A DNA stretch of 64,000 bases from Pseudomonas sp. Irchel 3H7. Lineage in GTDB: Bacteria; Pseudomonadota; Gammaproteobacteria; Pseudomonadales; Pseudomonadaceae. Location: assembly GCF_900187605.1 (NCBI RefSeq), contig NZ_FYEA01000001.1, forward strand, positions 186,001-250,000, written 5' to 3'. A program made the position numbers and the translations under genes. The notes beneath the pieces are model-generated. The model did no database searches. It had not been told where the DNA came from and saw only the letters and a list, made by a program, of their open reading frames with translations. Of this stretch, positions 1 through 64,000 are shown one piece after another; the first letter of the stretch is position 1; every line of letters begins with the position of its first letter.

Positions 1-1463
1 CCGCAGCGAATACCGGTGCGGTCAGCAAACTTGCGTTTGGTGCGATTGTTCACTGCGTCGACCTGCGCATCGCCGGTTAACGGCTGACTGAACAGCTGAT
101 TGTGCGTCGGCACATAACCCTGTTGCGTACAGGCAATGGCGAATACCAACCCCTCGTGACGCGGCAACAATGGCTCCTGAATCGCCGGCAGCACCTGATC
201 GGTGTAGCGGTCGAAACGGGTTTGAAATTTCGCCGGTTGTGTATTCGGGATCGGCTGATACTGACGATCAAACAGGTCCTCAAGGCTGATCCGGCCCTGC
301 TCGACATCCGCCTCGAAACGCGCAGCAATCTGGCTCGCGCCCTCGCGGGCCAGATCGTAGATGCGCTGGTGATAGTCATCCAGCCCGACCTCGGCCAGAC
401 GCTCGCTGATGGTTTCCGCCTGCCCTTCCATCTGCACCGCCGCTTCAGCGAGGCGGCGAGTCTGTTGATCGCTGATCGCCAAATCGCTGCGCATCTGTTC
501 GATGGCCTTGAACAGGCTGTCGAGTTGCTCACGATTGGTTTCCGCGCCCTGAGCAATTTCACCGACCTGGCTTTCCACCCCGGCTGCCAGTCGCGCGATG
601 TTCTCCAGATGCTGACCGGTGTGCTCGACCTGCTCGACACCGGTCTGCAGATCACTCGACAGCTGGCGAATCTGCTCCACCACCTGCGCCGTGCGTTGTT
701 GAATGTCAGCGACCATCTCACCCACTTCACCGGTGGCCGACGCCGTGCGCGCCGCCAATCCACGAACCTCATCCGCCACCACGGCAAACCCGCGACCATG
801 CTCACCGGCTCGCGCCGCTTCGATCGCCGCGTTCAATGCGAGCAGATTGGTCTGGCTGGCAATCGACTGAATCACCAGCGTCACGCGCTGAATATCATCG
901 CTGCGCAGACTCAAGGCTTCGATCAGTTCACGGCTGGCATTGGCGCGCTGACTGAGTTGATGCATGCGCGAGATCGAATCCACCAGTTCCGTGCGCCCCG
1001 CTGCGCTGCTGTGATGCGCCTGACTGGCCGCCTCAAGCGCGGCACGGCTGAGTTGTGAAGTGGCGTGTTCGGTGGCGATCATCACCTCGGCATTGCTGAC
1101 GATCTGCGCCGCCGCATCGAGTTGCGATTCGAGTTTGCTCGCCAGTTCCTTGACCGAAAACGCCACGCCGGCCGCCGACAACGCGTTATGGCTGGTGGTG
1201 TAGGAAAGGTCGCGGGTCAGTTCGGACATTGCGCTGCCAGTGTCGGCAGGCTGGACATCGGGGATGGCGCGAGAACGCAAGCGCGGTAGCCAGACAATCA
1301 GCACCGCCAACGGCATGCCAATGTACAGCGACCATTCGGCCAGGGACATGCCGGCCAGCAACAGCATCAGGGCGATGCTTTGCAGGGTCGGTGCGATCCA
1401 GCGGTTTTTCGGCAAAAGCACTGGTGCAGGCAAAGCCCCAACCAGAGATCCGTCTCTCGTCAT
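1..1463 (-). CDS. Methyl-accepting chemotaxis protein, C-terminal end outside window
   Basis: Partial gene; about 487 codons are visible and the reading frame runs off the left edge. After a short cytoplasmic start come two closely spaced hydrophobic segments (about residues 27-67) with almost no periplasmic loop, so there is no periplasmic ligand domain. The conserved MCP signalling tip ([19 protein letters not shown]) lies near residues 205-225. After the signalling helices comes an extra C-terminal domain with motifs such as [14 protein letters not shown] and [12 protein letters not shown], probably a cytoplasmic sensor. Known MCPs couple ligand sensing to the CheA/CheW kinase; the ligand here is unknown. 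Start taken at the ATG at 1463, preceded by a GGGGTG stretch. Confidence 0.9.
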
Positions 1464-1598
1464 ATCAACACCCCACGCTTGTTCTCGTTATTGTGACTGC
1501 ATTAAACGCCACTACAACGCCATTATCCATGGTCCGTTAGTCGTGGGGTCTGTGGCAGGTCAATGGAACGGCGCGGGCTTATTGCAGACGAGCAAAAA

Positions 1599-1656
1599 CA
1601 AAGATCGCAGCCTTCAGCAACGCCCATGTAGGAGCTGCCGAAGGCTGCGATCTTTT
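1599..1656. repeat. REP-type inverted repeat (AAGATCGCAGCC family)
   Basis: Two head-to-head copies of a short motif: AAGATCGCAGCCTTC and its complement GAAGGCTGCGATCTT, separated by TGTAGGAGCTGCC-type sequence. The same motif recurs at 32.7, 49.1 and 50.8 kb. It is the common Pseudomonas extragenic REP class and lies between the MCP and dksA2-like genes. Confidence 0.85.
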
Positions 1657-1690
1657 CAAGGTGCCCTGTTGAAAGGGTCACCCCACAGAA

Positions 1691-2095
1691 TCAGGCCTGA
1701 CGCTGGTGCTTGTCGATCTGCTCGTGACGCTCTTGAGCTTCGATGCAGTACTTGGTGGTCGGGCTGATCAGCAGGCGCTTCAGGCCAATGGCCTCGCCGC
1801 TGTCATCGCACCAGCCAAAACTGTCTTCCTTGATGCGCTCAAGGGCTTGTTCCAGTTGCGGCAGCATGCGCTGGTCGCGATCGATCGCGTTTACCAGCCA
1901 AGTGCGCTCTTCTTCAACCGAAGCCGCGTCTGCCGGGTCAGCCGGGGTGTCCAGGCTTTCGATGGCGATACGGTTTTGCTCAATGCGCTCGTGGGTTTCG
2001 ACTTTCATGTTCTGCAACAGCTCAGTGAAGAAAGCGTGCTGCTCTGCATTCATGTAGTCATCTGCCGGCATGGCCAGCAACTTGTCCTTTGTCAT
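1691..2095 (-). CDS. DksA2-like RNA polymerase-binding factor, degenerate zinc finger
   Basis: 134 residues, TraR/DksA family. DksA proteins insert a coiled coil into the RNA polymerase secondary channel and act with ppGpp. The coiled-coil tip motif is present (DPADAA, D53, D56, A57). The usual four-cysteine zinc finger is reduced to C96/S99 and C117/A120, the pattern known from the zinc-independent paralogue DksA2 of P. aeruginosa. Start chosen at the ATG at 2095, preceded by an AGAG purine stretch; a longer in-frame extension upstream has no family similarity. It is not next to the zinc-uptake genes that often accompany dksA2, and no obvious Zur box was seen upstream. Confidence 0.85.
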   Translation of the reverse strand: MTKDKLLAMPADDYMNAEQHAFFTELLQNMKVETHERIEQNRIAIESLDTPADPADAASVEEERTWLVNAIDRDQRMLPQLEQALERIKEDSFGWCDDSGEAIGLKRLLISPTTKYCIEAQERHEQIDKHQRQA

Positions 2096-2496
2096 TGATA
2101 TCTCTATAAAAAAACGTGCATTAAGGCGAATTAGGGAGCGTTTCGGCGAACCGCGAGCGGTCGGCGAAAAGGCATCGTTTATTGCAAATGCCACCCGGCA
2201 CTCAATTTACGAGGGGCGGCAGTCTAAGGCCCGAATGAGGCCTCAGCAACTGTAAATACAGGGAATTTGTCCGACAACGTCCGGAAAGTGCTCTGACACA
2301 GCGTTCACACGGCCATCGGAGTGCGTTTATAGCAAGAAATTCAGTCGAGCGGCTGTATATAGAAGACAAACGGCTAACCACACAACGCCCAGACCCAATT
2401 TTTTACCACGCACTGCATCGTTTCAGCAAAGCAGAACCGCAAAAGCCCCCCTACTATCAGGCCCACCGTGTGATCAAACAGCCTGAAGGATGACCT
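2096..2496. other. Divergent intergenic region
   Basis: About 400 bases between the divergent dksA2-like and rpiR-type genes. No coding region or clear repeat was seen. It must hold both promoters; none could be assigned with confidence. Confidence 0.5.
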
Positions 2497-3405
2497 ATGC
2501 CCCGCCCCGATCTGCCGGCCACCGACGAGGTTTCACTCGCCAGCCCCCCGATCAATGCCGAGCGCCTGCTGCAACTGATCACCGACGAATACGACGCCCT
2601 GCCGCGTCAACTTAAACGCATCGCCAGCTACATCAGCCAGCAGAGCGACCGCATTATGGTCGACCGCATCAGCGACATCGCCCGCGAGTGCGAAGTCCAC
2701 CCGTCCGCCATCGTGCGCTTCTCGCAACGCTTCGGTTTCAGCGGCTTCAGCGAAATGCAGGCACTGTTCCGCAGCGCCTACACCCACAAAGCCTCACCGG
2801 TGCAAAACTACCAGCAACGCATCCGCAGCATGATCGCCAACCAGTCGCAGCAAGCCAGCGCCGGCGACCTCGCCCGCGAATGCATCGACGCCACCCGCTC
2901 CGGCATCGAACGCCTGGGCCGTGAACTCGACGACGCCGCGTTCGAAAAAGCCGTCGACCTGATCGTCAACGCCGACAACATTTATGTCGTCGGCGTGCGC
3001 CGCTCCTTTGCCGTCGCCGACTACCTCGTTTACAACTTGCAACACACTCAGAAGCGCATTCACCTGGTTTCCGGGCTGGGCGGCAGCTATCGAGAGCAAA
3101 TGCGCAGCGTGCGCGCGAACGATCTGGTCATCGCCATCAGCTTCGTGCCCTACGCCAAGGAAACCCAGCACTGCCTGCGCTTCGCCCGACAACAGCAGGC
3201 CAACACCCTGATCCTCACCGACAGCCACCTCTCGCCCCTGGCGAAACTCGCCGACAGCGTATTGCTGATAAACGAAGGCAGCGCCCTTGCCTTTCGTTCG
3301 CTGAGTGCGACGTTGTGTTTGTGTCAGGCCTTGTTTGTCGCGGTGGCGTATCGGCTGGAACTGAATGTTGATGAGATTCACGAACAGGCGGGGTTTGACG
3401 ACTGA
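2497..3405 (+). CDS. MurR/RpiR family transcriptional regulator
   Basis: 302 residues. An N-terminal HTH_6 domain (about residues 20-95, with motifs DRISDIARECEVHPSAIVR and FGFSGFSEMQ) is followed by a SIS sugar-phosphate-binding domain (about 135-265, including NIYVVGVRRSF and VIAISFVPYAKET). Family members sense phosphosugars or related metabolites and control neighbouring catabolic genes. Here the neighbours are a dksA2-like gene and an unrelated lipoprotein, so the regulated pathway cannot be read from context. An iolR-type role is possible from the family but no iol genes are in the window. The ATG is preceded by GAAGGATG. Confidence 0.85.
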   Translation: MPRPDLPATDEVSLASPPINAERLLQLITDEYDALPRQLKRIASYISQQSDRIMVDRISDIARECEVHPSAIVRFSQRFGFSGFSEMQALFRSAYTHKASPVQNYQQRIRSMIANQSQQASAGDLARECIDATRSGIERLGRELDDAAFEKAVDLIVNADNIYVVGVRRSFAVADYLVYNLQHTQKRIHLVSGLGGSYREQMRSVRANDLVIAISFVPYAKETQHCLRFARQQQANTLILTDSHLSPLAKLADSVLLINEGSALAFRSLSATLCLCQALFVAVAYRLELNVDEIHEQAGFDD

Positions 3406-3461
3406 CAACCCAATACAGCGACGACCCGCCCGAGCAGATCGACGCTGTGATTTGCTGCCAC

Positions 3462-4688
3462 CTACTCGAGATTGACCTTGATGATCTGTTTCAACGGAAA
3501 GGTATCAATATTCGACGCTTCGACGACTTTGCGATCCTTGATCAACGTGTCGATATCAATGTTGATGCCCGAATAACCGATAGCCACCGGTGTATCGAAA
3601 ACTTGACGCAACGTCAGACTCGTCGCGGAGGACTTCACCACTGAACCGGTCACACCCGGCATCGCAGGCGTTACGGACTCCACGCGTTTACGGATATCAG
3701 CGTTGACCTGTGCCAGTTCCGCCTCTTTCTGTTTAACAAGCGCCTGATTGGTCGCCGGCACGACGGCCGCTGGCTTGTCGGCAGCCGCCTTGGTATCGCC
3801 TGCCTTGGCCACTGCGGACTTCCCGTCTGCCGCGCCATCCCCCTTGGCAGTTGGCTTTAGCGCGCGAAGCTGATTCTCAATAGCCGTTTTGCGCTCATCC
3901 AGATCTGTCAGTGCCCGTGTAACCGCAGCCAATTGCGCACCGTTGCTTTCGGTCGAGGAAACCACCACATCCAACGAGCGCGCCAGATAGACCTGGGTTA
4001 CCAGTACAAGCACAGACGTCGTGTCATTCTTGTCGTTGACCTTCGCATCGTTTTTCAGCGAAACCACCGCATTTGTCAGCTTGTTGCGTTGAGCGTCGGT
4101 GTATTTGCTTAAATATTTGTCGGCCGCAAGATGGGCATCGCTATACAGCACCCCATACGTTTCCGCCAATGGCACCGAGTACGCCACCGAATATCCCGAC
4201 TTGCGCGCGCCCCCAAAAAATGCGCCGATCGCGCTATTGCTGACCCCTAGCCCGATATCACTCTCAGCCAGTGAGGCGAAGGTGAAACCGGGAAAGGCCA
4301 CCAGTGCATTCATTTTCACGTTGGTGTTCGGTACAAAAAGGTCCGGAACACTGGTCGCCGTCACAAGTCCGGATTTGTCCACCGGAGTTTTCTGCGCAGT
4401 GATGTAAGGCGCGGCCTTCTTCAGTTCCTCATCCAGCCTCATCCGATCAAACCAGACCGAACTCATGTAGTAATCAGCGGTTTTCATTTTGTTACCGGCC
4501 TTCGCGGCTCTTACCACATAAAAATCGCCTACTTCAAAGTTGCCACGCGGCGGAAATATCGGTTTGAAGTTCAACTGCTCCGTATTCGCCGACCACTGCT
4601 GCACGACCGCCCCGCGCTCCGGGCGGCTACTGCAAGCGACCAACCCAATACACAACGCACAAATCGTCAAACGATGAAAATTGTTCAT
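3462..4688 (-). CDS. Lipoprotein of unknown function
   Basis: 408 residues. It starts with a lipoprotein signal (hydrophobic residues 5-18, lipobox LVAC with Cys19). The start at 4688 has a GAGGGG ribosome-binding site. The middle has an Ala/Lys/Asp-rich, low-complexity and probably coiled-coil stretch (about 260-345) that contains several heptad-like segments. No catalytic motif was recognised. Serine follows the lipobox Cys, so outer-membrane sorting is expected. It is convergent with the RpiR regulator. Function unknown; a cell-envelope structural role is only a guess. Confidence 0.8.
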   Translation of the reverse strand: MNNFHRLTICALCIGLVACSSRPERGAVVQQWSANTEQLNFKPIFPPRGNFEVGDFYVVRAAKAGNKMKTADYYMSSVWFDRMRLDEELKKAAPYITAQKTPVDKSGLVTATSVPDLFVPNTNVKMNALVAFPGFTFASLAESDIGLGVSNSAIGAFFGGARKSGYSVAYSVPLAETYGVLYSDAHLAADKYLSKYTDAQRNKLTNAVVSLKNDAKVNDKNDTTSVLVLVTQVYLARSLDVVVSSTESNGAQLAAVTRALTDLDERKTAIENQLRALKPTAKGDGAADGKSAVAKAGDTKAAADKPAAVVPATNQALVKQKEAELAQVNADIRKRVESVTPAMPGVTGSVVKSSATSLTLRQVFDTPVAIGYSGINIDIDTLIKDRKVVEASNIDTFPLKQIIKVNLE

Positions 4689-5052
4689 GACATGCCCCTC
4701 GGACCCTTTTATGTGACCGACGGCGCGCACTCTTACTGCGCGCACGGCAGTGCCTCATCGCTCTAGGGTTGATGGACTGCAAGGGAGTAATACAAACGAG
4801 TACTGAATCAGAGGGCCTGAGCTCGCTTAACTTTTCCATCCCTGGACGGTGCTGGCACTTTGACTATAGATCCGCCAAAACACCTCGCAAGGTCAATGAA
4901 AGCCTTTATTTTCGGATGTTTCACCGATGTAACAGTTTCTGTTTCACGGCTATTACAGAAGGCCAAAACTTTTTTCCCGGTAGTCAACCAACAGCTTTTC
5001 CCGCTACATTCGATCCCCATCGTCAGGTCGTGATTTGCCAAAGGAGTTGCAC
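4689..5052. other. Divergent intergenic region
   Basis: About 360 bases between the lipoprotein gene and the GST gene. No gene, repeat or clear regulatory motif was recognised. The right end carries the AAGGAG ribosome-binding site of the GST gene. Confidence 0.4.
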
Positions 5053-5658
5053 ATGAAACTGATCGGAATGCTCGACTCACCCTACGTGCGCCGCGTAGCC
5101 ATCTCCGCCAAACGCCTTGGCATCGACCTCGAACACGAGTCGGTCTCGGTGTTCCGCCACTTCGAGCAATTCCAGCAGATCAACCCGGTGGTCAAAGCCC
5201 CCACGCTGCTCCTCGACGACGGCGTAGTCCTGATGGACTCGACCCTCATCCTCGACTACCTCGAAGCCAGTTCCGGCAAAAGTCTGCTGCCGAGCGACCT
5301 GAAACAACGCGCCCACGCCCTGCGCCTGATCGGCCTCAGCCTCGCCGCCTGCGAAAAAGCCGTGCAGCTCTACTACGAACGCAACCTGCGCCCGGCCGAC
5401 ATTCAATACCAGCCGTGGGTCGAACGCGTCGAAGGCCAACTCGCCGCCGCCTTCACCGCCCTCGAGCAAGAACTGGAAAAAACCGGCCTGCCCACCGACG
5501 GCACCCTCACCCAGGCCGGCATCAGCCTCGCCGTCGCCTGGAGCTTCACCGACCTCGTCGTCCCCGACCAGATCGACACCCGCCGCTACCCGCACATCGC
5601 CCAATACACCGCCTACGCCGAAACCCTCGAAGCGTTCGTCAGCACCCCGATGACCTGA
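5053..5658 (+). CDS. Glutathione S-transferase family protein
   Basis: 201 residues. An N-terminal thioredoxin-fold domain (residues 1-78) has SPYVRRVAI at residues 9-17 and the glutathione-contact motif MDSTLILDYLE near residue 62, and is followed by an all-helical C-terminal domain. Such enzymes conjugate or reduce electrophiles with glutathione in the cytoplasm; the substrate cannot be told. The start at 5053 has AAGGAG eight bases upstream, which rules out the longer frame from 5035. The stop codon is two bases from the alkC start, so the two are probably co-transcribed. Confidence 0.9.
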   Translation: MKLIGMLDSPYVRRVAISAKRLGIDLEHESVSVFRHFEQFQQINPVVKAPTLLLDDGVVLMDSTLILDYLEASSGKSLLPSDLKQRAHALRLIGLSLAACEKAVQLYYERNLRPADIQYQPWVERVEGQLAAAFTALEQELEKTGLPTDGTLTQAGISLAVAWSFTDLVVPDQIDTRRYPHIAQYTAYAETLEAFVSTPMT

Positions 5659-5660
5659 CC

Positions 5661-6767
5661 ATGAGCACCACCGAAACCGCCGCCCCGGCGTTAAAGGAAA
5701 TCTTCAACGCCGAGCGCTTGCAGCACATCGCCCGAGAAATGAGCGCCGTGTACCCGGCGTTCAAGGCCAAGGCGTTTCTTAAACACGCCCAGGACGGACT
5801 CGCCGAATTATCAGTGATGCAACGCATGGCCCGTGTCAGCGAAAGCCTGCACGCCGTATTGCCGTTGGATTACCAAGATTCCCTCGATGTATTGCGTGAA
5901 CTCGCGCCAAGGCTGAACAGCGGATTCGTCAGCATGTGCCTGCCGCATTACGTCGCCAGCTACGGCGGACATGCGTTCGACACCTCCATGGACGCCCTGA
6001 AGTACTTCACCACCTTCGGCTCCTCCGAATTCGCCATCCGCCACTTTCTGCGCAGCGACCTGCAGCGCTCGCTAGAGCTGATGCACGACTGGACCCGCGA
6101 CGAAAACCACCACGTTCGACGCCTCGCCAGCGAAGGCAGCCGCCCTCGCCTGCCTTGGTCGTTTCGGTTGGAAGCGGTGCAGGCGGATCCGCGGTTAGCG
6201 GCTGGGATACTGAATCGATTGAAGGCGGATGAGAGTTTGTATGTGCGCAAGTCCGTGGCGAATCATTTGAATGATGTGACGAAGGTGCATCCGGAGTGGG
6301 TGCTGGACACGATTGAAGGTTGGTCGTTGGAGAACAAGCATACGGCGTGGATTGCCAAGCATGCGTTGCGGAGTTTGATTAAGCAGGGGGATTTGCGAGC
6401 GCTGACGGTGATTGGTGCAGGGGCGAAGGCTGAGGTTGAGTTGTTGGATGTGCGGGTTGAGCCGGCGGTGATTAGGTTGGGGGAAGCGATTACGTTGTCG
6501 TTTGTGGTGAAGTCGACGGTGGCGCATGAGCAAAGGTTGGTGATTGATTATGCGATTGACTATGTGAAGGCGAATGGTGGGGTTTCGGGGAAGGTTTTTA
6601 AGTTGAAGACGGTGAATTTGGTGGGGTTTGGGAGTGAGGTTGTGGGGAGGCGGCAGGTGATTAGGGATTTTACGACGCGGAAGCATTTTGTGGGGCGGCA
6701 TGGGGTACGGGTTATGGTTAATGGGGAGGTTTTGGCTAGCACGGTATTCGAAATCGTCGCCGGATGA
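5661..6767 (+). CDS. alkC: DNA alkylation repair protein AlkC
   Basis: 368 residues. The N-terminal part (about 1-245) is built from HEAT-like helical repeats of the AlkD/AlkC DNA glycosylase superfamily (for example DENHHVRRLASEGSRPRLPW and DESLYVRKSVANHLND). The C-terminal part (about 255-368) is beta-rich and matches the Ig-like domain known from AlkC proteins. AlkC removes cationic alkylated bases such as 3-methyladenine and 3-methylcytosine. It is two bases downstream of the GST gene, a sensible detoxification pair. Wobble bases shift abruptly near 6190: C-ending codons before, G- and T-ending codons after. Confidence 0.88.
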   Translation: MSTTETAAPALKEIFNAERLQHIAREMSAVYPAFKAKAFLKHAQDGLAELSVMQRMARVSESLHAVLPLDYQDSLDVLRELAPRLNSGFVSMCLPHYVASYGGHAFDTSMDALKYFTTFGSSEFAIRHFLRSDLQRSLELMHDWTRDENHHVRRLASEGSRPRLPWSFRLEAVQADPRLAAGILNRLKADESLYVRKSVANHLNDVTKVHPEWVLDTIEGWSLENKHTAWIAKHALRSLIKQGDLRALTVIGAGAKAEVELLDVRVEPAVIRLGEAITLSFVVKSTVAHEQRLVIDYAIDYVKANGGVSGKVFKLKTVNLVGFGSEVVGRRQVIRDFTTRKHFVGRHGVRVMVNGEVLASTVFEIVAG

Positions 6768-7247
6768 CGTCACGTATAGAATCCGTTGATCTGGCAGAAA
6801 CACTGATTTATATGGAATTACGGACGGGGCTGCCTTTGGCCAATAGTCACTCAAGTGCACGCTTTTAACTGATGTGGTCGGTAGTGGCCTGTCGCGAAGG
6901 TAAGATACCGATTTATAGGTGCATTCTCCTTCTTTATTAGAACTAGGCCGCAGGCTCACACTGACTACTAAAGTTTTCGCAAACCACCTTGAATTCTTCA
7001 CCCAATTCTTGCTGGATGGCTTCCGGATGGCAGTCTCGAAGAATATTGCACAATTGTCTGCATTCCAAGGACCGGGTAGGCCAGCAACTCTTTTGACAGG
7101 CAAAAAATTGACCCATAGAAAGCCGTAAGCTGGTCGTAGACAACGCGCCCGCAACTCCGTAATGTACGTAGAAGTCATGTCATCTCTACCTCCCCCGCTA
7201 TATGTCGTGTTTGCTAGCACGCCACTCAAGCTGATCAAGGGTTATGC
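6768..7247. other. Intergenic region ending in GTTATGC
   Basis: About 480 bases with lower GC than the genes to the left. On the minus strand there is a small cysteine-rich open frame (about 6943-7113) with no recognised family; it may be chance or a remnant. The region ends with CCACTCAAGCTGATCAAGG followed by GTTATGC at 7241-7247, directly in front of the next ATG. GTTATGC fits the crossover end of integron attC sites (GTTRRRY). Confidence 0.4.
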
Positions 7248-8165
7248 ATGAACAAGGAATGTTATCGACACAAATGGCGCAAAAAGTCACCCAACTTTGT
7301 CGCCCACTTAACAGTTAGGGTTAAAATGCAAAATTACTGGGCACCATCAAGAATTATTGGCCTGTTCGGCATTGCCTTTGTTGTCTTGGCGGCAACCACA
7401 AGCTATGCAGGCATAATCAATCCAATATTAATATTGAACGAAAACCAAGTTCTTTATCTGTTTTCAACTTCAGCGCAAGTGCTAGCCGGGGTCTACGGGC
7501 TAACTCTCACAGGCTTCATATTTTTCCGCAACGAGCTTAGTCGCGAGGAGATCGAGGATGAAACTTTAGTCGAGGCAATAGATAGCCTTAAAAGCAGATA
7601 CTTCACTTTACTAATATTTGTAACACTATCTTCTATTATTACGTTACTGCTCTCAAATCTGGCTATATCCTACGAAAGCACAGGAACATCGCTTGGCACG
7701 ATAATTATAAACTCAGCGCAATCTGCATTTGTAACCACTCTGCTGGCTGTCACCTATTTCATTTTTGAAGTTATATCACCCAAACGCATTGAACGAGAAA
7801 GTAGGAAGCTTCAGAGCCAGGTGGACCCTGTAAGAGAGGAAACAAACAAAGGAAGCCTTGAAGAGTTCTTGAAAAATTACAATCAAATTGAAGAAATCAT
7901 TGCCAAGTATGGATCTGTATATCAAACAACCTCTTCCATGGAACATGCCAGTCGACCTCGTCGGAATATTTCCAATGCAAAACTATCCGAAATACTCTTC
8001 CGAAACGAGAAAATCAGCGAGTCACTATATGGTGAGATCAGAGCTCTAATAACTCTTCGCAACTCGATAATTCATGGCGCCGAGCCAGTTGTCAGCGAGC
8101 ACATTGTGATTAACTCCTCCACTATTTTGAGTGAATTAAGGAATGAACTAGGTCTAGACAATTGA
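7248..8165 (+). CDS. Four-helix membrane protein with cytoplasmic HEPN-like domain
   Basis: 305 residues, AT-richer than its surroundings. Four hydrophobic segments lie at about 34-55, 68-92, 118-142 and 153-178. A charged cytoplasmic region follows, ending in a helical domain with RNSIIH at 271-276, which fits the R-x4-H motif of HEPN ribonucleases. HEPN proteins are common in toxin-antitoxin and phage-defence systems; membrane-anchored ones are less usual. Start at 7248 follows AAGGG; an alternative ATG lies at 7326. No family was recognised outright, so the HEPN call is an inference from one motif and the helical setting. Confidence 0.6.
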   Translation: MNKECYRHKWRKKSPNFVAHLTVRVKMQNYWAPSRIIGLFGIAFVVLAATTSYAGIINPILILNENQVLYLFSTSAQVLAGVYGLTLTGFIFFRNELSREEIEDETLVEAIDSLKSRYFTLLIFVTLSSIITLLLSNLAISYESTGTSLGTIIINSAQSAFVTTLLAVTYFIFEVISPKRIERESRKLQSQVDPVREETNKGSLEEFLKNYNQIEEIIAKYGSVYQTTSSMEHASRPRRNISNAKLSEILFRNEKISESLYGEIRALITLRNSIIHGAEPVVSEHIVINSSTILSELRNELGLDN

Positions 8166-8167
8166 TG

Positions 8168-8243
8168 ACTCAACAGTGGCTCAAGTCGTTCGCTTCGCTT
8201 ACTCGGGGCGGGCTAAAGCCAGCCCCTCAACCAAATATTATAT
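8168..8243 (+). repeat. Degenerate attC-like intergenic repeat, copy 1
   Basis: Directly after the stop of the preceding gene. It contains ACTCAAC (fits RYYYAAC), then CAAGTCGTTCGCTTCGCT, then a GC-rich hairpin at 8205-8226 (GGGGC...GCCCC) and CTCAACCAAATATTAT. The last 33 bases match those of 9181-9213 at roughly 80%. The pattern resembles integron cassette attC sites with a decayed right end (ATTATAT instead of GTTATGC). The hairpin could instead be a terminator. Confidence 0.45.
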
Positions 8244-8268
8244 TTCACAGCCATCACCGAGTTTGATT

Positions 8269-9138
8269 ATGCAGCCAAAATACGAAGAAAAAACATTCGA
8301 GAGCTATTTCAATACTGAACTTGATCGTAGAGCTTCAATTTACTTTCCTTTTGGACAAGTGCAAGAAGGAGGCATTGGTGCAGATGCCTCAGGTTTCTCT
8401 CGGAGTCGCTGGCTTTGGTGGCGTCTTGGCAATCCTTATTTTTTACGCATGCCATTTGAAGGGGTAAATCTCCGCGAAGCTGCCGACGAGATGGAAATCT
8501 ATATTGGCCGAGAAATTAAAAACATCCCCAATATTAAAGCGAATCTTTTTTTTCAGTATAAAAGACCAGAATTGATCACCTCAAAATTTGGCTTGGAGTG
8601 GTCACACTGGCACCAAAATTATTTCAGATACGACATTTATCAAGAACAACAAGATCTACTACAACATTTAGCATCCAAATTTGGAACCAAGGCGCTTATT
8701 CTTTATGCATCTCCTGCCCTAGAGGATGTGAACGACCTTGTAGACGCTAAACAGCGTAAATGCCTGATCGAAAATACCAATTTTAGACCCGCATCTGAGT
8801 TAACTGGGCATCATCGAAACACCTATATCAAAGCGGGAACATATTCCATTGCTTGTAGCGAACCAGAACCCATGGAGCGATTTGATTTGCTGCATCAGCT
8901 TGAAGCCTTCAAGGGTAACAAAAGCATTAACAACCAAGAGAGCATAATCGAAGTTGCAAATACAGTGCGGAATATTGCCCTACGGGATTCAGTTTTTGGC
9001 GCAGCATATACGCGTGAGTTAAATATTTATGTCGAGGCAGGCATTGATAGATTCCCACTGCTATTTTCCGTTGTCTCCATGAGCGTGTTCAGGGAGCTGA
9101 GCGGTATTCAATGGGTTCTCGCCCTAGATAATCAATGA
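8269..9138 (+). CDS. Orphan protein, possible PD-(D/E)XK-like fold
   Basis: 289 residues if started at the ATG at 8269; a longer frame from a GTG at 8176 would begin inside the repeat. No clear ribosome-binding site is seen. Low GC, like the gene before it. The stretch MEIYIGREIKNIP...LFFQYKRPELI could be the beta-strand core of a PD-(D/E)XK nuclease with a QxK variant active site; TKALILYASPA may be the next core strand. This is a weak structural reading, and no family was recognised. No signal peptide or membrane segment. Its position between two related repeats suggests it was acquired as a unit. Confidence 0.55.
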   Translation: MQPKYEEKTFESYFNTELDRRASIYFPFGQVQEGGIGADASGFSRSRWLWWRLGNPYFLRMPFEGVNLREAADEMEIYIGREIKNIPNIKANLFFQYKRPELITSKFGLEWSHWHQNYFRYDIYQEQQDLLQHLASKFGTKALILYASPALEDVNDLVDAKQRKCLIENTNFRPASELTGHHRNTYIKAGTYSIACSEPEPMERFDLLHQLEAFKGNKSINNQESIIEVANTVRNIALRDSVFGAAYTRELNIYVEAGIDRFPLLFSVVSMSVFRELSGIQWVLALDNQ

Positions 9139-9140
9139 TA

Positions 9141-9214
9141 CATAATAAGGTTCTCAGCCTCTCGTCTCACTCGCTGGGAGGGGCTAAAGTCCGCTACTTA
9201 ACCTAAATATCGTC
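9141..9214 (+). repeat. Degenerate attC-like intergenic repeat, copy 2
   Basis: Directly after the stop of the orphan gene. It contains CATAATAAGG, CTCACTCGCTGGGAG, then GGGCTAAAGTCCGCTACTTA and ACCTAAATATCGT. The block from 9181 to 9213 is homologous to 8210-8242. The hairpin arms are more degenerate than in copy 1. Confidence 0.4.
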
Positions 9215-9282
9215 TTTCCGTAAATGGCCGGAAGCGATCCCTTGTCAATTCAGCGTTGACGCGACAGCTGTCAAAAATGATA

Positions 9283-9323
9283 ACTCAAAACAACAGAAAG
9301 GCAGAAGACGCGTCTCCTGCCTG
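9283..9323 (-). terminator. Terminator of the tle/tli operon
   Basis: Inverted repeat AGGCAGAAGACGCGTCTCCT (9298 on) closing with GCCT, with a near-perfect self-complementary core AGACGCGTCT. Read on the minus strand it is followed by TTTCTGTTGTTTT. It sits just after the stop of the second DUF2931 gene. Confidence 0.7.
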
Positions 9324-9327
9324 TTTC

Positions 9328-9984
9328 CTACCAACTTCCATACGGAATGCCGTACTTTTCGACGTATCGCTTAGCTTTCTCACTTACCGGATAGGCATAA
9401 CGACCACCGTGTTTCCCTTGTTCCGGCCCCAAAGCTTCTATCCCACCTTGACCACGGGCGACCTCAATCGGATTTCGACATGAGTCTCTAACCCATGCCT
9501 GGAGTACGCCGCCCGGAGCGAGCCCCACGTACAGCGACGCCATAAACCGCGCGGTTTTCTCCGGTGTTTCCGGGCAACGCTGGTGTGTTGACTTCACCAT
9601 CAGTTGCCTGCCTTCCTCCGGAATTTCGATGAAACCTTGATAGGTTTTTTGCTCCGTTATGGATTGCCAGCGGACAAAGATTTGTTTTGGAAGATCAGCG
9701 CCCGTTACAGGCATCCCGGTACCCGATATTGTCCCCCAACCACGAGCAGACTCTGTGCGGATATCGGGCTCACCGCTAGCAGCAGTGCTCTTGCCAGCGC
9801 GAAAGAAAATTCTGTTATTGATGTCTTGGACGGAGCTGTCCTCTACCCAGACCTTCATGTAATTCGGCTGAACGAACACTAACTCCCACCATGGATATTT
9901 AGGGTCATTTTCGCCGGTTTCTGGGCCTCCGATTTGGCAGCCAGATATCAATAAAGTGCCCAGCAGCGCAATCCTTGCGTTCAT
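9328..9984 (-). CDS. DUF2931-family lipoprotein, probable T6SS lipase immunity protein (second copy)
   Basis: 218 residues. Lipoprotein signal with lipobox ISGC (Cys16), so periplasm-facing. The body shares most of its sequence with the upstream neighbour (for example the shared motifs NDPKYPWWEL/NDPKSEWWEL, MKVWVE(D/N)SSVQDIN, and the identical C-terminus KYGIPYGSW). DUF2931 proteins are often encoded next to DUF2235 lipases and fit the role of Tli1-type immunity proteins that block the lipase in the periplasm. The order effector, immunity, immunity on one strand supports this. Two paralogues could protect against variant effectors from rivals. Confidence 0.8.
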   Translation of the reverse strand: MNARIALLGTLLISGCQIGGPETGENDPKYPWWELVFVQPNYMKVWVEDSSVQDINNRIFFRAGKSTAASGEPDIRTESARGWGTISGTGMPVTGADLPKQIFVRWQSITEQKTYQGFIEIPEEGRQLMVKSTHQRCPETPEKTARFMASLYVGLAPGGVLQAWVRDSCRNPIEVARGQGGIEALGPEQGKHGGRYAYPVSEKAKRYVEKYGIPYGSW

Positions 9985-10015
9985 TACAAAAGATCCATTC
10001 AGTTAAGTGTCGCGA

Positions 10016-10675
10016 CTACCAACTTCCGTATGGAATGCCATATTTATCGATATACCGCTTTGCCTTTTCACTCACCGGATAAGCGTAACGCCCTTCGTTC
10101 TTACCTTGGCTCGGCCCCAGTGGCTCAATTTCAGCCTGCGCTCGAGCGACTTTAACCGGGTGGTGGCAAGAGTCTCTTACCCAAACCTGCACAACACCAC
10201 CGGGGGCCAACCCTAAATAAACCGACGCCATAAATCTCGCTTCCTGATCAGGCGTCTGCGGGCAACGTTGATTGACGGACGCCACCATCAACTGCCTGGC
10301 TTCCTCTGGGATTTCTACCCATGCCTGCCACGTTTTCTGTTCGACAATCGATTGCCAACGGACCCAGATGCGAACAGGTAAATCTGCTCCCACCACTCTC
10401 CTTCCGCTGCCGCCTACCCCACCTGTCCAACCTCGGGCGGACTCCGTTCCATCTTCAGGCTCTCCCCCCGCAGCGGTGCCGCCGCCGGTTTTATAGAAAA
10501 TCCTGCCGTTAATGTCTTGAACAGAACTGTTCTCTACCCAGACTTTCATGTAGTCCGGCTCGGTAAACGCCAACTCCCACCACTCGGATTTCGGGTCATT
10601 TTTTGCTGAAAGTGGATCCGCGGACTGGCACCCAGTAATGAACAGCGCGCATAGCAGGGTAAAAAGTACTTTCAT
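10016..10675 (-). CDS. DUF2931-family lipoprotein, probable T6SS lipase immunity protein (first copy)
   Basis: 219 residues. Lipobox ITGC with Cys16. The ATG at 10675 shares one base with the stop of the lipase gene (TGATG), so translation is coupled and effector and immunity are made together. It is followed after about 30 bases by a paralogue. Compared with that paralogue it has extra glycines in the middle (GGVGGSGRRV). Known family role: inhibition of the cognate phospholipase in the periplasm. The exact partner assignment is inferred from gene order. Confidence 0.82.
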   Translation of the reverse strand: MKVLFTLLCALFITGCQSADPLSAKNDPKSEWWELAFTEPDYMKVWVENSSVQDINGRIFYKTGGGTAAGGEPEDGTESARGWTGGVGGSGRRVVGADLPVRIWVRWQSIVEQKTWQAWVEIPEEARQLMVASVNQRCPQTPDQEARFMASVYLGLAPGGVVQVWVRDSCHHPVKVARAQAEIEPLGPSQGKNEGRYAYPVSEKAKRYIDKYGIPYGSW

Positions 10676-12216
10676 CACCAAAGTTTCCAGTCAGCTACAT
10701 GAGGGTGTTGTACGCGTATCGAGTCCGGCGTCGGGGCATTGATGTAAACGGCACGGACGCCACTGCCATCTCTGCGCCCGAGAGGATGGTTCCAATTTGC
10801 AGACATGTGAATGTACTTCAGCTTCAGAAATTGGTCTTCTTGGATTGAGGTGTCGTAACTACCCGCCAGAAATCGATCACACAGCGCTTGAAGCTCTGCG
10901 GGCACTGCCAACTCAGGCGTATCGGGAATGTCTTGAAACCGAACGCCCTTCTCTTTTGCCAATCGGTGCATCACTCGTAGATATACCCTGGAGAGCAAGC
11001 CACTCACAGGACGTTTGAGTTGCACTGCGGCATATACGCGCTTCATACGTGGGCTGAGCCGTTCCTGCCGATCAATTGGCAGAAGAAGGGCATCAGGCGT
11101 GACGATCTCCAGCATCTCTTCTGGCCATCCTTTGGCGAGCCACTGCGCCTTCACCGTCACGGCATCGCGGTAGATCGAAGTAGTGGAGACGTCGGTAAAT
11201 TGCGACACCACAAGCGTTTGCATCGGACTGATGAGTACGCACTCTTGGACCTCGTCGCGGTAGCCACCGCCGATGTCGGAATGAACCCCGGGCAGAGTTA
11301 TTTCCAAGTGATCCGCTTTAACGCGGCTCAAAGCGAAGTTGGCCCGATATTCGTCACGCGCGGATAACTGCACGACATCAGTGAAGAAACGGCGGTCGAG
11401 GTAAAGTTTGATTCCTGTGGCGATGGGACTTTTGATATCCCCCAGATTCGACCAGCCAGCAATGGATGGCACCGTATCAAAAAGGCCAATAAAACCCATG
11501 TTGATGCTGCTTTTGTACTCTTCGATGAAGGTCCGGCTGAGGGCGTAGGCGTTGCTGCGCAACACTTCCCCGAGTGGCCCCTGCTTTCCACGTACGACCT
11601 CGTTGGCAAAGTGTCTTGCTGCAGCAGCACCGCGGCTGAAGCCGAATGCATCAAAGGTCAGGGACGTAATTTCACTATTGGGATTGTTGTCCAACACGTC
11701 CTTGATACGCGTTTTGATCTCTGCAAACGACAACTGAACACGGCCCGCCACGCCTGTTTCGCCTCGGCCAGTACCACCACCTAACGTACTGTCCTTTTTG
11801 CCTGACTCAGTTCCTATTCCCTCGATGTAAATCATCCGGAACGCTTGCTTCTGCGAACTATCCCCTTCGGCCCTTTGAGGTGCGAAGTACAGTTCGCTCA
11901 GTTTCTGAACATTGGTGGTGCTATTGGCGTAGCTGCTGTCCGGATCCTTCATATAGGGCTGACAACTAGCAGGAATATCTTCCGGCGCAATCGGATGCTG
12001 CGCCCCACACAGCAATCCCGCCGCCGTGTTATTCGCATTATTCCCAGTGCCATCAAAGAAAACTCCAATCCTCAACGCGATCCCGATTTTCTCAGGTTCG
12101 CGCGCGGGTTCTTTCCCGTGTTTCTCATATTCCGCCCAACGCTGGGCGTGAATATCGACGGGTTTGGCTTCTTCGTAACGAAAATTTTTCGGGGGGTTGG
12201 GTACGTAGCCACTCAT
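10675..12216 (-). CDS. DUF2235 phospholipase, Tle1-type T6SS effector
   Basis: 513 residues. The alpha/beta-hydrolase core of DUF2235 is visible: oxyanion region GVFFDGTGNN (51-60), nucleophile elbow FGFSRGAAAA with Ser194, LFDTVPS with Asp247, and VHSDIGGGY with His312, giving a full Ser-Asp-His triad. Tle1 enzymes are phospholipases delivered by type VI secretion into the periplasm of rival bacteria. Start at 12216 has AGGA upstream; the longer frame to 12282 lacks one. No VgrG, PAAR or adaptor gene is adjacent, so this is an orphan effector cassette. The structural T6SS genes at 60.5-64 kb could serve it. Confidence 0.88.
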   Translation of the reverse strand: MSGYVPNPPKNFRYEEAKPVDIHAQRWAEYEKHGKEPAREPEKIGIALRIGVFFDGTGNNANNTAAGLLCGAQHPIAPEDIPASCQPYMKDPDSSYANSTTNVQKLSELYFAPQRAEGDSSQKQAFRMIYIEGIGTESGKKDSTLGGGTGRGETGVAGRVQLSFAEIKTRIKDVLDNNPNSEITSLTFDAFGFSRGAAAARHFANEVVRGKQGPLGEVLRSNAYALSRTFIEEYKSSINMGFIGLFDTVPSIAGWSNLGDIKSPIATGIKLYLDRRFFTDVVQLSARDEYRANFALSRVKADHLEITLPGVHSDIGGGYRDEVQECVLISPMQTLVVSQFTDVSTTSIYRDAVTVKAQWLAKGWPEEMLEIVTPDALLLPIDRQERLSPRMKRVYAAVQLKRPVSGLLSRVYLRVMHRLAKEKGVRFQDIPDTPELAVPAELQALCDRFLAGSYDTSIQEDQFLKLKYIHMSANWNHPLGRRDGSGVRAVYINAPTPDSIRVQHPHVADWKLW

Positions 12217-12321
12217 CCGTGATTCCTGGTTCTGATCCTTGAGAACGGCCCGAAGGTTGACAGCCGAGGCTGGTGCGCGCAAGCCGTGGCCGTGTGCCAG
12301 CCAGGGTGTGACAGCGGGGTT

Positions 12322-12343
12322 CGACGAGGGTTTCCCCTCGTCG
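12322..12343 (-). terminator. Hairpin terminator after first DUF6124 gene
   Basis: Perfect inverted repeat CGACGAGG-GTTTCC-CCTCGTCG, about ten bases after the stop of the DUF6124 gene. There is no strong T tract, so the terminator role is probable rather than certain. Confidence 0.5.
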
Positions 12344-12354
12344 GGATGGGTTGG

Positions 12355-12717
12355 TTAGCTGGCGATCTCGACGTTATCCAGCGCTTGGTTGACGGCGATT
12401 TCGCCGAGCATCACGACTTGGGCGATGCCCAGTGCGGTTTTGCGGTGTGGGGTGTCGAGCATGGCGGCGAAGTTGAGGAGCATTTCGCTGGCGGAGCCGA
12501 GGGTTTCGCTGGCGTTGGCGAGCAGGGATTCGCTGTTGTACTTCGGGTTGGCGAGGTACATGCGTTCGGGCTGTTGGGTGCTGGCCATGATTTGGCTGGC
12601 GGGTTTGAGGTAGTGGTCGAGGGCGCGTTCGGCGGCTTCGTGGAATCGCTTGGAGTCGGGGGATTCGTAGGGGGATGTGGGGTCAGTTTCGGGTGGGTTG
12701 GGTGTTGGTTTGATCAT
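12355..12717 (-). CDS. DUF6124 (formerly DUF3077-type) small protein, copy 1
   Basis: 120 residues beginning MIKPTPNPPETDPTS. Recognised as a small Pseudomonas-specific protein family of unknown function. It has a Pro-rich N-terminus, a helical middle, and a C-terminal helix with few charges (TALGIAQVVMLGEIAVNQAL). Start chosen at 12717 because both copies share identity from this ATG onward but not in the in-frame extension. The second copy at 13785-14147 is almost identical (only a handful of base differences), which means recent duplication or gene conversion. Preceded by a ~300-nt structured leader. Confidence 0.8.
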   Translation of the reverse strand: MIKPTPNPPETDPTSPYESPDSKRFHEAAERALDHYLKPASQIMASTQQPERMYLANPKYNSESLLANASETLGSASEMLLNFAAMLDTPHRKTALGIAQVVMLGEIAVNQALDNVEIAS

Positions 12718-13024
12718 GGTTGTGCTCCTGGTTTTCATTAGGAGCTACCAGCATCACTTGCAGATGATGGGTGGCAGCTATGTGCGGGTCTGCAAGACCG
12801 GGAAACCAGGCACCCGGCAGACCCGAAGGTCTCCCGCACAAAGCTGCCATTGAGCGGACACGAACGGGTGTCCTTTGGCTGGCTGTGCGACTGGTTTTTC
12901 CGGCGGGCTTGCAGACCCGATCACTGATGAGCAGTGACGGGAATCAAGGTACGGAGGGAGTGCCAGACGCACAAGCCGGCGGATTCTGGCTTAGTCGTAG
13001 GCGATGGCGCAAGGAGTTGTAGGG
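12718..13024 (-). ncRNA. Structured leader RNA of DUF6124 gene, copy 1
   Basis: Non-coding leader between the DUF6124 start and a conserved block at about 12966-13023. Helices (plus coordinates): 12772-12788 with 12833-12849; 12786-12796 with 12908-12918; 12798-12809 with 12891-12903; a UUCG-capped hairpin at 12819-12832 (minus-strand loop GACC-TTCG-GGTC); a hairpin at 12856-12873. The first two helices interleave, which implies a pseudoknot or two alternative folds. Each has compensatory changes in copy 2. The orientation is set by the UUCG loop and by the downstream gene. Probably a cis-acting regulatory RNA; the ligand or trigger is unknown. Confidence 0.7.
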
Positions 13025-13108
13025 CGTAGCCAGCAACGAGAGACACCTATTAAACAAACATGTAAATCATCTGTTTAACAGGTCAGTTGAGATGCAGAGA
13101 ATTCCGAA

Positions 13109-13633
13109 TCAATGGGTCTCAAACGAATTCCACTGGTGAGTATCAAGATCCAGCGCGCAGTAGGGTTCGAAAACGTAAAGCACAAGCGGATTCTCAATAT
13201 CAATCGCTGCCACCTGGAGTGACTTGAGATAGGACTGAGCCTCTGCGAATGATGTACCGAATAGAGGATCATCCATTGCCTTCGCGCGCGTCAGCTTGGA
13301 AATCGTTTGATCTGGATGTTTTGCCATCGCAATTCGAAATGCCAGGCTAGCGTCGAAGTGTGTTTTACCGAAGACGTGCTGACGAAGCCTACTGATCACG
13401 CTTCTTGAAATACCAACGTAGATAGGCACGCCGTTGTCGATCAGCACGTAGCAACCCGAAAAATCTTGCGCCAGTTTGAACTGCTTCAGCAACGATTTAA
13501 CGCCAACACCGGGCACTGAAAAGTCCTTCATCTCTCGCGGAGTTTCGAGAGAGCTTTTCATTCTGGTCATATGGCCGGGCAGAACCGTTTGGGCTAACTC
13601 TTCAAATGTGTGCATGCATTCGTGTAACGCCAT
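13109..13633 (-). CDS. GIY-YIG-like nuclease-domain protein
   Basis: 174 residues from the ATG at 13633 (an upstream TTG at 13666 and an internal ATG are alternatives). The segment from residue 61 carries the core of the GIY-YIG fold: CYVLI, then IYVGIS at 71-76, then RLRQH with R82/R84 and H86. The N-terminal 50 residues and the C-terminus are not recognised. GIY-YIG domains cut DNA in repair enzymes, homing endonucleases and restriction enzymes. It lies between the two copies of the duplicated leader/DUF6124 unit and is slightly lower in GC than genuine core genes. Confidence 0.65.
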   Translation of the reverse strand: MALHECMHTFEELAQTVLPGHMTRMKSSLETPREMKDFSVPGVGVKSLLKQFKLAQDFSGCYVLIDNGVPIYVGISRSVISRLRQHVFGKTHFDASLAFRIAMAKHPDQTISKLTRAKAMDDPLFGTSFAEAQSYLKSLQVAAIDIENPLVLYVFEPYCALDLDTHQWNSFETH

Positions 13634-13784
13634 TGGAGAACCGCTCGGTCGAGAGATGGATGCCAACGCTATCGCGTCAACTTAGGCCATTACAAGCGAT
13701 GTGACACATGTCTATTTAAAGCGACTCCTGAACATAGATCTCTGTAGCGAAGAACAGAGGAATCGCTACAGAGATCGTTAACAT

Positions 13785-14147
13785 CTAGCTGGCGATTTCG
13801 ACGTTATCCAGCGCTTGGTTGACGGCGATTTCGCCGAGCATCACAACTTGGGCGATGCCCAGTGCGGTTTTGCGATGGGAGGTGTCGAGCATGGCGGCGA
13901 AGTTGAGGAGCATTTCGCTGGCGGAGCCGAGGGTTTCGCTGGCGTTGGCGAGCAGGGATTCGCTGTTGTACTTCGGGTTGGCGAGGTACATGCGTTCGGG
14001 TTGTTGGGTGCTGGCCATGATTTGGCTGGCGGGTTTGAGATAGTGGTCGAGGGCGCGTTCGGCGGCTTCGTGGAATCGCTTGGAGTCGGGGGATTCGTAG
14101 GGGGATGTGGGGTCGGTTTCGGGTGGGTTGGGTGTTGGTTTGATCAT
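13785..14147 (-). CDS. DUF6124 (formerly DUF3077-type) small protein, copy 2
   Basis: 120 residues, nearly identical to copy 1 (the proteins differ at one or two positions such as PHRK/SHRK). Start at 14147 with AGGAG-type sequence upstream on the minus strand. The coding sequence is much better conserved between copies than the leaders, which differ at many sites but keep the same pairing. That contrast suggests gene conversion or selection on the coding part, with the RNA free to covary. Function unknown. Confidence 0.8.
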   Translation of the reverse strand: MIKPTPNPPETDPTSPYESPDSKRFHEAAERALDHYLKPASQIMASTQQPERMYLANPKYNSESLLANASETLGSASEMLLNFAAMLDTSHRKTALGIAQVVMLGEIAVNQALDNVEIAS

Positions 14148-14450
14148 GGTGAAACTCCTAGTTAGTAAAAAGGAGCCTTCACATTCGCTACCAAACGAAG
14201 GTGGCGGCCATACGCGGGTTGGTAGACCGGTAACTAGGACCCGGCACACCCGAAGGTGTCCTGCGCATGGCCACCATTGAGCAGAGACCTGATGAGGTCT
14301 GCGAACGGTTCGCGATGCGACTAGTTATGGCGGGCTACCAAACCCGATCACTGTTTTTCAGCGACCGACAGACGATAGAACCCGCGACCTAGACGCACAA
14401 GCCGGCGGATTCTGGCTTAGTCGTAGGTAACGGCGCAAGGCGTTGTAGGG
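14148..14450 (-). ncRNA. Structured leader RNA of DUF6124 gene, copy 2
   Basis: Same architecture as copy 1 with different bases. Helices (plus coordinates): 14202-14218 with 14260-14276; 14216-14225 with 14335-14345; 14227-14237 with 14321-14330; a UUCG-capped hairpin whose closing arm reads ACACC/GGTGT where copy 1 has AGACC/GGTCT; a hairpin at 14284-14300. The 5' block (minus-strand CCTACGACTAAGCCAGAATC and following bases) is nearly unchanged between copies, so it is likely a conserved functional core. Confidence 0.7.
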
Positions 14451-14530
14451 TTTCGGTGGTTACTTAAGGCTTCGTTTAAACAGTGGTGGTTTTACTGTTT
14501 ACTTCGGTCAGTGGTTGATGGGGTGACTGG

Positions 14531-14634
14531 GCTGGCGTCATCGCTAGCAGGCTAGCTCCCACAGGGTTATGTGGTCGGGTTGGAATGGGTGGTGGCTGGG
14601 CTGGCGTTATCGCGAGCAGGCTCACTCCTACAGG
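14531..14634. repeat. Two REP-type units in tandem
   Basis: First unit GCTGGCGTCATCGCTAGCAG followed by GCTAGCTCCCACAGG (14531-14565), second unit CTGGCGTTATCGCGAGCAGG followed by CTCACTCCTACAGG (14601-14634). They belong to two related Pseudomonas REP classes also found at 16.3, 45.2, 46.8 and 54.5 kb. Here they are in the same orientation instead of the usual inverted pair. Confidence 0.8.
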
Positions 14635-14643
14635 GGATCGTGG

Positions 14644-15462
14644 TCACTTGAGGTCGAGTTGGGTGTCTGGGAGGGTGCCGGAGAATGTGGTTTCTACCGG
14701 GCCGCTCAGGGTTACGGAGCCTGAGCCATTCCAGTGGACGGTGACGGGGCCGCCGTCGCATTCGACGTTGACGGTGTGGTCGAGCAGGCCTCGGCGGATG
14801 CCGTTGACGGCCGCGCCACATGAGCATGAGCCGGAGCCGAGCGGGATGGCGCCGTTGCGTTCCCAGATGCGCAGGCGGATGTGTTGGCGGTCGATGATCT
14901 GCACGAAGTGGACGTTGGTTTTTTGCGGAAATAACGGATGGGTTTCGAGGCTCGGGCCGAGGGTGGCGATGTCGACGGTGCCTAGGTCGTCGACGAAATA
15001 CGTGCAGTGCGGATTGCCCATGTTGCACGCGGTTGGAGCGCCGGCGAGCGGTAGAAATAGCGTGTCGTGTTCTTGCGCCAGAGGGATGTCTTGCCAGTCG
15101 AACAACGGTTCGCCCATGTCGACGGCGATCAGTCCGCTGGGCGTGCGTTCGCAGGTGAGCAAGCCACGGTTTGTGCGCATGGTGATCGATGTTCGGCTGG
15201 CTTCGCGCATCAACCTGTCCGCCACGCCACGGGTGGCGCTGCCGCACACGTCGAGCGCAGAGCCGTCGGCGTTCCAGAATTCCACGCGCGCATCGGCGTC
15301 TGCGCAATCGAGGACCACGGCGAGTTGGTTGAAACCGATGCCGCGATGACGATCACCCAGGCGCCGGGCGAGTTGGCCGGTGACGGGGTTGATGATGTTG
15401 CGTGAGTCGATCACAACGAAATCATCGCCGTTGGCGTGCATCTTATGGAAGGTGAGTGGCAT
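14644..15462 (-). CDS. Diaminopimelate epimerase-like protein, active site altered
   Basis: 272 residues with the DapF fold end to end (start MPLTFHKMHANGDDFVVID). True DapF uses two cysteines, in MCGNGxRC and ACGTG. Here the first motif reads VCGSATRG (Cys73 kept, Asn replaced by Ser) and the second reads LGSGSCSCG, so the catalytic Cys position is a Ser (Ser210) with cysteines three and five residues later. This is therefore likely a paralogue with a changed reaction or substrate, not the lysine/peptidoglycan enzyme, which is normally beside lysA. It overlaps the GNAT gene by 20 bases and forms an operon with it. Confidence 0.8.
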   Translation of the reverse strand: MPLTFHKMHANGDDFVVIDSRNIINPVTGQLARRLGDRHRGIGFNQLAVVLDCADADARVEFWNADGSALDVCGSATRGVADRLMREASRTSITMRTNRGLLTCERTPSGLIAVDMGEPLFDWQDIPLAQEHDTLFLPLAGAPTACNMGNPHCTYFVDDLGTVDIATLGPSLETHPLFPQKTNVHFVQIIDRQHIRLRIWERNGAIPLGSGSCSCGAAVNGIRRGLLDHTVNVECDGGPVTVHWNGSGSVTLSGPVETTFSGTLPDTQLDLK

Positions 15463-15946
15463 TCGCTGCGCCTCTGCTGCGCGTCATGTTGATCAGCGCT
15501 GAACGTTTGCCACCCGGCGCCGGGCGTTCTTCGATGGAGTACGGCACGAAGCCAAGTTTCGGGTAGAGCAGCAGTCCTGCAGTGTTTTCGTTAAAGCAGG
15601 ACAGTTGCACTTCCTTGGCCTGGTATTTTTCGAAACCCAGCGCGGTCATGGTCTCGACGATGTATCGCGCAACCCCCTGGCCTCGGGCATATGGCGCGAC
15701 GATGACGTTGCCGATGCAGCAGATGCCATCGTGCTCAGCGCGGTAGAAGTTGGCGAAGCCAACGAACTCGCCGTTGGCCAGAAAAGCCGTGGAGTCGAAG
15801 CGTTGGCTGATTGCGCTGTGCATCTGCTCTTCCGTCAGCGGGAAGTTTGCTTTCGGGAACATGAAGAACAGCTCTTGTTCGCCCTGCGGAAAGCTGCAGA
15901 GGGTGTTGACGTCGTCGGCCGTCACTGGCCGGTGGGAGAAATTCAT
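15443..15946 (-). CDS. GNAT family N-acetyltransferase
   Basis: 167 residues from the ATG at 15946. The acetyl-CoA motif is VIVAPYARGQGVARYIVETM (near 88-107), with the C-terminal strand LYPKLGFVPYSIEER. The substrate is unknown. The 3' end overlaps the start of the dapF-like gene, so the two proteins are probably made together; a role in modifying an amino-acid-like product of the epimerase-like enzyme is possible but not shown. Confidence 0.85.
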   Translation of the reverse strand: MNFSHRPVTADDVNTLCSFPQGEQELFFMFPKANFPLTEEQMHSAISQRFDSTAFLANGEFVGFANFYRAEHDGICCIGNVIVAPYARGQGVARYIVETMTALGFEKYQAKEVQLSCFNENTAGLLLYPKLGFVPYSIEERPAPGGKRSALINMTRSRGAANATHLP

Positions 15947-15959
15947 CGCTGCCCTGCCC

Positions 15960-16172
15960 TCACTTTTTACCCGCCAGATGATGCGCAACCAAGGCGTTGG
16001 CATGACCGTGGCCCATGCCGTGTTCTTCCTTGAGCCACGCCACCAGTTCCATGTGTTTCTTGTCGGTGATACCGGCGAGCAGGTTCAGCCAGTGATCAAT
16101 CGGCTGGCCGTATTTTTTCTCTATGGAGGGGAAGTACGACGCCGGGCCTTTTACCTTGTTGTCTTCGCTCAT
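15960..16172 (-). CDS. DUF4287 domain small protein
   Basis: 70 residues. It has the family signature SIEKKYGQPIDHWLNLL followed by a helix-turn-helix-like pair ending GMGHGHANALVAHHL. This matches the DUF4287 family, whose function is not established. It lies 13 bases upstream of the GNAT gene and likely begins the three-gene unit DUF4287-GNAT-dapF-like. No signal peptide or membrane segment. Confidence 0.8.
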   Translation of the reverse strand: MSEDNKVKGPASYFPSIEKKYGQPIDHWLNLLAGITDKKHMELVAWLKEEHGMGHGHANALVAHHLAGKK

Positions 16173-16293
16173 GCTGCAAGCTCCCTGTGGTCACGACGGA
16201 GGGTCGGCGGACGCTCCTTGTCGGCAGGTCATAGAGTGGACGCGAAGTGCGGTTCCGGCAACTGCCCCGCTCTGCCAGACACCACAAAAACCC

Positions 16294-16383
16294 TGTAGGA
16301 GTGAGCCTGCTCGCGATGGCGTTTGTTCAGTCAACACCGACACTGACTGGACTAACGCTATCGCGAGCAGGCTCACTCCTACA
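16294..16383. repeat. REPIN (TGTAGGAGTGAGCCTGCTCG class)
   Basis: Inverted pair: TGTAGGAGTGAGCCTGCTCG followed by CGATGGCG at the left, and CGCTATCGCGAGCAGGCTCA followed by CTCCTACA at the right, separated by about 35 bases. Located just past the cytochrome b561 stop codon. Confidence 0.9.
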
Positions 16384-16395
16384 GTGATATCTGCG

Positions 16396-16944
16396 TTATT
16401 CGGTGCGGCCCGGCAGCATCCGCACCAGCGTGTTATCCCGCACCCAATAATGGTGAAACAACCCCGCCAGCGCATGCAGCCCGATCAGCCAGTAACCGGT
16501 GCTGCCAATCAGTTCATGCCAGTACTTCAGTTGTTTGGCGAAGTCCGGGTCGATGGCCACGGGTGCCGGGACGTGGAAGCCGAAGTACGGGAACGGTTTG
16601 TCGGCGGCGGCGAGCATCAGCCAGGCGAGGATCGGTGTGGCTATCATCAGGCCGTACAGCGCCAGGTGTGTCAGGTGCGCGATACCGGTCTGCCAAGCAG
16701 GGGGTTTGGGCGTGATCGGTGGGCGTGGGCTGAGGCGGCCGAGCAGGCGGAGCCAGACGAGGGCGAAGATGCTCGCGCCGAACAGGCCGTGGAAGCCCAT
16801 CAGCAAGCCGCGTGCTTCGCTGCCCTTGGGCAGGTAGCCCTTGATTTCGACGCATGCGTAGACGCCGACAAACAGCGCCAGCATCAGCCAGTGCAGGGTG
16901 ATTGAGAGTTTTCCATAACGGGTTACGGCGGTGTCGCGGGTCAT
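16396..16944 (-). CDS. Cytochrome b561 family protein
   Basis: 182 residues with four transmembrane helices (about 13-33, 49-68, 90-111, 146-166) and conserved haem-ligand histidines in ITLHW, GFHGLFG, AHLTHLALYGLM and GLHALAGLFHHYW. Family members are inner-membrane di-haem b-type cytochromes that pass electrons from the quinone pool, sometimes to superoxide. Divergent from the operon that starts at 17154. Start at 16944 follows a GAGGCGCAG stretch. Confidence 0.9.
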   Translation of the reverse strand: MTRDTAVTRYGKLSITLHWLMLALFVGVYACVEIKGYLPKGSEARGLLMGFHGLFGASIFALVWLRLLGRLSPRPPITPKPPAWQTGIAHLTHLALYGLMIATPILAWLMLAAADKPFPYFGFHVPAPVAIDPDFAKQLKYWHELIGSTGYWLIGLHALAGLFHHYWVRDNTLVRMLPGRTE

Positions 16945-17041
16945 AAGCTGCGCCTCGTGATTGTCGTGAGTGACGGCCGATTCGTTCGACCGCCTCGCTC
17001 CGGTTGTTGGGCGAACCGACGGCGTTACCCTGCCCGCCCAG

Positions 17042-17105
17042 TCTTAAGAGAGTCTGAAGACAGACCCTCACGTTAACCTTTTTTTACCTTCAGACTTCGT
17101 TAAGA
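17042..17105 (+). promoter_or_regulatory. Operator-like inverted repeat upstream of seven-gene operon
   Basis: TCTTAAGAGAGTCTGAAG at 17042-17059 is repeated as its complement CTTCAGACTTCGTTAAGA at 17088-17105, with three mismatches in 18. The centre holds CGTTAACCTTTTTTTACC, which read backwards is GGTAAA-N5-GGTTAA, a direct repeat of the kind bound by OmpR-class regulators. It lies 48 bases before the first gene and may be the target of the operon's own response regulator. Confidence 0.5.
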
Positions 17106-17153
17106 AATGGCTTGGATACTCCGCTCAAACCTATTGAGGGAGGCGTTCTGCCC

Positions 17154-17831
17154 ATGCCCGATTTTGACTGGAACATCCCCCTGCCCCTGCGCTTCGGTCA
17201 AGCCGAAACACCGCAGATGACACTGACCGGCGCGCTGCCCGACGACACTCTCCGAGCGACGTTTGAAAGCTTTATCCAGCAACGCTTTCGCAAGGCCCAC
17301 GGCGCCGACATTCGCCACTTCATGCCCGAGCTGTTCGGCATGCACAACGGCGATGGCGAGTTGTGCGCCGTGGCCGGGGTGCGTCGCGCGCATCTGGAAT
17401 CACTGTTCCTTGAGCGCTATCTGGATGAGCCGATCGAGCCGCTAATCAGCGCGGCGGCGGATCGTGCGGTCGAGCGCAGCGCCATCGTCGAAGTCGGCAA
17501 CCTCGCCGCCAGCGACACCGGCAGCGCGCGCCTGAGCATCATCGCCATCACCTACCTGCTGGCCATGGGCGGCCTGGAATGGGTGACGTTCACCGGCAAC
17601 ATCGGCCTGGTCAACAGCTTCCATCGCCTGGGTTTGAAGCCAGTGACATTGTGCGCCGCTGACCCGGAACGATTGGGTGACGAGCGTCAACACTGGGGCA
17701 GTTATTACGAAAGTAAACCTTGGGTGCATGTCGGCAACATCCGCGCCGGGTTCGTCCATTTGCGCAATATCGGCCTGTTTACCCGTTTGGGTTTGCCGGG
17801 TTCGATTGAAGGAGCCTGTCATGTCGCTTGA
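17154..17831 (+). CDS. Thermostable hemolysin family protein
   Basis: 225 residues. Matches the thermostable hemolysin (delta-VPH type) family, which has a GNAT/autoinducer-synthase-like core; motifs seen are FMPELFGM and VEVGNLAASDTGSARLSIIA and TFTGNIGLVNSFHRLGLKP. The name comes from a Vibrio protein and need not describe the activity here; an acyltransferase-like role fits the fold and the neighbouring ligase. Start at 17154 has GGGAGG eight bases upstream; the TTG at 17112 is less likely. It overlaps the next gene by 11 bases and opens the operon. Confidence 0.85.
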   Translation: MPDFDWNIPLPLRFGQAETPQMTLTGALPDDTLRATFESFIQQRFRKAHGADIRHFMPELFGMHNGDGELCAVAGVRRAHLESLFLERYLDEPIEPLISAAADRAVERSAIVEVGNLAASDTGSARLSIIAITYLLAMGGLEWVTFTGNIGLVNSFHRLGLKPVTLCAADPERLGDERQHWGSYYESKPWVHVGNIRAGFVHLRNIGLFTRLGLPGSIEGACHVA

Positions 17832-19302
17832 ACTGCAACGCTTCCAGGAAACCCTGCGCGACCATGCCCGGCACAATGACCACGCGACGGCCCTGTGGGG
17901 CGACACGCTGAAACTCGATTACGCCACGCTGTACGCCGAAGTGTTGTATCGCCAGGAGCGCCTGCGCGACGAGCAGGCGCAAGTGATTGCGCTGGCGTTG
18001 GACAACGGCGTCGACGCGATGCTCTGGGATCTGGCCGTGCTGTTCGAAGGCCTGACCTGCGTGACGCTGCCGCCGTTTTTCAGTGCGGCGCAGCGCGCCC
18101 ATTGTCTGCAACAGAGCCAGGCCGAACGGGTGATCGCCGAGCCGGAGCTGGGCGCCGAATTGCTCGCGGCTGGTTATGAACAACGTGGCGAGTTCTGGTG
18201 CCGCTCCTTCAGTGGCCCCAGTCGCATGCCGGCCGGTACCGCAAAACTCACCTTCACCTCCGGCACCACCGGCACGCCGAAAGGTGTGTGCCTGAGCGCC
18301 GACAGCCTGTTGCGGGTCGCGCGGGAGCTGGATCAGGCCAGCGAAGCCACCGGCCCGCAGCATCACTTGGCGCTGTTGCCGTTGGCGATTCTGCTGGAGA
18401 ACCTCGGCTGCTACGCCGCGCTGTATGCCGGCGCGACACTGAGTTTGCCGAGCCAGAAAACCCTCGGCATTCAGGGCGCCAGTGGCGTCGAGATTCCGCG
18501 CTTGCTCGGTTATCTGGCCAGCCGTGCGCCGGAGAGTCTGATCCTGGTGCCGCAGTTGCTGTTGTTACTGGTCAGCGCCGCCGAACAAAAAGCCTTCGAC
18601 CCGCAAACCCTACGCTTTGCCGCTGTCGGCGGTGCGCGCGTCTCGGAGGATCTGCTGCACCGCGCGCAACGGGTCGGGCTGCCGGTTTACGAAGGCTACG
18701 GCCTGTCCGAATGCGCCTCGGTGGTGTGCCTCAATCGCCCCGGCGCGCGCCGCCCCGGCAGCGTCGGCCGGCCGTTGCCGCATGTCGAAGTGCGGCTGGC
18801 CGAGGACGGCGAAGTGCTGATCAAGGGCTCGACGTTGCTCGGCTATCTGGGGGACGCGCCGTACGCCGATGAGTGGTGGCCGAGCGGCGATCTGGGCGAG
18901 TTCGACCCGGAAGGTTTTCTCTATCTCAAGGGCCGCAAGAAGCACCAGTTCGTCACCAGTTTCGGGCGCAACGTCAACCCGGAATGGGTCGAGTCGGAGC
19001 TGACCCAGCGCCGCCATATCGCCCAGGCGTTCGTTTACGGCGAGGCCTTGCCGCATAACCACGCCCTGCTCTGGCCACATCGTCCGGACTGCACCGATGC
19101 CGAACTGGCCGCTGCCGTCGCCGAAGCCAACGAGGCTTTGCCCGATTACGCCCAGGTGCATCAGTGGACGCGCTTGCCGCAACCCTTCAGCGCCGCCAAT
19201 GGCCTGCTCACCGCCAATGGCCGCCCGCGCCGCGATGCCATCGTCGCGCAGTACCACAACCAATTGACCGAATCCGCTGTTTCCGAGGAGTCCGCATCAT
19301 GA
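17821..19302 (+). CDS. AMP-dependent acyl/aryl ligase (ANL superfamily)
   Basis: 493 residues. The phosphate-binding loop TSGTTGTPKG lies near 146-155, with YEGYGLSECA (A5), SGDLGEFD (A7) and GRKKHQFVTSFGRNVNPEWVE (A8 hinge). The usual catalytic lysine of the last motif appears as Arg (LLTANGRPRRDAI compared with LLT...K..RR). ANL enzymes activate a carboxylic acid as the acyl-adenylate, often making a CoA thioester. No carrier protein is encoded nearby. Overlaps the preceding gene by 11 bases and the following one through ATGA, so it is translationally coupled on both sides. Confidence 0.88.
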   Translation: MSLELQRFQETLRDHARHNDHATALWGDTLKLDYATLYAEVLYRQERLRDEQAQVIALALDNGVDAMLWDLAVLFEGLTCVTLPPFFSAAQRAHCLQQSQAERVIAEPELGAELLAAGYEQRGEFWCRSFSGPSRMPAGTAKLTFTSGTTGTPKGVCLSADSLLRVARELDQASEATGPQHHLALLPLAILLENLGCYAALYAGATLSLPSQKTLGIQGASGVEIPRLLGYLASRAPESLILVPQLLLLLVSAAEQKAFDPQTLRFAAVGGARVSEDLLHRAQRVGLPVYEGYGLSECASVVCLNRPGARRPGSVGRPLPHVEVRLAEDGEVLIKGSTLLGYLGDAPYADEWWPSGDLGEFDPEGFLYLKGRKKHQFVTSFGRNVNPEWVESELTQRRHIAQAFVYGEALPHNHALLWPHRPDCTDAELAAAVAEANEALPDYAQVHQWTRLPQPFSAANGLLTANGRPRRDAIVAQYHNQLTESAVSEESAS

Positions 19303-19973
19303 GTTTTTTTGACACCCTGCAAGAAGCCACGCAACAGGAACGCCACGAACTGTTCAACCTGCCGATCATCGTCGATGCCCTGCAAGGCAAGGTCAGCCTC
19401 GACAGTTATCGGGCGTTTCTCGCGCAGGCGTATTACCACGTGCGTCACACCGTGCCGCTGATGATGGCTTGCGGTGCACGCCTGCCGACGCGTCTGGAAT
19501 GGCTGCGCAAAGCGGTGGCCGAGTACATCGAAGACGAATACGGCCACGAGCACTGGGTACTCAATGACATCGCCGCGTGTGGTGGTGATCGTGATGCGGT
19601 GCGCGACGGTCAGCCGTCGTTGTCGATCGAGCTGATGGTCAGCTTCCTTTATGACCTGATCGCCCGGGGCAATCCGGTGGGTCTGTTCGGCATGGTCAAC
19701 GTGCTCGAAGGCACCAGCATCGCTTTGGCCACCCACGCGGCGGGCAGCATTCGCGAGCGTCTGGCATTGCCGGAAACCGCGTTCAGTTACCTGAGTTCCC
19801 ACGGTTCGCTCGACATCGAGCACATGCAAACCTATCGGCGCCTGATGAATCAGCTGGAAGATCCTGCCGATCAAGCCGCCGTGATCCATGCCTCGAAAGT
19901 CGTTTATCGCCTGTACACCGACATGTTCCGTGGCTTGCCGCGTGACGCGGAGGCTCAACATGCAGCTGCGTGA
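19299..19973 (+). CDS. Haem-oxygenase-like iron-containing oxidase (TenA/PqqC/HDO type)
   Basis: 224 residues, all helical. Residues fit the metal ligands of haem-oxygenase-like di-iron oxidases: YYHVRHT (His47/His50), AEYIEDEYGHEHW (Glu75-His83), NVLEGTSIALATH (Glu137, His145) and LDIEHMQTY (Asp172, His175). Members oxidise amines, fatty acids or amino acids (for example UndA, SznF, CADD). It is not UndA itself: none of the UndA sequence blocks I know are present. Its position after an acid-activating ligase suggests oxidation of an acyl or amino-acid derivative. ATGA overlap with the ligase. Confidence 0.8.
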   Translation: MSFFDTLQEATQQERHELFNLPIIVDALQGKVSLDSYRAFLAQAYYHVRHTVPLMMACGARLPTRLEWLRKAVAEYIEDEYGHEHWVLNDIAACGGDRDAVRDGQPSLSIELMVSFLYDLIARGNPVGLFGMVNVLEGTSIALATHAAGSIRERLALPETAFSYLSSHGSLDIEHMQTYRRLMNQLEDPADQAAVIHASKVVYRLYTDMFRGLPRDAEAQHAAA

Positions 19974-20769
19974 TGCGCGGGTGGTGCTGACCGGTGCCAG
20001 TGGCGGCATCGGCCTGGCCATCGCCGAAACCTTGTGCGCCGCCGGTGCCCATGTGCTCGCGGTGGCGCGGCATCAGGAAGCACTGCTGCCGTTGCTCAAG
20101 CGCTACCCCGAGTCTTTGTGCTGGGTCGCCGCTGACCTGACCTTCCTCAGCGACCGGCGCAAAGTGCTGGTCGCCGCCGAAGCCATCGGTGGTATCAACC
20201 TGCTGATCAACGCCGCCGGGGTCAATCACTTCGCCATGCTCGAACAGCTCGATGACAGCGATATCAACGCGATGCTGGCGGTAAACATCAGTGCACCGAT
20301 GTGCCTGACCAAACTGCTGCTGCCGCTGCTCAAGCAGGCCGACAGCGCCATGGTGGTCAACGTCGGCTCGACCTACGGCTCGATCGGCTACCCGGGTTAC
20401 GCCAGTTATTGCGCGACCAAGTTTGCTTTGCGCGGATTTTCCGAGGCACTGCGCCGGGAGCTCGCCGACACCCGGGTCAGCGTGCTGTACGTCGCGCCGC
20501 GCGCCACGCGCACCTCGATGAACAGCGCCGCCGCGCAAGCACTGAACGACGCACTCAAGGCCAACGTCGACGATCCGCAAACCGTAGCCTCAGCGGTGAT
20601 CCATGCGATTGCCGGTGATCGCCGCGACCTTTACCTGGGCTGGCCGGAACGCTTCTTCGTCCGCCTGAACAATCTGCTCCCGCATCTGGTGGATCGAGGC
20701 CTGCGCAAGCAGTTGCCGTTGATCCGCCGTCTCAGTGAAAAACCTGACCACGAGTCGCCAAAGCCATGA
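19960..20769 (+). CDS. Short-chain dehydrogenase/reductase
   Basis: 269 residues, classical SDR. Nucleotide-binding motif TGASGGIG (11-18), NAAGVN near 85, catalytic Ser137, Tyr150 and Lys154 (YCATK). The C-terminal tail contains a basic, hydrophobic stretch (WPERFFVRLNNLLPHLV) like SDRs acting on lipid or membrane substrates. It overlaps the preceding oxidase gene by 14 bases. Likely reduces a ketone or aldehyde intermediate of the pathway; the substrate is unknown. Confidence 0.88.
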   Translation: MQLRDARVVLTGASGGIGLAIAETLCAAGAHVLAVARHQEALLPLLKRYPESLCWVAADLTFLSDRRKVLVAAEAIGGINLLINAAGVNHFAMLEQLDDSDINAMLAVNISAPMCLTKLLLPLLKQADSAMVVNVGSTYGSIGYPGYASYCATKFALRGFSEALRRELADTRVSVLYVAPRATRTSMNSAAAQALNDALKANVDDPQTVASAVIHAIAGDRRDLYLGWPERFFVRLNNLLPHLVDRGLRKQLPLIRRLSEKPDHESPKP

Positions 20770-21410
20770 AAAAACTATCCGCATGCCTGTTGCTCGCCGC
20801 CCTCAGTCAAAGCGTCTGGGCGCTGGAACCGGCCGACCAGCAACGCCTCGAGGGCATCCAGCAGAGCTGGGCGCACATTCAATATGAAGTGGCGGAAAAA
20901 CAGCGCGCCGCCGCGTTCGAACAATTGGCCAACGAGGCCAACGCGTTCACCACCCAGCGCCCGGCGGTGGCCGAAGCGTGGATCTGGAAAGGCATCGTCA
21001 CCAGCAGTTGGGCCGGTGCCGAGGGCGGCCTCGGTGCCTTGGGCAAAGCCAAGGACGCCAAGGCCGATCTGGAAAAATCCCTGACCCTCGACGCCAAAGC
21101 CCTGCAAGGCTCGGCCTACACCAGCCTCGCCGCGCTGTATGACCGCGTACCGGGCTGGCCCATCGGTTTCGGCGACAGCGACAAGGCCGAGCAACTGCTC
21201 AAGCAAGCCTTGCAACTCAACCCCAACGGCATCGACAGCCTGTACTTCTGGGGCGATCACCTCTACCGTCAGAAGCGCTACGCTGAAGCCAAAGCCGCGC
21301 TGCTCAAAGCCCAGCAAGCCGCGCCGCGCCCGGGCCGGGAAAGTGCCGATGCCGGGCGCCGCAAAGAAATCGCCAGCCTGCTGGTGGACGTGAACAAGAA
21401 ACTCGACTGA
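20766..21410 (+). CDS. Periplasmic TPR-repeat protein
   Basis: 214 residues. A cleavable signal peptide (MKKLSACLLLAALSQSVWA) is followed by helical repeats of TPR type, for example KAEQLLKQALQLNPNGIDSL and KRYAEAKAALLKAQQAAPRP. ATGA overlap with the SDR gene. TPR proteins act as scaffolds; in this operon it could hold or export the product or act as a sensor partner of the kinase. No enzyme motif was found. Confidence 0.85.
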   Translation: MKKLSACLLLAALSQSVWALEPADQQRLEGIQQSWAHIQYEVAEKQRAAAFEQLANEANAFTTQRPAVAEAWIWKGIVTSSWAGAEGGLGALGKAKDAKADLEKSLTLDAKALQGSAYTSLAALYDRVPGWPIGFGDSDKAEQLLKQALQLNPNGIDSLYFWGDHLYRQKRYAEAKAALLKAQQAAPRPGRESADAGRRKEIASLLVDVNKKLD

Positions 21411-21421
21411 CAGGAGTCCGC

Positions 21422-22084
21422 GTGCGTTTATTACTGGTTGAGGATGACGTGGCGCTGGGTGAAGGCATTCATCAGGCGCTGGGCCGCGAGGGTTACACCG
21501 TCGACTGGCTCAAGGACGGCAGCAGTGCGTTGCATGCGCTGCTCAGTGAAACCTTCGATGTCGCCGTGCTCGATCTCGGTCTGCCGCGCATGGACGGCCT
21601 GCAGGTGCTGCGCCGCCTGCGCGACAGCGGTTCGAATCTGCCGGTGTTGATTCTGACCGCCCGCGACGCTACTGAAGATCGCATCGCCGGGCTCGACGCC
21701 GGGGCCGACGACTACCTGATCAAACCGTTCGACCTGGACGAACTCAAGGCACGCCTGCGCGCCTTGTTGCGGCGCAGTGCCGGGCGCGCCCAGGCGTTGA
21801 TCGAACATGCCGGCATCAGCCTCAACCCCGGCACCCAGCAAGTCAGCTATCAGGGCCAGCCTGTGGCCCTGACGCCCAAGGAATATCAGTTGCTGCACGA
21901 ACTGCTGTCGCCGCCGGGCCGGGTGATGACCCGCGATCAACTGATGCAGCTGCTTTACGGCTGGAACGAAGAAGCCGAAAGCAACACCCTCGAAGTGCAC
22001 ATCCACCACCTGCGCAAGAAATTTTCCACCGACCTGATCCGCACCATTCGCGGCGTGGGTTATCTGGTGGAGGAGCGTCGATGA
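21422..22084 (+). CDS. OmpR/PhoB-family response regulator (QseB/PmrA-like)
   Basis: 220 residues. Receiver domain with EDD at 7-9, phosphoacceptor Asp51 and Lys near 100 (LIKPFDLDEL), then a winged-helix effector domain ending TIRGVGYLVEERR. It starts with GTG at 21422, preceded by CAGGAG. Eleven bases after the TPR gene and overlapping the kinase gene (ATGA). Being inside the operon it probably autoregulates, perhaps through the inverted repeat at 17042-17105. Confidence 0.93.
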   Translation: MRLLLVEDDVALGEGIHQALGREGYTVDWLKDGSSALHALLSETFDVAVLDLGLPRMDGLQVLRRLRDSGSNLPVLILTARDATEDRIAGLDAGADDYLIKPFDLDELKARLRALLRRSAGRAQALIEHAGISLNPGTQQVSYQGQPVALTPKEYQLLHELLSPPGRVMTRDQLMQLLYGWNEEAESNTLEVHIHHLRKKFSTDLIRTIRGVGYLVEERR

Positions 22085-23496
22085 CCTCGATCCGCCGCCG
22101 CACGCTGACCTTGATCATCGGCCTGTTGCTGGCCGGCCTCGCGGTGCTCAGCACCTTCAACCTGCACGACAGCAACCACGAAATCGCCGAAGTCTACGAC
22201 GCGCAATTGGCGCAGAACGCGCGCCTGCTGCAAGGCGTGATGCGCATGCCCTTGGCCAGCAAACAGCACGCCGAACTCTACCAGGCGTTCAACTCGGCGC
22301 TGGGCGAAGCGGTGCCGCGCGGTGAAGGTCATCCGTACGAACGCAAAATCGCTTTTCAGGTGTGGAATCCTGTCGGTGATGTGTTGGTGCACACCGCCAG
22401 CGCACCGTCCTTCAGGGCGCCACCGACTCAGCCCGGCTTCAGCGACGTGGTGGATCTGAACAATCGTCACTGGCGCGCCTTTCTCCTTGAAGACAAACAG
22501 AACGGCCTGCGCATCTGGGTCGGTGAGCGTGATGACGTGCGCGCCGATCTGGTCGACCGCATCGTCCGCCACACCCTGTGGCCGAATGTGGTCGGCAGCT
22601 TGCTGCTCGCGGCGATGGTCTGGCTGGCCATCGGCTGGGGCCTCAAGCCGTTGGCGAACATGGCCGAGACCTTGCGCGCCCGCCACAGCGGTTCGCTGGA
22701 GCCGTTGCAACTGGCGCCGCTGCCCAGTGAGCTGGAGCCGATGCAGGCGGCGCTCAACCGCATGCTCGCGCAGATTCAGGAAGTGCTTGGCCGAGAACGG
22801 CGCTTTATCGCCGATGCCGCCCACGAGATGCGTACGCCGCTGGCGGTGCTGCGGGTGCATGCGCAGAATCTGCAGGAGGCTGGCACCGAACAGGAGCGCC
22901 GCGAATCGCTGGCGTTTCTGATCGCCGGGGTCGACCGCACCAGTCGCTTGGTCAACCAGTTGCTGACCATGGCGCGCCTGGAGCCGAAACCCAATCCACC
23001 GCCGCTGCAACCCATCGACCTCAGCGAAACCGTGCGCAACAGCCTGGTGCAACTGACGCCATGGTTGCTGAGCAAACACCTGGAACTGGCTTTTGAAGAC
23101 AGCGCTGAACCGTTCAACATCATGGCCAGCCCCGGCACGATCGACATTGCCCTGAACAACCTGATCACCAACGCTGCGAACTTCTCCCCCGAACACGGCG
23201 TGATCACCGTGCTGCTCAGCCAGTCCGAGGGGTTTTATCACTTGAGCGTCGAAGATCAGGGGCCGGGCATTGATGAAGCAGATCGGGCGCGCTTGTTCGA
23301 ACGTTTCTACAGTCGCGGCAATGCCCACGGCGCGGGGCTGGGACTGACCATCGTCAACACCATCGCCACGCAGTTGGGCGGGCGAATCACTTTGGTCAAC
23401 CGCGCTGAGGGCGGCCTGCGCGCAACCTTGTCGATTCCCGACGGGCATCCGCGCCCCGCATCGCAACGCAGCACCCGCGAACCGCCGCAGAGTTGA
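22081..23496 (+). CDS. Sensor histidine kinase (QseC-like)
   Basis: 471 residues. Two transmembrane helices (about 9-25 and 167-187) flank a periplasmic domain of roughly 140 residues. HAMP-like linker, then H-box FIADAAHEMRTPLAVL with His248, N-box NNLITNAANFS, and G-boxes DQGPGIDE and GAGLGLTIV. Seventh gene of the operon and coupled to its regulator by ATGA. The signal is unknown; the periplasmic TPR protein made just upstream is a candidate partner. Confidence 0.92.
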   Translation: MTSIRRRTLTLIIGLLLAGLAVLSTFNLHDSNHEIAEVYDAQLAQNARLLQGVMRMPLASKQHAELYQAFNSALGEAVPRGEGHPYERKIAFQVWNPVGDVLVHTASAPSFRAPPTQPGFSDVVDLNNRHWRAFLLEDKQNGLRIWVGERDDVRADLVDRIVRHTLWPNVVGSLLLAAMVWLAIGWGLKPLANMAETLRARHSGSLEPLQLAPLPSELEPMQAALNRMLAQIQEVLGRERRFIADAAHEMRTPLAVLRVHAQNLQEAGTEQERRESLAFLIAGVDRTSRLVNQLLTMARLEPKPNPPPLQPIDLSETVRNSLVQLTPWLLSKHLELAFEDSAEPFNIMASPGTIDIALNNLITNAANFSPEHGVITVLLSQSEGFYHLSVEDQGPGIDEADRARLFERFYSRGNAHGAGLGLTIVNTIATQLGGRITLVNRAEGGLRATLSIPDGHPRPASQRSTREPPQS

Positions 23497-23556
23497 GCCT
23501 GTTGCGGAAACAGAAGCACCATCGCCCGCTGAAAAACAGTGGCCGCGTGTCGGAAT

Positions 23557-23570
23557 CTGATCCAGATCAG
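23557..23570 (+). promoter_or_regulatory. Possible ANR/FNR box
   Basis: CTGATCCAGATCAG, a perfect palindrome differing from the ANR consensus TTGAT-N4-ATCAA only at the outermost bases. It lies 84 bases before the GNAT start. Two clearer sites serve the neighbouring genes. Confidence 0.45.
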
Positions 23571-23653
23571 TTCCCGGGGCTGACATCGGTGTAGAACAGA
23601 CTCAGCGCACTCTCCTGCGCGTTGCTCGTTCAGCCCCGATGGAGGCTCATCTC

Positions 23654-24217
23654 ATGCTCACTGTCAAAGACCACAATGACCGCGCGGCGCCGGCCTATGC
23701 CGCGCACCAAGGTGAATACTGGATCGAGTCGCTCAAGGATGGCCGCCACGTCTTGGTCCGTGCCCTGGCCGCCAAGGATCGCCAACGCGAATATGCGTTC
23801 ATCAAGCGCTTGTCGCCCGAGTCCCGACACCTGCGCTTTCTCGCACAGATCAGTGAGCCGGGCACCGCGTTGCTCGATCAGTTGATGGACGTCGATTACA
23901 AACAACGCGCGGCCTTCATCGCACTGGTTCACGAAAATGGCGAATTGATCGAGATCGGCATCAGCCGCTACGCCGCCACGGGCGAGCAGGACTGTGAATG
24001 CGCCGTCACGGTCGCCGATGAGTGGATGCACCTCGGCCTGGCCACGTTGCTGATGGAACATTTGATCAAGGCTGCCCGGCACAACGGTTTCAAACATCTG
24101 TATTCGGTGGATTCGGCCAGCAACACGGGCATGCGCGACCTCGCCCGATCAATGGGCTTTGAAACCCACAGCGATCCTGATGATCCGCACCAGGTCATTC
24201 ATCGCCTGAGTCTGTAG
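23654..24217 (+). CDS. GNAT family N-acetyltransferase
   Basis: 187 residues from the ATG at 23654, which has GGAGG at ideal spacing (an ATG at 23639 lies before that site and is rejected). It resembles the acetyltransferase domain of the protein-acetylating Pat/YfiQ type (RPLSPESRHLRFL-like motif LSPESRHLRFLAQIS; core VADEWMHLGLATLLMEHLI). Such enzymes can acetylate metabolic enzymes. A possible ANR site upstream and the neighbouring alcohol dehydrogenase and Usp genes suggest expression at low oxygen. Confidence 0.85.
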   Translation: MLTVKDHNDRAAPAYAAHQGEYWIESLKDGRHVLVRALAAKDRQREYAFIKRLSPESRHLRFLAQISEPGTALLDQLMDVDYKQRAAFIALVHENGELIEIGISRYAATGEQDCECAVTVADEWMHLGLATLLMEHLIKAARHNGFKHLYSVDSASNTGMRDLARSMGFETHSDPDDPHQVIHRLSL

Positions 24218-24226
24218 CGACATTCC

Positions 24227-24259
24227 TGCGCCCCGCACCTTTAAACGTTGCGGGGCGCA
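24227..24259. terminator. Bidirectional terminator hairpin
   Basis: Perfect 11-base inverted repeat TGCGCCCCGCA / TGCGGGGCGCA with an 11-base loop, between the convergent GNAT and alcohol dehydrogenase genes. Confidence 0.75.
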
Positions 24260-24266
24260 TTGCCGA

Positions 24267-25340
24267 TCAAGGCGTGATCGCCACCTTCATCACCCCATCG
24301 CGCTGATGCGCGAACAGTTCATACGCGGCTTCGATATCGTCCAGTTTGAAGTGGTGGGTCACCAGCGGCGACAGATCGACACCACCGCTTTGCACCACCG
24401 CCATCAGCCGGCGCATGCGCTCCTTGCCGCCGGGGCACAGGGTGCTGACGATGCTGTAATCGCCCAGCCCCGCCGCGAAGGCATCGTAGGGAATGCGCAG
24501 GTCCGACGCATAAACCCCGAGGCTCGACAAGCGTCCGCCCGGGCGTAACACCCGCAAGGCAGACTCGAACGTGCCCTGGGTGCCCAAGGCTTCGATGGAC
24601 ACATCCACGCCGCGCCCGTCGGTCAACGCCATGATTTGCTCGACCACGTCGCCGTCCTTGAAATTGACCACATGGGTCGCGCCCAACTGCCGCGCGACAC
24701 TCATGCGCTCGGCCACCGCGTCGACACCAATGATCACGCTCGCGCCCTTGAGCCGCGCCCCGGCCACCGCGCACAGGCCGATCGGCCCCAGCGCGAACAC
24801 CGCAACGCTGTCGCCGATACTGACTTCGCCACGTTCGGCGCCGGAGAACCCGGTGGACATGATGTCCGGGCACATCAGCACTCGTTCGTCGCTCAGCCCG
24901 TCGGGAATCGGGCACAGGTTGGCCAAGGCATCGGGCACCAGAACGTACTCCGCCTGACAGCCATCGATGATATTGCCGAATTTCCAGCCGCCGGTGGCGC
25001 GAAAGCCGTGGCGAGTGTCCGGCCCGTCCTGGGAGCCGCAACCGCACAGACAGGCGTAGCTTTGACCGCTGGGGGTGATGGCGCCGGCGATCACTCGCTG
25101 GCCTTCGAAAAATCCGCGCACCTGTGAGCCGAGCTTCTCGATCACGCCCACCGGTTCGTGACCGACGGTCAAGCCTTTGGCCACTGGATACTCGCCGCGC
25201 AGGATATGCACGTCGGTGCCGCAGATCGTCGTGGTGGTGATCCGCACCAGCGCGTCCAGCGGGCCAATCTCGGGGATCGGTTTGTCATCCAGCACGATGC
25301 GATTCTTTTCGACGAATATCGCCGCTTTCATCATGGCCAT
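24267..25340 (-). CDS. Zinc-dependent alcohol dehydrogenase family protein
   Basis: 357 residues, medium-chain dehydrogenase. Catalytic zinc ligands in ICGTDVHI and GHEPVG, and a cysteine cluster CLCGCG near residue 100 for the structural zinc lobe. The cofactor motif is ALGPIGLCAVAGARLKG. Start at 25340 (MAMMKAAIF) has AGGAG eight bases upstream; the frame to 25430 has no such site. A perfect ANR box lies about 80 bases upstream, so it is probably induced at low oxygen, where it could recycle NADH by reducing aldehydes. Exact substrate unknown. Confidence 0.9.
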   Translation of the reverse strand: MAMMKAAIFVEKNRIVLDDKPIPEIGPLDALVRITTTTICGTDVHILRGEYPVAKGLTVGHEPVGVIEKLGSQVRGFFEGQRVIAGAITPSGQSYACLCGCGSQDGPDTRHGFRATGGWKFGNIIDGCQAEYVLVPDALANLCPIPDGLSDERVLMCPDIMSTGFSGAERGEVSIGDSVAVFALGPIGLCAVAGARLKGASVIIGVDAVAERMSVARQLGATHVVNFKDGDVVEQIMALTDGRGVDVSIEALGTQGTFESALRVLRPGGRLSSLGVYASDLRIPYDAFAAGLGDYSIVSTLCPGGKERMRRLMAVVQSGGVDLSPLVTHHFKLDDIEAAYELFAHQRDGVMKVAITP

Positions 25341-25416
25341 GATCAAGACTCCTGTGCAGGTGTTTGCAGTGAGTTCAGCACCTTTCCAAGGCTGCGCCGA
25401 ACTGACCGACACAAGG

Positions 25417-25430
25417 TTGATAACGATCAA
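25417..25430 (-). promoter_or_regulatory. ANR/FNR box
   Basis: TTGATAACGATCAA, an exact match to TTGAT-N4-ATCAA, 77 bases upstream of the alcohol dehydrogenase start. ANR is the oxygen-sensing regulator of Pseudomonas. Confidence 0.75.
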
Positions 25431-25493
25431 TCAATGCAGGATTGCGCATCGCCGATGCCGCACGTCGGACGCAGGCATTATTGGGCCGCGTCA

Positions 25494-25507
25494 TTGACAA
25501 AGATCAA
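25494..25507 (+). promoter_or_regulatory. ANR/FNR box
   Basis: TTGACAAAGATCAA, one mismatch from the consensus, 83 bases upstream of the tandem Usp gene. The spacing matches the site before the Usp gene at 49925. Confidence 0.7.
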
Positions 25508-25589
25508 GCCACGCCCGGCGGCACGGAGCAACATGAACTGACGCCGTTGCGTCTGGCCGGCCAATGCCGCTACCCACAGGAGATTCGTC

Positions 25590-26516
25590 ATGTCCGAGCA
25601 AGCACGTTTCATGCTGGTAGCTTCACCGCTGATGAAACACAGCCCTGCGTTTGATCGGGCCGCGGCCCTGGCCAAGGCATCGGGGGCGGCGCTGCACATC
25701 GTGGCATTCGATTACCTCGAAGGGCTGGCGACCGCCGGATTGGTCAACGAGCAGGCCCTGGAACAGATGCGCCTGGGTTATGTAGAGCGCCACCATCAAT
25801 GGCTAGAGGACCAGGCGCGGCCCATGCGCCACCTCGGCGTGACCGTGACCACGGAAGTGGTGTGGGTCGACAATCCGTTGCATGAAATCCAGATTCACCT
25901 CAAGGAGCAGCCGATGGCCCTGCTGATCAAGGATCTGCAGCACGCCTCGTTCATGTCACGGCTGATGTTCACCCCGCTCGATGTTCATTTGCTGCGCGAA
26001 TGCCGGGTACCGCTGCACTTCGTCAGCCATGTCCAGCACGCCCGGCCCCGGCGGATCGTCGCGGCGATTGATCCGTTTCATCGCGACGAGCAATACGCCG
26101 ACTTCAACGACCGTATCCTGCGCGAGGCCGCGAAACTGGCCAGCCTCTGCGATGCCGAACTGGATGTGGTCTATGCCTACGACCTGTCATCAATCAGCGC
26201 CGACGAGTTCGGCTTTGGCAACGCCTCGACGTTTTTCACCGAGGGCAAGGCGAAAACGCTGTTCGATGCGCAAGGCGATGCATTCCGCGAACTGGCCGAG
26301 CGCAACGGCATTGCGCCGGAACGCCAGCACATGATCATGGGCAATCCGGCCAACGTGCTGTGCAGCTACGCCGATGCCTATGACATCGATGTGATCGTCA
26401 TGGGCCGTATCGGCCATCGCGGCCTGGGTCGGTTGATCGGTAGCACGGTGGAACAGCTGTTGTACAAAATGCCCTGCAGCGCCTGGGTGGTGTCGCCGCA
26501 AGTACTGGTCGACTGA
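25590..26516 (+). CDS. Tandem universal stress protein
   Basis: 308 residues, two Usp domains (about 1-150 and 153-305). The C-terminal one has the ATP-binding signature MGRIGHRGLGRLIGSTVEQL; the N-terminal one lacks it. In P. aeruginosa, Usp proteins under ANR help survival during anaerobic energy starvation, and the ANR box here supports the same role. GGAG precedes the ATG. Divergent from the alcohol dehydrogenase. Confidence 0.9.
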   Translation: MSEQARFMLVASPLMKHSPAFDRAAALAKASGAALHIVAFDYLEGLATAGLVNEQALEQMRLGYVERHHQWLEDQARPMRHLGVTVTTEVVWVDNPLHEIQIHLKEQPMALLIKDLQHASFMSRLMFTPLDVHLLRECRVPLHFVSHVQHARPRRIVAAIDPFHRDEQYADFNDRILREAAKLASLCDAELDVVYAYDLSSISADEFGFGNASTFFTEGKAKTLFDAQGDAFRELAERNGIAPERQHMIMGNPANVLCSYADAYDIDVIVMGRIGHRGLGRLIGSTVEQLLYKMPCSAWVVSPQVLVD

Positions 26517-26521
26517 ACGCA

Positions 26522-26543
26522 GCCGTCCCTCTCGAGGGACGGC
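26522..26543. terminator. Bidirectional terminator hairpin
   Basis: Perfect palindrome GCCGTCCCTC-TC-GAGGGACGGC between the convergent Usp and arsH genes. Confidence 0.75.
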
Positions 26544-26544
26544 C

Positions 26545-27240
26545 TCAGATCGAACGCTGGTTGACCCGCGCCATCAGTTGCTCGGCGCTTTCCTTGCGCT
26601 CGGAATAGCGGTCGACCAGATGCGCCTGTTGATCGCGCAGCAGCACGGTGAACTTCACCAGCTCTTCCATCACATCGACCACACGATCGTAGAACGGCGA
26701 CGCTTTCATTCGCCCGGTGTCGTCAAATTCCATGTAGGCCTTCGGCACCGAGGATTGGTTGGGGATGGTGAACATGCGCATCCAGCGGCCCAACACGCGC
26801 AACTGGTTGACCACGTTGAACGACTGCGAACCGCCGCAGACCTGCATCACGGCGAGGGTCTTGCCTTGGGTCGGGCGTACCGCGCCGAGTTCCAGCGGGA
26901 CCCAGTCGATCTGTGCCTTGAACACGGCAGACATTGCGCCGTGCCGTTCTGGTGAGCACCAGACCTGGCCTTCCGACCACAGCACCAGCTCGCGCAGTTC
27001 CTGCACCTTGGGATGGTCGACCGGAGCGTCGTCGGGCAGTGGCAGACCGGACGGGTTGAAGATGCGCGTTTCGGCGCCGAAGTGTTCGAGCAGGCGCGCG
27101 GCCTCCTCTACCAGCAAACGGCTGAACGAGCGTTCGCGGGTCGAGCCGTAGAGCAGCAGGATCCGCGGTTTGTGCGCGCCCGCCTGCGACGGTTTGGCGT
27201 TATCGAACAGATTGAGATCGAGGTTGGGCAGTTCGGACAT
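26545..27240 (-). CDS. arsH: Arsenical resistance flavoprotein ArsH
   Basis: 231 residues. NADPH-dependent FMN reductase fold: [15 protein letters not shown] near 33-47 binds the FMN phosphate, and [20 protein letters not shown] is a family hallmark. ArsH oxidises trivalent organoarsenicals and lowers oxidative stress. Last gene of arsR-arsB-arsC-arsH, nine bases after arsC. Length is usual for the family. Confidence 0.95.
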
Positions 27241-27249
27241 AAATCCTCC

Positions 27250-27720
27250 TTAAAGCGCGCCGATGCGGTCGAGCTCAGCCTTGAGTTGATCGCGGCTGAG
27301 CGAGTGGAAAGGCAGATCGAGGAAGGCCTGACAGCGTTGGCCGATGCGCATAAGGGTGGCGTGAAAAGCCGCGTCGACAGTGGCTTCGTCGCCCTTCACT
27401 TCGGACGGATCTTCCAGCCCCCAGTGGGATTTCAGCGCCGGGCCGAAATACACCGGGCAAGTCTCGCCAGCGGCTTTGTCGCACACGGTGATGACGATGT
27501 CCGGCGGGTTGCTTTCAAAAGCGTCGTTGCCTTTGCTGTGCAAACCATCAATGGCGATGCCGGCCTGTTGCAGCGTCGACAGGCTGCGCGGCAAGACCTG
27601 ACCTTTGGGAAAACTGCCGGCACTCACCGCTTCGAATCCCGCTGGTGCCAGATGATTGAACATGGCTTCAGAGAGGATGCTGCGGCAGCTGTTGGCCGTG
27701 CACATGAACAGAACTCGCAT
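27250..27720 (-). CDS. arsC: Arsenate reductase ArsC (low-molecular-weight phosphatase type)
   Basis: 156 residues. P-loop CTANSCRS (Cys7 to Arg13) and the redox pair in VCDKAAGETC near 80-87. The enzyme reduces arsenate to arsenite in the cytoplasm, with thioredoxin or glutaredoxin restoring the cysteines; arsenite is then expelled by ArsB. Located between arsB (28 bases) and arsH (9 bases) on the same strand. Confidence 0.95.
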   Translation of the reverse strand: MRVLFMCTANSCRSILSEAMFNHLAPAGFEAVSAGSFPKGQVLPRSLSTLQQAGIAIDGLHSKGNDAFESNPPDIVITVCDKAAGETCPVYFGPALKSHWGLEDPSEVKGDEATVDAAFHATLMRIGQRCQAFLDLPFHSLSRDQLKAELDRIGAL

Positions 27721-27748
27721 GGATTGCTCCTACCGCCTTTGGCGGACA

Positions 27749-29032
27749 TCAAAGGCTCAGGCGCAGTGCCAGGGCCGAAAGAGTGATCAACAGAACCGGA
27801 AGGGTCAGCAGAATGCCGACCTTGAAGTAGTAGCCCCAGGTGATGCGCAGACCTTTGCGTTCCAGCACATGCAGCCAGAGCAACGTGGCGAGGCTACCGA
27901 TGGGGGTGATTTTCGGGCCGAGGTCGCAGCCAATGATGTTGGCGTAGATCATCGCTTCGCGAACGAGCCCTTGGGCGTCGCTGGCCTGGATCGACAACGC
28001 ACCGATCAGCACGCTGGGCATGTTGTTCATCACCGATGACAACAGCGCGGACAGCAGGCCAGTGCCGAGGGTGGCACTCCATAAACCTTGCTCGGCCAAG
28101 CGGTCGAGGACGACGGCCAGCAGGTCAGTCAACCCGGCATTCTTCAGGCCATACACCACCAGGTACATGCCCAGCGAGAACACCACGATCTGCCACGGCG
28201 CATCACGCAAAACCCGTCGGGTAGCGATCTTGTGGCCCTTGGCAGCGACCGCAAAAAGGATCGCCGCACACACTGCCGCAACGGCACTGACAGGAATCCC
28301 CAGCGGTTCCAGTGCGAACAGTCCGACCAGCAATATCAGCAGTGTCCAGCCGCCGACCACGAAGGTGGCGTGGTCGCGAATCGCTGCTTTGGGTTCCTGA
28401 AGCGCCTCAACCGGGTAGCGCTGTGGCACATCGCGCCGGAAGTACACAAACAGCACCAGCAGCGTCGCCGCGACACTGACCAGACTCACCGGCACCATCA
28501 CCGATGCGTATTCGGCAAAGCCCAAGCCGAAGTAGTCGGCGGAGACGATGTTGACCAGATTTGATACCACCAGCGGCAGGCTGGCCGTGTCGGCAATAAA
28601 CCCGGCGGCCATGACGAATGCCAACGTCGCCGCCGGTGAAAAGCGCAGCGCCAGCAACATCGACATGACAATGGGCGTAAGGATCAGCGCCGCACCGTCG
28701 TTGGCGAACACCGCCGCCACCGCCGCGCCGAGCAACACGCAGAACGCGAACAATCGATAACCACTGCCCTTTGCCCATCGTGCAACGTGGAGTGCCGCCC
28801 ACTCAAAGAAGCCGGCTTCATCCAGCAGCAGACTGATGATGATCACCGCGATAAACGTGGCGGTGGCGTTCCAGACGATGGCCCACACCGTGGGAATGTC
28901 CTGCAGCGAAACGGCACCGACGGCCAGGGCGATCACGGCGCCGAACGTGGCGCTCCAACCGACGCCTAATCCTTTGGGCTGCCAGATGACGAGTACGAGG
29001 GTGAAGACGAAAACAGCGAAAGCCAGCAACAT
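27749..29032 (-). CDS. arsB: Arsenite efflux transporter ArsB
   Basis: 427 residues, strongly hydrophobic with about twelve membrane helices; motifs typical of ArsB include [16 protein letters not shown] and [13 protein letters not shown]. It extrudes arsenite or antimonite using the proton-motive force. Start chosen at 29032 ([10 protein letters not shown]); the longer frame reaches into arsR. 23 bases after arsR. Confidence 0.95.
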
Positions 29033-29055
29033 TTCAGAACTCTCTAAATCCGGAT

Positions 29056-29403
29056 TCAGCAGCAGGCGGCTTCGCGCACCGGACGCCCGTCCATGTTCTG
29101 CAGGCGGGCGACGTTGTCCTTTAGCCAATCAGCATTGGCCAGGGACGTCACTTGCAGGATTTCGCGCACCCACGCTGGCAGATCCGGGTTGAGACGGTAA
29201 TAGACCCACTGGCCCTGACGGCGATCAAGCAACAAGCCATTACTGCGCAGTTGCGCGAGGTGACGGCTGATTTTCGGTTGGCTGTCGTCGAGCGCACACA
29301 TCAGCTCGCAAACGCAGAGTTCACCTTGATCGGAAATGAGCAGCATGGCGCGGACGCGGGTTTCGTCAGCGAGGCTCTTGAAGACTTCGGTGGGAGTGAT
29401 CAT
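29056..29403 (-). CDS. arsR: Arsenic-responsive repressor ArsR
   Basis: 115 residues, winged helix. The metalloid site is ELCVCELM in the recognition helix region, and [19 protein letters not shown] is the DNA-reading helix-turn-helix. A Cys pair ends the protein (AACC). It represses the ars operon until arsenite or antimonite binds. First gene of arsRBCH; a palindromic operator region lies just upstream. Confidence 0.95.
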
Positions 29404-29417
29404 GGGACGGGCTCATC

Positions 29418-29453
29418 ACATACGGAAATCCGAATATACGGATATCCATATAT
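29418..29453 (-). promoter_or_regulatory. ars operator/promoter region
   Basis: AT-rich stretch with ATACGGAAATCCG and ATACGGATATCCATATAT, two partly palindromic and directly repeated units, starting 15 bases upstream of arsR. Its position and symmetry fit an ArsR operator. Confidence 0.6.
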
Positions 29454-29456
29454 AAA

Positions 29457-29927
29457 TCAACCCGGCAAATGCCATCGACCAAAGAACCCTGTGGGAGCAC
29501 CTGTCGTCACCAGCGTTTTCAACAGCGAATGACGACTCCACGGGCCGCAGTACTCAGGCACATGCGCGATCAATCTATATCCGCAGCGGATGTACCACCG
29601 GGCGACGTTGTCATCCAGCGTTTCGATCAAGGCATCCACGCACGCCCTTTCAACGGCCAGCGCCTCAAGCTTGTGCAACGCCTCAGTACCCAGCCCGGTT
29701 CCGCGCCATTGCGCGTCGATCCACAGGTAATTGACAAACAGACGCCGGAATTCGGTTCTGCCGGTAGCGCCGCCGATCAGTGTTCCCTCCTCCATCAGCG
29801 CACAGGCGATGGCTTCAGCTTGTCCGCCGCGAGCCTCAGACAAGGTTCGGCCATGCTGTAAGACGCCGTCACTGATGGCCTTCAAGGTGTCCGCATTGAT
29901 GTCGCGAACGCTAAGCCATTCCCTCAT
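29457..29927 (-). CDS. GNAT family N-acetyltransferase
   Basis: 156 residues. Acetyl-CoA motif LWIDAQWRGTGLGTEALHKLE near 68-88 and C-terminal IRCGYRLIAHVPEYCGP. Ends right at the ars operator, on the same strand as arsR, so weak read-through is possible, but arsenic relevance is unproven. Substrate unknown. Confidence 0.85.
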   Translation of the reverse strand: MREWLSVRDINADTLKAISDGVLQHGRTLSEARGGQAEAIACALMEEGTLIGGATGRTEFRRLFVNYLWIDAQWRGTGLGTEALHKLEALAVERACVDALIETLDDNVARWYIRCGYRLIAHVPEYCGPWSRHSLLKTLVTTGAPTGFFGRWHLPG

Positions 29928-30001
29928 TGCTGCTCTCCATTGCCAAAGGCCTTGGTGCTACTCAAGCAAAAGCGGCGCCAACAGCAGCACAGCAAAAAGG
30001 A

Positions 30002-30907
30002 TTAACGGCTGCCGGCCTGCGATCTGCCCAGCAGCAAGCCCTGCTCCGCCTCACACAACCCCACCACATAATCCCAGACCACCCGCAGCCGCACCGACTT
30101 GTGCAACTCGCGCCGCGTACTGATCCAGTAACTACGCTCGATGCTCTCATCCGGCAGCAACGGCACCAGATCGGGATCCGATTCGGCCATGTAGCAAGGC
30201 AACACCGCAATGCCCAATCCCGACCGCGCCGCTTCCTGCTGCGCAATGACACTGGTGCTGTGAAACACAACCCGAGGGCTGCGGCAGAAACTGTTGAGAA
30301 ACATCAATTCCTGGCTGAACAGCAAATCATCGACATAACCAATCCACGCATGCCGCCCAAGGTCTTCGCGGCTTTGCAGTGGCGGCGCCTTATCGAGATA
30401 GCGTTGGCTGGCGTACAACGCGAGTCGATAGTCCGTGAGTTTGCGCGTAACCAGCATGTCCGCCGCCGGGCGCTCCAGATGAATACTGATTTCCGCTTCA
30501 CGGTTAAGGATGCTGACGAAGCGCGGCACGGCGACCAGTTCCACTTCCAATCCCGGATAGCGTTCGAACAAGCCGATCATGCGGCTGGCGAGAAACTTGA
30601 TGCCCAGCCCTTCCGTCACCCCCACACGAATCTTGCCCAACGGCGCGGTGGATTGGGTGATCTCTTCCTGCGCCAGCAGCGCGACGTTTTCCATCGCTTC
30701 AGCGTGTTTAAGCAACGCCTCCCCCGCCGGGGTCATTTCGTAGCCTTGGGCGTGCTGGACGAACAGCGCGGTGCCGAGGCTTTTCTCGATGGCTTCGATG
30801 TGGCGGGCGACGGTGGCGTGGGTGGTGTTGAGGCGGCGGGCGGCGGTGAGCAGGCGGCCGCTGCGTTGCAGCTCGAGAAAAAACCGCAGGTCGTTCCAGT
30901 CGAACAT
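30002..30907 (-). CDS. LysR-family transcriptional regulator
   Basis: 301 residues. N-terminal winged HTH (WNDLRFFLELQRSGRLLTAA and ATVARHIEAIEKSLGTALF), then a periplasmic-binding-like effector domain. Start at 30907 (MFDWNDL). It is divergent from the GMC oxidoreductase gene with a 133-base gap, the usual layout for a LysR regulator and its target. The effector is unknown. Confidence 0.9.
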   Translation of the reverse strand: MFDWNDLRFFLELQRSGRLLTAARRLNTTHATVARHIEAIEKSLGTALFVQHAQGYEMTPAGEALLKHAEAMENVALLAQEEITQSTAPLGKIRVGVTEGLGIKFLASRMIGLFERYPGLEVELVAVPRFVSILNREAEISIHLERPAADMLVTRKLTDYRLALYASQRYLDKAPPLQSREDLGRHAWIGYVDDLLFSQELMFLNSFCRSPRVVFHSTSVIAQQEAARSGLGIAVLPCYMAESDPDLVPLLPDESIERSYWISTRRELHKSVRLRVVWDYVVGLCEAEQGLLLGRSQAGSR

Positions 30908-31040
30908 GGCGTGTCCTTGTCGGCTATGGTCTATGCAGGCTGTTTGAAAACGCACAGCGGCTGCGCAAAAACTAACATTCTTTTAACGAAAGCTAACAAC
31001 TAGAGTGTCCGACAATAAAAACAAAAAGCGAGGTCAGGGA

Positions 31041-32687
31041 ATGCAGACTTCCCTCGATGAATACGACTACATCGTGGTCGGCGCCGGCCCTGCCGGGTGC
31101 TTGCTGGCCAATCGACTGTCGGCAGATGCGCAGCAGCGCGTGCTGTTGCTCGAAGCCGGCGGGCGCGACAACTATGCGTGGATTCACATTCCTGTCGGTT
31201 ACCTGTTCTGCATCGGTAACCCGCGCACCGATTGGTGCTTCAAGACCGAAGAACAACCGGGCCTCAACGGCCGCGCGCTGAGCTATCCGCGCGGCAAAGT
31301 GCTCGGTGGTTGTTCGTCCATCAACGGCATGATCTACATGCGTGGCCAGGCCAACGATTACGATGGCTGGGCGGCCGAAGGCAATCCGGGCTGGGCCTGG
31401 AACGACGTGCTGCCGCTGTTCAAACAAAGCGAAAACCATTTTGCCGGCGCGGCTGAATTCCACGGCGCCAAGGGTGAATGGCGGGTCGAACAACAGCGGC
31501 TGTCATGGCCGATTCTGGATGCCTTTCGCAGTGCCGCCGAGCAAAGCGGCATCGCCAGCATCGATGACTTCAATCAGGGCGACAACGAGGGTTGCGGCTA
31601 CTTTCAGGTCAATCAGAAATCCGGCGTGCGCTGGAACGCGGCGAAGGCATTTTTGAAACCGGTGCGTGATCGGACCAATCTGACGGTGCTGACCGGGGTT
31701 GAGGTTGACCGGGTGTTGCTGGAGGACGGTCGCGCCTCGAAAGTCAGTGCGCGCCACGAAGGCCAGATCAAACAGTTCAAGGCGCGCAGAGAGATTGTCC
31801 TGTGCGCCGGCGCGGTCGGATCACCAAGCATTTTGCAGCGCTCCGGGATTGGTCCTCGGCCATTGCTCGAACGCTTGGGCATCGGCGTGATTCATGAGTT
31901 GCCCGGCGTTGGTGGCAACCTGCAGGATCACCTGCAATTGCGCCTGATCTACAAACTGGAAAACGCCCGCACGCTGAACCAGATCGCTGGCAGCGTGTGG
32001 GGCAAGATGGGCATGGGCCTGCGTTATCTGTATGACCGCAGCGGGCCGCTGTCGATGGCGCCGAGTCAGTTGGGCGCGTTTGCGCGTTCGGGGCCGGAGC
32101 AGACCTCGGCGAATCTTGAGTACCACGTGCAGCCACTGTCGCTGGAGCGTTTTGGCGAACCGTTGCACAGCTTTCCCGCCTTCACCGCCTCAGTTTGCGA
32201 CTTGCGTCCGCAGAGTCGGGGACGCATCGACATTCGTTCGGCGGATCCACAGGAAGCGCCGCTGATCCAGCCCAACTATCTCAGCCATCCTGAAGATTTG
32301 CGCGTGGCAGCGGATGCGATTCGCCTGACCCGGCGCATCGTCAGTGCCCCTGCCCTGCAAGCGTTCAAACCGGTCGAGTATCTGCCCGGCGCCAACCTGC
32401 AAAGTGAAGAGGAACTGCAGGAAGCGGCGGCGAAGATCGGTACGACGATTTTCCATCCGGTCGGCACCTGTCGCATGGGCAATGACGGTGATGCAGTGGT
32501 CGATGCGCAACTGCGCGTCCACGGCGTGCCCGGGTTGCGCATTGCCGATGCGTCGATCATGCCGCGCATTACCTCGGGCAACACCTGTTCGCCTACGCTG
32601 ATGATTGCCGAGAAAGCCGCACAACTGATCCTCAACCCCAACACCAGGAGCAGCACCCCGAAATTGGAGCTGGCCCAAACTCTGTAG
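31041..32687 (+). CDS. GMC-family oxidoreductase (choline dehydrogenase-like)
   Basis: 548 residues. FAD motif [16 protein letters not shown] near 11-26, GMC signatures [14 protein letters not shown] and [13 protein letters not shown], and the catalytic His region [11 protein letters not shown] followed by [18 protein letters not shown] enzymes oxidise alcohols at the membrane or in the cytosol. No signal peptide. Start at 31041 has AGGTCAGGGA upstream; the GTG at 31005 is less likely. The TAG stop lies in the first bases of a REP element. A metabolite/proton symporter follows, suggesting uptake and oxidation of one substrate. Confidence 0.9.
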
Positions 32688-32774
32688 GAGCTGCCGAAGG
32701 CTGCGATCTTTTGACTTTGGATTTTCCAGATCAAAAACAAGATCAAAAGATCGCAGCCTGCGGCAGCTCCTACA
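32683..32774. repeat. REPIN (TGTAGGAGCTGCC class)
   Basis: Inverted pair TGTAGGAGCTGCCGAAGGCT ... and AGCCTGCGGCAGCTCCTACA around a short AT-rich middle. The left end overlaps the GMC stop codon: TAG at 32685-32687 is the TAG of TGTAGG. Confidence 0.9.
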
Positions 32775-32857
32775 AAGAACCGCGTTTAATTCAAGGCATC
32801 ACCCGGACACGCAACACCAGTGGAACAACAAAAACAATCACTGTGAGGGATACCGAT

Positions 32858-34480
32858 ATGTCAGAACACGTTCAGCCGCTGGACGCCGTGCGCAGCGTCG
32901 AGACCAGCCCGGATACACGCAAAGTCATCTTCGCTTCATCACTGGGGACGGTGTTCGAGTGGTATGACTTCTTCCTCTACGGCGCCCTCGCGGCAGTGAT
33001 CAGCAAGCAGTTTTTCGCCGGGGTCAACGACACCACGGCGTTTATCTTTGCGCTGATGGCTTTCGCTGCAGGGTTTATCGTGCGGCCTTTCGGGGCGCTG
33101 GTGTTCGGTCGGTTGGGGGACATGATCGGGCGCAAATACACCTTTCTCGCGACAATCATTCTGATGGGCGTCGCAACGTTCTGCGTCGGTCTGCTGCCGA
33201 CCTACGCCAGCATCGGCATCGCCGCGCCGATCATTCTGGTGGTGCTGCGCATGCTGCAGGGCCTGGCGCTCGGCGGCGAATACGGCGGCGCTGCGACCTA
33301 CGTGGCCGAGCACGCGCCAATCGGCAAACGCGGCTTCCACACCAGTTGGATTCAGTCCACCGCGACCCTCGGCCTGTTGCTGTCGCTGCTGGTGGTGCTC
33401 GGTTGCCGCTATTTCACCGGCGATCAGTTTGAAGTCTGGGGTTGGCGGATTCCGTTCCTGTTGTCGATCGTGCTGCTGGGCATTTCCACCTGGATCCGCC
33501 TGAGCCTGCACGAATCGCCGGCGTACCTGAAAATGAAAGAGGAAGGCAAAACCTCGAAAGCGCCGATCCGCGAATCTTTCGGCAAATGGGAAAATCTCAA
33601 AGTCGTGTTGATCGCCCTGTTCAGCATCAACGCCGGGCAAGCGGTGACCTTCTACGCGGCGCAGTTTTACGTGCTGTTCTTCCTCACCCAGTTCCTGAAA
33701 ATGGACCCGGCAGTGGCCAACACCTTGCTGATCATCAGCGTGGTCATCGGCGCGCCGTTCTTTATCTTTTTCGGCTGGCTGTCGGACAAGGTCGGGCGTA
33801 AACCGGTACTGATGCTCGGCCTGCTGCTGGCCACAGCGCTGTACTTCCCGATCTTCAAATCCCTCGCCCACTACGCCAACCCGGCGATCGATCAGGCCAG
33901 CCGTCAGGCGCCAATTACCGTACTGGCGGATCCGGCAACTTGCACCTTCCAGTTCGATCCGGTGGGCAAAGCCAAATTCGACAGCCCGTGCGACAAGGTC
34001 AAAACCTTCCTGGTCAAGCAAGGGCTGCCCTACTCCAGCGCCGCCGCCCCGGCTGGCAGCGCCGTGCAAGTGAGCGTCGGCGACGTCAAACTCGACGGCT
34101 TCGATGAGGCTGCCCTGCGCGGCGCGATCACCCTCGCCGGCTACCCGCAACAAGCCGATCTGCAGCAGATCAACAAGCCAATGATCGTCGCCCTGATCGT
34201 GGCACTGATCATCATCTCGGCCATGTGCTACGGGCCGCTGGCGGCGCTGATGGTCGAACTGTTCCCGACGCGTATTCGCTACACCTCGATGTCGCTGCCG
34301 TACCACATCGGCAACGGCTGGTTTGGCGGGTTCCTGCCGACGGTGTCGTTCGCGCTGGTGGTGTACACCGGGGATATCTTTTATGGGCTGTGGTACCCGG
34401 TGTTGATTACCGGGGTGAGCCTGGTGGTGGGGATGATCTGTCTGCGTGAGACGAAGAATATCGATCTCGACAAGAACTGA
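32858..34480 (+). CDS. MFS transporter, metabolite:proton symporter family, with inserted domain
   Basis: 540 residues; typical MHS members have about 430-450. The N-terminus has FEWYDFFLYG and GRLGDMIGRKY (MFS motif), with RMLQGLALGGEYGGAATY. Between membrane helices in the second half (about residues 341-438) there is an extra hydrophilic domain with two Cys (TCTFQFD and SPCDKV), expected outside the membrane. The last helices contain LPYHIGNGWFGGFLP. It likely imports a small organic acid or betaine that the GMC enzyme oxidises. Start at 32858 has GTGAGGGA upstream. Confidence 0.88.
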   Translation: MSEHVQPLDAVRSVETSPDTRKVIFASSLGTVFEWYDFFLYGALAAVISKQFFAGVNDTTAFIFALMAFAAGFIVRPFGALVFGRLGDMIGRKYTFLATIILMGVATFCVGLLPTYASIGIAAPIILVVLRMLQGLALGGEYGGAATYVAEHAPIGKRGFHTSWIQSTATLGLLLSLLVVLGCRYFTGDQFEVWGWRIPFLLSIVLLGISTWIRLSLHESPAYLKMKEEGKTSKAPIRESFGKWENLKVVLIALFSINAGQAVTFYAAQFYVLFFLTQFLKMDPAVANTLLIISVVIGAPFFIFFGWLSDKVGRKPVLMLGLLLATALYFPIFKSLAHYANPAIDQASRQAPITVLADPATCTFQFDPVGKAKFDSPCDKVKTFLVKQGLPYSSAAAPAGSAVQVSVGDVKLDGFDEAALRGAITLAGYPQQADLQQINKPMIVALIVALIIISAMCYGPLAALMVELFPTRIRYTSMSLPYHIGNGWFGGFLPTVSFALVVYTGDIFYGLWYPVLITGVSLVVGMICLRETKNIDLDKN

Positions 34481-34502
34481 AACTCAACCAGAAAAATCAA
34501 TC

Positions 34503-34533
34503 GGCGAGGGCTTTTACCCTCGCCGTTTTTTTG
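34503..34533. terminator. Rho-independent terminator
   Basis: GGCGAGGG-CTTTTA-CCCTCGCC followed by GTTTTTTT, just after the transporter gene and before the convergent DUF427 gene. Confidence 0.9.
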
Positions 34534-34534
34534 C

Positions 34535-34903
34535 TCAGGCATCTGCCTTGATCACTTCGAACTTCACCTGATCCGGATAAAACGCCACGTAGTCGCGGAT
34601 CGGTGCCACTGACACTTTCGGATTCTCGTAGGTCCACACCGCGTTCGCCCCTTCATGCCCCGGCACTTGCAGGCTGAAGTAATTGGCATCGCCCTTGTAA
34701 GGGCAGTAACTGGTGTGGTCGGTGCGGGCGAAATACTTTTCGTCGATGTCTTCGCGCGGGACGTAATAGACCGGCGGATAGTTGGCTTCGTTGAGAATCA
34801 TGACGTGGGAAGAAGCGGCGACCTGGATGCCGTGGAATTTAACTATCAGGCAGCCGGGAAGTTGTTCGAGGGCAATGACGGGACTGGGACCGGGGCTTTT
34901 CAT
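34535..34903 (-). CDS. DUF427 domain protein
   Basis: 122 residues. Family signature YYVPREDI...DHTSYCPYKGDANYFSL and AVWTYENPK is clear. The family has a compact beta-rich fold and unknown function. Start at 34903, GGAG upstream on the minus strand (CAGGAGAAACCC). Single-gene unit followed by a terminator on the shared side. Confidence 0.9.
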   Translation of the reverse strand: MKSPGPSPVIALEQLPGCLIVKFHGIQVAASSHVMILNEANYPPVYYVPREDIDEKYFARTDHTSYCPYKGDANYFSLQVPGHEGANAVWTYENPKVSVAPIRDYVAFYPDQVKFEVIKADA

Positions 34904-35001
34904 GGGTTTCTCCTGAATACGGCGAAGAGACCGGTTCAGGTATAGCCCATCGGTTCTGGTTAGGGTGGGTTTACAGCCGAACGGCCCATCAACCTCAAAA
35001 G

Positions 35002-35698
35002 CCCCTCACCCTAGCCCTCTCCCTGAGGGAGAGGGAACCGATTGGGGGATATTGGCGAACTTCACCGACTTGAACGATTGGCTTTGAATCCATAATCGAC
35101 CCGATTTTTCAGGTCGATGTATGTCGCCAGAGAACTCGGTTAGTCTCCTCTCCCACTGGGAGAGAGAACCGATTGGGGATACTGGCGAGATTCACCGACT
35201 TGAACGATTGGCTTTGAATCCATAATCGACCCGATTTTTCAGGTCGATGTATGTCGCCAGAGAACTCGGTTAGTCTCCTCTCCCACTGGCAGAGAGAACC
35301 GATTGGGGATACTGGCGAGATTCACCGACTTGAACGATTGGCTTTGAATCCATAATCGACACGATTTTTCAGGTCGATGTATGTCGCCAGAGAACTCGGT
35401 TAGTCTCCTCTCCCACTGGGAGAGAGAACCGATTGGGGATACTGGCGAGATTCACCGACTTGAACGATTCGCTTTGAATCCATAATCGACTCGATTTTTC
35501 AGGTCGATGGATTTCGCCAGACAACTCGGTCAGTCCCCTCTCCCACTGGCAGAGAGAACCGATTGGGGATACTGGCGAGATTCACCGACTTGAACGATAC
35601 GTTTTGAATCCATAATCGACTCGATTTTTCAGGTCGATGGATTTCGCCAGACAACTCGGTCAGTCCCCTCTCCCACTGGGAGAGGGTTAGGGTGAGGG
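35002..35698. repeat. Five-unit 130-bp tandem repeat inside a MITE-like element
   Basis: Begins with CCCCTCACCCTAGCCCTCTC and ends with the complementary type GAGAGGGTTAGGGTGAGGG, the same termini as the single element at 40824-41000. Inside, a unit starting AACCGATTGGGGATACTGGC repeats at 35040, 35171, 35301, 35431 and 35561, period 130. Each unit carries TTCACCGACTTGAACGATT, ATCCATAATCGAC, a TCAGGTCGATG motif and CTCTCCCACTGG. Units differ at a few positions only. No open frame of interest. It is not a CRISPR: there are no unique spacers. Confidence 0.9.
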
Positions 35699-35710
35699 CC
35701 GCTCCAAGCA

Positions 35711-37117
35711 TCACGCAACAATATCAGTCGCCACCGCTTGCCCCACCACGCCCACAGCAAAGTCCACCGAACCCTGCCCCGTCAGATCAACCATCAGGCT
35801 GGTCTGATTGGTCTGCGCGAAGTAAGTCAGAATCGCGTCGCCCGCATGCCCCGTGAAACCGCTGACAAAGTTCAGCGACGCCGCACCGGTGGCGAAACCG
35901 GCGATCCCCGACAGGTCGATCTTGTCCAGGCCGCTGGTGAAATCCATGATCCAGTCCGGCGCGGTCATGGTCGAGTCGCTGGCAGCGCCAAATACAAAGG
36001 TGTCTGCACCTGCACCACCCCACAAGGTATCGCCACCGCCACCACCGTAAATGATGTCATTACCGGCACCACCGACCAGTTCGTTGGCAACGGCGTTGCC
36101 GATCAGCAGGTCATTGCCTGAACCACCAATGGCATTTTCCACGGTCACGCCGTGAGCGATGGAGACGTTACCCACCAGGCCACCGACATCGGAGAAGGAA
36201 CCTTCATTGAGGTTGATCTTCTGGTTCTGGCTGAAGCCGGAGAAATCCAGCGTGTCATTACCGCCGCCATCCCACACCGAGAAAACCACTTTGGAAGACG
36301 CCGAAGTGGCGCTGTAGAAGTCGCGCTCGGCATTGGAGTTGAAACCGTAGGTGGTGTCATCGGCGCGGGTCGCGTAGTTGGCGCCATACAGTTTTTGCAC
36401 CGCGACGATATCGTCCAGCAATGGCGCCGAAGCATACGCACCGCTGCCGTCCTTGCTGAAGTTCTGCTCGGTGTTGGCTTCGCTCCAGTAGCTCATCAAG
36501 CTGTAGCCGCGAGTGTCTTCGGCGTACTTGGCGTCGTTGTAGGTCGGGTTGCCGTTGCCGGCGTTGTAGGCCCCGGGGTGCGACAGGCCGAGGGTGTGGC
36601 CGATCTCGTGGGTCAGGGTCTGGCGCCCGTAGTTGTTGGTGTCCGGGGTTTTGTTGACCTGATACTGATCGTTGATCAGGTACCACGACTGGCCGTCATA
36701 GCTGCCGCCGCTCGGCAGGTAAGCGAAGGCCGCACCACCGGTGCTGACATCGTAGTTGCCGAAAGTCATGTGGCCATCGCCGCCCTTGCCTTCAGTGAAC
36801 GTGACATTGGCGACGTCAGCCCAGGATTGCATGGCCAGCACGGCCTGAGCTTTTTGCTGGGCGCTGAATTCGCTGAAGTTGCCCAGTTTGACGTTGTAGT
36901 TCGCCGGTTTCTCGGTCAGGAAGGTATAGCTGAGGTCGATCTTGCCGTCAGCGTTCTTGTCGCCCCACGACAGGCCTTTACGCAGGATTTCATCCGCAGC
37001 CTGATCGGCAGTGAATGAAGGTTTGCCATTGACCAGCCCGACGCCACGGTCATACAGGTGGCTGAACGTATTGATTTCGTCGAAGGCGCTGCTGGTTTTC
37101 GATTTGGCTTGAGCCAT
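35711..37117 (-). CDS. aprA: Serralysin-family metalloprotease AprA
   Basis: 468 residues. Zinc site [11 protein letters not shown] (His170, Glu171, His174, His180) and the Met-turn SLMSYWSE (208). Calcium-binding RTX repeats of GGxGNDxx type at about 331-377, followed by the C-terminal serralysin domain that carries the type I secretion signal. No N-terminal signal peptide, as expected. AprA is an extracellular alkaline protease. In many fluorescent pseudomonads it leads an operon with aprI and aprDEF; here it stands alone, so its exporter and inhibitor must be elsewhere. The stop is 12 bases from the tandem repeat array. Confidence 0.95.
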
Positions 37118-37300
37118 GATGGACTTCCTTGTTTCTGAGTAGTCAGTGTCGACAGACCACGGCGATCTTCTGGCGAGATCGTCCTGTCACTCGCGTGTTT
37201 GAATCGGCGAAAAACCTGACACAGGCGCCAGCCGGGCGCTAATCAATTTCTCGATAGCCCGGCCTGCGTCCCGGTATTGCCCGTCACGTGCTGCAATGTT

Positions 37301-37328
37301 TTTTATCTGTATATCCATACAGATAAAA
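37301..37328. promoter_or_regulatory. Perfect palindrome containing a LexA-type SOS box
   Basis: TTTTATCTGTAT-ATCC-ATACAGATAAAA: two perfect 12-base arms around a 4-base centre. The core CTGTATATCCATACAG (37307-37322) fits CTGT-N8-ACAG. It lies 73 bases before topB and 183 bases before aprA (divergent). Confidence 0.6.
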
Positions 37329-37394
37329 GTTGCCCCTGAGGCCAAGTCCGGCCATTCTGTGCACCTGTTCGGACCTTGATCGACGATGGTGGTT

Positions 37395-39338
37395 ATGCGG
37401 CTGTACCTCTGTGAAAAACCCTCCCAGGCCAAAGACATTGCGGCCGTGCTCGGCGCCAAACGTCGGGGCGACGGCTGCTGGCTGGGAACGGACGTCACGG
37501 TGACCTGGTGCATCGGCCACTTGCTCGAAACCGCGCCACCGGATGCTTATGACGCTCGCTACAAGCGCTGGGTGCTGGCTGATCTGCCGATCATTCCGGA
37601 CAAGTGGAAAATGACCGTCAAGCCGCGCACGGCCAGCCAGTACAAAGCGGTCAAGCGCCTGCTGGGTGAAGCCAGCGAACTGATCATCGCCACTGACGCC
37701 GACCGTGAGGGCGAGATGATCGCCCGGGAACTGGTCGAGCATTGTCGTTATCGCGGGCCGATCCGCCGTTTGTGGCTGTCGGCGCTGGATGAAGCATCGA
37801 TCCGCAAGGCCTTGGCCGCTTTGAAACCGGGAGCCGAGACGTTCAGCCTGTATCACTCGGCGCTGGGCCGCTCGCGGGCGGATTGGCTGATCGGCATGAA
37901 CATGAGTCGGCTGTTCACACTGCTGGGGCGTCAATCGGGTTATCAAGGGGTGTTGCCGGTGGGTCGCGTGCAGACGCCGACCTTGCGGCTGGTGGTCGAT
38001 CGCGATCGCAGCATTGCCGATTTCGTGCCGGTGCCATTCTGGGCGATCGATGTCGATCTGCTGCACAACGGCACACCGTTTACCGCACAGTGGCGCGCGC
38101 CGGCGGATGCCTGTGACGATCAGGATCGCTGCCTCAATCAGGCGTTGGCCCAGCAAGCGGCGGCTGCGATCAGCAGCGCAGCCAGCGCCCGAGTGGTCAA
38201 ACTGAAAACCGAGCGAATGCGTGAGGTGGCGCCCCTGCCCTTCGATCTCGGCACCTTGCAGGAAGTCTGCTCGAAGAAACTTGGCCTAGGCGCGCAGGAA
38301 ACCCTCGACATCGCCCAGGCGCTCTACGAAACCTACAAGGTCATCACTTACCCGCGCAGCGATTGCGGCTACTTGCCACTGAGCCAGCACAGCGAGGCAC
38401 CGGGGATTCTCGCCGCGTTGCGTCAGGCCGATCCGGGTCTTGAGGCGCTCAAGGGGTTTCTGGAGCCACAACGCAAATCCCGCGCGTGGAACGACGCCAA
38501 GGTCAGCGCTCACCACGGCATTATTCCCACCGCTGCTGCGAAGAATCTTGAACGCCTGACCGGCAAGCATCGCGCGGTGTACACGCTGATCCGCGCGCGC
38601 TATCTGGCGCAGTTCCTGCCCAATCATGAATACGATCGCACCCAGGCCGATTTCGATTGCGCCGGTGAGGCGTTGCGCGCAGTCGGTAAACAAATCATCG
38701 AACCGGGCTGGAAACGCGCATTGCCCGAAGCACTGGCAGCGGCCAAGGGCCGCGAGGCGCCCGCGCCGCAAACCTTGCCGGCACTTACGCAAGGCGTGGA
38801 GTGCGCGGTGGCTGACGTTAAGTTCAAGGACCTGTGGACGCAACCACCGAAACCCTACACCGAGGGCGATCTGATCAAGGCGATGAAAAACGTCGCCAAA
38901 CTGGTCGAGGATCCGCTGCTCAAACAGAAACTCAAGGACACCACCGGCATCGGCACCGAGGCCACCCGCGCGTCGATCATTCAAGGGTTGCTGGATCGTG
39001 GCTATCTGGTGAAAAACGGCAAGGCCCTCGCCGCCACCCCAGCCGCGTTCAGCCTGATCGATGCGGTGCCCCGTGCGATTGCCGACCCCGGCACCACGGC
39101 GATCTGGGAGCAGGCGCTGGACATGGTGCAAAGCGGCGAAATGAGTCTGGAAGAATTCGTCACCAAACAAGCGGCGTGGATGAGCAAACAGGTGACACGC
39201 TGCTCGAGCCTCAGCCTGACCATCAGCGGCCCGCCACCGGCTGGTAAAGCGGCGGCACCGTGGAAGAAGAAACGCAAATCGACCCGCAGCAAAACCACGG
39301 GTACGACAAAACGCACAGCGAAACCGTCAGGCAAATAA
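37395..39338 (+). CDS. topB: DNA topoisomerase III
   Basis: 647 residues, close to the usual length. Toprim domain with MRLYLCEKPSQAKDIA (Glu7) and ATDADREGEMIARELVEH near 103; active-site tyrosine in VITYPRSDCGYL near 319; GIGTEATRASIIQGLLDRGY near 515. The C-terminus is a lysine-rich tail. TopB is a type IA topoisomerase that decatenates and resolves recombination or replication intermediates. The start at 37395 matches the E. coli N-terminus (MRLFIAEKPS); an ATG nine bases earlier is possible. A LexA-type box upstream suggests damage control. Confidence 0.93.
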   Translation: MRLYLCEKPSQAKDIAAVLGAKRRGDGCWLGTDVTVTWCIGHLLETAPPDAYDARYKRWVLADLPIIPDKWKMTVKPRTASQYKAVKRLLGEASELIIATDADREGEMIARELVEHCRYRGPIRRLWLSALDEASIRKALAALKPGAETFSLYHSALGRSRADWLIGMNMSRLFTLLGRQSGYQGVLPVGRVQTPTLRLVVDRDRSIADFVPVPFWAIDVDLLHNGTPFTAQWRAPADACDDQDRCLNQALAQQAAAAISSAASARVVKLKTERMREVAPLPFDLGTLQEVCSKKLGLGAQETLDIAQALYETYKVITYPRSDCGYLPLSQHSEAPGILAALRQADPGLEALKGFLEPQRKSRAWNDAKVSAHHGIIPTAAAKNLERLTGKHRAVYTLIRARYLAQFLPNHEYDRTQADFDCAGEALRAVGKQIIEPGWKRALPEALAAAKGREAPAPQTLPALTQGVECAVADVKFKDLWTQPPKPYTEGDLIKAMKNVAKLVEDPLLKQKLKDTTGIGTEATRASIIQGLLDRGYLVKNGKALAATPAAFSLIDAVPRAIADPGTTAIWEQALDMVQSGEMSLEEFVTKQAAWMSKQVTRCSSLSLTISGPPPAGKAAAPWKKKRKSTRSKTTGTTKRTAKPSGK

Positions 39339-39386
39339 AACCCGCTAGTGTTTCTGCAAGGCTCAGCACTTTCAGGAACCCGGCGC

Positions 39387-39890
39387 ATGGCCAATATCGA
39401 ACTGCACCCTGCTCAGCGCGATGAGCAGGATATCATCGAAAACCTCATGCAGTTCTACATGTACGACTTCAGCGAATGGCTGCCGCTGAAGCTCGCCGAA
39501 CACGGCTTCTTTTCCATCCAGCCAAAAATCGACTACTGGCGCCACCCGGCCACTCGACCATTCCTGATCCAGGTCGATGGCGAACTCGCCGGTTTCGTGA
39601 CCGTCGATAACGAAATCCATATCCCCGGCGCAGAACACAACATCGGCTACTTCTTCATCGCGCGACGCTTTCGTGGCCAAGGCGTCGCGCAGTTTGTCGT
39701 CTCTGCCCTATTGAGCCAGATCCCCGGTCAATGGCAGATTTTCCATATCGACGCCAACCTGCCGGCACAGCGCTTCTGGGCTGGGCTCATCCCGCAATTG
39801 AGCGGCGGCGAGTTCACCCGCCAGCAGCGTGAAGTGGACGGCTATCCGTGCACGTTCTACCGCCTGCACACGCCTTTTTCCGTTGCCTGA
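39387..39890 (+). CDS. GNAT family N-acetyltransferase
   Basis: 167 residues from the ATG at 39387, preceded by CAGGAACC. It has the core IGYFFIARRFRGQGVAQFVV and a C-terminal YPCTFYRLHTP. Related to acetyltransferases annotated as COG5628-type. Substrate unknown. About 50 bases after topB and possibly co-transcribed with it. Confidence 0.85.
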   Translation: MANIELHPAQRDEQDIIENLMQFYMYDFSEWLPLKLAEHGFFSIQPKIDYWRHPATRPFLIQVDGELAGFVTVDNEIHIPGAEHNIGYFFIARRFRGQGVAQFVVSALLSQIPGQWQIFHIDANLPAQRFWAGLIPQLSGGEFTRQQREVDGYPCTFYRLHTPFSVA

Positions 39891-40400
39891 ACGGATTCTT
39901 TCTCATTCCAAAACAGCTTTGTCCGACAATATGTAGTGAGCAAAAATAATCACTACAAAACCGTTGACGGCGTCGTTTTGCTTTTGCATGATGAAGACGT
40001 TCCCCGATCGGGAACATCGGTAACACGCTTGAGCAAACTCGTCTGACCGCCGAGTTGTTTTTTCCGGATACACGCTGCCCACAAGGCAGATTGAAGAAGC
40101 TGACCTGGCCTGAACGTCCAGTACAAGGACGAGAAGCGCTGGCGAAAATTCTCAAGACGCTTGTGGTCGACACGGTAAATGTCGTCAAGGAGCCTCCCGG
40201 TTTTCGCTGCTTCTCCTCGTTGTGACGCTATTGCGTAGCAGTTATTCAACACGACTACATGCAACAGATGCACGACCCCGTACTTCACACGGGCGAGCGC
40301 TGACGTCCTGGTTTCGGTGCCAGGGATCAACTAACCGATGGGCTACCTGTATTAGCGAATCAACTTTGAAAGATCACCAGACTGGTCAAGGGGCAAAATC
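39891..40400. other. Unassigned 510-base region
   Basis: No recognised gene. The minus strand holds an open frame of about 125 codons (39953-40330), which has no family match, no ribosome-binding site and codon use unlike the neighbours. A GTTCCC-CGATC-GGGAAC palindrome lies at 39999-40015. It may be a decayed gene or a non-coding RNA locus; nothing in it could be named. Confidence 0.4.
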
Positions 40401-40730
40401 ATGAATCTGAACAATCAACCTACTATCGAAGAACTGGCTCGTATGTTCGCTGCGCAGAAAGACAGCCACGACAGCCATATTCTCTGGATCAGCAAGTCGG
40501 GGCAGGTGCATATCGACTGCCTGGCGACCCATGCTGACGAAGACGAGTTCGACCGCAATCATCAGAACCTGCTGGCCCGTCTGAAGATGTACCGCCGTGG
40601 CCACGGTTATGTTGGCAAGAAGGCTGCGGCCGACAAGGACTTCATCGGTAATGTTCTGCAAACGCTGAAACAGGCGTGGGATTCGATGCAGAACAACAAT
40701 GAAGTTCGGGTAATTGATCGGTTCTGCTGA
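40401..40730 (+). CDS. Conserved hypothetical protein
   Basis: 109 residues. Soluble, no signal peptide. The N-terminal part reads NNQPTIEELARMFAAQKDSH and the middle ILWISKSGQVHIDCL. I remember similar small proteins in other Pseudomonas genomes but no assigned function. AAGGGGC precedes the ATG at a good distance, and a strong terminator follows, so it is a real single-gene unit. Confidence 0.75.
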   Translation: MNLNNQPTIEELARMFAAQKDSHDSHILWISKSGQVHIDCLATHADEDEFDRNHQNLLARLKMYRRGHGYVGKKAAADKDFIGNVLQTLKQAWDSMQNNNEVRVIDRFC

Positions 40731-40749
40731 GTTAGTCATTAAATAATTG

Positions 40750-40787
40750 AAAGGCCTGCTTCCTTAAAGGAAGCAGGCCTTTTTTTG
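40750..40787 (+). terminator. Rho-independent terminator
   Basis: AAAGGCCTGCTTCC-TTAAA-GGAAGCAGGCC followed by TTTTTTT, 20 bases after the hypothetical gene. Confidence 0.95.
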
Positions 40788-40823
40788 TTCGCTTGCATTG
40801 ATTTGGCGTGACTGGAATTGTAG

Positions 40824-41000
40824 CCCCTCACCCCAGCCCTCTCCCGAGGGAGAGGGAGCCGATCGAGTTGTATAAAGTCATCCTTTAACCCGGAACACCG
40901 AGTTGATTGTGGATTCAGCAAAACACTCTCAGGTCGGCGTATTACTCCAACATCCCTCGGTCAGTCCCCTCTCCCACTGGGAGAGGGTTAGGGTGAGGGG
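40824..41000. repeat. MITE-like element with CCCTCACCC termini
   Basis: Ends are complementary (CCCCTCACCCCAGCCCTCTC on the left; GAGAGGGTTAGGGTGAGGGG on the right). About 177 bases. The interior is related to one unit of the array at 35.0-35.7 kb (ATTGTGGATTCA, CTCGGTCAGTCCCCTCTCCC) but diverged. The right end runs into the 3' end of cynR and supplies its stop codon. Confidence 0.85.
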
Positions 41001-41875
41001 CTTCCCATGCCCAACACCAACTCCACAAACGCCACTGCCGCCGCACTGTGATAATTATTGCGCCGCCGCAACAACGCAGCCCCACGCTGCGGCGCATCAC
41101 CTTCAACCCGCAACCGGCGCAATGCCCGATCCTCCGTCGCAATCGCCTGCGGCAACATTGTCGCCAGCGGCGAAAAACGCACCACTTCCAGCAACGTACT
41201 CACCGAATTCACCTCGATCCGCACCTGCGGCGTAATCCCGTGCTGCCGGAAATACTCATCCACCGATAACCGCGTAATGAAGTCCGGCGCCAACAAGGCG
41301 AAATCCAGCGAAGCGATATCATCCGGTGTCAGCACCGCCACACTGTCATACAGCGGATGCTCCCGCCCGACCATAATCCCCAGCGTTTCGGTAAACGCCG
41401 GAATACATTCGATATCGACGTTACGCACCGGCGTAAACGCAATCGCAATATCCAGCGAGTCATCCGCCAGCCCCGCCTCGATGTCGTCCATCGACAGCTC
41501 GAAAATCTGCAGATGAATCCCCGGATATCGCGCCGCAAAATCGCGCACCAACGGCCCGACCAGATAGGCCATGAACGTCGGCGTCATCGCCAGACGCAAC
41601 GTCCCGCGAGACAAATCCTTCACGTCATGCAACGCGCGTTTACCCGCCTCCAACTCCACCAGCACCCGCCGCGCGCATTCGATGTAGGCCTCGCCGGCAT
41701 CGGTGGGTTTGACCGTACGCGAAGTGCGATCAAACAAGCTCACCCCAAGGGTTTCCTCCAATTGGCGAATCTGCTGCGACAGGGTCGGCTGCGACACATG
41801 CAATGCCTCGGCAGCACGGGTGAAGCCGCCGTGATCGGCAACGGCCAGCAGATAACGCAGATGTCGCAGCAGCAT
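40988..41875 (-). CDS. cynR: Cyanate operon regulator CynR (LysR family)
   Basis: 295 residues. The N-terminus closely follows E. coli CynR ([20 protein letters not shown], then [20 protein letters not shown]), so the start is set at 41875 rather than 41887. The C-terminal part is the LysR effector domain. CynR activates cyn genes when cyanate is present. Divergent from cynS with a 121-base gap holding an imperfect GCTT-ATGCC-AAGC repeat. The last residues and the TAA stop are encoded by the end of the MITE-like element at 40824-41000. Confidence 0.92.
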
Positions 41876-41996
41876 GGGAAACACCATCTATAGGCAGGGC
41901 TTATGCCAAGCATTGTATATCGGTCTTGGACGCTATGGATCAATCAGCAGAAGATCAATCCCACACAGCAAGCCAACCCCCGAAAGGAGTGACACC

Positions 41997-42464
41997 ATGC
42001 AACAGTCCCACGCCTACAACGACACCAGCCTGGCCCTGACTACCCGCATTCTCGATGCCAAGGCACGCAAAGATCTGTCGTGGCAGGCTCTCGCTGACGA
42101 CACCGGTCTGAGCCTGGCGTACGTCACCGCCGCCCTGCTCGGCCAGCACCCGCTGCCGGAAAACGCCGCCCAAGTGGTCGGTGACAAGCTCGAACTGAGC
42201 GCTGAAGACGTCGCGGCGATGCAGATCATCCCGCTGCGTGGCAGCCTCAGCGGTGTGCCGACCGACCCGACCATCTACCGCTTCCACGAGATGATCCAGA
42301 TCTACGGCACCACCCTCAAAGCGCTGGTTCACGAACAGTTCGGCGACGGCATCATCAGCGCGATCAACTTCAAACTCGACATCAAGAAAGTCGAAGACCC
42401 GGAAGGCGGCTCCCGCGCCGTGGTCACCCTCGACGGCAAGTTCCTGCCCCTGCGTCCGTTCTGA
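41997..42464 (+). CDS. cynS: Cyanate hydratase (cyanase)
   Basis: 155 residues, one shorter than E. coli CynS. Catalytic Arg and Glu in [20 protein letters not shown] and Ser in [11 protein letters not shown] are all present; an N-terminal helix-turn-helix-like fold precedes them. The enzyme converts cyanate and bicarbonate to ammonia and carbon dioxide as a decamer. GAAAGGAG precedes the ATG. First gene of cynS-DUF2790-cynT. Confidence 0.96.
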
Positions 42465-42545
42465 TCCGCACCGGCCCGCACCCTGCGTGCGGGCCAACAC
42501 ACCTCAAATGGCTACCCGTCACCAAACACATCTGGAGGCTGCCCC

Positions 42546-42782
42546 ATGCAAAAAATTCTGTTGATTCTGGCCCTGCTCGGCGGCATTTGCGCCCAGGCAT
42601 CTGCCGCTGACGAGGCCGTTGCCTACCGCTACGGCATGCAACTGGACATCGCCCACGTGCTGAGCATTACCCCGGTTGCCGATGTGTGTGGCGTGGTGCC
42701 GGTGGAGATGACGTATCTGGACAGCCACGGCGGCAAACACATTCTTCAATACAGCGAATTCGGCAGCGGTTGCTCGAACTGA
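42546..42782 (+). CDS. DUF2790 small periplasmic protein
   Basis: 78 residues. Signal peptide MQKILLILALLGGICAQASA, then a mature part of about 57 residues with two Cys (DVCGVVPVEM and GSGCSN) that may form a disulfide. DUF2790 proteins are common in Pseudomonas and of unknown function. It lies between cynS (81 bases) and cynT (12 bases), with TGGAGG upstream, so it is co-expressed with cyanate detoxification. Confidence 0.85.
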   Translation: MQKILLILALLGGICAQASAADEAVAYRYGMQLDIAHVLSITPVADVCGVVPVEMTYLDSHGGKHILQYSEFGSGCSN

Positions 42783-42794
42783 GAGGACAACACC

Positions 42795-43454
42795 ATGAAA
42801 AACCTGATTGATGGCTTCCTGAAATTCCAGAACGAAGCGTTTCCACAACGCACCGAACTGTTCAAACACCTGGCGACCACGCAACAGCCCGGCACCTTGT
42901 TCATCACCTGTTCTGACAGCCGTGTCGTGCCGGAACTGCTGACCCAACAAGAACCCGGCGAGCTGTTCGTGATCCGCAACGCTGGCAATATCGTGCCGTC
43001 CTACAGCCCGCATCCGGGCGGGGTTTCGGCAACGGTGGAATACGCAGTGGCGGTGCTCGGGGTGACCGACATTGTGATCTGCGGGCATTCTGACTGCGGC
43101 GCGATGACCGCGATCGCCAAGTGTAAATGCATGGATCACCTGCCCGCCGTCAGTGGCTGGCTGCAGCATTCCGAGTCGGCGAAAGTGGTTAACGAGTCGC
43201 GGCCGCATGCCAATGACGCGGCGAAGTTGAGTTCGATGGTGCGCGAGAACGTGATCGCGCAACTGGCGAACATTCAGACCCACCCGAGCGTGCGTCTGGC
43301 TCAGGAGAAAGGTCTGCTGAATCTGCATGGCTGGGTGTATGACATCGAGATGGGCTCGATCGATGCGCTGTCCGCCGACCGCCGCACGTTTGTGCCGCTG
43401 GCTGACCAGCCGGCGACTTGCGCGATCCATGCACAAACCACCCATGCTGCCTGA
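42795..43454 (+). CDS. cynT: Beta-class carbonic anhydrase CynT
   Basis: 219 residues. Zinc ligands Cys39 (CSDSR, with Asp41/Arg43), His98 and Cys101 (GHSDCG). It rehydrates the carbon dioxide made by cyanase so that bicarbonate is not depleted. AGAGGAC precedes the ATG. In E. coli the order is cynTSX; here it is cynS, DUF2790, cynT. Confidence 0.94.
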
Positions 43455-43460
43455 GCAACT

Positions 43461-43563
43461 GATCGTTCCCACGCTCTGCGTGGGAATGCCTCCGGGGACG
43501 CTATGCGTCCAGTGACGCGGAGCATCACGGGCTGCGTTCCCACGCTGGAGCGTGGGAACGATC
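43461..43563. repeat. Inverted GATCGTTCCCACGC repeat
   Basis: GATCGTTCCCACGCTCTGCG at the left and CGCTGGAGCGTGGGAACGAT at the right form a long inverted repeat of a common Pseudomonas extragenic family. Located between the convergent cynT and ProA-like genes. Confidence 0.85.
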
Positions 43564-43576
43564 ACTGACTACGAGA

Positions 43577-45079
43577 TCAGCGTTTTACGGTGAGGTCGAT
43601 CTGGCTCATCCGGCTACGAACAGTGAATACGCCATCCCCTGAAAGAATCGCACTGCGCGCAAACAAGCGCCCGCTCTCCCAGTTCGAAAGGCCTAGCTCC
43701 GGCTTGTTCAACGCATATTGCCCATCGACCCAACGGGTAATGCCATTGCCCACGAACGGAGCGTTGACCGCGTTGTAAAAGCGCTCCTGCACCTGCGCAT
43801 CCTCACTGATCAACGACACAGTGAACTGCGGGCTGTAGCGGTTGAACAAGGCGATCGCCTGATCCAGATCGTCAACGATCATCAGGCTGACTTCCGGGGT
43901 TTCTTCCCATTCCCACTCACAGCCCAATGCGGATTCCGCCAAGGGTTCTGCCAGTGCTTCGGTCTGATAACCCTCGGCGCGATAAACCTCGACCGTCGCG
44001 TTCTGCCACTCACTCGGCAAGCAGCCTTCGCTACCTTCGACGATATGCAATTTGCAGCCCTGGCCACGCGCAGTACCGGCCTGTTGCAGCGCGTCGAGAA
44101 ACAACGGCACCAGTTCCGCCGCGCGATCACGCTGGATCAGGCAGACATTGAGCGTGTTGCAGACTTTGCGGTCCAGCGAGTTGCGCACCACCGCGGCAAA
44201 GCGATTGGCGTCCGCTGCACGATCGGCGATCAACCACGCGCCACCCGTGCCATGCAGGCTGACGGCGGTGCCGGCTTGCTGGGCAATGCTGCCCAACTGA
44301 CTGACCGCACGACCCGAACCGCGCGCCACGGCCAACGACAGACGGCGGTCAGCGAACATCGCCCAACCGGCGGCATGATTGACACTTTCCACCAACGACA
44401 CCGCACCGGCCGGCAGACCGGCGTCGGCCAGCGCCGGGTTCAAGGCATGAGTGACGATGGCTTGCGCGGTGCCCAAGGCATCGCTGCCGATGCGCAGCAC
44501 AGCGGTGTTGCCGGTGCGCAAGACACCGGCGGCGTCGGCGAACACGTTAGGGCGTCCTTCGAAGACAAACGCGACGATGCCCAATGGCGAGACAACCTGT
44601 TCAACCTTCCAGCCGTCGTGCTCGACGCTGCTGATGACTTTGCCGCGCGTGGCGGCGGCATCACGCCAGGCGCGCAGGCCGGCGATCATGTCGCGACGCA
44701 TGCGCTCATCGGCGAGCAGCCGGGTGGTGGAGCGGCCGCGCGCTTTGGCCCTTTCGATGTCGGCGAGGTTGGCGGTTTCGATGTGCGCCCAGCACGCCGG
44801 GGTTTCCAGACGTTGCGCAAACAGGTCGAAAAACTGGCTGATGGCCTCATCGGACACCGCCGACAGCGCGGTGAACGCCGCTGCCGCACGCTCGATCGCC
44901 ACGGACGCTGCTTGTTGATCGGCCACGGGGATCAACAACAGCTCGCCACTGATCTGCTCGACCAGCAGGTGGTCACCGGGTTGAAAGCGCGCGGCCAGTT
45001 CGGGGCTGACCACGGTGACGCGGTTACCAGCGAAAGGGATCGGCGTGCCAGCGACTAGACGTTCGAGCGCAAGAGACAT
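43577..45079 (-). CDS. Glutamate-5-semialdehyde dehydrogenase-like protein with N-terminal extension
   Basis: 500 residues, about 80 longer than ProA. Residues from about 75 onward follow the ProA branch of the aldehyde dehydrogenases: FVFEGRPNVFADAA, HGTGGAWLIA, catalytic Cys307 in RKVCNTLNVCLI, and NWESGRLFARSAIL near the end. The extension (1-75) is not recognised. Housekeeping ProA makes proline; this is probably a paralogue acting on a related acyl phosphate or aldehyde. Same strand as the glutaminase upstream, which is separated by a REPIN. Confidence 0.8.
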   Translation of the reverse strand: MSLALERLVAGTPIPFAGNRVTVVSPELAARFQPGDHLLVEQISGELLLIPVADQQAASVAIERAAAAFTALSAVSDEAISQFFDLFAQRLETPACWAHIETANLADIERAKARGRSTTRLLADERMRRDMIAGLRAWRDAAATRGKVISSVEHDGWKVEQVVSPLGIVAFVFEGRPNVFADAAGVLRTGNTAVLRIGSDALGTAQAIVTHALNPALADAGLPAGAVSLVESVNHAAGWAMFADRRLSLAVARGSGRAVSQLGSIAQQAGTAVSLHGTGGAWLIADRAADANRFAAVVRNSLDRKVCNTLNVCLIQRDRAAELVPLFLDALQQAGTARGQGCKLHIVEGSEGCLPSEWQNATVEVYRAEGYQTEALAEPLAESALGCEWEWEETPEVSLMIVDDLDQAIALFNRYSPQFTVSLISEDAQVQERFYNAVNAPFVGNGITRWVDGQYALNKPELGLSNWESGRLFARSAILSGDGVFTVRSRMSQIDLTVKR

Positions 45080-45161
45080 GAAGCGGATTCACCATGCAGG
45101 GAGCGGCCGGAAAATGTAGCGGATTACTCGATGAAATACACCTCTTCAAACACTTAAGAAA

Positions 45162-45253
45162 CCTGTGGGAGCTGGCTTGCCAGCGATAGCGGTGGTTCAG
45201 TCAATTTATAGTGACTGACAGGCCCTCATCGCTGGCAAGCCAGCTCCCACAGG
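45162..45253. repeat. REPIN (CCTGTGGGAGCTGGCTTGCC class)
   Basis: Inverted pair CCTGTGGGAGCTGGCTTGCC and GGCAAGCCAGCTCCCACAGG, flanked by AGCGAT/ATCGCT, with a 40-base middle. Between glutaminase and the ProA-like gene. Confidence 0.92.
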
Positions 45254-45278
45254 GTTTTGTGGTGTCTGTGTGATCGGA

Positions 45279-46187
45279 TCAGAACACCGACCAGCCAATC
45301 CGCGCACTGAGCATCTCCAGTGCCGCCATCCCCGCCAGCGAATTCCCCGCAGCATTCAACTCCGGCGACCACACGCACACCGTGAACTGCCCCGGCACCA
45401 CCGCGACAATCCCGCCACCGACGCCGCTCTTGCCCGGCAAGCCGACGCGGTAAGCGAAGTTACCCGCTTCGTCATACAGCCCGCTGGTGGCCATGATCGA
45501 GTTGACCTGCTGGGTTTGCCGACGTGTGAGGATCTGTTCGCCGCTGTGTTTGCAGAAACCATCGTTGGCCAGAAAGCAGAACGCCCGCGCCAGATCGATG
45601 CAGTTCATGCGCAACGCGCAGTGACTGAAATAGCTGCGCAGCACCGCTTCGACATCGTTGTGAAAATTGCCGAACGACTGCATCAGATACGCCATCGCTG
45701 CATTGCGCGCGCGGTGCTGGTATTCCGAGTCGGCGACTTTGCCGTCGATCATGATCTGCGGATTGCCCGACAGTCGGCGGACGAAATCGCGCATCGACAG
45801 GGTTGGTGCGGCAAAGCGCGACTGGTTGATATCGCAGATCACCAGCGCACCGGCGTTGATGAACGGATTGCGCGGCCGACCGCGCTCGAATTCCAGCTGC
45901 ACCAGCGAGTTGAACGGTTGCCCGGACGGCTCGTGACCGAGGCGTTCCCAGATCGCTTCGCCGGAATGATCGATCGCCTGCACCAGGCTGAACACCTTGG
46001 AAATACTCTGCACCGAGAACGGCGTCTCGGCGTCACCGGCGCAATACATCTCGCCGTCGTTGCCGTACACGGCGATGCCCAGCTGATTGGCCGGCACGGT
46101 GCCGAGGGCGGGAATGTAGTCAGCCACCTTGCCCTGCCCGATCAACGGGCGGACAGCGTCAAGAATCTCGTTCAACAGCGCTTGCAT
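45279..46187 (-). CDS. glsA: Glutaminase
   Basis: 302 residues. Serine-dependent beta-lactamase-like fold: [12 protein letters not shown] with Ser61 and Lys64, [10 protein letters not shown], and [12 protein letters not shown]. Hydrolyses glutamine to glutamate and ammonia. Start at 46187 by comparison with the family ([16 protein letters not shown]); the much longer frame to 46574 overlaps the divergent GFA gene and is not used. No signal peptide, so cytoplasmic. Confidence 0.93.
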
Positions 46188-46325
46188 GCCGGGTTCCGAA
46201 GTCTCGCCCCATGGGATTGCGGGGACACTGGGGCTAGACGCTGCGCCCGCCCGTCGAATCACACCGGCCACCATCGCACTGAATGTTCTAGGCTCAACCG
46301 CACATTCAAAAACGGGAGAGCACCC

Positions 46326-46814
46326 ATGCAGCTCGAAGGCTCCTGCCATTGCGGCGAGGTCACATTCAGCCTCACCAGCGCCCACCCCTACCCTTATCAA
46401 CGCTGCTATTGCTCGATCTGTCGCAAGACTCAGGGCGGCGGCGGTTATGCGATCAACCTCGGCGGCGACGCGACCAGCCTCAAGGTGCGCGGGCGCAAAC
46501 ACATCAGCGTCTATCACGCGAAGATGAAGGACGCTGACGACCAGCGCGCCCATCGCAGCACCGCTGAACGGCATTTCTGTTCACTGTGCGGCAGCGGCTT
46601 GTGGCTGTTCAGCCCGGAGTGGCCAGAGCTGATTCACCCGTTCGCCTCGGCCATCGACACACCGCTGCCGGTGCCGCCGGAGCACACACATCTGATGCTC
46701 GGTTCGAAAGCGCCTTGGGTAGAAGTAGACGCTAAATCGAAAGACAAACAGTTCGACGTCTACCCCGAAGAATCCATCGCCCAGTGGCATGAACGCCTCG
46801 GTTTGACCCGCTGA
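46326..46814 (+). CDS. GFA-family protein (glutathione-dependent formaldehyde-activating-like)
   Basis: 162 residues. Zinc-binding cysteines at CHCG (7, 9), [12 protein letters not shown] (near 27-32) and [11 protein letters not shown] (near 85-88). The family binds zinc and is named after a formaldehyde-glutathione adduct enzyme, but most members are uncharacterised. Divergent from glutaminase; GGGAGAG precedes the ATG. Confidence 0.88.
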
Positions 46815-46825
46815 ACCGTGCCCCC

Positions 46826-46909
46826 TGTAGGAGTGAGCCTGCTCGCGATAGCGGTGGATCAGACACACCCATGCTGACTGACCCGGCGCTTTCGCGAGCA
46901 GGCACAGGC
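46826..46909. repeat. REPIN (TGTAGGAGTGAGCCTGCTCG class), right arm shortened
   Basis: TGTAGGAGTGAGCCTGCTCG at the left; the right arm CGCTTTCGCGAGCAGGCACA lacks the CTCACTCCTACA end seen in the 16.3-kb copy. Between convergent GFA and kinase genes. Confidence 0.8.
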
Positions 46910-46916
46910 CACAGAA

Positions 46917-48203
46917 CTAATCCAGATGCGCCCAGGTCATCCGGAACGACGCTCCACCCCAGGGAGAATCCCCCACTTCAACCTGCCCGCCATGCGACTG
47001 CGAGACCCGGCGCACCAACGCCAGGCCCAAGCCAAACCCGCCGGTACGCCGATCCCGGCTGGCATCCAGCCGCGAAAACGGCTCAAAGATCTTCTCGCGC
47101 CCGTGCACCGGCACCCCCGGTCCATCGTCGTTGACCCGCACTTCGTAATAGTCGCCGGTGCGCACCAGCGACACTTCAACACGTTGCTCGGCATAGCGAA
47201 TCGCGTTGCGCAGCAGATTGATCACCGCCCGCGCCATGAATCGCGGCTCAATGCGCACGGTGTCGAGCCGGCAATCACCGATCAGCAACTGCACCCCCGC
47301 CGCTTCGGCCTCCAGCGCCACGCTGCCAGCCACGCTATCAAGCCAATTGGCAGCCTGGATGTTTTCGCGTTTGATCACCGTCGCGCCACGTTCAAGGCTG
47401 GCGTAGGTGAGCAATTCGGAAACCATCTCCTCCAGTTCACCAAGGTCTGCGTACATGTCGGCAATCAGCTCGCGGTTCTGGCTGGCGTCCGGCTGCTGCT
47501 TGAGTTGATCAAGTTCAAACGACAGCCGCGCGATCGGCGTGCGCAATTCGTGGGACACGGCATTGGTCAGTTCACGCTGGTTAGCGATCAACCCTTCAAT
47601 GCGTGCTGCCATCAGATTGAAGTGCTCGGCCAGATCGCGGATGTTCGAGCGTTTCGACAGTTGAATGCGCACCGACAGATCGTTGTCGCCGAAACGCTCG
47701 GCAGCCAGGCGCAGTTTCTCCAGATCGCGCCAGTGTGGACGTACCCAGAAAAACAGCACGATGCCGATCAGCACGGCGATCATCAGGTAGGCAGCGGCGA
47801 TGTAGAACGGCATCAGGCTCGGCTCGGCCGGCAAGCGGATGCTGAGCAACTGCGGCCCCTCATCAATCGCGGAAATGTACTGGTTGTACTGGTCGCGGAT
47901 CACCAGCAGCCCTTTGGCCAGTTCGGCTTTTTCCTCGTCGCTCAGGGCCAGTTCAGTGGTATCGACCAGCGTCAGCCCCAAACCGTAATGCGGGCGGATC
48001 GTTTCCAGTTGCTTTTCCCGGGCGGTGCCGTCGAGGTCACGCAACTGCTGGCCCAATGTCCATGCCTGGCCGCGCACGGCCTCACGGTTGTAGTCCTGCA
48101 TCTGATAATCGAGCAAGGCATCAAAGGTGCGCTCGACCGTCTGCAAGGCCAGCACCAGACCCAACGTCATGACCAGAAACAGCCCAAGAAATAACCGCAG
48201 CAT
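46917..48203 (-). CDS. rstB: Sensor histidine kinase (RstB-like)
   Basis: 428 residues. Two membrane helices (about 3-21 and 132-153) enclose a periplasmic domain of some 110 residues. HAMP, then H-box TNAVSHELRTPIARL with His218, N-box INLLRNAIRYA and G-boxes NDDGPGVP and GGFGLGLALV. It follows its regulator without a gap (one base between). RstB in enterobacteria responds to acid and magnesium; the signal here is unknown. The gene name is by similarity and context. Confidence 0.85.
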   Translation of the reverse strand: MLRLFLGLFLVMTLGLVLALQTVERTFDALLDYQMQDYNREAVRGQAWTLGQQLRDLDGTAREKQLETIRPHYGLGLTLVDTTELALSDEEKAELAKGLLVIRDQYNQYISAIDEGPQLLSIRLPAEPSLMPFYIAAAYLMIAVLIGIVLFFWVRPHWRDLEKLRLAAERFGDNDLSVRIQLSKRSNIRDLAEHFNLMAARIEGLIANQRELTNAVSHELRTPIARLSFELDQLKQQPDASQNRELIADMYADLGELEEMVSELLTYASLERGATVIKRENIQAANWLDSVAGSVALEAEAAGVQLLIGDCRLDTVRIEPRFMARAVINLLRNAIRYAEQRVEVSLVRTGDYYEVRVNDDGPGVPVHGREKIFEPFSRLDASRDRRTGGFGLGLALVRRVSQSHGGQVEVGDSPWGGASFRMTWAHLD

Positions 48204-48911
48204 CTACAACTCCCACGCGAACGGATTGAACAGATAACCCTTGCCCCACACGGTTTTGATGCACATCGGCTCGCGGGGATTGTCTTTGAGTTTGTTGCGT
48301 AATTTGCTGATGTACACGTCGACGCTGCGGTTGAGGCCGTCGAAGGCAATCCCGCGCATGCGATTGAGGATGTCGTCGCGCGACAGCACTTTGCCGGCGG
48401 CGCTGGCCAGCAACCACAGCAGCTCGAATTCCATGGTGGTCATTTCGATGACCTCGCCCGCCAGCCGCACTTCACGGCAACTGCGGTCAACGCTCAACTG
48501 GCCAAACTCCATATAACTCACCACGTTGCTGTCCGGCACCTGCCGCCGTTGCAACGCGCGCAGCCGGGCCAGCAACACCGGTGGCTTGATTGGTTTGATT
48601 ACGTAATCATCGGCGCCGGACTCCAGACCGAGGATATGGTCGAGATCGTCTTCCTTGGCGGTCAGGATCACGATCGGTGTGTCCGACACGCTGCGAATTT
48701 CCCGGCATACGTGCAGACCGCTCTGCCCCGGCAGCATCAGGTCGAGCACCACGACTTTCGGCTTGAATTCCAGAAAGGCAGCCACGGCCAGGTCTCCACG
48801 ATGCACCGTACGCACCTCGTAGCCGTGTTGTTCGAGAAAGTGGGCGATCAACGCCGCCAGACGCTCATCGTCTTCCACCAACAGGACTTTGCCAAAACCC
48901 AGGTTATCCAT
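48204..48911 (-). CDS. rstA: OmpR-family response regulator (RstA-like)
   Basis: 235 residues. Receiver with EDD (13-15), Asp57 and VIKPIKPPVLLARL, followed by a winged-helix domain with DVYISKLRNKLKDNP and KTVWGKGYLFNPFAW. That C-terminal ending is characteristic of RstA. First gene of the pair, directly upstream of the kinase. Confidence 0.88.
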   Translation of the reverse strand: MDNLGFGKVLLVEDDERLAALIAHFLEQHGYEVRTVHRGDLAVAAFLEFKPKVVVLDLMLPGQSGLHVCREIRSVSDTPIVILTAKEDDLDHILGLESGADDYVIKPIKPPVLLARLRALQRRQVPDSNVVSYMEFGQLSVDRSCREVRLAGEVIEMTTMEFELLWLLASAAGKVLSRDDILNRMRGIAFDGLNRSVDVYISKLRNKLKDNPREPMCIKTVWGKGYLFNPFAWEL

Positions 48912-48990
48912 AACGCCCGTCTGCCGCCCTTGTGTGAAGTGGTCGGCATTATGGCGGCTTTCATGGCGCAGGCGTTTGTTTCAGGCAGCA

Positions 48991-49015
48991 AAAACCGGCC
49001 GCTTGGGCCGGTTTT
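48991..49015 (-). terminator. Rho-independent terminator after miaE
   Basis: AAAACCGGCC-GCTTG-GGCCGGTTTT; read on the minus strand the hairpin is followed by TTTTTGCTG. It separates miaE from rstA. Confidence 0.8.
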
Positions 49016-49071
49016 CGGTGATGTTTCATACTCTTAAGAGTTTTTAACATTCATGCACTGATCGCTACATC

Positions 49072-49151
49072 TGTAGGAGCTGCCGAAGGCTGCGATCTTT
49101 TGCTTTTGACGAAGCCGGATCAAAAGATCGCAGCCTTCGGCAACTCCTACA
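49072..49151. repeat. REPIN (TGTAGGAGCTGCC class)
   Basis: TGTAGGAGCTGCCGAAGGCT and its inverted partner AGCCTTCGGCAACTCCTACA around TTTTGCTTTTGACG. Just after the miaE stop. Confidence 0.9.
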
Positions 49152-49156
49152 CGGAG

Positions 49157-49774
49157 TCATGCGGTGGCAGGCACACCGCTGTGGAAGCGGAACTCTTCGT
49201 CCGGCGACTCGATCAATTCCAGCTCGGCGGCGCGGACTTTCTCGATGACCTGAGCAATATCCTTCGCATCGCCGTACTGATAGGCCAGTTTCAGATAACC
49301 CTGAAAATGCCGCGCCTCGCTTTTCAGCAGGCCAAAGTAGAACTTGCCGAGTTCTTCGTCCAAATGCGGCACCAGCGCTTCGAACCGCTCGCAACTGCGC
49401 GCTTCGATAAACGCGCCGACCACCAGCGTATCCACCAGTTTCACCGGCTCATGGCTGCGCACCACCTTACGCAAGCTCGAGGCGTAACGACCGGCGTGGA
49501 GCTGACGCAGTTCGATCTTGCGCCGCTTCATGATGCGCATGACCTGCTCGTGGTGCACCAGTTCTTCCCGGGCCAGACGCGACATCATGTTGATCAGGTC
49601 GACGTGGGAATGGTACTTGGCAATCAGGCTCAGGGCGGTGCTGGCAGCCTTGAACTCGCAGTTCTTGTGGTCGATCAGCAGGGTTTCCTGATCGGCCAGG
49701 GCGGCCTGAACCCAGGCGTCGGGGGTGCGGCAGCCAAGGAATTCGTGGATTTCGGGAAGGATCATGGGGCTCAC
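49157..49774 (-). CDS. miaE: tRNA 2-methylthio-N6-isopentenyladenosine hydroxylase MiaE
   Basis: 205 residues (202 if started at the second Met). Ferritin-like di-iron fold with ligands in DHKNCEFKAASTAL, REELVHHEQVMRIM and KSEARHFQGYLKLA. MiaE hydroxylates ms2i6A37 in tRNA using oxygen. Divergent from an ANR-controlled Usp gene. As an oxygen-using enzyme beside an ANR box it is a plausible repression target, but that is inference. Confidence 0.94.
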   Translation of the reverse strand: MSPMILPEIHEFLGCRTPDAWVQAALADQETLLIDHKNCEFKAASTALSLIAKYHSHVDLINMMSRLAREELVHHEQVMRIMKRRKIELRQLHAGRYASSLRKVVRSHEPVKLVDTLVVGAFIEARSCERFEALVPHLDEELGKFYFGLLKSEARHFQGYLKLAYQYGDAKDIAQVIEKVRAAELELIESPDEEFRFHSGVPATA

Positions 49775-49841
49775 GGTAAAAGGTGTTCGAGCGAAGGGCG
49801 CCGATTATACCGGCCTGTCCGCAGACCACCAGCGGCTGGCG

Positions 49842-49855
49842 TTGATATGCATCAA
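49842..49855 (+). promoter_or_regulatory. ANR/FNR box
   Basis: TTGATATGCATCAA, an exact consensus match and perfect palindrome, 70 bases before the Usp start and 68 bases before the divergent miaE start. Confidence 0.75.
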
Positions 49856-49924
49856 GTCGCGCACGATCGAGCAGCAACTATAGTTGTGCAACGCCGTGCC
49901 TTTTCTTTGCTGGAGACTCCGCTC

Positions 49925-50788
49925 ATGCAAGCCATTCGCAGCATTCTGGTGGTCATCGAACCCGAACATTCGGAAAGCCTGGCGCTCAAGCGCGCCAAGT
50001 TGATCGCCGGCGTAACCCAGGCCCACCTGCACCTGTTGGTGTGCGACAGGAAACACGACCACGCCGGCATGCTTGGCGTACTCAAGGCTGCGCTGGTGGC
50101 CGACGGCTACAGCGTGACCACCGAACAGGCATGGAATGAAAGCCTGCACGAAACCATCATTGATGTGCAGCAGGCCGAGGGTTGCGGGCTGGTGATCAAG
50201 CAGCATTTCCCTGACAGCTCACTGAAAAAAGCCCTGCTGACCCCGGCGGACTGGAAGCTCTTGCGCCACTGCCCTACCCCGGTGTTGCTGGTGAAAACCG
50301 CAGGTTCCTGGAAGGACAAAGTGATTCTGGCGGCGGTGGACGTGGGCAATGCCGATGGTGAGCACCGGCATTTGCACACGACGATCATTGATCATGGCTA
50401 CGACATTGCCAGTCTGGCCAAGGCGCATTTGCATGTGATCGCGGCACATCCATCGCCGATGCTGTCGGCGGCGGACCCGACGCTGCAACTGAGTGAAACC
50501 ATCGAGGCGCGTTATCGCGAGCAATGCCGGGCGTTTCAGGCGGAATTCGATGTCGATGATGAGCATCTGCACATCGAGGAAGGCCCGGCAGATGTGTTGA
50601 TCCCGTTCATGGCGCACAAGCTGCAGGCGGCAGTGACCGTGATTGGCACGGTGGCACGCACCGGTTTGTCAGGGGCATTGATCGGCAATACGGCGGAAGT
50701 TGTGCTGGATGCACTGGAGAGCGATGTGCTGGTGCTCAAACCGCAGGAGGTTGAAGATCATCTGGTGGAGTTGGCGGTGAAGCATTAA
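49925..50788 (+). CDS. Tandem universal stress protein
   Basis: 287 residues, two Usp domains (1-140, 145-275). C-terminal signature VIGTVARTGLSGALIGNTAEVVL is a Usp nucleotide-site variant. It is similar in build to E. coli UspE. GGAG precedes the ATG. The exact ANR box upstream points to low-oxygen induction, as for the Usp gene at 25590. Confidence 0.9.
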   Translation: MQAIRSILVVIEPEHSESLALKRAKLIAGVTQAHLHLLVCDRKHDHAGMLGVLKAALVADGYSVTTEQAWNESLHETIIDVQQAEGCGLVIKQHFPDSSLKKALLTPADWKLLRHCPTPVLLVKTAGSWKDKVILAAVDVGNADGEHRHLHTTIIDHGYDIASLAKAHLHVIAAHPSPMLSAADPTLQLSETIEARYREQCRAFQAEFDVDDEHLHIEEGPADVLIPFMAHKLQAAVTVIGTVARTGLSGALIGNTAEVVLDALESDVLVLKPQEVEDHLVELAVKH

Positions 50789-50790
50789 AG

Positions 50791-50873
50791 ATCAAAAGAT
50801 CGCAGCCTTCGGCAGCTACTACAGCTAGAACGCATTCCCATGTAGGAGCTGCGGCATGCTGCGATCTTTTGAC
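50791..50873. repeat. REPIN (TGTAGGAGCTGCC class)
   Basis: ATCAAAAGATCGCAGCCTTC at the left, TGTAGGAGCTGCGGCATGCT and GCGATCTTTTGA at the right. Fills the space between the convergent Usp and DUF1289 genes. Confidence 0.88.
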
Positions 50874-50875
50874 CT

Positions 50876-51346
50876 TCAGGCGCCAAAGGCGTCTTTGAGG
50901 AATCCGGGGGCGATGTAGCGCTGATAGTGCGCTTCCGACAGCAGGAAGAATTCCCGATCAATGGCATCACGCAATTCCGGCAGGTTCCAGTCGCGAAACT
51001 CCGGCAGCAACACCATCCCGTAGGCTTCCAGATTAATGATCACCCGCGCGCCACGGGCGATCAGCTGATACGCCCAGCAATACTCCGACTGATGCGGCAC
51101 GAAGCGGATCTTGCGCTGTTCCAGCTGCTCGCGCAGGCGCGCCGAATCGAAAATCTCGACCTTGCCCGCCATCACTTGTGACAGCAATTGCTCCAGACGC
51201 AGCCACACTGCACGCTTTTCCTCCTCGTTGTACCCATTCCAGTGGATCACTTCGTGGTGGAAACGCTTGCAGCCACGGCACACCAGATCACCGTAAACAG
51301 TGGAGCAGAGGCCGACGCAGGGGGTCTTGATGGTCTGATTGGGCAT
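50876..51346 (-). CDS. DUF1289 domain protein
   Basis: 156 residues. The N-terminal DUF1289 motif with clustered Cys is clear: TPCVGLCSTVYGDLVCRGC then KRFHHEVIHWNGY. A C-terminal region of about 100 residues (VPHQSEYCWAYQLIARGARV) goes beyond the short DUF1289 core. Start at 51346 (MPNQTIKTPC). The Cys cluster probably binds metal; function unknown. Divergent from acnB. Confidence 0.88.
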   Translation of the reverse strand: MPNQTIKTPCVGLCSTVYGDLVCRGCKRFHHEVIHWNGYNEEEKRAVWLRLEQLLSQVMAGKVEIFDSARLREQLEQRKIRFVPHQSEYCWAYQLIARGARVIINLEAYGMVLLPEFRDWNLPELRDAIDREFFLLSEAHYQRYIAPGFLKDAFGA

Positions 51347-51553
51347 AAGATAGGCAAAACACTGAAACGCGGAACAGGTCGGCATGTTAGCCCTTTGTCG
51401 GGCATTGATCACCCCTCAAACATCAGGGTCACAGCCGCGCGCGGCATTTGCCCCGGCCACGCGCATTGCCACGAAAGTCCAATAGAGCGCGACTTACCTT
51501 TAAATTTTTTTTGCCGTAGAATCAGCCAGCCTTTTAAGGCGCCAATGTCCGTT

Positions 51554-51694
51554 AGAAGCTGTTTTCAAAGCGTCACGAGCACAGTCGTTCCTTCAGAGCG
51601 GTGTTGGCGAGGGATTTTTCCAGCGGGGAAAAATCCACCGCCAACCCTCATCAGCTCCCCGTTCTGCAGGCGTAAAACTTTGAAAGCAGCTTCT
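51554..51694 (+). promoter_or_regulatory. Structured 5' leader of acnB
   Basis: Two nested long pairings: AGAAGCTGTTTTCAAAG (51554-51570) with CTTTGAAAGCAGCTTCT (51678-51694), 17 pairs with one G-U; and, within it, an extended hairpin at 51603-51645 made of GTTGGCG/CGCCAAC and GGATTTTTCC/GGAAAAATCC with an AGCGG loop. Further short hairpins (CGGGA-TGAGCG-TCCCG, CCCATTTGGG) follow before the GTG start at 51815. A promoter-like TAGAAT lies at 51517. The leader is therefore about 290 nt and strongly folded. Confidence 0.65.
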
Positions 51695-51814
51695 GTAAGG
51701 AATTGCCGGTAATTCTGGCCGAACGACCCACAACGTCGTGAGGAGCATGAGTACGGCAATTTCGGGATGAGCGTCCCGGACACCCATTTGGGACCACTGA
51801 TGAGGGTAATAACT

Positions 51815-54424
51815 GTGCTTGAAGCCTACCGCAAACATATCGAAGAGCGTGCAGCCCTGGGTATCGTTCCCCAGCCGCTTAACGCCGAACAAACAGCAGG
51901 CCTGGTCGAGCTGCTGAAAAACCCTCCGGCTGGCGAAGAAGAATTTCTCGTTGACCTGATCACCAATCGCATTCCACCAGGCGTGGACGAAGCGGCCTAT
52001 GTCAAAGCCGGCTTCCTGTCTGCACTGGCCAAGGGCGAAGTTTCCTCCCCTCTGCTGGACAAAAAGCGCGCTGTAGAACTGCTCGGCACCATGCAGGGCG
52101 GCTACAACATCGTGACCCTGGTTGACCTGCTGGACGACGCCGAACTGGCGCCAGTCGCTGCCGCGCAACTCAAGCACACCCTGCTGATGTTCGATGCGTT
52201 CCACGACGTGGCGGAAAAAGCCAAGAACGGCAACGCTCACGCTAAAGCCGTGCTGCAATCCTGGGCTGACGGCGAGTGGTTCAAGAACCGTCCGACCCTG
52301 GCCGACAAGATCAGCCTGCGCGTCTTCAAGGTTACCGGCGAAACCAACACCGACGACCTGTCCCCTGCTCCAGATGCCTGGTCGCGTCCAGACATCCCGC
52401 TGCACGCCCTGGCCATGCTGAAAATGGCCCGTGACGGCATCGTTCCTGATCAGCAGGGCGCCATCGGCCCGATGAAGCAGATCGAAGAAATGCGCGGTCA
52501 AGGCTTCCCGATCGCCTACGTCGGTGACGTGGTCGGTACCGGTTCCTCGCGTAAATCGGCGACCAACTCGGTACTGTGGTTCTTCGGCGACGACGTTCCT
52601 TACGTGCCGAACAAGCGCGCTGGCGGTTTCTGCTTCGGCAGCAAAATCGCTCCGATCTTCTACAACACCATGGAAGATGCCGGCGCACTGCCAATCGAGT
52701 TCGACGTTTCCAACATGAACATGGGCGACGTGATCGACCTGTACCCGCATGCTGGCAAAGTCTGCAAACACGGCACCGACGAAGTCCTGACCACCTTCGA
52801 AATGAAAACCCCGGTGCTGTTGGACGAAGTCCGTGCCGGCGGCCGTATCCCATTGATCATCGGCCGTGGCCTGACCGAGAAGGCTCGCGCCGAACTGGGT
52901 CTGCCTCCGTTCGATCTGTTCAAGAAGCCGGAAGCTCCAGCTGAAAGCACCAAGGGTTTCACCCTGGCGCAGAAAATGGTTGGTAAAGCTTGCGGTCTGG
53001 CAGAAGGCCAAGGCGTTCGTCCTGGCACCTACTGCGAACCGAAGATGACCACCGTAGGTTCTCAGGACACCACCGGTCCAATGACCCGTGACGAACTGAA
53101 AGACCTGGCGTGCCTGGGCTTCTCCGCTGATCTGGTGATGCAGTCCTTCTGCCACACCGCGGCGTATCCAAAGCCGATCGACGTGACCACCCACCACACC
53201 CTGCCTGACTTCATCATGACCCGCGGCGGCGTTTCCCTGCGTCCGGGCGACGGCATCATCCACTCGTGGCTGAACCGCATGCTGCTGCCAGACACCGTCG
53301 GTACCGGTGGTGACTCGCACACCCGTTTCCCGATGGGCATTTCGTTCCCGGCCGGTTCCGGTCTGGTTGCGTTTGCTGCGGCCACCGGCGTTATGCCGCT
53401 GGACATGCCGGAATCGATCCTGGTGCGCTTCAAAGGCAAAATGAAACCTGGCATCACCCTGCGTGACCTGGTTCATGCGATTCCTTACTTCGCTATCCAG
53501 AACGGCCTGCTGACCGTCGAGAAGAAAGGCAAGAAAAACGCCTTCTCCGGCCGCATCCTGGAAATCGAAGGTCTGGAAGGTCTGACCCTGGAGCAGGCGT
53601 TCGAACTGTCCGACGCCTCGGCCGAACGTTCGGCTGCCGGTTGCACCATCAAGCTGTCGAAAGAATCGATCACCGAGTACCTGAACTCCAACATCACCCT
53701 GCTGCGCTGGATGATCGGCGAAGGCTACGGCGATGCTCGTACTCTGGAACGTCGTGCTCAAGCGATGGAAGCCTGGGTGGCCAACCCGGAACTGATGGAA
53801 GCCGATGCCGACGCCGAATACGCCGAAGTCATCGAAATCGATCTGGCCGACATCAGCGAGCCGGTACTGTGCGCGCCGAACGACCCGGACGATGCCCGTC
53901 TGCTGTCCAGCGTTGCTGGCGAGAAGATCGACGAAGTGTTCATCGGTTCGTGCATGACCAACATCGGTCACTTCCGCGCTGCCGGTAAGTTGCTGGATCA
54001 GGTCAAAGGTCAGCTGCCAACCCGTCTGTGGCTGTCGCCGCCGACCAAGATGGACGCTCACCAACTGACCGAAGAAGGCTACTACGGCATCTACGGCAAG
54101 GCTGGCGCACGCATGGAAATGCCGGGCTGCTCGCTGTGCATGGGTAACCAGGCACGCGTTGAGCCGAACAGCACCGTGGTGTCGACGTCGACCCGTAACT
54201 TCCCGAACCGTCTGGGCGACGGCGCGAACGTCTACCTGGCTTCGGCTGAGCTGGCGTCCGTTGCTTCGATCCTGGGTCGCCTGCCGACCGTCGAGGAGTA
54301 CATGGAATACGCTGGCAAGATCGACAGCATGGCGGCCGATATCTACCGCTACCTGTCCTTCGACCAGATCGCCGAGTTCCGTGAAGCTGCTGCGAACGCC
54401 AACATCCCGGTCGTTCAAGCCTAA
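51815..54424 (+). CDS. acnB: Aconitate hydratase B
   Basis: 869 residues. Starts with GTG ([17 protein letters not shown]), matching the N-terminus of E. coli AcnB, with GAGGGT upstream; the ATG at 51767 would add 16 residues unlike the family. HEAT-like N-terminal domain, swivel domain 4, then the iron-sulfur domains: cluster cysteines in [12 protein letters not shown] and [15 protein letters not shown]. Interconverts citrate and isocitrate in the TCA cycle; apo-AcnB can bind mRNA in E. coli. A folded leader precedes it and a terminator follows. Confidence 0.97.
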
Positions 54425-54440
54425 CGTAACAACGCAATGA

Positions 54441-54477
54441 AAAACGCCGCCCATCGTGAGATGAGCGGCGTTTTTTT
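54441..54477 (+). terminator. Rho-independent terminator of acnB
   Basis: AAAACGCCGC-CCATCGTGAGATGA-GCGGCGTTTTTTT with additional CAT/ATG pairing in the loop, 17 bases after the stop. Confidence 0.95.
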
Positions 54478-54510
54478 ATGCCTGATGGAGGGTGGTTGTC
54501 TGTTCGGGCC

Positions 54511-54607
54511 TCATCGCTGGCAAGCCAGCTCCCACAGGGGTTTATGGCGTTTTCAAGAGGCTGAGTTTTACACATGACCCTGTGGGAGCTGGCTTGCCAG
54601 CGATGGC
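54511..54607. repeat. REPIN (CCTGTGGGAGCTGGCTTGCC class)
   Basis: TCATCGCTGGCAAGCCAGCT plus CCCACAGG at the left and the inverse CCTGTGGGAGCTGGCTTGCC plus AGCGATGG at the right. Orientation of the pair is outside-in relative to the 45.2-kb copy. Confidence 0.9.
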
Positions 54608-54672
54608 GGAGTGTCAGTCGACATCGTTGCCAATGACTCACCCCTTTCGCGAGCAAGCTCAGCTCCCGAGCC

Positions 54673-54712
54673 AAAAAAAACCGCTGTGCCCGGGCAGGCA
54701 CAGCGGTTTTTA
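54673..54712. terminator. Bidirectional terminator
   Basis: AAAAAAAACCGCTGTGCC-CGGGCA-GGCACAGCGGTTTTT. Serves the minus-strand transporter gene ending at 54728. Confidence 0.9.
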
Positions 54713-54727
54713 TCGATTGAAGCCGTG

Positions 54728-56008
54728 TTACATCGTCAGCTTGTAAACCAGTGCCGAAATCGCTACCAGACCTACCGCCGTCACAAACACGTTAGACGCC
54801 TGACCACGATAGCGTGCCATCGCCGGAACCTTGCGAATCGCATACATCGGCATCAGGAACAGAATCGCCGCGATTACCGGGCCGCCTACAGTTTCGATCA
54901 TGCCCAGAATGCTCGGGTTCAGCGTCGCGATGATCCAGCAGATCACTAGCATGAACGCCGCCACGATACGATCCAGTGCCTTGGCGCTCGGACGCTTGCC
55001 GCTCTTCACGATCAAGCCTTTCAGGCCCTCACTGGCACCGATGTAGTGACCGAGGAACGATTTGGAGATCGCCACGAACGCAATCAGCGGCGCCGCAAAG
55101 GCGATGGTCGGGTTGCTGAAATGGTTGGCCAGATAAGACAGGATCGACAGATTCTGCTCTTTGGCTTCCGCCAATTGCTCTGGCGACAACGTCAGTACGC
55201 AACTGAACACGAAGAACAGCACCATCAGCACCATCAACGCGTGTGCGCGGGACAGAATCTGCGAGCTGCGCTCTTCAGCGTGGACGCCGTAACGACGCTT
55301 CTGATCGACTGCAAACGCCGAGATGATCGGCGAATGGTTGAACGAGAACACCATCACCGGAATTGCCAGCCACAGCGTGTGCAGCAACGCAGACGGTGCC
55401 GGCACGTGCGAAGCGGTGGCGAGGATGCCGCCGTTCCAGTGCGGAATCAAATAAACGGCGAGAAACAACAGCGCGACAATAAACGGATAGACCATCAGGC
55501 TCATGGCCTTGACGATCGCCTGCTCGCCACAACGTACCACCGCGAGCAAACCGAGGATCAGCACGAACGACAGCAGCGCGCGCGGTGGCGGTGTGATGTG
55601 CAGTTGATGCTCGAGGAAACTGGCGACCGTGTTGGTCAGGCCGACGCTGTAAATCAGCAGGATCGGGAAAATGGCGAAGAAGTACAGCAGCGTAATCAGC
55701 GCACCGGCCTTGATGCCGAAATGCTGCTCGACCACTTCAGTGATGTCGGCGCCTTCGCGACCGGAAAGCACAAAGCGGGTCAGGCCACGGTGGGCGTAGA
55801 ACGTCATCGGGAACGCCAGCAGCGCGAGGATCACCAGCGGCCAGAAACCACCCAGCCCTGCGTTGATCGGCAAAAACAGTGTGCCGGCGCCGATGGCCGT
55901 CCCAAACAGTCCCAACATCCAGGTGGTGTCCTGGCGATTCCAGCTCGAAAGTTCAGCGGGTGCTGCTGCATCAAAGCGCTCTTCGACGCTATTGGCCTGA
56001 TCATTCAT
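54728..56008 (-). CDS. Hydroxy/aromatic amino acid permease family transporter (SdaC-like)
   Basis: 426 residues with about eleven membrane helices. HAAAP-family motifs: MLGLFGTAIGAGTLFLPINAGLGGFWP near the N-terminus and FSFNHSPIISAFAVDQKRRYG in the middle. SdaC-type members import L-serine or related hydroxy amino acids with protons. Start set at 56008 (MNDQANSVEERF); an upstream ATG is possible. Monocistronic with a terminator. Substrate by similarity only. Confidence 0.88.
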   Translation of the reverse strand: MNDQANSVEERFDAAAPAELSSWNRQDTTWMLGLFGTAIGAGTLFLPINAGLGGFWPLVILALLAFPMTFYAHRGLTRFVLSGREGADITEVVEQHFGIKAGALITLLYFFAIFPILLIYSVGLTNTVASFLEHQLHITPPPRALLSFVLILGLLAVVRCGEQAIVKAMSLMVYPFIVALLFLAVYLIPHWNGGILATASHVPAPSALLHTLWLAIPVMVFSFNHSPIISAFAVDQKRRYGVHAEERSSQILSRAHALMVLMVLFFVFSCVLTLSPEQLAEAKEQNLSILSYLANHFSNPTIAFAAPLIAFVAISKSFLGHYIGASEGLKGLIVKSGKRPSAKALDRIVAAFMLVICWIIATLNPSILGMIETVGGPVIAAILFLMPMYAIRKVPAMARYRGQASNVFVTAVGLVAISALVYKLTM

Positions 56009-56260
56009 CCGGTCGGATCTCCGCATTCCGGTCACTTGCCACTCGGTCAGGACGCGTCGGAAAAAACCGACAGACATGCTCCGGCCGAAACAGGGGCGCG
56101 ATTCTCCGTGATAAATGAGCAGAAGCAAAGACTTAGCTGAGGAATGGTTGTGCGGAGCAGATCAGCGGGGTGTCGTTTTCGGATTAATAGCTGTCGCCCC
56201 CAGCTAAGTTGAATGTCGCTTTTAGCGCGCGTCCAAGCTAAGCGGTCTCTGGAAAACATT

Positions 56261-56443
56261 TCAGATCGAACGAAGCACTATCGTCCCGATGGTGATGACG
56301 ACCAGCGCAAATATTGCCCCCATACTGAACCTGAATAATTCTGAGCGAATCTCAGCCGGGGACAGACCTCTGGCCTCTTCAGCGAACTCGGCGTCCTCTC
56401 GTCGAAGTCGTTCAGCTCTGGCTTTAGGGTCCTCTATGTACAT
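56261..56443 (-). CDS. Small membrane protein, unknown
   Basis: 60 residues from the ATG at 56443, which has AAAGGACA seven bases upstream. Charged N-terminal half (DPKARAERLRREDAEFAEEA) and one C-terminal hydrophobic helix (FSMGAIFALVVITIGTIVL). No family recognised. Follows another small membrane protein on the same strand by about 50 bases. Confidence 0.6.
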   Translation of the reverse strand: MYIEDPKARAERLRREDAEFAEEARGLSPAEIRSELFRFSMGAIFALVVITIGTIVLRSI

Positions 56444-56494
56444 GTTTATTGTCCTTTGCGAGGTCACGAGACCAATCTGTTATGTAAACCGTTG

Positions 56495-56740
56495 TTAAGC
56501 ATCCGGAACGCTTGAACACAAGCAATGATGTGTGAAGCGCTTCATTTGGAGCTTGGTCAATATCCCGAATACAGCTGTAATCGCAGTCAGCAGCCCCGTG
56601 CCTACCGCTACCGGGTACCAGAACCTTTCTCGCTTTAATTTGTTTTCCTCAGCCATAAGCTTGCGCCTCTCGACAATGAGCTTGCGTGATTCGTTTTCTA
56701 GTCTTTCGAGTTCCAGATTTTCCCGATCATTCTGAAGCAT
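56495..56740 (-). CDS. Small coiled-coil membrane protein, unknown
   Basis: 81 residues. Residues 1-40 are almost wholly charged and heptad-like (ENLELERLENESRKLIVERR), a coiled coil; residues 42-62 form a hydrophobic helix (WYPVAVGTGLLTAITAVFGI). GGAAGG precedes the ATG closely. Lower GC than neighbours. The pair with the next small membrane protein may form a two-gene unit; function unknown. Confidence 0.6.
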   Translation of the reverse strand: MLQNDRENLELERLENESRKLIVERRKLMAEENKLKRERFWYPVAVGTGLLTAITAVFGILTKLQMKRFTHHCLCSSVPDA

Positions 56741-56982
56741 GCGCCTTCCTTGGCTATTGGCAGCCGTTACCTTGGCTGCTTTGTACCCTCATGATTTCGC
56801 ATTGATCACCTGCCGGGTAGCGGACGAGTCTGGCGGTTTCGTAGGCAAAATCCGTGAGTAAAGTAGGCAGCCTCATACAGTGACTTTTAAGGAACTGCGT
56901 CGATTTCAAGCCCCCAATCCTTTCAATTTGCCCCACATGATCTAGCGTGAGATGAGTCCCCTGCCCTGCGGAGCCTTCCCCA

Positions 56983-57365
56983 TGCCACTGGTTCGTGTCG
57001 ACATCAGACAAAACCCCGACCCCACTTTCGCCAAACGCATCGGCGAGCAGATCTACGCGGCCCTGCGCAGTTGTATCGATGTGCCCGAGCACGACAACTT
57101 CCAGATCCTCACCGAGCATGATGACCAACACCTCGTCTACGACCCGCAGTATCTGGGGATCCAGCGCAGCGATGGCGTGGTGTTCATTCAAATCACCATC
57201 AGCGAAGGGCGCACGGTGGAGAAAAAGCAGTTGCTGTTCAAAACCATCGCCGAAAGCCTGCACACACAATTGGCGGTGCGCCTGGAAGACGTGTTCATCA
57301 ATCTGGTCGAGGTAAAAAAAGAGAACTGGTCATTCGGCAATGGCGTCGCGCAGTACGTCACTTGA
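56983..57365 (+). CDS. Tautomerase family protein
   Basis: 127 residues. Begins MPLVRVDI, so Pro2 would be the catalytic amino-terminal proline after Met removal. The rest fits the longer, fused-type tautomerase fold (YLGIQRSDGVVFIQITISEGR, VFINLVEVKKENWSFG). GGAG precedes the ATG; the in-frame ATG at 56952 would bury Pro2 and is rejected. Followed by the attenuator of the next gene. Confidence 0.88.
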
Positions 57366-57409
57366 CCCGCTCATTGACAGCCCGTTATCAGCGCCAGCAT
57401 GATCGGCCC

Positions 57410-57487
57410 ATGAACATTCGCGCGCTGCAACTCACCCGTACCACCACGACCGCCACCGGCGGGGCGTGGTGTTTCTGTCTGAGGTGA
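57410..57487 (+). CDS. Threonine-rich leader peptide of attenuator
   Basis: 25 codons: M-N-I-R-A-L-Q-L, then T-R-T-T-T-T-A-T, then G-G-A-W-C-F-C-L-R, stop. Six of eight consecutive codons encode Thr. It is too short for a normal gene and sits exactly where an attenuation leader should be, in front of alternative RNA hairpins. The ribosome-binding site is weak. Thr-rich leaders are known for thrABC of enteric bacteria; no such genes follow here. Confidence 0.7.
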   Translation: MNIRALQLTRTTTTATGGAWCFCLR

Positions 57488-57543
57488 CCCCAGCGCAGCA
57501 AACCCAAGGCCCCGCCAGCAATGGACGGGGCCTTGTTGTTTCT
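57442..57543 (+). promoter_or_regulatory. Transcription attenuator before isochorismatase-family gene
   Basis: Region 1-2 hairpin CACCACG (57442-57448) with CGTGGTG (57465-57471). Antiterminator GGCGGGGC (57458-57465) with GCCCCGCC (57509-57516), 8 perfect pairs. Terminator AAGGCCCCG (57506-57514) with CGGGGCCTT (57526-57534), followed by GTTGTTT. The Thr codons lie over region 1, so a ribosome stalled there would free region 2 to form the antiterminator. The downstream gene starts 40 bases later. Confidence 0.7.
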
Positions 57544-57583
57544 CCCGTCCGTGCGGCATCTGCAGCACCCAAGGAGAAACACC

Positions 57584-58108
57584 ATGCCCGCAGCACTGTT
57601 GATCATCGATATGCAGGTCGGTCTGTTCCACGGACCGGAAAAGCCCTATCAGGGCGAACGGATTCTGGCCAACATCCGGCGCCTGGTCGCTCAGGCCCGC
57701 GCGACTCAAGTGCCGATCTTCGCCGTGCGCCACACCGGCCCGGATGGCTCACCGATTGCCGCTGGCAGTCCATTCTGGCAATTGTTGCCAGCGCTTGAAC
57801 TGGACGCTGACATCGACACCCTCTTCGACAAATCCCGCCCCGATGCTTTCCATGGCACTGACCTCGCACAGCAACTCAAAGCCGCACAGGTAGAAGACCT
57901 CTATGTGGTTGGCATGAAAAGCCAGTTCTGCATCGACAGCACCTGTCGCAGCGCTGCCGATCTGGGCTTCAGACCACTGCTGGTCAGCGACGCCCACACC
58001 TGCATGGACACTGCTGCGCTATCGGCCGAAGCGATCATCAACCATCACAACGCGACCCTCGGTGCCGCTTTCGCACGGTTAATCGACAGTGCTGAAGTGA
58101 AGTTCTAA
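57584..58108 (+). CDS. Isochorismatase-family cysteine hydrolase
   Basis: 174 residues. Catalytic triad positions visible: Asp in LLIIDMQVGLF (Asp9), Lys in GMKSQFCIDST region preceded by FDKSRPDAF, and Cys in KSQFCIDSTCRSA (near 120). The family hydrolyses amides or ethers (isochorismate, nicotinamide, N-carbamoyl compounds). Which substrate applies is unknown. AAGGAG precedes the ATG. The upstream attenuator ties it to amino-acid supply, perhaps threonine. Confidence 0.88.
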   Translation: MPAALLIIDMQVGLFHGPEKPYQGERILANIRRLVAQARATQVPIFAVRHTGPDGSPIAAGSPFWQLLPALELDADIDTLFDKSRPDAFHGTDLAQQLKAAQVEDLYVVGMKSQFCIDSTCRSAADLGFRPLLVSDAHTCMDTAALSAEAIINHHNATLGAAFARLIDSAEVKF

Positions 58109-58452
58109 GGAAGCCTCCCGAAATAGACGCAACTTCACTTGCTGCGGTTGCGTCAACCAGACATTTGTTACGGCATCCCTTGTCCTACGGTTTCGTGTAA
58201 TCAGTTAATGACGCCAGCGACGTTAACCACAGAAAACGCCAACAAATAAACCAATCAACCAACAAACTTTCAGAACAATCCTACAAGTTAAACAGCCACA
58301 AATACTCATAACAAAATATTACTTAAAATCGAATACCAGCCATTTGTTACAAACAACTACCCAGCCATTGAACAATATTCCATGGCAGGTCTATATTTTT
58401 ATCGCTCCGAATTCGAAGACTAATAATTCAAGTGTGATCAAGAGGACACAGC
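58109..58452. other. AT-rich promoter region
   Basis: About 340 bases, clearly AT-richer than the genome (for example 58230-58430), with no open frame and no repeat recognised. It probably carries the promoter of the secreted-protein pair that follows and could be a nucleoid-protein target. Confidence 0.4.
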
Positions 58453-58935
58453 ATGCACAAGAACATGATGACCGGCCTGTTGTTGGCCGCACTGCTTGCG
58501 CCGCTCGCCAGCGCCAACGCCGATGTCCGCGAGCTGGCTTCTTCGCCGCGATGGCTGACCACCAAGGTCTATATCGACGGCGCCCCTGAAACCGACGTCA
58601 AAGCGAAGTACCCCGGCGTCGTTGGTATATCGACGTGGGATCCCGAGCGCAATCGATACGAATTCTTTTACACCGATACAGGCGAATCAAAGTACAACAA
58701 TGGCGGTGGCGGGTATTTCTTTGTCACCGGCGATCAGCAACAGCACATTCTTGTGCCGGATATCGGCCCGACCAAAACATGGGTCAGGCGTTTGGAAACA
58801 CTGAACAAACGTGAGTTCACTTATTCTCGGGAAGTCCCTCGCGACATGGTCGACAACAATCCTCTTGTGCGCATTCATGTCGTTCACGCGCCCTATACCG
58901 GAACGATAGAAACCAAGTCCGCCATCAAACAATAA
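58453..58935 (+). CDS. DUF4822-like secreted protein
   Basis: 160 residues. Signal peptide to about residue 23 (MMTGLLLAALLAPLASANA). The mature part matches the DUF4822 pattern: WLTTKVYIDG, YPGVVGISTWDPERNRYEFF, GGYFFVTGDQQQHILVPD, WVRRLETLNKREFTYSR and HVVHAPYTGTI. Function of the family is unknown. AGAGGACACAGC precedes the ATG. It is 15 bases from the next gene and likely co-transcribed. Confidence 0.78.
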   Translation: MHKNMMTGLLLAALLAPLASANADVRELASSPRWLTTKVYIDGAPETDVKAKYPGVVGISTWDPERNRYEFFYTDTGESKYNNGGGGYFFVTGDQQQHILVPDIGPTKTWVRRLETLNKREFTYSREVPRDMVDNNPLVRIHVVHAPYTGTIETKSAIKQ

Positions 58936-58950
58936 AACCAGGAGTTCGCT

Positions 58951-59379
58951 ATGCAAAAGTCAATTAAAACCCTGCTGATGTCGACGTTACTGATTTCTTC
59001 TGTCTATTGCGCCGGGGTCAGCGCACAAGCTGCCACCCAGCCCGCAAAAAATGCCGTCGCCACCGCCGACAACGCGATGATGCTGACCGTGTTTCTGAAA
59101 CATGATCAAACCCGACCGTTAAGTGAACTAAAGGCTCAGCTTGCGCAACAGGGTTTCCATAAAACGTTCCCCCCGACCGGAGTCGAGGTGGTGAGCTGGA
59201 ACATCATGATGGGGATCGGCCAGGTCGTGACCGTGCGCTTTCCTGTCTCGCGTCTGGCGGAAGTTAACCTGGCGCTGGAAAACACCGCATGGGGCAGTTA
59301 CCGCACCGAGTTCTATCCGACCTACGATATCAAGCCGCTCGCGATGGCTGAGCAAGCCAAAGCCCAAGCGGCCCAATGA
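58951..59379 (+). CDS. Secreted hypothetical protein
   Basis: 142 residues. Signal peptide of about 28 residues (LLMSTLLISSVYCAGVSAQA). The mature part contains MLTVFLKHDQTRPLSELKAQ, GVEVVSWNIMMGIGQVVTVRFP and a C-terminal WGSYRTEFYPTYDI. The middle could be a small ferredoxin-like fold. No family recognised with certainty. CAGGAG precedes the ATG. Second gene of a two-gene secreted unit. Confidence 0.7.
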   Translation: MQKSIKTLLMSTLLISSVYCAGVSAQAATQPAKNAVATADNAMMLTVFLKHDQTRPLSELKAQLAQQGFHKTFPPTGVEVVSWNIMMGIGQVVTVRFPVSRLAEVNLALENTAWGSYRTEFYPTYDIKPLAMAEQAKAQAAQ

Positions 59380-59550
59380 TGTCGACAGCACAGCGGATCA
59401 CCGGTGTGCTGCCTAACCTTGCTTCTTGCCCGAAGCCGTCCAGAATCAAAGCACCACTGCGCCAATGACAACGATTGCCAAGTCGCTGCGGATTCAGCAC
59501 TCTGAAACGACTTTCGCGACCAACCCGCCGACGTTCACAGGAGCCGCGCA

Positions 59551-60519
59551 ATGCCCGCCACCGTTCTGGTACTGGTTGAAACCATCAATGACTACTTGCC
59601 GATTCTCGAACATCAGGGCTTCCACCTGATCCTTGCCCCCACGCCCGCTGAACGTGCGCAAGCCATTGCCACCCAAGGCAGCCGCATCGACGCGGTGCTG
59701 ACCCGTGGCCCGCTGGGTCTGACAGCCGATGAGATCGCCGCCCTGCCCGCGTTAAAGATCATTACGGTCATCGGCGCCGGTTACGAACAGGTCGACTTGC
59801 AAGCCGCCAGCAACCGTGGCATTACCGTGACCAACGGAGCCGGAGTTAACGCCTCATCGGTGGCCGACCATGCGCTGGCAATGTTGTTGGCACTGGTGCG
59901 CGATATACCGCGTTGCGACGCCGCAGTGCGCCGGGGTGAATGGCCGAAGATCATGCGCCCGTCGCTGGCCGGCAAACGCCTGGGGGTTCTCGGACTCGGC
60001 GCAGTGGGCATGGCGATCGCCAAACGCGCGAACCTCGGTTTCGACATGCAGATCAGCTATCACAGCCGTCAGGTGCGCAACGATGTGCCGTACGCGTTCT
60101 GCTCGACGCCGACCGAACTGGCGCGAGCGTCGGACTTCCTGATCGTCGCCACGCCCGGCGGTATCGGCACACAGCATCTGATTACCCGCGCGGTGCTCGA
60201 TGCGCTCGGTCCGAAAGGGTTTATCGTCAATATTGCCCGCGCCAGTGTGATCGCCACGGCGGATCTGATCACCGCCCTTGAACAACGCAAAATTGCCGGC
60301 GCCGCGCTGGATGTGTTCGACCACGAGCCACAAGTGCCGGATGCGCTGAAAACCCTGAGCAACGTGTTGCTGACACCCCACGTCGCGGGGCTGTCACCGG
60401 AAGCGACGCAAGGCACGGTGGAGCTGGTGGGCAAAAACCTCGTGGCGTTCTTCTCGGGCGAGCCTGTGCTGACGCCTATCGCGCTGCCGCCAAAACTCAA
60501 CAATCAACGCGTGCACTAA
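59551..60519 (+). CDS. D-isomer-specific 2-hydroxyacid dehydrogenase
   Basis: 322 residues. Rossmann motif GVLGLGAVGMAIAKRA near 149-164; active-site Arg in VNIARAS, Glu in FDHEPQVP and His in LTPHVAGLSPE. The family reduces 2-keto acids (glyoxylate, hydroxypyruvate and others) to D-2-hydroxy acids with NAD(P)H. CAGGAG precedes the ATG. Its stop overlaps the stop of the convergent tssA gene by three bases. Confidence 0.92.
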   Translation: MPATVLVLVETINDYLPILEHQGFHLILAPTPAERAQAIATQGSRIDAVLTRGPLGLTADEIAALPALKIITVIGAGYEQVDLQAASNRGITVTNGAGVNASSVADHALAMLLALVRDIPRCDAAVRRGEWPKIMRPSLAGKRLGVLGLGAVGMAIAKRANLGFDMQISYHSRQVRNDVPYAFCSTPTELARASDFLIVATPGGIGTQHLITRAVLDALGPKGFIVNIARASVIATADLITALEQRKIAGAALDVFDHEPQVPDALKTLSNVLLTPHVAGLSPEATQGTVELVGKNLVAFFSGEPVLTPIALPPKLNNQRVH

Positions 60520-61598
60520 AGCACCCCGAGCAACGTCCACAAACGCCGCGATTCCGCATCGGCACTGATCAACTCACCGAGCAACTCGCTCAGCGGTTTG
60601 TTGCCCCACTCGACGCCGCGCCGAATCAGATACGGCACGGGGCTGTGAGGTTCGGTGCGGGCAAGGTATTCGGCGATCAGCAGCAATTGTCGGTAAGCCT
60701 CTTCGCGACTGGCCGGTTCGCGAAATACCTGGGCAGCCGGTGCAGGTTCTTCTGGTTGCGGCAAGGCGACGGGGGCTTCGACCACCGGTGCCGGCGAAGC
60801 CGGTTGTTGTGGGTGCATGGCGATAAACTCCTGAACCAACGTCAGCAGCGCTTGAATAATGTCCTGCAAGGGCCGCAATCCCGGGCCCTGATCCCCTAGA
60901 TAAGCATTGCTCCAGCTTTCGAGCCGCTGCAGATGTTGCAGGCTCAGCAGCAGATTGCCCTGGGTGCGCAACCAGAACGCCAGCGGCGTGGCGCGGATCT
61001 GATCGCTGAGTTTTTTCTGTTCGTTGCGCGCGGTTTCTGCCGAGCTCTTGGCATTCTTGCTGTCGTTGGCCTGCACCTGCTGAATCTTTAAACGCCGCCA
61101 GACTTCAAGCGTATAAACCTCGAAATCACTGTTGCGAGTGCCGAACAGCGGCACGCGAGTGAGCAAGACTTCACTGTAGCGACGCACCAGCCATTCCAGC
61201 GGAATCACGCGCCACGACTGATCGCCCTCCTCGGCTTGTGGGTGCAAGTGCTCGGGGAAACGCTCACATAAACCGGCGATCAGCGCCAGGCTGCCGGGCA
61301 AACCGTCCAACGCTTGCAGGTGCAGCCAGGCTTCGCCAAGCCACGCGCTGAGCATCAAGTCCTTGCTGCGCTCGAGCAATAACGCAGTGGAGAGCTTCTC
61401 GACTTCCGACCAGTTCGCCCGCTTCAGTGTCGACTGCCAGACGCCGGTCGGCAGGCTGGCATCGTCCTCGCGGCGCAAGTCGCGCAACTGATCGAACTCA
61501 CGCTCATAGCGCAAATCGACGCCACAGGGCGCATCCGCGCTGATCGGCGCGAGCAATTGATCAATCAGATCTGGCACAGCGGCCGATGGCAGGTTCAC
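60516..61598 (-). CDS. tssA: Type VI secretion protein TssA
   Basis: 360 residues. N-terminal ImpA_N domain (SADAPCGVDLRYEREFDQL, WSEVEKLSTALLLERSKDL, SLALIAGLCERFPEHLHP), a Pro/Ala-rich linker near 265-295, and a C-terminal helical domain (REEAYRQLLLIAEYLARTEPHSPVPYL). TssA coordinates sheath assembly at the baseplate and tip. Starts with GTG overlapping the tssM stop (GTGA), so the two are coupled. Confidence 0.92.
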   Translation of the reverse strand: MNLPSAAVPDLIDQLLAPISADAPCGVDLRYEREFDQLRDLRREDDASLPTGVWQSTLKRANWSEVEKLSTALLLERSKDLMLSAWLGEAWLHLQALDGLPGSLALIAGLCERFPEHLHPQAEEGDQSWRVIPLEWLVRRYSEVLLTRVPLFGTRNSDFEVYTLEVWRRLKIQQVQANDSKNAKSSAETARNEQKKLSDQIRATPLAFWLRTQGNLLLSLQHLQRLESWSNAYLGDQGPGLRPLQDIIQALLTLVQEFIAMHPQQPASPAPVVEAPVALPQPEEPAPAAQVFREPASREEAYRQLLLIAEYLARTEPHSPVPYLIRRGVEWGNKPLSELLGELISADAESRRLWTLLGVL

Positions 61599-64000
61599 AA
61601 ATCTTCCTTCTGCGATTCAAGGGCGACGGTGCTGCCGGTCACCTGAAACGGTGAGCGCGGCGCACGGGTGGGCAACGGCGCGATCGACAGCGGCAGTTTC
61701 GAGCCCTGGCTCATCAGCGACAGACGCACGAACATCCGCGTGAATTCGCTGGTGACGCTGTCCGGCGCCCCGGTTACAGGTAAACGCAACGTCAGCGGGA
61801 AATCGGTGTAATCCACGTTTGGCTGACGCTGCACCGAGAAATGCGCGCGCATCAGGCGCAGCAGCGACCATGGCCCGCCGTACTCCCAACCGGCCTCCAG
61901 ATCACGCACCACCAGATTCGGTTGCAGCGGGTCGTTGACCGGACGCTCCTTGCCGTTTCGCGCCCAGCGCAGGGTCAGGCGGACAGGCTGGCCGACCATC
62001 CAGCGCAGATTCGGTTGCTCGGCTGCCGGATAGTTGATTTGCTGATTGCCGGCGAGCAAGCCCCAGGCAATCACCTGATCGGCGCCCAGCTCATCATCGC
62101 GATCGGTGCGCCAGCGCACGTCCAGCTCGACGCCAAGGATGCCGCTCTTGTCGCGCACGAACAGCGGCGTCAGCCAACTGCTGGCTTGCTTCAAGCGGTT
62201 GAGAAAATCCGCCGCGGCGAGGCGTTCCGGGGTCTGGTTGGTGGCAAGGCCGGCCTGCGCGACCGGCAGTTTTTTGTCGATCAGTTGCAGAAAATATTCA
62301 ACCCGCGCCGGATCGGCGTCCTGCATCTGCACGCCGTTGGCGAACGGAAAGCGATCCGCCAGATATTGATTGAAGTAGTTGGCCAGCTCATTCCATGCCG
62401 CAGCGGCCTGTTGCACTTGCAGCATCTGGCAACGCTGCATGGCTTCCTGTTGCAGCTCCACCGCGCGCATCGCCAACGTGCCGCGTCCGCCGGCGATGTT
62501 GGCGGTCTGCAGCATTTGCAGGCAGGAATTGACGTCCATCTCGACGAAATCGCGGCTGACCAGTTGCTCGATCTGTGCCGGCGAACTGGCCGGGTTGGCC
62601 TCTTTGTATTTGCGCAGTTCGTCGTTGAGCGCACTGAACTGCGTCACGCGTTCGTAATCCAGGGCCGAGAGATTGGCTTGCTGTGTTGTCAGCCACTGCA
62701 ACGAAGACGTGCGCCGCTCAGTGATGCCGAGCATGGTGTTGAACTGCTGCTTGAGGCTCAGTTTCAGATCCTGCACGTCGCTGGCGCCGAACAGTTCCAG
62801 ACCAAGGTTTTTCGAACCGTCCCACTGGCTGATTTCGGCCCGTCCGCCGAACAGTGGTTGCGCGGTGATTTCATCCAGACCACCAATAAGCTGCGCCATG
62901 GCGCGGCGGTTGAGCGCCGCTTGCAGACGCGTGGCGAGATCCGCGCGGTGCACCTCGACGAAAGCCTTTTGCAGGGCCATGGCTTGCTCGGCCTGCACAT
63001 TGAACACAGCGTAAGGATGCGCCTGATCGTTGTGATCCTTGAGGCTCAACCACATCGCCTGGGCGGCGGCACGCTCGGCGGCTTTGAGCACCGCAACGCG
63101 ATAGTCCGGTGGAATGCGTGGCAGTTCTTCGGCGATGTAGCTGTTGTAGTCGGCGAAATATTTCAGCGATTCATTGAGGTCATCACCGTCCACGGTCTGG
63201 CCTTGCATATTGACGTTGTCTTCGCTGGCACGCAGGGCGACCGAAACGAAGTCGCGCTTGAACAGGGCCTGTATCGCGTTATCGAGTTTCACCACTTGCT
63301 CTTGCAACGCCAATTGCCCGCTGACTTGCTGTACCAGCAAATTGTCCCGCGAGCCAACCTGTGCGATCCATTGATCGCGGAAACTCTGCTGCAAGCGTGA
63401 CGCTTGTGTGTCGAGGTCTTGTTGGACTTGCGCGCCCAACAATGTGCTCTTGCCCACTTTGGCGAGGAAGTCACCATAACCCGGCACCAATTCCTGGCCT
63501 TTGCCACGGCTCCACGTTGCATTGGTCAGGGCAATTGCCGCTTGCAGATCGTCGACCAGCGCGGTCAGCTCTTCGAGCTCGCGCAGGCTGTTGCCACTGC
63601 CGGCCTCCAATTGATCGAGGTGCAACTTTAGATAACCGGCCTTGCTGACAAAGTTGTCGGCGAGAAAATACTGATCCAGCCAGCGCTGCATCAATCCGGA
63701 AAAGTTGCTGACGATCAGTGGTCGGTCGACGCTCAGATCCAGCGCCTGCAAGCTGCCGTCTTCCGCGGCCACGAGCAGCCGATTGTAGAACGCCGCGTAG
63801 GGCAAGGTGCCGGTGTTGAGGTTCAGCGACAGCGCGTTGTTGCTCAATTGCACCAAGTCGTCCAGTGGCGCGCGCTGATTGTTTTGCACCTGATTGAATA
63901 GCTGGTTCTGCTGTTCCAGACGCAAGGCCCGATCCACCAGATCGTTCGCCTTCAGATAGTTCTGCCACTGCGCCGGGTCGTCGCTTTCGACACTGCTGCG
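61595..64000 (-). CDS. tssM: Type VI secretion membrane-complex protein TssM, N-terminal part outside window
   Basis: The last 802 codons are visible; the frame continues past the right edge. It shows the IcmF-related and DUF1215-type regions: FAALNDEL-like SALNDELRKYK, SSLQWLTTQQANLSALD, and the C-terminal domain with LRLMRAHFSVQRQPN and DFPLTLRLPVTGAPDSVTSEF. TssM spans the inner membrane and reaches the outer-membrane lipoprotein TssJ. The membrane helices and Walker motif would lie outside the window. Downstream tssA overlaps its stop. Confidence 0.92.
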   Translation of the reverse strand, partial: RSSVESDDPAQWQNYLKANDLVDRALRLEQQNQLFNQVQNNQRAPLDDLVQLSNNALSLNLNTGTLPYAAFYNRLLVAAEDGSLQALDLSVDRPLIVSNFSGLMQRWLDQYFLADNFVSKAGYLKLHLDQLEAGSGNSLRELEELTALVDDLQAAIALTNATWSRGKGQELVPGYGDFLAKVGKSTLLGAQVQQDLDTQASRLQQSFRDQWIAQVGSRDNLLVQQVSGQLALQEQVVKLDNAIQALFKRDFVSVALRASEDNVNMQGQTVDGDDLNESLKYFADYNSYIAEELPRIPPDYRVAVLKAAERAAAQAMWLSLKDHNDQAHPYAVFNVQAEQAMALQKAFVEVHRADLATRLQAALNRRAMAQLIGGLDEITAQPLFGGRAEISQWDGSKNLGLELFGASDVQDLKLSLKQQFNTMLGITERRTSSLQWLTTQQANLSALDYERVTQFSALNDELRKYKEANPASSPAQIEQLVSRDFVEMDVNSCLQMLQTANIAGGRGTLAMRAVELQQEAMQRCQMLQVQQAAAAWNELANYFNQYLADRFPFANGVQMQDADPARVEYFLQLIDKKLPVAQAGLATNQTPERLAAADFLNRLKQASSWLTPLFVRDKSGILGVELDVRWRTDRDDELGADQVIAWGLLAGNQQINYPAAEQPNLRWMVGQPVRLTLRWARNGKERPVNDPLQPNLVVRDLEAGWEYGGPWSLLRLMRAHFSVQRQPNVDYTDFPLTLRLPVTGAPDSVTSEFTRMFVRLSLMSQGSKLPLSIAPLPTRAPRSPFQVTGSTVALESQKEDL

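Follow-up and report, generated by a model that had tools for sequence, protein, structure and literature searches.

C4 antisense RNAs with locus-specific recognition codes in front of DUF6124 genes in a Pseudomonas chromosome

The model we propose for the DUF6124 genes of Pseudomonas sp. Irchel 3H7 is that the C4 antisense RNA of each leader would be excised from the transcript of the DUF6124 gene standing behind it and would silence that gene, the cassettes being insulated from one another by private recognition codes; from the sequence evidence, we regard this model as probable. It starts from two leaders encoded on the minus strand of a window of 64,000 nucleotides (the whole stretch of DNA analysed, contig NZ_FYEA01000001.1, positions 186,001 to 250,000). 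Their pairings are real and their RNA is already a named family.

Identity of the leader RNAs

With the Rfam covariance models, both leaders match the C4 antisense RNA (RF01695), at 77.7 bits for copy 1 and 77.0 bits for copy 2 against a cut-off of 45, and cmscan over the whole window returns the same two matches with E-values of 1.7e-13 and 2.6e-13. The c4-a1b1 target element (RF03163) is recognized above its 46.7-bit cut-off in copy 2 (47.4 bits) and lies below it in copy 1 (27.4 bits); despite that score, copy 1 possesses an a1 of 11 nt and a b1 of 7 nt complementary to the a' and b' segments of its C4. A further complementary place, a2/b2, lies downstream of the C4 beside the start codon and had been overlooked in the preliminary description; in both copies, its b2 part overlaps the AGGAG of the ribosome-binding site. 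These Rfam matches rule out an unknown riboswitch or an unnamed RNA family. The preliminary description knew of no named family of this shape and had set a match to Rfam as the result that would speak against it; since RF01695 and RF03163 match, that part of it is abandoned.

Its structural observations fared better. All the pairings quoted for the two leaders are present in the sequence, it was right that the leaders are structured, with base changes that compensate each other and helices that exclude one another, and the Rfam C4 model contains the UUCG hairpin as well as the outer stem 12772-12788:12833-12849. The wider covariation that it called for is present and strong across the C4 copies: when the 17 pairs of the outer stem are tabulated for the genome's 41 C4s, 666 of the 697 cells contain a standard pair, and most positions show several types of pair. 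The helices that it described as crossing are real, and they correspond to the antisense-target pairings a':a1 and b':b1 as annotated in phage P1, the pseudoknot or two-state switch being reduced to a secondary possibility. The nearly invariant 5' block is also present (14394-14420 and 12968-12994), and it is probably promoter DNA situated outside the RNA, because the -35-like TTGTGC that it holds stands 17 bases before a -10-like hexamer, both sites being consensus-like only. If the block is a promoter, the leaders would therefore be about 220 nt long and not the 300 nt first estimated.

Anatomy of the two cassettes

The order of the elements is the same in both copies: the conserved block with the -35-like TTGTGC, 17 nt, the -10-like hexamer, the 5' hairpin, a1, b1, C4, a2, b2 with AGGAG, and the DUF6124 start. 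Within C4, b' is the loop of hairpin 2 and a' comes after b'.

Copy 2
14394-14420, minus strand: conserved block, with an inverted repeat AAGCC-N10-GGCTT, that holds the -35-like site
14395-14400, minus strand: -35-like TTGTGC (sequence and alignment of 41 upstream regions)
14372-14377, minus strand: -10-like TATCGT, 17 nt from the -35-like site (sequence and alignment of 41 upstream regions)
14347-14365, minus strand: 5' hairpin of the c4-a1b1 element (RF03163 alignment)
14327-14378, minus strand: RF03163 c4-a1b1 match, above the cut-off
14335-14345, minus strand: target a1, GGGTTTGGTAG (sequence)
14321-14327, minus strand: target b1, TAACTAG (sequence)
14197-14281, minus strand: C4 antisense RNA (RF01695)
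14231-14237, minus strand: b', CTAGTTA, loop of C4 hairpin 2 (Rfam alignment and sequence)
14216-14225, minus strand: a', CTACCAACCC, single-stranded in the C4 model except for its last bases
14188-14196, minus strand: target a2, GTTTGGTAG (sequence)
14156-14164, minus strand: target b2, TAACTAGGA, overlapping the Shine-Dalgarno-like AGGAG at 14155-14159
13785-14147, minus strand: DUF6124 gene (PF19619, domain match), 120 aa

Copy 1
12969-12974, minus strand: -35-like TTGTGC, inside the conserved block 12968-12994
12946-12951, minus strand: -10-like TACCTT, 17 nt from the -35-like site (sequence and alignment of 41 upstream regions)
12900-12941, minus strand: c4-a1b1 element, under the cut-off
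12908-12918, minus strand: target a1, GGGTCTGCAAG (sequence)
12891-12897, minus strand: target b1, AAACCAG (sequence)
12767-12854, minus strand: C4 antisense RNA (RF01695)
12803-12809, minus strand: b', CTGGTTT (Rfam alignment and sequence)
12786-12796, minus strand: a', CTTGCAGACCC (Rfam alignment and sequence)
12757-12764, minus strand: target a2, TCTGCAAG (sequence)
12727-12734, minus strand: target b2, AAACCAGG, overlapping AGGAG at 12725-12729
12355-12717, minus strand: DUF6124 gene (PF19619, domain match), 120 aa

In copy 1, a' thus pairs with a1 as 12786-12796 with 12908-12918, and b' with b1 as 12803-12809 with 12891-12897; the corresponding pairings of copy 2 are 14216-14225 with 14335-14345, where the target side has one extra base, and 14231-14237 with 14321-14327. 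Copy 1 also has an additional in-frame ATG upstream of the gene, at 12736-12738, immediately before the stretch of b2 and the Shine-Dalgarno site.

C4 RNAs and the genes behind them

The genome contains at least 41 C4 matches to RF01695 over the cut-off, a lower bound because only 150 of the 1693 first-look candidates were scored. All 41 copies have GG at the same place, the position of a putative RNase P cleavage site. Among 38 DUF6124 domain matches, 32 start within 350 nt directly behind a C4; three others are separated by 547-1310 nt from a preceding C4 to which another DUF6124 already belongs, one is at a contig start and two are without any C4 nearby. The nine C4s that do not precede DUF6124 are found before a Bro-N gene (L001), two DUF3077 genes (L003, L005) and five genes for proteins of about 100 aa (L004, L029, L038, L040, L041), the last one being at a contig end without a clear gene (L006).

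The set of relatives comprises 57 genomes, of which 36 contain C4: 32 of the 36 from the same genus (between 0 and 42 matches per genome) and 4 of the 21 others. DUF6124 occurs in 28 of the 36 same-genus genomes and in none of the 21 others, and DUF3077, likewise confined to one genus, in 26 of the 57. The distribution of C4 is wider than that of DUF6124; the genome G009, for example, has 38 C4s yet 2 DUF6124 matches. In named Pseudomonas genomes, a C4 is directly upstream in all 79 DUF6124 loci kept among the matches listed; cmscan was used there, as a simple sequence pattern missed many of these loci.

Recognition codes of the individual loci

The b' loops, delimited by a simple pattern rather than by covariance alignment, are all distinct within a genome, in all 41 copies here and, for two other genomes, in all 30 copies tested of each, and the commonest a' heptamer is common to 8 of the 41 C4s. 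A 6-of-7 match to a' is present in the own upstream region for 40 of 41 copies, against 104 of 1556 comparisons with loci of another code, and in the own downstream region for 39 of 41, against 113 of 1556. Runs of at least 7 pairing bases with b' occur in the own downstream region of 30 of 41 copies (95 of 1640 for other loci) and in the own upstream region of 14 of 41 (34 of 1640).

Duplex energies were computed in wide windows and, afterwards, in a position-restricted version which leaves out loci without a clear ATG (1 of 41 here, 2 of 30 and 6 of 30 in the two other genomes, G019 and G006, tested on the best-scoring 30 C4s of 42 and 41). In the restricted version, summing the energies over the four sites a1, b1, a2 and b2 places the own locus first for 37 of 40 cassettes here and for 25 of 28 and 23 of 24 in the two others, with own-fit z values of -21.6, -16.3 and -15.1 in the three genomes; none of the 20000 permutations made for each genome attains the mean energy observed. 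With a2 and b2 alone, the own locus is best in 29 of 40, 23 of 28 and 18 of 24, and because these are fewer, some cross-talk may occur. In the wide windows, a2 and b2 single out the own locus in 17 of 41 copies, and by the four-site sum the own locus is joint-best for 30 of 41 copies from the C4 side and for 17 of 41 from the target side; a2 alone is weak there in G006, where 304 of 20000 permutations reach it. Because of the weaker a2/b2 and wide-window results, insulation is incomplete by the duplex-energy measure. The C4s nevertheless have a far better mean fit to their own loci than to others, and most of them rank their own locus first.

Predicted folds and a possible action in cis

When the C4 is folded in isolation, its outer stem is predicted to form in 40 of 41 copies. 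In the 41 truncated precursors, the outer stem is favoured in 21 and the pairing of a' with the upstream region in 18, and the two copies of the window differ, copy 1 favouring a' paired upstream and copy 2 favouring C4. The C4 stem and the upstream pairing of a' compete, and a1/b1 could therefore tune the release of C4.

The same folds could be those of a leader acting purely in cis, in which either a1/b1 pair with a'/b' or the C4 folds, and in which the balance between these two states would set translation without any released antisense RNA. Such a device would explain why both sets of helices are conserved and mutually exclusive, with the precursors divided between them, and why the own match is strong at a1 and b1. 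We nevertheless judge it improbable: no single cis fold is conserved, because the copies, the window pair included, fall on opposite sides; the outer stem forms in nearly all isolated C4s; the a2/b2 sites at the start of the gene match the trans-acting design of P1; and a purely cis device would need no codes differing among paralogues.

The DUF6124 protein

The DUF6124 paralogues are under purifying selection: among the 342 pairs (of 496) whose pS is between 0.05 and 0.6, the median dN/dS is 0.44 and no value exceeds 1. The DUF6124 and DUF3077 profiles align with each other (probability 95%, E 2.4e-8), and the third group of C4-linked proteins, of about 100 aa, has no significant link to either of them in the 10 sequences compared. 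The AlphaFold2 model of DUF6124 is a helical hairpin of low overall confidence (pLDDT 75.9, pTM 0.46), for which neither PDB nor BFVD yields a match at E <= 0.001; the protein is also without a match in PADLOC, PHROGs or the PDB sequences. A relationship with the P1 Icd protein was rejected, hhalign finding no similarity, and the genes next behind the two window copies have no antirepressor family match. DUF6124 as a cargo of phages or plasmids was likewise rejected, since 50,697 phage records contain a single match, located at the border of a prophage entry, and 72,556 plasmid records contain none. IMG/VR yields 32 DUF6124 loci; as 29 of these are no more than about 2.5 kb away from the end of their contig, they may be host flanks.

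These results bear on the possibility of a type I toxin-antitoxin system, DUF6124 being the toxin and C4 its RNA antitoxin. The small size of the gene, the complementary antisense RNA in its own leader and the many paralogues with different codes are what such a system would display, but the databases and fold libraries that we searched give DUF6124 no match, and its model is helical with low overall confidence. We rate this interpretation as unlikely, on a level with the action in cis.

Evolution of the codes

In 18 close paralogue pairs (protein identity of at least 85%), the coding sequence averages 91% identity and the b' loop 54%, and a full code is common to two cassettes of the same genome in none of the pairs tested (0/820, 0/435 and 0/435). 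Between genomes, 14 of the 41 codes recur exactly among the best 30 C4s of G019 and none of the 41 among the best 30 of G006, and cassettes with identical code cores are present in several named species. Among 20 pairs between this genome and G019, a genome of another species, that are supported by their flanks, many of them on one side only, and whose coding identity is at least 0.87, b' is identical in 8 and has an identity of at most 0.76 in 12. In three of these 12 replaced-code pairs (L019/L142, L022/L162, L031/L154), the G019 copy bears a code found elsewhere in this genome, and because this code sits at another locus here, the three may be exchanges between paralogous loci or pairs with wrongly matched flanks. 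Eight of the 12 were examined for the fit to both targets: in all 16 comparisons, the own b2 is a better match for b' than the b2 of the partner, the smallest margin being 0.8 kcal/mol (L021 vs L155), and for b1 the own site is superior in 13 of 16, equal in one and inferior in two. The clearest case of replacement is L034/L163, in which the coding identity is 97% and b', b1 and b2 have all changed in step.

We see even chances for a more general proposal, according to which, in some Pseudomonas chromosomes, a single phage RNA scaffold would underlie about 40 antisense circuits that run in parallel and are insulated from each other. Their codes would evolve like immunity alleles, being kept between orthologues or swapped wholesale together with their targets, unshared by paralogues, and held apart by selection against cross-talk.

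Viral C4 RNAs

In the Pseudomonas phage PAJU2, an antirepressor-like Bro-N gene is preceded by a C4. A search of IMG/VR with two C4 patterns yielded 97 matches among the loci listed, and the simple pattern parsed 65 of them: 20 precede DUF6124/DUF3077-like genes, 1 a Bro-N relative (L303) and 44 other genes. The mean predicted pairing of the chromosomal C4s is -13.6 with the 37 distinct viral a2/b2 targets, -13.3 with the other loci of their own genome and -21.9 with their own. A C4's own a2+b2 is surpassed by the best viral target in 15 of 40 copies and by the best other locus of the genome in 11 of 40; in wide windows, these numbers become 32 of 41 and 24 of 41.

The chromosomal C4s might, from these viral examples, be a trans-acting library directed against phages, silencing the antirepressor mRNAs of incoming phages, with a diversity of codes that would track the diversity of the phages. 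A role of this kind was proposed by the authors of the Acinetobacter study (in the sections covered of PMC5320573), and C4 does precede Bro-N in PAJU2, in 1 of the 65 parsed viral matches and once in this genome; the best viral target also surpasses the own one somewhat more often than the best other own locus does. The mean pairing with viral targets nevertheless resembles that with other own loci and is far from that with self, which led us to reject the notion of C4s as phage decoys. The viral sample is thin and not purely of antirepressors, given the 20 members that precede DUF6124/DUF3077-like genes, and the a2/b2 of the own gene, matched and replaced together with the code, would be needless for a pure phage sensor. 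We therefore find a phage-directed library still less probable than the two preceding alternatives. That the cassettes are decayed prophage relics without a present function, as might be thought because C4 is best known from phages and 1 of the 41 copies still stands before a Bro-N gene, is very improbable in view of the four-site matching kept in most copies, the purifying selection on DUF6124 and the identical code cores of several named species.

Model of the C4-DUF6124 cassette

In the antisense model that we prefer, the transcript would start at the promoter-like site just upstream of a1, and C4 would be released from it, RNase P being the probable enzyme, in line with reports on P1/P7. 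The freed C4 would pair through a' with a2 and through b' with b2 over the Shine-Dalgarno site, and this pairing would block the translation of DUF6124. The a1/b1 sites would act as a competing partner in cis that delays or tunes C4. Because a freed C4 could act on any copy with the same targets, the codes of paralogues are expected to stay apart; selection would keep them so, each cassette running as its own insulated circuit, and the distinct codes observed fit this expectation. As for DUF6124 itself, we may guess that it is a small, normally silent effector or regulator, recruited from phage immunity modules or travelling with them.

If the circuits are real, one genome would provide a natural collection of about 40 differently coded variants of a single antisense device, and the rules of antisense specificity and cross-talk would become directly measurable. 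It would also exemplify the diversification of RNA recognition codes on a chromosome, comparable to that of the codes of plasmid incompatibility and of phage heteroimmunity. DUF6124 and DUF3077, two families of unknown function that are both found behind C4 and whose profiles align, would gain their first regulatory context.

Comparison with known systems

Weinberg et al. 2010 included both C4 and c4-a1b1 in their catalogue (in the part consulted of PMC2864571), and the release of C4 and the block of translation via a2/b2 are described for P1/P7 in the parts consulted of PMC12197685 and PMC5320573. The P1 record NC_005856 annotates, in the order also observed in the two cassettes, promoters, a1 (48255-48261), b1 (48269-48276), C4 (48343-48419), a2 (48423-48429), b2 (48452-48459) and icd (48470), and notes a2/b2 as the target for repressing the translation of icd and ant; the P1 C4 scores 68.8 bits with the RF01695 model. 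IsrK (RF01394), a Salmonella prophage RNA according to the part consulted of PMC12197685, gives a sub-threshold match over the a1b1 region of copy 2, at 26.3 bits against a cut-off of 50, and by this test the leader is not a member of that family. In A. baumannii AB5075, 21 chromosomal C4-like sRNAs (Group 1) with a variable a' and a C4 region seen as processed by RNA-seq are reported in the sections covered of PMC5320573, which propose two roles for them, the targeting of phages or of host transcripts, and in which no target is shown.

Multi-copy chromosomal C4-like RNAs are thus already known from Acinetobacter. The cassettes linked to DUF6124 with locus-specific codes appear to be new, neither C4-DUF6124 cassettes nor locus-specific codes within a chromosome having been found in the literature searched (titles and starts of abstracts, for the most part outside subscription papers, bioRxiv and supplements).

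The cassettes share with the C4 of P1 and P7 (the latter from papers only, in the parts consulted) the C4 fold, the a'/b' segments, a1/b1 upstream and a2/b2 downstream, b2 lying over the ribosome site, and a promoter-like site before a1. They differ in that the DUF6124 gene replaces icd-ant, so that the arrangement is not that of a P1-type C4-icd-ant operon in which icd and ant are controlled, and in that at least 41 chromosomal copies with distinct codes coexist in one genome. With PAJU2, they have in common a C4 directly upstream of a gene, but there the target gene is antirepressor-like and the record contains one C4. With the Group 1 sRNAs of A. baumannii, they share the multi-copy chromosomal state and the variable a', whereas here each C4 has its own a1, b1, a2 and b2 together with a protein gene, and there the sections covered of PMC5320573 describe neither a cognate gene nor a code for an own target.

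Genes adjoining the DUF6124 cassettes

The gene that follows DUF6124 copy 1 in the window, and the one lying between the two cassettes, each formed by a C4 leader and its DUF6124 gene, are the following:

10675-12216, minus strand: Tle1-like T6SS lipase gene, downstream of DUF6124 copy 1
13109-13666, minus strand: gene of 185 aa, between the two DUF6124 cassettes

About 140 nt lie between DUF6124 copy 1 and the ATG of the lipase gene (at 12216), and two DUF2931 genes come after the lipase gene. Among the 79 loci from named Pseudomonas genomes (L193-L271), tblastn places a Tle1-like stretch immediately 3' of DUF6124 in 22, with 72-97% identity. In three of the same 79 (L232, L244 and L256), the Pseudomonas sRNA P10 (RF01668) lies about 600 nt or less from C4. 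The 185-aa gene, which by eye may be GIY-YIG-like, gave no match in the Pfam search and only weak PADLOC matches (UzuA, PDC-S14).

Repeats and possible code exchange

The -35 block contains an inverted repeat, AAGCC-N10-GGCTT (14394-14420 and 12968-12994), which is a possible regulator site. Perfect inverted repeats also lie 3' of each DUF6124 gene (about 12322-12343 and 13737-13776), with no clear T run after either on the DUF6124 strand.

Between the window's genome and G019, the codes (a'/b' recognition stretches of C4) of two paralogous cassettes look swapped across the flank-matched loci L012/L156 and L019/L142, which hints at inter-cassette recombination or at mis-paired flanks.

C4 ahead of other genes

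A third kind of C4-linked gene, of about 100 aa and carrying a motif resembling LLIDTQAPL..L...A..RL.A, occurs at several loci of another compared genome, G006, and in the window's own genome at:

C31:97055
C16:52898
C10:322254
C17:169352
C7:165747

Three of the four scanned had no Pfam match at E <= 1, the other giving a sub-threshold match only, and profile comparison of these proteins with DUF6124 and DUF3077 revealed no significant link.

C4 also precedes a Bro-N antirepressor-like gene, at L001 in the window's own genome (C8:383727-383813) and at L139 in G019, and this order of C4 and Bro-N is a phage-like arrangement.
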